A DNA stretch of 21,508 nucleotides, taken from NCBI RefSeq assembly GCF_000003605.2, contig NW_003158240.1, positions 13,360-34,867 on the forward strand, read 5' to 3'. The translations under genes and the position numbers were made by a program. This DNA comes from Saccoglossus kowalevskii (lineage: Eukaryota; Hemichordata; Enteropneusta; Harrimaniidae). Each line of letters starts with the position of its first letter. Position 1 is the stretch's first letter. Positions 1 to 21,508 of the stretch are shown piece after piece. The notes beneath the pieces are model-generated. The model was given only the letters and a program-made list of their open reading frames with translations. It did not search any database and was not told the DNA's origin.

Positions 1-85
1 GGCGTCGACTTCGATAATGTTTTGTTATTTGTCGTGGGAGCTGTCGTGCTTATGATGATTGGGTACTGCTCAGCTTTTGAAATTG
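1..85 (+). CDS. Gene A, first visible exon: signal peptide
   Basis: Frame 1 is open from base 1 and encodes a hydrophobic run (VLLFVVGAVVLMMIG) followed by YCSAFEI, a plausible signal-peptidase site after CSA. The exon ends at a G|GTAAGT donor, leaving one base, which pairs with the two bases that open the CUB exon. No upstream start codon is in the window, so this is a 5' partial. The internal MM would give too short a leader. Confidence 0.7.
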
Positions 86-3000
86 GTAAGTATAACCACC
101 ATGGCTTCTGTAGGATGTCTATATTCGTATGTTACAGCTGTTACACATGTATTTGAATTGAATTCGTAAATAATAAGGGACGCAACCGACGTATTACTCT
201 TATTAATAGGACGGTGTTCGGCGGGAGTCGGGAATAAACAAATATTCGCAGTTAAAGGGCGGTACTCGTCACGCCACGTTCTCTTAGCGACGTATACAAC
301 GAGTGTAAAATACATTGTTAATTTATATGAATTTCTAACACGCGCTGCGCGACGACCACAGCCCTTTAAGGGTATCTGACATAGTATTAATATCGGTCAC
401 ATTAACATAAGCATTGGGGAGGGAGACTCACTGGAAGTACGAATTCAAATATTTCATTGGGAAAGAGTTCCTTACAGACCCCCCCCCCCTCACCCCTAAC
501 CTAACCCGAAAACTACAGCTTGCTCCCCCAATGTAATTGTATATGCCACTCCAGATAACTATGCATGTCCTGCAGAGGAGTATATACAATTAAATTTGGA
601 AAGGGGCACTGGAGGGGCAAGGTTAGGGTTAGAGTCATAAGGAATCTTACCTTTCATGGGGACACTAACCCATCGAAAATTCCCTTTGAAAGGGGGAAAC
701 CAACAATGTAAGAAAATAGGAAGTCTATAAAGTTTTGTTTGAATTATGAAGAAACTCTTTACTAAAGACTGTCACTCTGTAATCATGTTTTAACAAAATA
801 GTCTTTATGTACTTGTCAATCATCTCTTACCACTAAATACTTTGCTTAGATATTACAAAAGTAGCTGAATTTGATCAGTTTAAGTTAAAGATAAAGCGAA
901 AGTTACTTTAATATATTTGTTGTTTGATTTTCAGTATATATGACTGATCGCTGTGGTGAAACTGTGATTGGTGGAGCTGGTGGATTCATAGAACCAGATA
1001 CGAGTCTTTCTTATCCAAACGACATGGACTGTACCATTGTGGTAACAGTTGAGGCAGAACACAAGATACTACTTCAGATCACTAGATTTTCACTGGAACC
1101 ACCTGTTGATGGTGCATGTGTGGATAAACTGAATATTTACGATGGCGGTAGCGTGTCGAGCCCCAGCCTGAGTGGGGATTTGTGTGATTCCCAGACTGTT
1201 GCCGATATGGTGTCATCAGGTAACATGCTCACTTTCCGTATGCAGACTGATGTCATAGGAAATGGCCACGGATTTGCAATTGTATACACAGCTTATCTTG
1301 ATAAAACTGATGGTAGGTGTGATTTCCATGGCAATTGGATCATATTTAATACATATTATGCAAAATAGAGTTTATTCAATATTTTATAGGTAACATCCTT
1401 GTACATTGACCTCTACCAATTTCTGGTAAGATCTTATGGGAATCCTAATACCACATTTGTAATAAACACACTATGAATATTTAATATACTCAAAAACAAT
1501 AGCTACACACTAAGAAAATACAATATATATAAATAAACACTAAAATTCCACTGGTTTGCAAGGGCAGAGGCACTATACCTAGGCAAAAGGAAGGTCACAT
1601 GTGCTGATATAAATACAGGAGACCAAGTGTCTTTTAGTAGCACATGCATTTACGTAAATGACACAGGTCTTGCCTTTTGAAAATGGCTGGAGAGCGACAG
1701 ATAGCTTTCCCCAAAGCACTAAGGAGAGATATGGTAGTAGTTTCTACACAGACTGCATGTATTAAATAAAAAACAAAGTGATGACTGAGCTGCATCTATG
1801 TTTGAATATTTTAATAATCCAGCATGCAATAAATACAATTTTAGTGTATGTGTGCTTCTGTTAGAAATATGCTTTTTATAGAGCAAATATTTTGCAAGTT
1901 TGTGTTGCCGTCCTTGCATGAAAGAACAGCCCAATACAGCATGGTCTAATTAGTTAAGTGGTTTAAAATAATCAGACTAAAGCAGTCCCATGACCTGGTT
2001 GGCACAGAAGTAATTTCATAACACAGAAGACAAAAAGAATAAAGTCTCTTTAAATGTATCTCTTCATCTGACACTTTCTGTGTGTTATTTCTTTGAAACA
2101 TAGATTTATCGAAAATGTCACCACAATGTATGAAACTCATAGATCACTGCATCAAACACTGCTAGGTGTTGAATCTCCTGGTGTACTGTCTTGTGTATTT
2201 TAATTAATTCTAATCTCATGCATTCATTTTGTTGTATGTTTATTTGTTGGTGGTTTTTATGACCACATGTATGTTTGAATGAATATGTACATAAACACCA
2301 CATGCATATGTGTTGCTATGGATAGTATGGGACTAATATCAAACACAATAAAGTCTATTGTTAACATTTTCTTTATCTTTACAGGAGTGTCCTGTCCTAC
2401 AGATTACTTTGCATGTAATAATGGTATCTGTATACTGTCTGAGTTAGAGTGTAACAACTTTGATCAGTGTGGGGATGGAACAGATGAATCTAACTGTAAA
2501 GGTAATATTATAGTAGTTCACTTTTAGTCTCTACCTTATAGAATAATTGTTTTATGTGAGAATTTCATAGTATTTGCTAGCTACTATGAGTAACTCTGTA
2601 AAATACTCGCGTTTAGGTATTGTTTATGTTCTTTTTCTTATATTTGATGTAAGAATTTACCGTTTCAAAGAAAATAAATATTTATTATTATTATTATTAC
2701 AAGACACTTCGCGATGAACTTCTTAGTGGCAGTGATATTTACCAAAATATTTGTTAACAACTCTGTAGACCTTTTATAACTTGCTGGCATAGCATTCAAT
2801 TCCCACCACCAATTACATATAGTGTCAGCATTTTGGCTCATTTCTAACAAATCCAAAATAATTCTGGATAATTTTCCTTACTTTGCATTGTACTATGTTT
2901 GCATTTGAAGTTTTGATGAATTTAATGGGTGTATATATTTTAGTATGTACATGTACACACATGTAAATACCCATCAAATATTAGTAAAAGAATTTATTAT

Positions 3001-4443
3001 ATATTTATTAAAAAATATTGCTTTCCCTTGCCATAATTATGCATTCTACTATCCATGTAACTTAATGCAGAAAAAATGATAAATAAGATTAAGATTAAAT
3101 TTCTCAACTGGTTGATTTTGCAGTATTGGTGGGATTTTTTTGCAAATATTGTATTCACTGACAATTATTTAGTATTTTAATTAAATACATTTACTGTATG
3201 GTGACTCTTTCTTTGGGGCATAATTGTGACTCTCATGTGGAGTACCATGTTGAATATGTTCCAGCCCGTGTAAATACTTGTCAAAGTCATTTATTGTTGT
3301 TGACTTACCAAAAAACAACATTGCTATGTTTCTAGGCACACAACGAACTTGAAACAAATGGAACCGTCCAATCCAAGCAACCTGCATCTCTGAAAATCGA
3401 GTCTTATCGCCCTTGCGTTTCTGACACGCCCGGGGGACCAAAATTTGTGAATCACTTCGTGACCAAAATTTGATGATAATAGGCAAGGGGGTGAGGGACT
3501 GCTTTTCAAAAACATAATTTTATATATAGGGTATATAATTATTACTTAAAATATTATTACAAAATTCTTACAAAACATGATCATATATATTGTAATATTG
3601 CTGCAAAATTGCTGTCATTGTATTTTAACACTTTTTCTCAATTCTCATCTTAGCAACAGCTTACATGTAGTTTTAGCTTAGGGGAAAACATATATTCATT
3701 TTTGTGAAAGGAAATGGGATTGAAAAAATCATTATCTCTTTGCATATAGAGCCGGTGGAGATAGTGTTACCTTACCTGTACTGTAAAATACTTTATTTTA
3801 GCTGGAAATAATTTTCGCTGTAAAGACTTAAGTTAAGTTTAAGTTTAGGAAAAAGATGTATTCGCTGGATTTTATATTCACTGAATCACGGCAAAAAAAA
3901 TTCCAAGTGAAAATGAAGTATTTTACAGTACACAATATTTTGAAGCGTGGTGCATGTGCTGAATTACACATGCTAACTTGTATGGGAAAAAACTACTTTA
4001 GCGTTACAATTCTCAAATTGCCTCTTAATTTATCAAAGAGGTTTGAAAGAAAAGTTTTGAAACATTATTATTTTTTGTTGTAGCATTCTTCCATAAAAGT
4101 TAATATGAATATATTACTAGAAAATAAAGCTAAAGAATACATCATAAAAGCAGTGGGATTACATAATATTTGGTATAATTTCATTGCAGAAGATGATGAT
4201 CTCATAGACGGAGGATTGACCGTGGGTCAAGTGATTGCTATCATTTTGGGAATCCTACTGCTGGCTGTGCTTGTTGGTGCCATAGTGTACTTTGTAAAAC
4301 GTCATCAAAAAGCCAAGCGACTTACAGAGGAAATTATGATGACAGAGAAAGTTATTTATCCTCGTGATAATGTCTACAGTGATAAAGACTTTTGGGGTGA
4401 TCGACCGGTATCATCTTTTAACAGGAGATCAGGAACTTCTTAG
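1..4443 (+). CDS. Gene A: single-CUB, single-LDLa type I membrane protein (5' partial)
   Basis: Four exons (1-85, 935-1312, 2385-2501, 4190-4443) join in frame to 277 codons plus a TAG stop. All three introns are GT..AG and phase 1. Domain order is signal-peptide core, CUB (about residues 35-150), LDLa (158-192), acidic stalk (EDDDLIDGG), TM helix (about 205-229) and a 48-residue cytoplasmic tail. The initiator ATG lies left of the window or in an unseen exon, because the first exon is open to base 1. By family knowledge such proteins are cell-surface receptors or co-receptors, with CUB and LDLa binding protein ligands. Nothing here shows the ligand. The tail is basic near the membrane (KRHQKAKR), has tyrosines in YPRDNVY, and lacks the YWCCWRPGY cysteine-rich region of genes B and C. 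It is convergent with gene B. The exon structure is well supported; the function is unknown. Confidence 0.85.
86..934 (+). other. Gene A intron 1
   Basis: This is an 849-base phase-1 intron. It contains a TTAA-flanked MITE-like element (252-369), a C run at 479-489, telomere-like CCCTAACC and GGTTAGGG stretches near 493-507 and 620-632, and no coding signal I trust. Confidence 0.7.
252..369 (-). mobile_element. MITE-like element copy 1 (TTAA-flanked, about 110 bp)
   Basis: TTAA flanks both sides (252-255 and 366-369). The inner ends begin AGGGC, and 15 of the outer 19 positions agree between the left end and the reverse complement of the right end. The interior, read on the minus strand, contains ACGTCGCTAAG and ATGTATTTTACAC stretches shared with copies at 9859, 15401 and 19047. 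No ORF is present, so it is non-autonomous. TTAA duplication is typical of piggyBac-type transposases; assignment to that group is inference. Confidence 0.65.
935..1312 (+). CDS. Gene A, exon encoding the CUB domain
   Basis: The acceptor follows a T-rich tract ending in TTTTCAG and the donor is G|GTAGGT, so both ends are phase 1. The exon encodes a complete CUB of about 115 residues: CGETV start, four cysteines at the expected places (CGE, DCTI, ACVD, LCDS), the CUB signature KLNIYDGG, and a GFAIVYTAY terminal strand. The aspartate usual three residues after the third cysteine in calcium-binding CUBs is not clearly conserved (CVDKL). Without splicing the frame would stop at 1368. Confidence 0.9.
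1313..2384 (+). other. Gene A intron 2
   Basis: This is a 1072-base AT-rich phase-1 intron. Only short chance ORFs are visible on the minus strand, and no repeat stands out by eye. Confidence 0.6.
2385..2501 (+). CDS. Gene A, exon encoding the LDLa module
   Basis: This 117-base symmetric exon lies between TTTACAG and G|GTAATA. It encodes a six-cysteine LDL-receptor class A repeat ending CGDGTDESNC. The distal acidic pair D,E of the calcium site is present, while the two earlier acidic positions read N (after the fourth Cys) and Q (before the fifth Cys). The module stands alone on its exon, as LDLa modules usually do. Confidence 0.9.
2680..2860 (-). mobile_element. Possible SINE/LINE 3' end with (TAA)n tail
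   Basis: Read on the minus strand, a roughly 150-base body ends in a run of TAA repeats (2680-2699), the pattern left by some non-LTR retrotransposons and SINEs. No second copy of the body was found in the window and no target duplication was recognised, so this is tentative. Confidence 0.3.
3779..3930. mobile_element. Inverted-repeat element with TA flanks (mariner-like MITE)
   Basis: GTACTGTAAAATACTT at 3778-3793 is repeated as its exact reverse complement at 3916-3931, giving 16-bp perfect arms. If TA is the duplicated target, the element starts CTGTAAAATACTT and is about 148 bp. The interior has GCTGGAAATAATTTTCGCTG-like and TTCGCTGGATTTTATATTCA-like units. TA duplication is typical of Tc1/mariner elements; the class assignment is inference. 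Confidence 0.55.
4190..4443 (+). CDS. Gene A, last exon: stalk, TM helix and cytoplasmic tail
   Basis: The acceptor TTTCATTGCAG completes a split Glu codon. The exon gives an acidic stalk, a strongly hydrophobic stretch of about 25 residues containing GILLLAVLVGAIVYF, a basic stop-transfer segment, and a short tail ending RRSGTS before TAG. Small residues spaced along the helix (G, A, G) could favour helix packing, but this is only inference. The C-terminus is not a classical PDZ ligand. Confidence 0.85.
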
Positions 4444-4785
4444 TTAAACTTCAAGTGAATTGCATCATGACACACTTTCATGAGATTTAGTAATTTCTGA
4501 CAATGTGTAGACATTCAGATGGCAGCTAGCAGCTGATTAATTTCAATAACAACAAAACCATTCCACTTTAGATGTGGCAATATGCATGCAAAACATCATT
4601 TGTGTGTGCTGGTACTGTTTTTATCGCTGTGATAACAATTGCGCATATTAATTAATAACAGCAAAAATTTTTATTTGACAACAATTTTTTAAGAAGGGTA
4701 ACACTTAATAATAATCAGCATATTATTTGTGAGTGTAGTTCCAGAAACTTCTCTGTCATTTTAACACTTGCGTTTGATAAAAGAT

Positions 4786-4912
4786 AACACCTGCTATTAT
4801 TTATTCATAGAGTTGGTTGATACTCATTGTGTTATCTATCACCTTCCATTCATACGAGTCTATGACATAACTTGTAGAACTATAGCTCTATGACCAAGTA
4901 ATAGCAGGTGAA
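4786..4912. repeat. Inverted repeat just 3' of gene A
   Basis: ACACCTGCTATTA at 4786-4798 is matched in reverse complement by TAATAGCAGGTG near 4900-4912. The match extends inward through CATAGAG/CTCTATG with a few mismatches, giving arms of about 26 bases and a loop of about 75. If the gene A transcript runs to 5354 this lies in the 3' UTR and could fold. It could equally be an old MITE. Confidence 0.5.
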
Positions 4913-5353
4913 ATCCTTATTATATCCTCTTACAAACCGTTAAGTATTCGTAAATGGGGTCAATTTGTGTAGTTTTCTTGATTTATTCTGCAGATATAGG
5001 TAAAATATAGGTAAGGCTTTGGCGAAATTTGAAAGAGCAACTAATATTCTTCAACCTGGTATTTTTTATAGATTTTATTTTTCGTTCTGTTCCAGTTTGA
5101 AAAATATTAGCTCGCCGGAGCCTTCATCCCTTGTCTATTTCTTACACTAGGTACCAGCCGATACCACCCCCCACTCATAGGGAGTGCGAACAGTTGATCA
5201 TAGTTCCTGGACTCCCTGTGACTTGAGTGAGTAGCTGCAAACATAAATATTTTTGGATTTGTTGAGTGTTGAGAGAGGAGGGTCCGTATATTCTTGTTGT
5301 AAAATAGCTGTCAATCTACACTATTTAATACCCCTTAGTTTACCACAATATTG

Positions 5354-5359
5354 AATAAA
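5354..5359 (+). terminator. Candidate poly(A) signal of gene A
   Basis: This AATAAA lies about 910 bases after the stop and is followed by a T/GT-rich stretch (TGTTTTCTC, TTTGTCTTC). Another AATAAA lies at 5772-5777. The choice between them is not decided by sequence. Confidence 0.35.
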
Positions 5360-7925
5360 ACTGTTTTCTCTTTAATGAGTTTGATACTTTGTCTTCTCCA
5401 TTTACTGTATTTCTTAAAAATGTGTTTTGTAAATATTAGGACGTATTTTTGTATATTTTTATGTTAAACAAACAAGTGTATTTTATGTTAAATAATCATG
5501 AAACAATTTATGAATATTTTCAGTTAATATTAACTATTCATGTTAATTATATAGTAGGATTATAATATTACAATTTTAACTGCTGGTTCAGTTTTTGTTT
5601 TTTAGAACATTTACATTTGTGCATTCCATTAGTTATTAAGAATATATTTAAAGGTAAATATTAATATTTTAGCTGTGAAATTTACAACATTTTAAAGCCA
5701 TTTTCCTTTCAGCTGTACAAACTCCAGTTATTCGAATATGTGTGTATAATATTTTTGCGATTTGATATATGAATAAAGTTACAAAAATGACTGAATCCCC
5801 ACAAAATTATTTAAAATTTGTTTCTTGTATCACAAAAAAATAAAAGTAGTAATTTAATTTATGCACAAAGACTTATTCGTTTTCCCAGTGTTTTGATGAA
5901 TGGCTTAGAATACAAGTATGATCTAAATCAACCATCACTCATCTGGTAACTGTCATGAAAAATAAATTACAAGACGTATTGTATTGTTACGTTGCATATT
6001 GCTGAATAGTCTCTAGTTTGTTTGCTGTGATCAAGCATGTGATACACCAATAAATATATTAATTATTTCTTATCAGTAGGATAAATCTAACATGTTTTTG
6101 AGGGCATAATCCTATCTATGGCATCAAGTCCAATTGAGTAATGTACAATTTGACTATGCCAGGTTTTTGAGAAATTATAATTTTTTATCAACTTTCATTT
6201 AGTCACGCATTCAACAATGAAATTCAAATATGAACCAATCTTTTGAAGTTTGCCCAGAATAATAATTTTGTAAATTAAACATTGTCTGGTACTTTTATTC
6301 ATTTTATTAATTTTTAATTTCCTTATACCAGGGGTGGGGGGGTTGTATGTGTTCTTTCATACATTTATTATTTAAACGACAAATTAAATGTGTTTATTTT
6401 GACGTGTTTTTGTAATATATTTTTTCTATGATATTTTAAACATTTATATCTTCATTGGATTATTGTTGTGTATCTTATTTCGTCATCTGACATTGATCAC
6501 ATTCCTGTGGTCAAACACTAGGAAATGTTTTAATATAGCCGTGGTTATTTTTTGTTTCAAAGTAATTAAAATCACTTCAGAAATTGTTTTGATGAAATGT
6601 ATTTGACTCGTTTGTATCTCAGGTGGTATTAGTTATAGCAAAGATTGATACAATGAAAAATATGCAAGTGCAGAGTTGTAAGGGAACCAATTTTCAAGGC
6701 CAAAGTTTGTAAAATAGCCTCTGCCTAAAGGAATAATCAAGGAAAACTCATTGTACTTCAAGGCAGTAATAGCCCTGCAAGTGTCCCAGGCAATGCACAC
6801 TTCTAGAAATGCTAATGAAAGTGAGAAAGTTTGTTTTTCCACCTGTAATTGCATATTACCGGTAGTTGTCTCTTTGAATTTAATCACATATCTAACAATG
6901 CTCATTTTTGTTTCAACAATATTGGATTTTCCAAAAAACATCCACGATGTTGTGTGATGTTACTGGTCAAAAAGATTGATCCAAGTGAAATGGTGTGATT
7001 GTTACGAACCATGTACTAGTATATTATAACTATTTTTCTTGTAGTCTTAATGTGGAATTAATTAATTACATGCATAAATATCATTAGCTTGGCATGACAT
7101 TCTATCAGTTGACAATTGGTTTGAAGTCCTAGACTTATTGGTTGCCGGTATACCCATGAATCAAAGATCGTGTCGCTGACTTTCCAAATGTATTGACTGA
7201 AATAAACTTTTAATACAATAAATAATATGTCAAGTCAAATTACCCAATTTAAATTATATTTCTGTAGAAAGGTCAAATTTTCATTGTTGAATAGAATCAG
7301 TCTGAAACTTGCTGTCAATTATCCGTTAGCTTCTTCTTGTTTGGAAGTAAAGTTTGTTAGCTGTTCGAAAAATATCGTTTTTTTCCCCCAAGGCCTAAAA
7401 CTATGCTTCTGCTCAGCGTGTGGGACCGAACGTTGATTTTCCCCTGTTTTGCGACTGCACAGCGCCCTCTGTTGAACAATTGACTGAACCTGCAAAATGT
7501 TCGTGCCACCAAATACTTTTAGCGCCTCGCATCACTGCCCATTTTTGACCCAAAACAAACATTATGAACAGAAACTTTTTTTTGCGAGGCCTTATCTTTA
7601 GTCTGTATAGTTTTGATTTATAATTAGCACCATTGCGGGAATGCATCACATACGATTTGATCCGACGTATTATCGTGGAATTCGAGTAACGTCCGGTTAC
7701 TGATCTATGATCGAACTCGGACGCCGTGATCGCGGCAGTTTTTGTGAAACAATCCTTCATTTATATCGCGGCAATGCTAGGAATGTAGATGCCTTGATAC
7801 CGATGAATCATTGTATCGTGTAATATCATTCTAAAAGTCATCAAATATATTTGTGTGGGCCGACCTGGGCTTATAACCATGGATATGATCATAATATGAG
7901 AGTTATGCTTTGAATACTTGATATA

Positions 7926-7948
7926 GTGTGTGTGTGTGTGTGTGTGTG
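7926..7948. repeat. (TG)n microsatellite
   Basis: A 23-base uninterrupted alternating GT/TG run. Confidence 0.95.
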
Positions 7949-8071
7949 AATATGCGAGGGGAATGCCAGTTCTCTGAATAAACATGAGGGATTAAGCACG
8001 TCGTGTATTGTATACCGTCACGGTGCAGTCTGAACGTGGCAATGTGATACTCATATAATAATGGTAACTAA

Positions 8072-8139
8072 TGCTCGCCTGGCGAGCAGGTTGTTTTTGA
8101 AAGAAAAAAGAAACGCTGAGGGCAGCATACACTCTCAGC
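8072..8139. repeat. Two adjacent small hairpins
   Basis: TGCTCGCC-T-GGCGAGCA (8072-8088) is a perfect 8-bp stem with a single-base spacer. GCTGAG (8115-8120) pairs with CTCAGC (8134-8139). They lie about 0.5 kb beyond the gene B stop, on either side of an A-rich stretch. Confidence 0.5.
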
Positions 8140-8178
8140 TTTAATATCCCATGATTCTTCAGTTTCATCACACGTTAA

Positions 8179-8184
8179 TTTATT
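8179..8184 (-). terminator. Candidate poly(A) signal of gene B
   Basis: AATAAA on the minus strand lies about 420 bases after the stop and is followed by a GTGTGATG stretch. A weaker ATTAAA variant lies nearer, at 8348-8353. Confidence 0.35.
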
Positions 8185-8603
8185 TCAGATTAAAAACAGT
8201 AAACTGAAAGTTATGTATACAATGCTGCAAATTAATTCCATTAGCAGGTACTTATGTAACTAGTTCATTAAGTCATGGGTGTATTATTTCACCCTAACCG
8301 TTCCTTAATTGCTCCCGTCGTAAAGCTTGAATGAAATTAAATATGCTTTTAATTCTGTTAAGTAAGTAAGCAAGTTAAGTAATGTGGATCTCAAAAATAA
8401 CCCATACATTATCACTGAAGTCTTTTCCTGTCCGTTACACAAAGTTTCATTCACCTCGCAGTTCAAAGCACGGCTCTACAAACACGGGAGTACTCGTGTG
8501 TTGTATATAAGCGTTCGAAAACATATTCCAATGTTATCTGTGTAAAATGGTATACATAAAATATATACTATCCTCTGTAGCAGGTATATGCCATAATAAT
8601 TAG

Positions 8604-9112
8604 TTATCTACACTCTCTGGCGTGTTGGCCGTCGGCGTTATAAAATTCATGATAATCCCCGACACCACCATTAAGTTCGCCATTTCTCAATGCGTGACCA
8701 TCTTCGTCAACAAGAAAAACATTATTGCTTATACGACTACCCTTTTTCAACTGGCTACGCTTTCTATCACCGCGTCGACCTCTTGCTTGGCTACCAGACA
8801 TTCCGCCATTGCCCGTTTCCATGACCCTATATGCGTCGTCATTACTGCGACAACACGCACAGAACGTGCATCCTTCCCTCTCCCTTCCCTTTCTAGGTTT
8901 GCCCCATTTCCCACCCTTTCCTATCGAACAATCAATACAGCAATGTTTACAGCAGTCCCGACAGGAATCCCGCAATGCATTGCGACAACAAGCCATTCTC
9001 CATGGGAAATAACCAGGCCTCCAACAACACCAATACGAAGCGTAGAGCAAAATAGGGACGGCCAACGGTATCCACCACCACCAAACGTCATCGTAGGTCC
9101 ATACACGTACAT
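8604..9112 (-). CDS. Gene B exon 5: TM helix and cysteine-rich cytoplasmic tail
   Basis: The acceptor TTATTTTTCAG completes a split Tyr codon. The stalk YDDV leads to [18 protein letters not shown], then CCWRPGY at the inner face. Cysteine pairs follow (ACC, DCC, HCC, FCACC), then a basic region ([10 protein letters not shown]) and KKGSRISN before an acidic end. The same blocks occur in gene C in the same order. Confidence 0.87.
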
Positions 9113-11849
9113 CTGAAAAATAAGTCATTCATTTACTAATTATATCAATGTGATTGGATATATTTCAATACAATACTATTGTTTAGTTTAATTGTGCCCG
9201 GAATTGCGTTGTGAAACACGGCACGTTTTTATCTACATTGTGATGTTCGAGGCGAGGCCATTTTCATAGCGACCAGATTAGTCGTGCAGTCATGTATATA
9301 TATATATATATATATACGTCGCTCAATTGTATTGATGGCCTAGCTTCGAATTAAACCATTTCGACCAGCAAGGCGTGAAGTTGCCAAGGCCCGCCCAAGG
9401 TATTGCGCCAACGCCTCCTGTTGCACTATATAGCTATAATCCCCGGGTCCTTTTATAAATCAGTCAATACTCCCGAGCAAATAATCGAAGTCATTCACTA
9501 CCAAGTCAGCTATAATAGTAGGTACAGACAACATCCAAACAACTTACTGAACCAACCAACAACACTCTGTACGTGCAGTAGTGATGTTATATATTTAACT
9601 ATCAACTAATATTCACACTATGTAATGATGGAAAAACTAGAAAAATTAAGCAGAGCATCATGACTATTTTTATTTAGATGCTTAAAAGCTCCGAGATCAC
9701 GAGAGACTTAGCACACATCAGTTGATCGACCAACCGTTGAATGAGAAAATATCTATGTTCGATCAAACTCTAACAGAATAACATTATTTTGACCATGCGC
9801 TCATAGTTATCATATTAAGCAGTAGCAAACACAAACGTGTACCACGTATGACACAGGTTTAAAGGGGTGATCTTCGAATTTCAAACAATGTACACGCGTT
9901 GTATACGTCGCTATGGGTCCCATTTCGAACACGACGCGGCGTGTCGACCACCGCCCTTTAAAATATTGAAAAAATATACTTACATGGACAATACGAGGGC
10001 GCTAGCTCTACTAGTTGGTCGCTGTTATCACCGCAGTTATTAGCACTGTCACATCTCAACGTACGGGGAATACATCGTCCGTTGGTGCATTTTAGTTCTG
10101 TTACCTCGTCTGTACAGGAACCTGAGGACAAAATATATTTACTTTAATTTTGTAGAGACGTTGTTCGGCGTGGTGTCTTATACAACCGCAATATAACAAT
10201 ATATAATATTTGACGCCGTCTAACATATATAGCGTAAATGATTAAAATATACATGCTGGTAAAATCAGTTCAAATTCGATGATTTGTATCACATAGACCT
10301 GACGACCCTGATATAACATTCCGAGATCTGTGGGCAAAATATTTATTGAAAATTAATCGTTTTTTTGACAATTCGTACGCCCCTCTAATTTTACATATTC
10401 GTCAATGTAGTTAATACATGAGCGTCCATGGAGTAGCACGAGAATTTCTGTGTATGAACCTTAAATCGGTTTAAACCGGATTTTATTTCATACTTATAAC
10501 AGTATGACTTCAATTCTTATGGAAATAGCAATACATTTGATTATAATATCTTAAAATGACAGAAATTACTCCTACATTCTTCAGTGGCGATGTAGAATTG
10601 CAATAATACAGCAGATGCCCGGGATAAGAAGGGGGCATTCGAATTGGCGTCAACAATGAATATTTTCAGTAAATATATTCGTCTTCAGATCTCGGAAAAG
10701 TCATATCAGGATCGTCAGATCCTTGTGATTTTCACATATAATTCATGCTACATAGTGATAATAAATAGAACCACGTGCGCGAAGTAACATCATATACAAG
10801 AGTTTGCTGTTACTCACCCTGTATCTTTATAGCGAGAACATATCTGCAATTCATGAAATAACATGAGAGAATATTGACAATAAAGGCGTATAAACATTTT
10901 ACATAATTCGAACCTTACCAAAATCAAAAGATGTCATGAGTATGGTAAAGTTGACTGATGACGTGTCTCGCAGTTTCATTCTAACGGTTGCAAAGTTTGT
11001 GGTAGTTTGAAAAGTTGCCGGTTGTATTGTACCGCACGTATGGAGGAGTAGACTGTCATTTGTTGCGAATCTCCCATCGTATATTTGAAGGAAAGAAGCA
11101 TCGCAGTTTGTAGAGTTACCGAGACCAGACTCAATCTCATTTCCCGGATCTGCAGAGAGAAATATTGCAATAATTGTAATATAACCACTATTATCAAATG
11201 TTGGGAAATTATGAGAAGTAACATCTAACATGTATAATTGTGCTTTATAGCAACAACATATTTATCCTGGTTTAAACATAAATACACATTTTTAAATAGA
11301 AATCAACGCATGTATTGCGGGACAAAAATTGTATTTATGTATTGCATAATTAAGCAATGCATCTTACCAGTTACAGCATAATAGTTTTCTCTTAGGAAAC
11401 TTATAAGCAACATCTGGTCGTTTTTCATCGCTTGCATCGTAACAGAGCAATCGAGAAAGCCGCTTAGCGCTGTGCCATCAACAACGTGTGACTCCAGGCG
11501 ATAGGCATCTTTCTTTACCGTCAGTCGGTTACAGTTTTCATTCATTATTACTGAAACATACAACGGAGGGGGGGGGGGAAACAATTAACATACATATTAG
11601 AACATCTGGGGTTTTTATGATACATTGCAGTTCTAATTCAAATAATTTTAATTAAATTTATTTATCTGAAACACTAGTGAAAAACGAAATGAAATGAAAA
11701 CTGTCGACGGTTGGGTACAATCCCCTCAATAATGCGACACAGTTACATATCCTGTACTTACACTGAGTAGTGATAGCGTCAGTCGAGTGAACACTGATAA
11801 CTAACAGAACATAACATCCCAAAAATAAAGTTGAAATCGGAGTCTTCAT
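8604..11849 (-). CDS. Gene B: single-CUB, single-LDLa type I membrane protein with Cys-rich tail
   Basis: Five exons (11762-11849, 11368-11550, 10919-11149, 9984-10121, 8604-9112) join in frame to 382 codons plus TAA. All four introns are GT..AG and phase 1. Domains: signal peptide (about 1-25), CUB (36-165, split over two exons), LDLa (170-212), TM helix (about 224-244) preceded by four tryptophans, and a cytoplasmic tail of 138 residues. The tail opens with YWCCWRPGY and has about 14 cysteines in 75 residues, including GCTFCACC, then a basic Gly/Ser-rich stretch. N-glycosylation sequons (NDS, NST, NFT) lie in the CUB. Gene C is its tandem paralogue upstream; gene A is convergent. A surface receptor role is inferred from architecture. 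The Cys-rich tail could be palmitoylated or bind metal; neither is shown. Confidence 0.88.
9295..9316. repeat. (TA)n microsatellite
   Basis: A 22-base TA run inside intron 4 of gene B. Confidence 0.9.
9859..9961 (+). mobile_element. MITE-like element copy 2 (TTAA-flanked, 95 bp)
   Basis: TTAA lies at 9859-9862 and 9958-9961, with inner ends AGGGGTGATC and, on the opposite strand, AGGGCGGTGGTC. The interior TACACGCGTTGTATACGTCG is nearly the reverse complement of copy 1, and TCGAACACGACG recurs in copies 3 and 4. It has no coding capacity and is the best-preserved copy. Confidence 0.7.
9984..10121 (-). CDS. Gene B exon 4: LDLa module
   Basis: This 138-base symmetric exon lies between TGTCCTCAG and T|GTAAGT. 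The six cysteines fit the LDLa pattern, with CGDNSDQ where the consensus has an SDE-type end. Calcium-ligand positions read D, N, D, Q, so two of the four usual acidic residues are amides. The last inter-cysteine loop is longer than usual (LVELAPSY). Confidence 0.85.
10122..10918 (-). other. Gene B intron 3
   Basis: This is a 797-base phase-1 intron, more than half of it occupied by a large inverted repeat (10281-10740). Confidence 0.7.
10281..10740. mobile_element. Large inverted-repeat element, about 460 bp
   Basis: The left arm (about 10281-10371) and right arm (about 10648-10740) are reverse complements over 70 or more positions with scattered mismatches. The core CAGATCTCGGAA followed by ATATCAGG and TCGTCAG is almost identical in both. 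The spacer is about 275 bases without an ORF. It fits a long-TIR MITE or foldback element. Exact ends and target duplication are not resolved by eye. Confidence 0.65.
10919..11149 (-). CDS. Gene B exon 3: second half of CUB
   Basis: The acceptor is TCTCTGCAG and the donor G|GTAAGG. The exon encodes the third and fourth CUB cysteines (NCDASF, HTCGT) and the signature FLQIYDG. The closing strand ([13 protein letters not shown]) matches the end of the other two CUBs. It is 77 codons, phase 1. Confidence 0.85.
11368..11550 (-). CDS. Gene B exon 2: first half of CUB
   Basis: The acceptor lies behind a pyrimidine tract that includes a run of 11 C on the minus strand, ending TGTTTCAG. The exon encodes CUB strands with the first two cysteines (NENCNR and LDCSV) and ends at G|GTAAGA. 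It is 61 codons, phase 1 at both ends. Confidence 0.85.
11762..11849 (-). CDS. Gene B exon 1: start codon and signal peptide
   Basis: The ATG has A at -3. It is followed by a short polar N-region and a hydrophobic core ([13 protein letters not shown]), with likely cleavage near STDA. The exon ends at T|GTAAGT in phase 1, with residues 1-29 complete and codon 30 split. Confidence 0.85.
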
Positions 11850-14277
11850 ACTGACATCGAAACATTAGATCGATATTACTGGACGTGGGCTAGGTATAAC
11901 AGCAGTGCGGAAAATGGCGTGTTCATAATAACTTGGAACTTATGCCAAGTGAAGCAACTACAACAATGCTCAATGCCGACGGAGTAGCAGTAAAGAAGGA
12001 ACAAAGGTGTCAGAGCTCCGTTATGCACGTTGTATTTGCTGTATTCTACGGTACACAAAGTAACCTCAGTGATGTGCACTGAGGCAGAAAAAACGCTCGC
12101 CTGACAATACCCCATTATCACCGTGACCAATTTACAGTGAAATGAACTATCGAATCGTTGCGCAGAGCTAAAACTCCGTGAGTCAAAGGGTCGTGTCTTT
12201 TGTTAGTCTCTGTGCTTAGACCGAATTAAGGCGACTTCGGGTGTTGTTCATTGCCAATGACAATAAAAGATATATATCCCGAACATTGACCGACACATAT
12301 TAAAATAATGATAAGGTCACCGTGGAAACCAGCTCCATAATAACCCTACACAGGCTAATTGGCTACATGTAATCAATATTATACGGGCGGTTGTTACTTT
12401 TTGTCGAACGACTGAATTCGCCTTGTTCCAAAACTATACACGTGTAATGGGGCAACATTTATACTGAATATATATATATATGTTTCGGAAAACGTCTAGT
12501 GAGTTTAATCTGTTCTCATTTCTATTGACAGTGCTGAATATATTGATATTTGCCCCGCTAATCCCGTAATGTATAGACTCCTATTATAGGGGGTGGGGTT
12601 GTATATACAAATCCCATTTCTGGACAACGGTAATAATTTGAGAACGGCAAGTGCTAAACAAATCATAAAGAATTGCGTTTATTGTTGGATGATGCTCCGT
12701 GGGTCAATCCACACAGTCAGGCCTTCACCCACAGGTGATCTGGCCAATAAAAAGACGAAGCACACTATTCTGTTTTTCTATTCAGGCTTTCTGGAAAGTG
12801 CTCACATATTTTCAACGCTTACGAGTCGTGTTAAATACGAGAGACAGTTATTTTAAATAGGGCAACAAACATGAATGACACCACGCAACTGTCCCATAAT
12901 TCAGTGCGCTCATTAATACCACTGAGCGGAGTTCAGTAAAGCTGGCGACAGATGCATAATGAGGTAATATACATTTTTTACTCAATTTACTAAAAATGTA
13001 ACTATAGTAACATATACATATCCACCGACTCAAAAAATTGCTTGTGATATTCCATTTTATTACGATTAAGGGATTGAATAGAGAACAAAACATTTATTTT
13101 CACTGGAAATTTATTTCACTATTCAAGTTGATTAAGTGTTTCCACATGTCGAAGAAACTCGGTTTAAACACTTTGACAGGCTTTCACTTATGAGTGACGT
13201 GTGTCATTCAAAGACACGGATTCGTTGGTAAATATTAACTGTGGGGCGAATGAACAACCGAAAACAGTTCGGCGCAAAAAATAAACAAAACAAACAAAAA
13301 ACAGAACAGAACAAATAACAAGATACATATTTCATAAAAGGTAAATATTTAGATATTACTTTCGTTATTTGTACATTTAATAATACCAATACAATATTAG
13401 ATACAATACTCCTAAACTCAACTCTCTGAATGACCTACGAACAAAGGACCGTGTGGCCGCACGTTAGAAAAAAAAAGAAAGAGCGAACACAAGAATTTCA
13501 AAATGAAAAAGCAAATATATATTTATTTTGTTGCCCATCACGTGTCTTGCGTGATATAATAATAAATAAAATCAAACCACTTAAATATAAGAGAAGAGAA
13601 ACACACACCCCCATTGTACTGGTTCTTGTACGCAACATACATTTGGGCAAGGCAACAATAACAGTTGTGTTTCTATAGGCATAATATAAATAAATTAAAT
13701 TGAAGTAAATATCTTCCGTCTTCCTCAGCTCCCATCTCACACTGAGTATTCATAACGGTGTGGTGAATGCTATAATTACTTCGTTAGTCTGAACAACGCA
13801 TTTTTGTTCTTCAAACTTTGAACTGTACGAATTTTCGTTAAATTCCTAAATAAATAATGCATGTATTGGTAAATATACGACATGCCCACCAGTGTACCCT
13901 CTACGCCAATATGGCGCGCCCCTGACGCACACACATTTGCTCTGTCGCAACTACTTGTGTGTCATTGACGCTACAGAAAATCATACATCGATATAGCGAA
14001 TTTGAAAAATACCTTATGAATTTTGTAAAATGAAGTTGCTATTTTGTAGATGAAATCAGGGGCCACAAAATTGTGCTGTGTACCACATATACATTCACAT
14101 ACAATTTTATTTCCTAAAGATTGACCTCCCAATCTGTCAAGAATCTGATTTTTTGGAGATTTCCAGAAAATTACTCTTGTTAGAGGGCACATTGGTCTCC
14201 ATGTGTATTCACAGTATTAGCTAATCAACTGTAATGAACACATCGAATACTTCTTAATGCTGTTTCGTAGTACTTTC
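11850..14277. other. Intergenic region between genes B and C
   Basis: It holds the presumed promoter of gene B, though no convincing TATA/initiator pair was found near its start, and the 3' UTR of gene C. A TA run lies near 12469-12480. The ORFs here are short, AT-biased and unsupported. Confidence 0.55.
14106..14111 (-). terminator. Candidate poly(A) signal of gene C
   Basis: AATAAA on the minus strand lies about 170 bases after the stop. It is followed within 30 bases by a GT-rich element (TGTATGTGAATGTATATGTG). This is the most convincing of the three poly(A) calls. Confidence 0.55.
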
Positions 14278-14717
14278 TCATGCATGAACAGTACGGACTT
14301 CGTTCTTAGAATCAACAGTGCTACCCTTTCCACTGTCCGGAGATCTCGTCCCTTGCAATGGTAATGGTGTTGAACTATTGGAATAACCATATTGTGAGTT
14401 ATTGTGTCTATAATTTGATATATAAACGCCTTTCCGACTAGACAGCTTGCGGTAACCGCCTTCACCGTCCCCTGCGTCAGCTATGTAACGCGGTCCGCAA
14501 CACGCACAACCTCGACATCCAGCGAACAGACCTCTCAAGCAGTTTCGGCTTTTTCGTGTGCACAGTTCACAAGGTCCGCCCAGACTTTTGTGTCTACATA
14601 CGCAGCACACCCACTGCACATACCCAGGCCTCCAGCAACACCAGTACATAAGAAAGGGTAAAGTGGCAGCAACTATAGCTAGGGCAATCCACAATGGAAT
14701 CAAATCAACGTAGTCAT
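14278..14717 (-). CDS. Gene C exon 4: TM helix and cysteine-rich cytoplasmic tail
   Basis: The acceptor TTTGTATTCAG completes a split Tyr. The stalk DDYVD precedes the helix LIPLWIALAIVAATLPFLMYW, followed by CCWRPGY, clustered cysteines, GCRGCACC, GDGEGGYRKL, RKGVYISN and a Ser-rich end (VRTVHA). The stalk, membrane boundary and cysteine blocks align with gene B exon 5. Confidence 0.87.
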
Positions 14718-17606
14718 CTGAATACAAATTAAGAAACACAAGTATTTTAACCGTGATATACAGCAAGAGCAATGAACGAATACGACAATTGTATTTGTTT
14801 ACTCCGAGATAATTTCAAAACTGAATTAATTAATCCGCTGCATCAGCACACCCATCCATTTCTGTTATTTATCGCAAATTAAATCACGCCGTTTTACGCA
14901 ATGGTAAAAACCGGAGACGATGACTGAGTAGCATGATGTATATTTCCCATGCATACTTACAAGGGCAACTTAATGGATCGTTCTTCGACTGGTCGCTATA
15001 ATCTTGGTTACCACAGCTTGATATGTTGGGACTAAGACATGTCATTTGTGTGGAAATACACAGTTTACTGGTTTCACAGTGAAAATCATCAGTTGCACTG
15101 GGACAAATCCCAAGAACGGTCTCTGTAAGAAGTAAAGAAAAGAAATATGAGAGATACAAGCTTACGTGGCACAAATGATCTATACATTAAGAGACACAGG
15201 ACGAGTCGCGTACATGTTGATCATCAGTGTTTTTCATGTCTTACAACATTACGATCAGGCGGTAACTATTTTTGACCGATTGCGGAATTTGTCTCCATGG
15301 AAACTCAGAACAATTTGAATATATACGCGCTACAACTGATAGAGGGCAATCATAGTTTACAGCGCCGCAGTCCCAACACATCGTGGCAGTCGTCATGCTA
15401 CGTGGCTTTCGTCACATAGCGCCACAGTTCGAATTTCATGAAAATAATTAAAAAGGAACGTATTTTACTCGCGGTGCGTGCGTCACATGAGACCCGCATC
15501 GAACACGATGTGGTCCGACGAATAGTATGGTGCTTGAATCCATTTTCGTACTCACCGCCTCTATAAGCCGTTAACACAGCACGAAAGTCTAGCACAGTAC
15601 TATTGCCGTCAATTTCCACTTCGATAGTAACGCTATCACCTGTCGTCATCGTCAGACTCGGTCGATCAGAGCCACATAGTGGTCCTTTGAGTAGAGCGTC
15701 TGACGAAGACATTCCATCGTAAATATTCATAAATGCTGTGGTACAGCTACCCGTGTCCATATAACGCACACCTACATCAAACCAATGAAACTCCACCTGG
15801 ACGTTTGTGTAAGGCACTGAAGCTCTGAAGGTGTAACTGCATATTAGTGATCGGTTGAAGAAATCGTATTCACCAGCTTTGCCATGTGAATCCAATAGCA
15901 TGCCGTAATCGGTTTTCGTACGGCCGCATTTGTTTACGAATAAATCTGTATGAGAAATATAAGAAAAAGTGATTACAACTTTAGTCCGCAATCTGAAAGT
16001 GACGACATAGTAAATACTGTCACCGCGAATGTAGACTCTTTTGTTGGGGTCATAGTTGAGAATATTTCAAAGCAAGCCCATACTCTCTTAAACAGTACAC
16101 AGCGTTGCAAACTGTCGTTGGCATTTTGTAAGGGACATCATACCCGAGCCTTTTGGTCTCCAGTGGGTAAATGTTTGCGAACACGGGCTTTCTGACATAA
16201 CTACTAAGCTTCAACGACCCGGATGATTTATCAGGGGGGAATTCTTTCTCCACGGGGTTCTCCACACGTGTCAGGGGGGAATCTCGTCTCGTCTCTCTAT
16301 CGCGTCCCCTTGAGGTATGGGATTGGGAAAATCAGTTAAGCTTTACAGTCAAGTAAGACTCACACAACGAAATACGTTTCAGCTCTCGTCTTAGTCGGTC
16401 AATCGAGCACTCTATAAGACACAGCGCCCTGGGGAAAAATCCCAAAGACTATCGCAAGGCTGACTCAAGACTCTCTTAGACTGCGTCAACACTCGCCCAA
16501 AGCTCTCCAGGACTGCGTCTGTTCTGCTGTACTCCCCAAGACCAACTAAACAACTTTATTCATTTTCAAAACTCTAACCAATTACAAAGCAGTAAAAAGA
16601 CTCTAGGGCGTAACCTTCAATCATAAAGCCAATCACACTAAGTACTGAATACGTCATATCTTTTGATTAATGTTCACTACATTAATAACTACGGATACCA
16701 ACTGTCAGAAAGAGTAGTCTGAATAGCGACGGTTATTTCGTAATTAGTTCCAAATCACTGAGTCGAGTTCCGTCCAAAACTTCAAATAGGCCTAAACGAT
16801 GACAGACATAACACAGCAATTCGCTAATAATCAGCTAATTAAGTCGGACAACAGATACACAAAAACAAATTCATGACAGATTACTTGTTTTATGTAAAGT
16901 CCCATGTATCAGTCATGACAACTAGCTTCGTGATACGAATCGCATATTGCCTACTACTCCACGTGCTGTTAACTGTCAATTTTCATTTTCTATGTTCTGC
17001 GTTCGTAGACATGTGTATGGCGGTTAGAAAAGCATGAATATGAATTCAGCTTAACTTACCACATGTATACATGGAACTTGTATTGTCTTTTTTTAAAAAA
17101 ACGTGTTATTGTAAATACTTTTTTAATTTGTACAATGGGCTCTGTACTGAAATAAATAATAATAATAATGGAAGAGTACGAGCACTTTTAAAGTAAAGTA
17201 GAACTAGGCTGGGTAAAAGAGGGGCGTATTTTCAGAGTTTTATTATATGCTCTTTTGAAAGAATCTCTTTTTGTGATTAACGCCATTCTTTTTGACTCCG
17301 GCATTCACACTTTCAAGTATTTTTGTAAACGAATTAGGTCACCAAATGCTGAAAATAGATGAACCATCGTTACAGAGCACAGGAGCCTAAACTGTGGTCC
17401 CTCATTCCACTCAGCGTCTGCACCACAGATAAAACTACATATGATCACGGTTTCTAGTAACCGTGATATGATTGAGAAAATAAGTACGATTAGCCTCAGT
17501 AGATATAAAATGACGTCATACCTTGCTCAATACTATTACTCGTTGCAGCACTGGCCAAGTCAACAATAAAGAGGTACACGATCCATCGGAACGCTAATTC
17601 GTACAT
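14278..17606 (-). CDS. Gene C: single-CUB, single-LDLa type I membrane protein with Cys-rich tail
   Basis: Four exons (17522-17606, 15556-15945, 14961-15122, 14278-14717) join in frame to 358 codons plus TGA. All introns are GT..AG and phase 1. Domains: signal peptide (about 1-20), CUB (35-157), LDLa (165-211), TM helix (about 219-242) and a cytoplasmic tail of 116 residues. The tail opens with the same YWCCWRPGY as gene B, carries about 12 cysteines including GCRGCACC, then RKGVYISN, and ends in a Ser/Thr-rich stretch. Sequons NRS, NST and NIS are in the ectodomain. Shared order and motifs make it a tandem paralogue of B. The CUB is on one exon here, unlike B. Receptor function is inferred; no ligand or signalling partner can be named. 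Confidence 0.87.
14961..15122 (-). CDS. Gene C exon 3: divergent LDLa module
   Basis: This 162-base symmetric exon lies between TTCTTACAG and T|GTAAGT. It has six cysteines in LDLa order, but the fourth-to-fifth cysteine loop is lengthened (seven residues, LSPNISS) and the end reads CGNQDYSDQ. Only one of the four consensus calcium-ligand acids is clearly kept. An N-glycosylation sequon (NIS) lies inside this loop. Confidence 0.82.
15123..15555 (-). other. Gene C intron 2
   Basis: This is a 433-base phase-1 intron, about a quarter of it taken by MITE-like copy 4. Confidence 0.7.
15401..15522 (+). mobile_element. MITE-like element copy 4 (decayed)
   Basis: It shares, in order, GTGGCTTTCGTC, TTCGAATTTCAT, TATTTTACTCGCG and ATCGAACACGATGTGG with copies 1-3. 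TTAA flanks are no longer visible, so the limits are approximate. Confidence 0.5.
15556..15945 (-). CDS. Gene C exon 2: complete CUB domain
   Basis: The acceptor is TCTCATACAG and the donor G|GTGAGT; the exon is 130 codons. Four cysteines (NKCGR, LICSY, GSCTT, PLCGS), the signature FMNIYDG and the closing strand FRAVLTAYRG define a CUB. The usual calcium-ligand aspartate after the third cysteine is replaced (CTTA). Confidence 0.88.
16050..16560. other. GC-richer, internally repetitive stretch of unknown origin
   Basis: The base composition differs from the flanks. TCAGGGGGGAAT occurs at 16231 and 16271. GACT-containing units recur from about 16445 to 16520, including GACTGCGTC twice, about 31 bases apart. 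A minus-strand open frame of about 70 codons ends at 16050 without start, splice or domain support. It may be the remnant of a retroelement. Confidence 0.3.
17106..17170 (+). mobile_element. Possible retroelement 3' end with (AAT)n tail
   Basis: A GTAAATAC...CTCTGTACTG sequence runs into AAATAAATAATAATAATAAT, the style of ending seen in some non-LTR elements and SINEs. It is only a short remnant and no second copy was found. Confidence 0.25.
17511..17518. promoter_or_regulatory. Perfect CRE-type palindrome at the gene C exon 1 donor
   Basis: TGACGTCA, the consensus bound by CREB/ATF-type bZIP factors, overlaps the start of intron 1 of gene C. Binding is not shown. Confidence 0.35.
17522..17606 (-). 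CDS. Gene C exon 1: start codon and signal peptide
   Basis: The ATG, with G at -3, begins MYELAFRW. A hydrophobic core (IVYLFIVDLASA) follows, with likely cleavage after ASA. The donor G|GTATGA gives phase 1, matching the two bases opening the CUB exon. It is too short to stand out as an ORF. It is joined to the CUB across a 1.6-kb intron by phase and by analogy with gene B. Confidence 0.75.
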
Positions 17607-17688
17607 TGCGCCGTATCACTGTGATCATCTATAGTTTGAGCAAACGGTATCAGTCTCTTTGATATAAACAACACGCGGTGCAGAGGGA

Positions 17689-17716
17689 GAAGTGATTATA
17701 CGGCTTTGCCTTTATA
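17689..17716 (-). promoter_or_regulatory. Candidate core promoter of gene C
   Basis: On the minus strand TATAAAGG (17709-17716) is followed by TCACTTC (17689-17695), which fits the initiator consensus YYANWYY. The spacing from TATA to initiator A is about 23 bases, shorter than the usual near 30. The implied 5' leader is about 87 bases. Confidence 0.35.
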
Positions 17717-18201
17717 GTCACCCTTATTCATTGCTAGACAAATTTGTATTGAAAGTGTCACATACGTATAACAGTATGTATTACTACGCGCGACAAGAAA
17801 AAGTCCTCGTATATCTTTCTGTACAAATAATATACTAAGTATTACTGACACGTCATTCGCTTGTTGTTAAAATATGTAAATGCGTATGAAGGGGCAAAGT
17901 TCCGGAATAAATGTAATTTAATTTTATATTGTTATGGAAAGAAAAACAAATACAAAACAACAACTTTCCATGTTTACCGTATGAACAAACACAGCAAGCT
18001 ATAGAACTCGTCTAGTCATGGCCTGGAGTCTTACAGTAAAATAATTTGCACGCTGGAATAGTTTAGGACGTTGGCGTGAACGGTCGTCGTCAAGAGTTTC
18101 CACGACAACGCTTCGTTTACCCTATCAATAAACTTAAACAATGTGAGACAGTATAATATAATATAAACTTTAACCTTTTTGTAGCCTTCAATCCCTCTAA
18201 A

Positions 18202-18209
18202 TGACGTCA
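18202..18209. promoter_or_regulatory. Perfect CRE-type palindrome, 0.6 kb upstream of gene C
   Basis: TGACGTCA within an AT-rich context, about 600 bases before the gene C start. Confidence 0.35.
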
Positions 18210-19046
18210 GTACACAAGAAAACATGCTATACGTTGCATAACAGATAGGCATAGCAACGACTGGTGTTGACTATCTCCACTATAACAAACATGTTACTGC
18301 ACGGGAGGAAGGACTCACTGGGTTTAATTTTAGCGGATTTGATGTTGCAGATATATCCACCAGATTTTTATTCACTTGTTTGTGAAGGATACAGTTCTTT
18401 TTATTGTTAAAAAATATTGCAGACTAATTTATGTGATAAAAAATCTAATAATAAGTAAGCCCTGTACAGTACCCTGATATTATAAGCATTCCAAGAATCA
18501 GACGAAGCGTGATGAGTTAACCAGCCTTGAAGAATACTACATATTTAATTGGAACACCAATAATACAATAATGACGCTCTCCGTTATGCTCACACCCATT
18601 TTAACAGTCGGGCCACTAATTTCAAACAAAGACGCAGGTTTTATTGTCATTGGTACCAATGTGTAATAAATGCCGTAAACCAGGACGGGTCGGGTTAACC
18701 TATATCTGCTAAGTGAATTTAAATGAAATACTTTAAAAAAACAAAAACAAAACAAAACTTACAGCCGCAAAACGGGAATGTTAGCCTTTGTTTGCTGACA
18801 CAGAGCAGGTGTAAGTGTATATGTGTATTGTGGATCACTACGTATAAGTAATTGTACGCCATGGAACATATTCGGCTGGTCTTATTTTCCTTGCGTACTT
18901 TCAAATAGCAAGCCATAATTGGCAATAATAATAAAATTACAGGGCCAAAGGTATGTTCAAACGTATAAAGGTATCTTTCCTTTCGCGTTCTCGGAGAAAC
19001 AAATAAAACACTACTGTTGCCTATATACAAGTGGAAAAAATAGGTC

Positions 19047-19224
19047 TTAAACCGCTACAGCTGTCACGCAGAGCGTGTTCAAATTATGCGTAAACAATCA
19101 ATGTATTTTACACGCGTTCACACGTCGCTATTGGATTTATATCAAACACGACATGAGTTGCTGTCTATGGTATTACGTGTACATACGAGTTTGGGACACG
19201 TTATACATACACGACTACAGTTAA
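19047..19224 (+). mobile_element. MITE-like element copy 3
   Basis: The left end at TTAA (19047-19050) is followed by AACCGCTACAGCTGTCACGC. The body contains AATGTATTTTACACGCGTT and ACGTCGCTATTGG, shared with copies 1 and 2, and CAAACACGACA. The match is clear to about 19155. A CGACTACAG-TTAA at 19213-19224 may be the true right end. Confidence 0.5.
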
Positions 19225-19749
19225 CATACAAGTGCTTTTATCTAACGCGGAGTAGACGTTCTTACCTGTTTTTTTTTTTTTTAAATGACGCCCTCAGCGA
19301 CACAGGTTATGTTTCTGAGCAGTGACGTCGACGTAACTAGCTTTATTGCTGGAATATTAAACCAGATTAACCAACCAGAAACTTATATATGTACGTACTA
19401 TTCCGATGCATTTGGCAGAATGAAAACTATCTTCCGCTTTGTTATTATACTTTCCGTTCGTATTTTTATGGTTCAAATATTCGCTATATCATAGGATGAC
19501 CTTTAGTGTGGATAGCGGGGAAAAATTAAGTTACACTGTGATTTGTAACCGTCGACGACGTTTATATCAACTTGAACTTTGCAAAGAACACAAGTCGTTT
19601 TTTCGCACCATATTGCAAATTTCGACTTGTTTTTAATTTTCGCACAAATATAATAATAACGCTTTCAAGTTTGTATACAAATATGAACGTAGAAGAAACA
19701 ACTGTCCAACTATTCATCAGGAATATATATCCTCTACGAAAATGGCCGC

Positions 19750-20021
19750 CGAGATCTCGTTGAGTGCGCGAGAGATCCACGATACTTGTTCTGTCTCCTC
19801 GGTGTAAATGCATTATTAATTGATTTTAATTTCGCTATTTTTTGAATAAGTGAACTATTAAATTCACCTAAACTTGTAGTATAACAATATAATTCCTTGT
19901 TAAGTTCGTGAATTTATAACACAGAAAAAATCCTCAAAACATCAAAATAATGAAATTAAATGATACTTTCCACCGTCGTCGCGTCTGAGGAGCGTAGTCT
20001 CTTGCTCACAACGAGATCTCG
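19750..20021. repeat. Inverted pair of CGAGATCTCGTTG
   Basis: The 13-mer at 19750-19762 recurs as its reverse complement at 20009-20021, and the match continues inward imperfectly. The 10-base core CGAGATCTCG is itself a palindrome. It may be ends of an old element. Confidence 0.4.
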
Positions 20022-20801
20022 ACGCATTACTAAAGTAACTAATTACAAATGAGCAAATCTATGACAAAAAGATGATGGATTCGTCTCAATGTGTGTCCTT
20101 GCGTGCAAATCAAAAATGTGCTCTCCGCATGTCCGATAAACTATTTTGAAGCGACGTGCACACGAACGCGAAAGAAGACGGACCCAACATATTTGGATGC
20201 TCAGAAACAGTATACAATGGCATAACAGAATGTAGAGTTTTATTAATGCATGTTGTAGACAGCGAACTAAATTTATTTTGTCTACGACTGGAGCTGTTGT
20301 ACGCGATACTACAGCTACCCGATCAGTGTAGAAGCGTGTGCGGAGTAATGACTGGTGGGATAGACGACTTTCCTGAAAGTCGAAGGTACGGTGTTTCACA
20401 TGCGCACATGTCGGTTTGTGCTGTAACCTAAATTTGCCCTCGTGATATTGTGCTTCTGAGTGTACCAATCAACGTTAAAAAAATAAAATTCCCTTCTATC
20501 GACTATAGCAAACTGACATTTTTTTCTTATTTTTGCACCCCAGTCTTGCCACTTCCGGGAAAGTCGTCTATGAAGTCATTATACTAACATGGGACAAAGC
20601 AACAATCCTCTAAAACTTCAGATTTGTTTAACTAAATAACTTTTCGTTTCTAATATTTGAACATTTTTTTTCTTCAATTCATGCGTCTTCTAGGTTGTTT
20701 CTTTGTTACGTCTAAGTTTGGTTGCCATTTGGAAATGAGAAAATTGCATATTATATTTGATCGCAAGTATAATATTCACACCCGAAGGTCGCCACACCGG
20801 G

Positions 20802-20972
20802 GCTAAGCGTTCGCGCACACTTCGTTAGCCCGTGCTAAGGGTCTGGACCGCGTCTTAAAATCGGATCAGATTTTACCCGTACTTAGCAGTCCTTAGCCCG
20901 TGCTAAGCGTTCACGCACGTTTTCTGAGCTCGGGCTAAGGAATTTGACCTCCGTCTTAGCCCGTGCTAAGGA
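20802..20972. repeat. Cluster of short palindromic TTAGCCCGTGCTAA units
   Basis: TTAGCCCGTGCTAAG occurs at 20825, 20893 and 20956. Half units GCTAAGCGTTC(G/A)CGCAC occur at 20802 and 20902, and a reversed unit (GAGCTCGGGCTAAGG) at about 20926. Each unit is a near-palindrome with 5-base outer arms TTAGC/GCTAA. The stretch is far more GC-rich than its flanks. Confidence 0.6.
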
Positions 20973-20996
20973 GCTGTGCGTGGACATTTTTACAAA

Positions 20997-21004
20997 TGAC
21001 GTCA
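20997..21004. promoter_or_regulatory. Perfect CRE-type palindrome beside the palindrome cluster
   Basis: TGACGTCA 25 bases right of the last palindromic unit. Confidence 0.3.
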
Positions 21005-21508
21005 TTGCGTACTGCGCTCATTGATTGACTTGGTCGGATTAAACTGACATTGAATTTATATTTAAAAAAAAGGAATGGGTTTGTGATCACGACAGTATTA
21101 TTCAGAACATGTTCAATTCACATCTACCCTCGTGAGATATCAATAATGATTATCACAATTGCATACCCTTATCTCCTTATGCCTTCAACTTTTTATGTCA
21201 TCGATCTCTCCAGAGGGCGCTATTCATGATGTCTGCAATACTTTAAAACACTTAAATCTGTTTGTATTATCAATAGGGTCGGTTGGTAACAAAAAAGATA
21301 TACAAAAACGAGAAATAAAAAAAGATTTTCTTTCACAACGATCAAACGAATCGCAGTTTTTTTATGATTTTAACGAGACCGAACTATATATAGACGCAAA
21401 CATGTGTTATTATTATATTCAAATTTGTGTTTAATTAGTGCACCTAGAAATTATGTGTATTATTTCGTTGTCAGTGATCGTACTTGCAACTTGGTCACGG
21501 ACAGTGGC

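Follow-up and report, generated by a model that had tools for sequence, protein, structure and literature searches.

A tandem pair of single-CUB/LDLa membrane proteins in Saccoglossus kowalevskii shares a YWCCWRPGY membrane edge and two short islands in a cysteine-rich tail

Two neighbouring genes of Saccoglossus kowalevskii, here called B and C, encode proteins with a cysteine-rich cytoplasmic tail, and the question raised by this locus is which parts of that tail have been kept and what they might do. The window, meaning the whole stretch of 21,508 nucleotides that was analysed, corresponds to positions 13360-34867 of a contig of 85 kb; the genome measures 572 Mb. B and C were found where a preliminary description of the DNA had placed them, as tandem paralogues on the minus strand with open frames, GT-AG borders and introns that are all in phase 1 (Table 1). 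Gene B has five exons encoding 382 residues and gene C four exons encoding 358 residues, and the order of parts is the same in both: signal peptide, CUB, LDLa, single membrane span and a tail that is basic and rich in cysteine. A further exon-like stretch of 26 bases in B (10818-10843) was dropped from the model; its inclusion creates an in-frame stop, and the flanking exons join in frame without it.

Table 1 Features of genes A, B and C, in window coordinates
Feature	Position	Strand	Evidence
Gene A: CUB, LDLa, membrane span, different short tail	1..4443 (1-85, 935-1312, 2385-2501, 4190-4443)	+	Pfam CUB 5.2e-12, LDLa 1.8e-7
Gene B exon 1: start codon, signal peptide	11762..11849	-	donor GTAAGT, phase 1; hydrophobic peak 1.76
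Gene B exon 2: divergent CUB, part 1	11368..11550	-	splice sites; alignment with C
Gene B exon 3: divergent CUB, part 2	10919..11149	-	Pfam CUB E 0.03 (below cut-off); tblastn against the CUB exon of C, E 2.4e-4
Gene B exon 4: LDLa repeat	9984..10121	-	Ldl_recept_a E 3.5e-7
Gene B exon 5: membrane span, cysteine-rich tail, stop TAA	8604..9112	-	15 Cys in 143 residues from YWCC
YWCCWRPGY, gene B residues 240-248	9009..9035	-	
GCTFCACC, gene B	8850..8873	-	
KGSRISN, gene B	8724..8744	-	
Gene C exon 1: start codon ATG, signal peptide	17522..17606	-	donor GTATGA, phase 1; N-terminal hydrophobic peak 1.57
Gene C exon 2: CUB domain	15556..15945	-	Pfam CUB E 1.3e-7; cubilin 3kq4_B E 2.2e-12
Gene C exon 3: degenerate LDLa repeat	14961..15122	-	17/44 identical with the LDLa of B; unmatched in Pfam
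Gene C exon 4: membrane span, cysteine-rich tail, stop TGA	14278..14717	-	12 Cys in 122 residues from YWCC
YWCCWRPGY, gene C residues 237-245	14620..14646	-	
GCRGCACC, gene C	14497..14520	-	
KGVYISN, gene C	14413..14433	-	

B and C share a common ancestor, and blastp aligned the two proteins over 260 columns with an E of 2e-20. Each gene model holds one CUB region, recognised by Pfam in C and, in B, by the match of the second CUB exon to the CUB exon of C, so that neither protein has the two CUB domains of the NETO family. An LDLa repeat lies between the CUB region and the membrane in both; Pfam identified that of B, and that of C was assigned by its identity with the repeat of B. A single membrane span is indicated by a hydropathy peak at the motif, clear in C (19-residue mean 2.31) and weak in B (1.21), and by a helix that AlphaFold2, run on a two-row alignment, predicted at residues 6-30 of the last exon of B, extending into YWCCWRPGY. 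The pair is a real, small tandem duplication whose architecture is known and whose tail has no name. The usual LDLa repeat has SDE where the repeats of B and C read SDQ, and that of C also lacks further acidic positions; with these substitutions, calcium binding by the two repeats may be weakened.

A third gene of the window, gene A, is convergent with B and has phase-1 introns and the same outer plan as B and C, and its 5' end lies outside the readable sequence (the start falls in N). It matched C (E 1e-9) and B (E 9e-8) by blastp, its tail has no cysteines and its membrane span lacks YWCCWRPGY. When a profile built from A, B and C was compared with the PDB, four LRP2 chains came first, followed by NETO2 with an E of 2.1e-19 for the whole chain, the best stretch being CUB plus LDLa; neuropilins were also among the matches. 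Neuropilin-2 carries CUB domains.

Two other features of the contig were recorded. Repeated and inverted TTAGCCCGTGCTAAG units, with four 21-nt copies and with arms of 31 nt and 18 nt in inverted orientation, occupy 20797-20985 of the window; the patch may be a piece of a small mobile element. At 72831-74375 of the contig (L016:2831-4375), on the plus strand, there are frames reading IIGAGISG and LLLEARDRVGGRT, which may belong to a monoamine-oxidase-like flavoprotein gene.

The preliminary description reported that the inner membrane edge is identical in the two genes, and this was borne out: all 9 of 9 residues of YWCCWRPGY are kept, with three codons silently different (3 of 27 bases). Further along the tail, GCxxCACC is followed by KGxxISN in both proteins, again in the order first described. 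The parts of the tail that are clearly held are this nine-residue membrane edge and these two short islands. The broader contrast that had been drawn, of a tail held while the ectodomain drifted, proved overstated. Identity between B and C was 21/50 (42%) from YWCC to CACC and 15/63 (24%) after CACC, against 34/125 (27%) in the CUB region and 17/44 (39%) in the LDLa repeat; the membrane span together with its outer flank gave 7/21. When sequences were shuffled 2000 times, the real alignment score was matched by no shuffle for the CUB region, the whole ectodomain or the tail from YWCC, by 8 for the LDLa repeat, by 190 for the membrane span and by 146 for the tail beyond WRPGY. A functional intracellular module, as first suggested, is plausible in so far as three codons of the 9-mer have changed silently with no residue replaced, but the tail beyond WRPGY is not clearly conserved.

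The reading that we favour, at a probability of about one half, is that B and C are duplicated type I single-CUB/LDLa receptors with trafficking or auxiliary roles, whose membrane-edge cysteines are S-acylated. This assignment of function is transferred from proteins that resemble B and C in the plan of their extracellular domains alone. The outer part would bind a partner receptor, a channel or a secreted ligand, as is thought or shown for CULD, Loaf and NETO. The two cysteines of YWCCWRPGY, and cysteines that follow, would be S-acylated (palmitoylated) at the inner leaflet; acylation, the tryptophans and the first arginine might together fix the end of the helix and steer clustering and sorting of the receptor, much as in neuropilin-2. 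The rest of the tail, being less constrained, would be a flexible linker that carries short binding motifs. The membrane-edge stretch probably serves as a lipid attachment site, and palmitoylation fits the anatomy read from the two sequences, in which paired cysteines stand at the membrane edge in both proteins. Also in favour are the GT-AG, phase-1 gene models, the CUB and LDLa matches, the NETO2 profile match and the helix that runs into the motif. Against it count the weakly hydrophobic span of B, the alignment of the two spans, no better than that of 190 of the 2000 shuffles, the lack of clear conservation in the tail beyond WRPGY taken as a whole, and the small sample of two sequences.

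The islands might instead be a relic of common origin combined with residue preferences at the membrane edge, the tail being simply an anchor or stop-transfer sequence. We regard this as doubtful, although it fares best among the alternatives. It agrees with the 146 of 2000 shuffles that aligned as well beyond WRPGY, and with the dN between B and C calculated by the NG86 method, which at 0.91 for the whole tail was not lower than the 0.78 of the ectodomain (0.61 from the span to CACC, 0.89 for the CUB region, 0.55 for the LDLa repeat). These are dN figures alone: dS was not computable for any of the five regions, so that a comparison of dN/dS between tail and ectodomain is uninformative from these two genes. 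With CUB identity at only 27% and dS beyond computation, however, neutral retention of nine successive residues appears unlikely. The preserved order of the two further islands also speaks against a relic: among 500 shuffles of the tail of C, an 8-residue window with 6 identities to that of B turned up in 13, and only 1 of these had in addition a collinear window of 7 residues with 5 identities further along. Gene A, in turn, has a like outer plan and a span without the motif.

A small module binding zinc or another metal, in which the clustered cysteines ending in CxxCxCC would form a surface for an adaptor, is unlikely in our estimate. GCxxCACC is common to both tails, and 9 of the 12 tail cysteines of C align with cysteines of B; these comprise the leading pair, three in the central part and the four that make up the end block. 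Counted from the Y of the motif, cysteines stand at 2, 3, 15, 16, 24, 27, 28, 31, 32, 35, 55, 58, 60 and 61 in B and at 2, 3, 13, 14, 16, 25, 28, 35, 43, 46, 48 and 49 in C. The three middle coincidences, between the motif and position 35, are nevertheless at chance level for such a cysteine content (P 0.23), and the position of the end block differs by 12 residues between the two proteins. The view that the tail fits no named domain was supported: neither tail exon matched any family when compared with Pfam and NCBIfam up to E 10, with HMMER filters that discard most very weak matches. A profile search of the PDB with the tail returned noise alone, in which three chains of eS26, a zinc-binding ribosomal protein, appeared at E 0.57 to 0.76, so that this likeness, which would favour zinc, is at chance level. 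The AlphaFold2 model is unfolded past the helix, 142 of the 168 residues of the last exon of B having a pLDDT below 50; built on two sequences only, it weighs weakly against a metal site. Zinc binding is possible, and less supported than S-acylation.

Equally improbable, in our view, is that B and C belong to an unnamed family defined by a lipid-modified Trp-Cys module, YWCCWRPGY...GCxxCACC...KGxxISN, acting as a sorting device beneath exchangeable outer domains. Were the motif widespread, it would be a new tail module; confined to this locus, it would point to a small local duplication. The forecast that many proteins would carry the motif was not borne out by DNA patterns in the readable part of the 572-Mb genome, where the motifs were found in B and C only, although distant variants would escape such patterns. 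The exact DNA pattern TAYTGGTGYTGYTGG, for YWCCW, occurred at 8 places, of which the 2 in B and C read YWCCWRPGY. With up to 2 mismatches, a pattern for WCCWRPGY gave 4 places, B and C being exact, and its reversed control gave 7; the other two are short frames that by eye are unlike the tails of B and C. The pattern for GCxxCACC gave 6 places including B and C, and its reversed control 1. Beyond B and C these comprise three places on one contig and one frame of 114 residues without the membrane-edge motif, none of which resembles the tails by eye.

The three places that share a contig, C3217 (G000, L024-L026), have the same 24 bases, reading GCVRCACC in a 10-residue open frame, and they are probably a repeat.

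A protein search of the animal's own genome with the last exon of C recovered C alone and missed even B; it is thus too insensitive to speak for the absence of distant paralogues, and the negative result rests on the DNA patterns. A peptide pattern matched 64 stretches on viral contigs and 461 on prokaryote contigs, among which there were zero confirmed relatives, as expected for an animal gene. The strings YWCCWRPGY, CCWRPG, WCCWRP and YWCCWR were not found in the papers that were searched.

Copying of the membrane-edge stretch between B and C by gene conversion is very improbable: without gaps, 24/27 bases are identical within the motif against 22/60 upstream and 20/60 downstream, as a converted tract would be, but such a tract would have to end exactly at the nine conserved codons and still hold three silent differences, for which selection on the protein is the simpler account, and the variant of conversion followed by silent drift is likewise unlikely.

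With the membrane edge and the two islands as its only clearly held parts, the pair offers a candidate sorting signal that is short and mutable. Its nearest parallels in domain plan are two proteins of Drosophila. CULD (CG17352) resembles B and C in having one CUB domain, one LDLa repeat and one membrane span, a likeness of domain plan alone (PMC4732287). Loaf (Lost and found, CG6024) likewise has an extracellular CUB domain and LDLa repeat, one predicted span and a cytoplasmic domain, of which residues 292-378 served as antigen (PMC8205486). Both are found in endosomal vesicles, overexpressed forms of Loaf lying in intracellular vesicles that include endosomes, and these single-CUB/LDLa membrane proteins of the fly have roles in the endocytic traffic of rhodopsin and TRPL as well as in the targeting of axons, those of photoreceptors in the case of Loaf (PMC4732287, PMC8205486). 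The main text of PMC4732287 on CULD mentions neither cysteines nor a tail, and the passages of PMC4732287 and PMC8205486 drawn on here give no mechanism for the tails of CULD or Loaf.

NETO1 and NETO2, Drosophila Neto and C. elegans SOL-2 share with B and C the combination of CUB, LDLa and membrane span but differ in having two CUB domains, and the tails of NETO1 and NETO2 end in PDZ-binding motifs; NETO and SOL-2 act as auxiliary proteins of glutamate receptors (PMC9083331). Neuropilin-2 differs from B and C in both ectodomain and tail. It is like them a membrane receptor with cysteines at the membrane edge, and there the membrane and juxtamembrane cysteines are palmitoylated, which sets clustering and trafficking of the receptor (PMC10069869).
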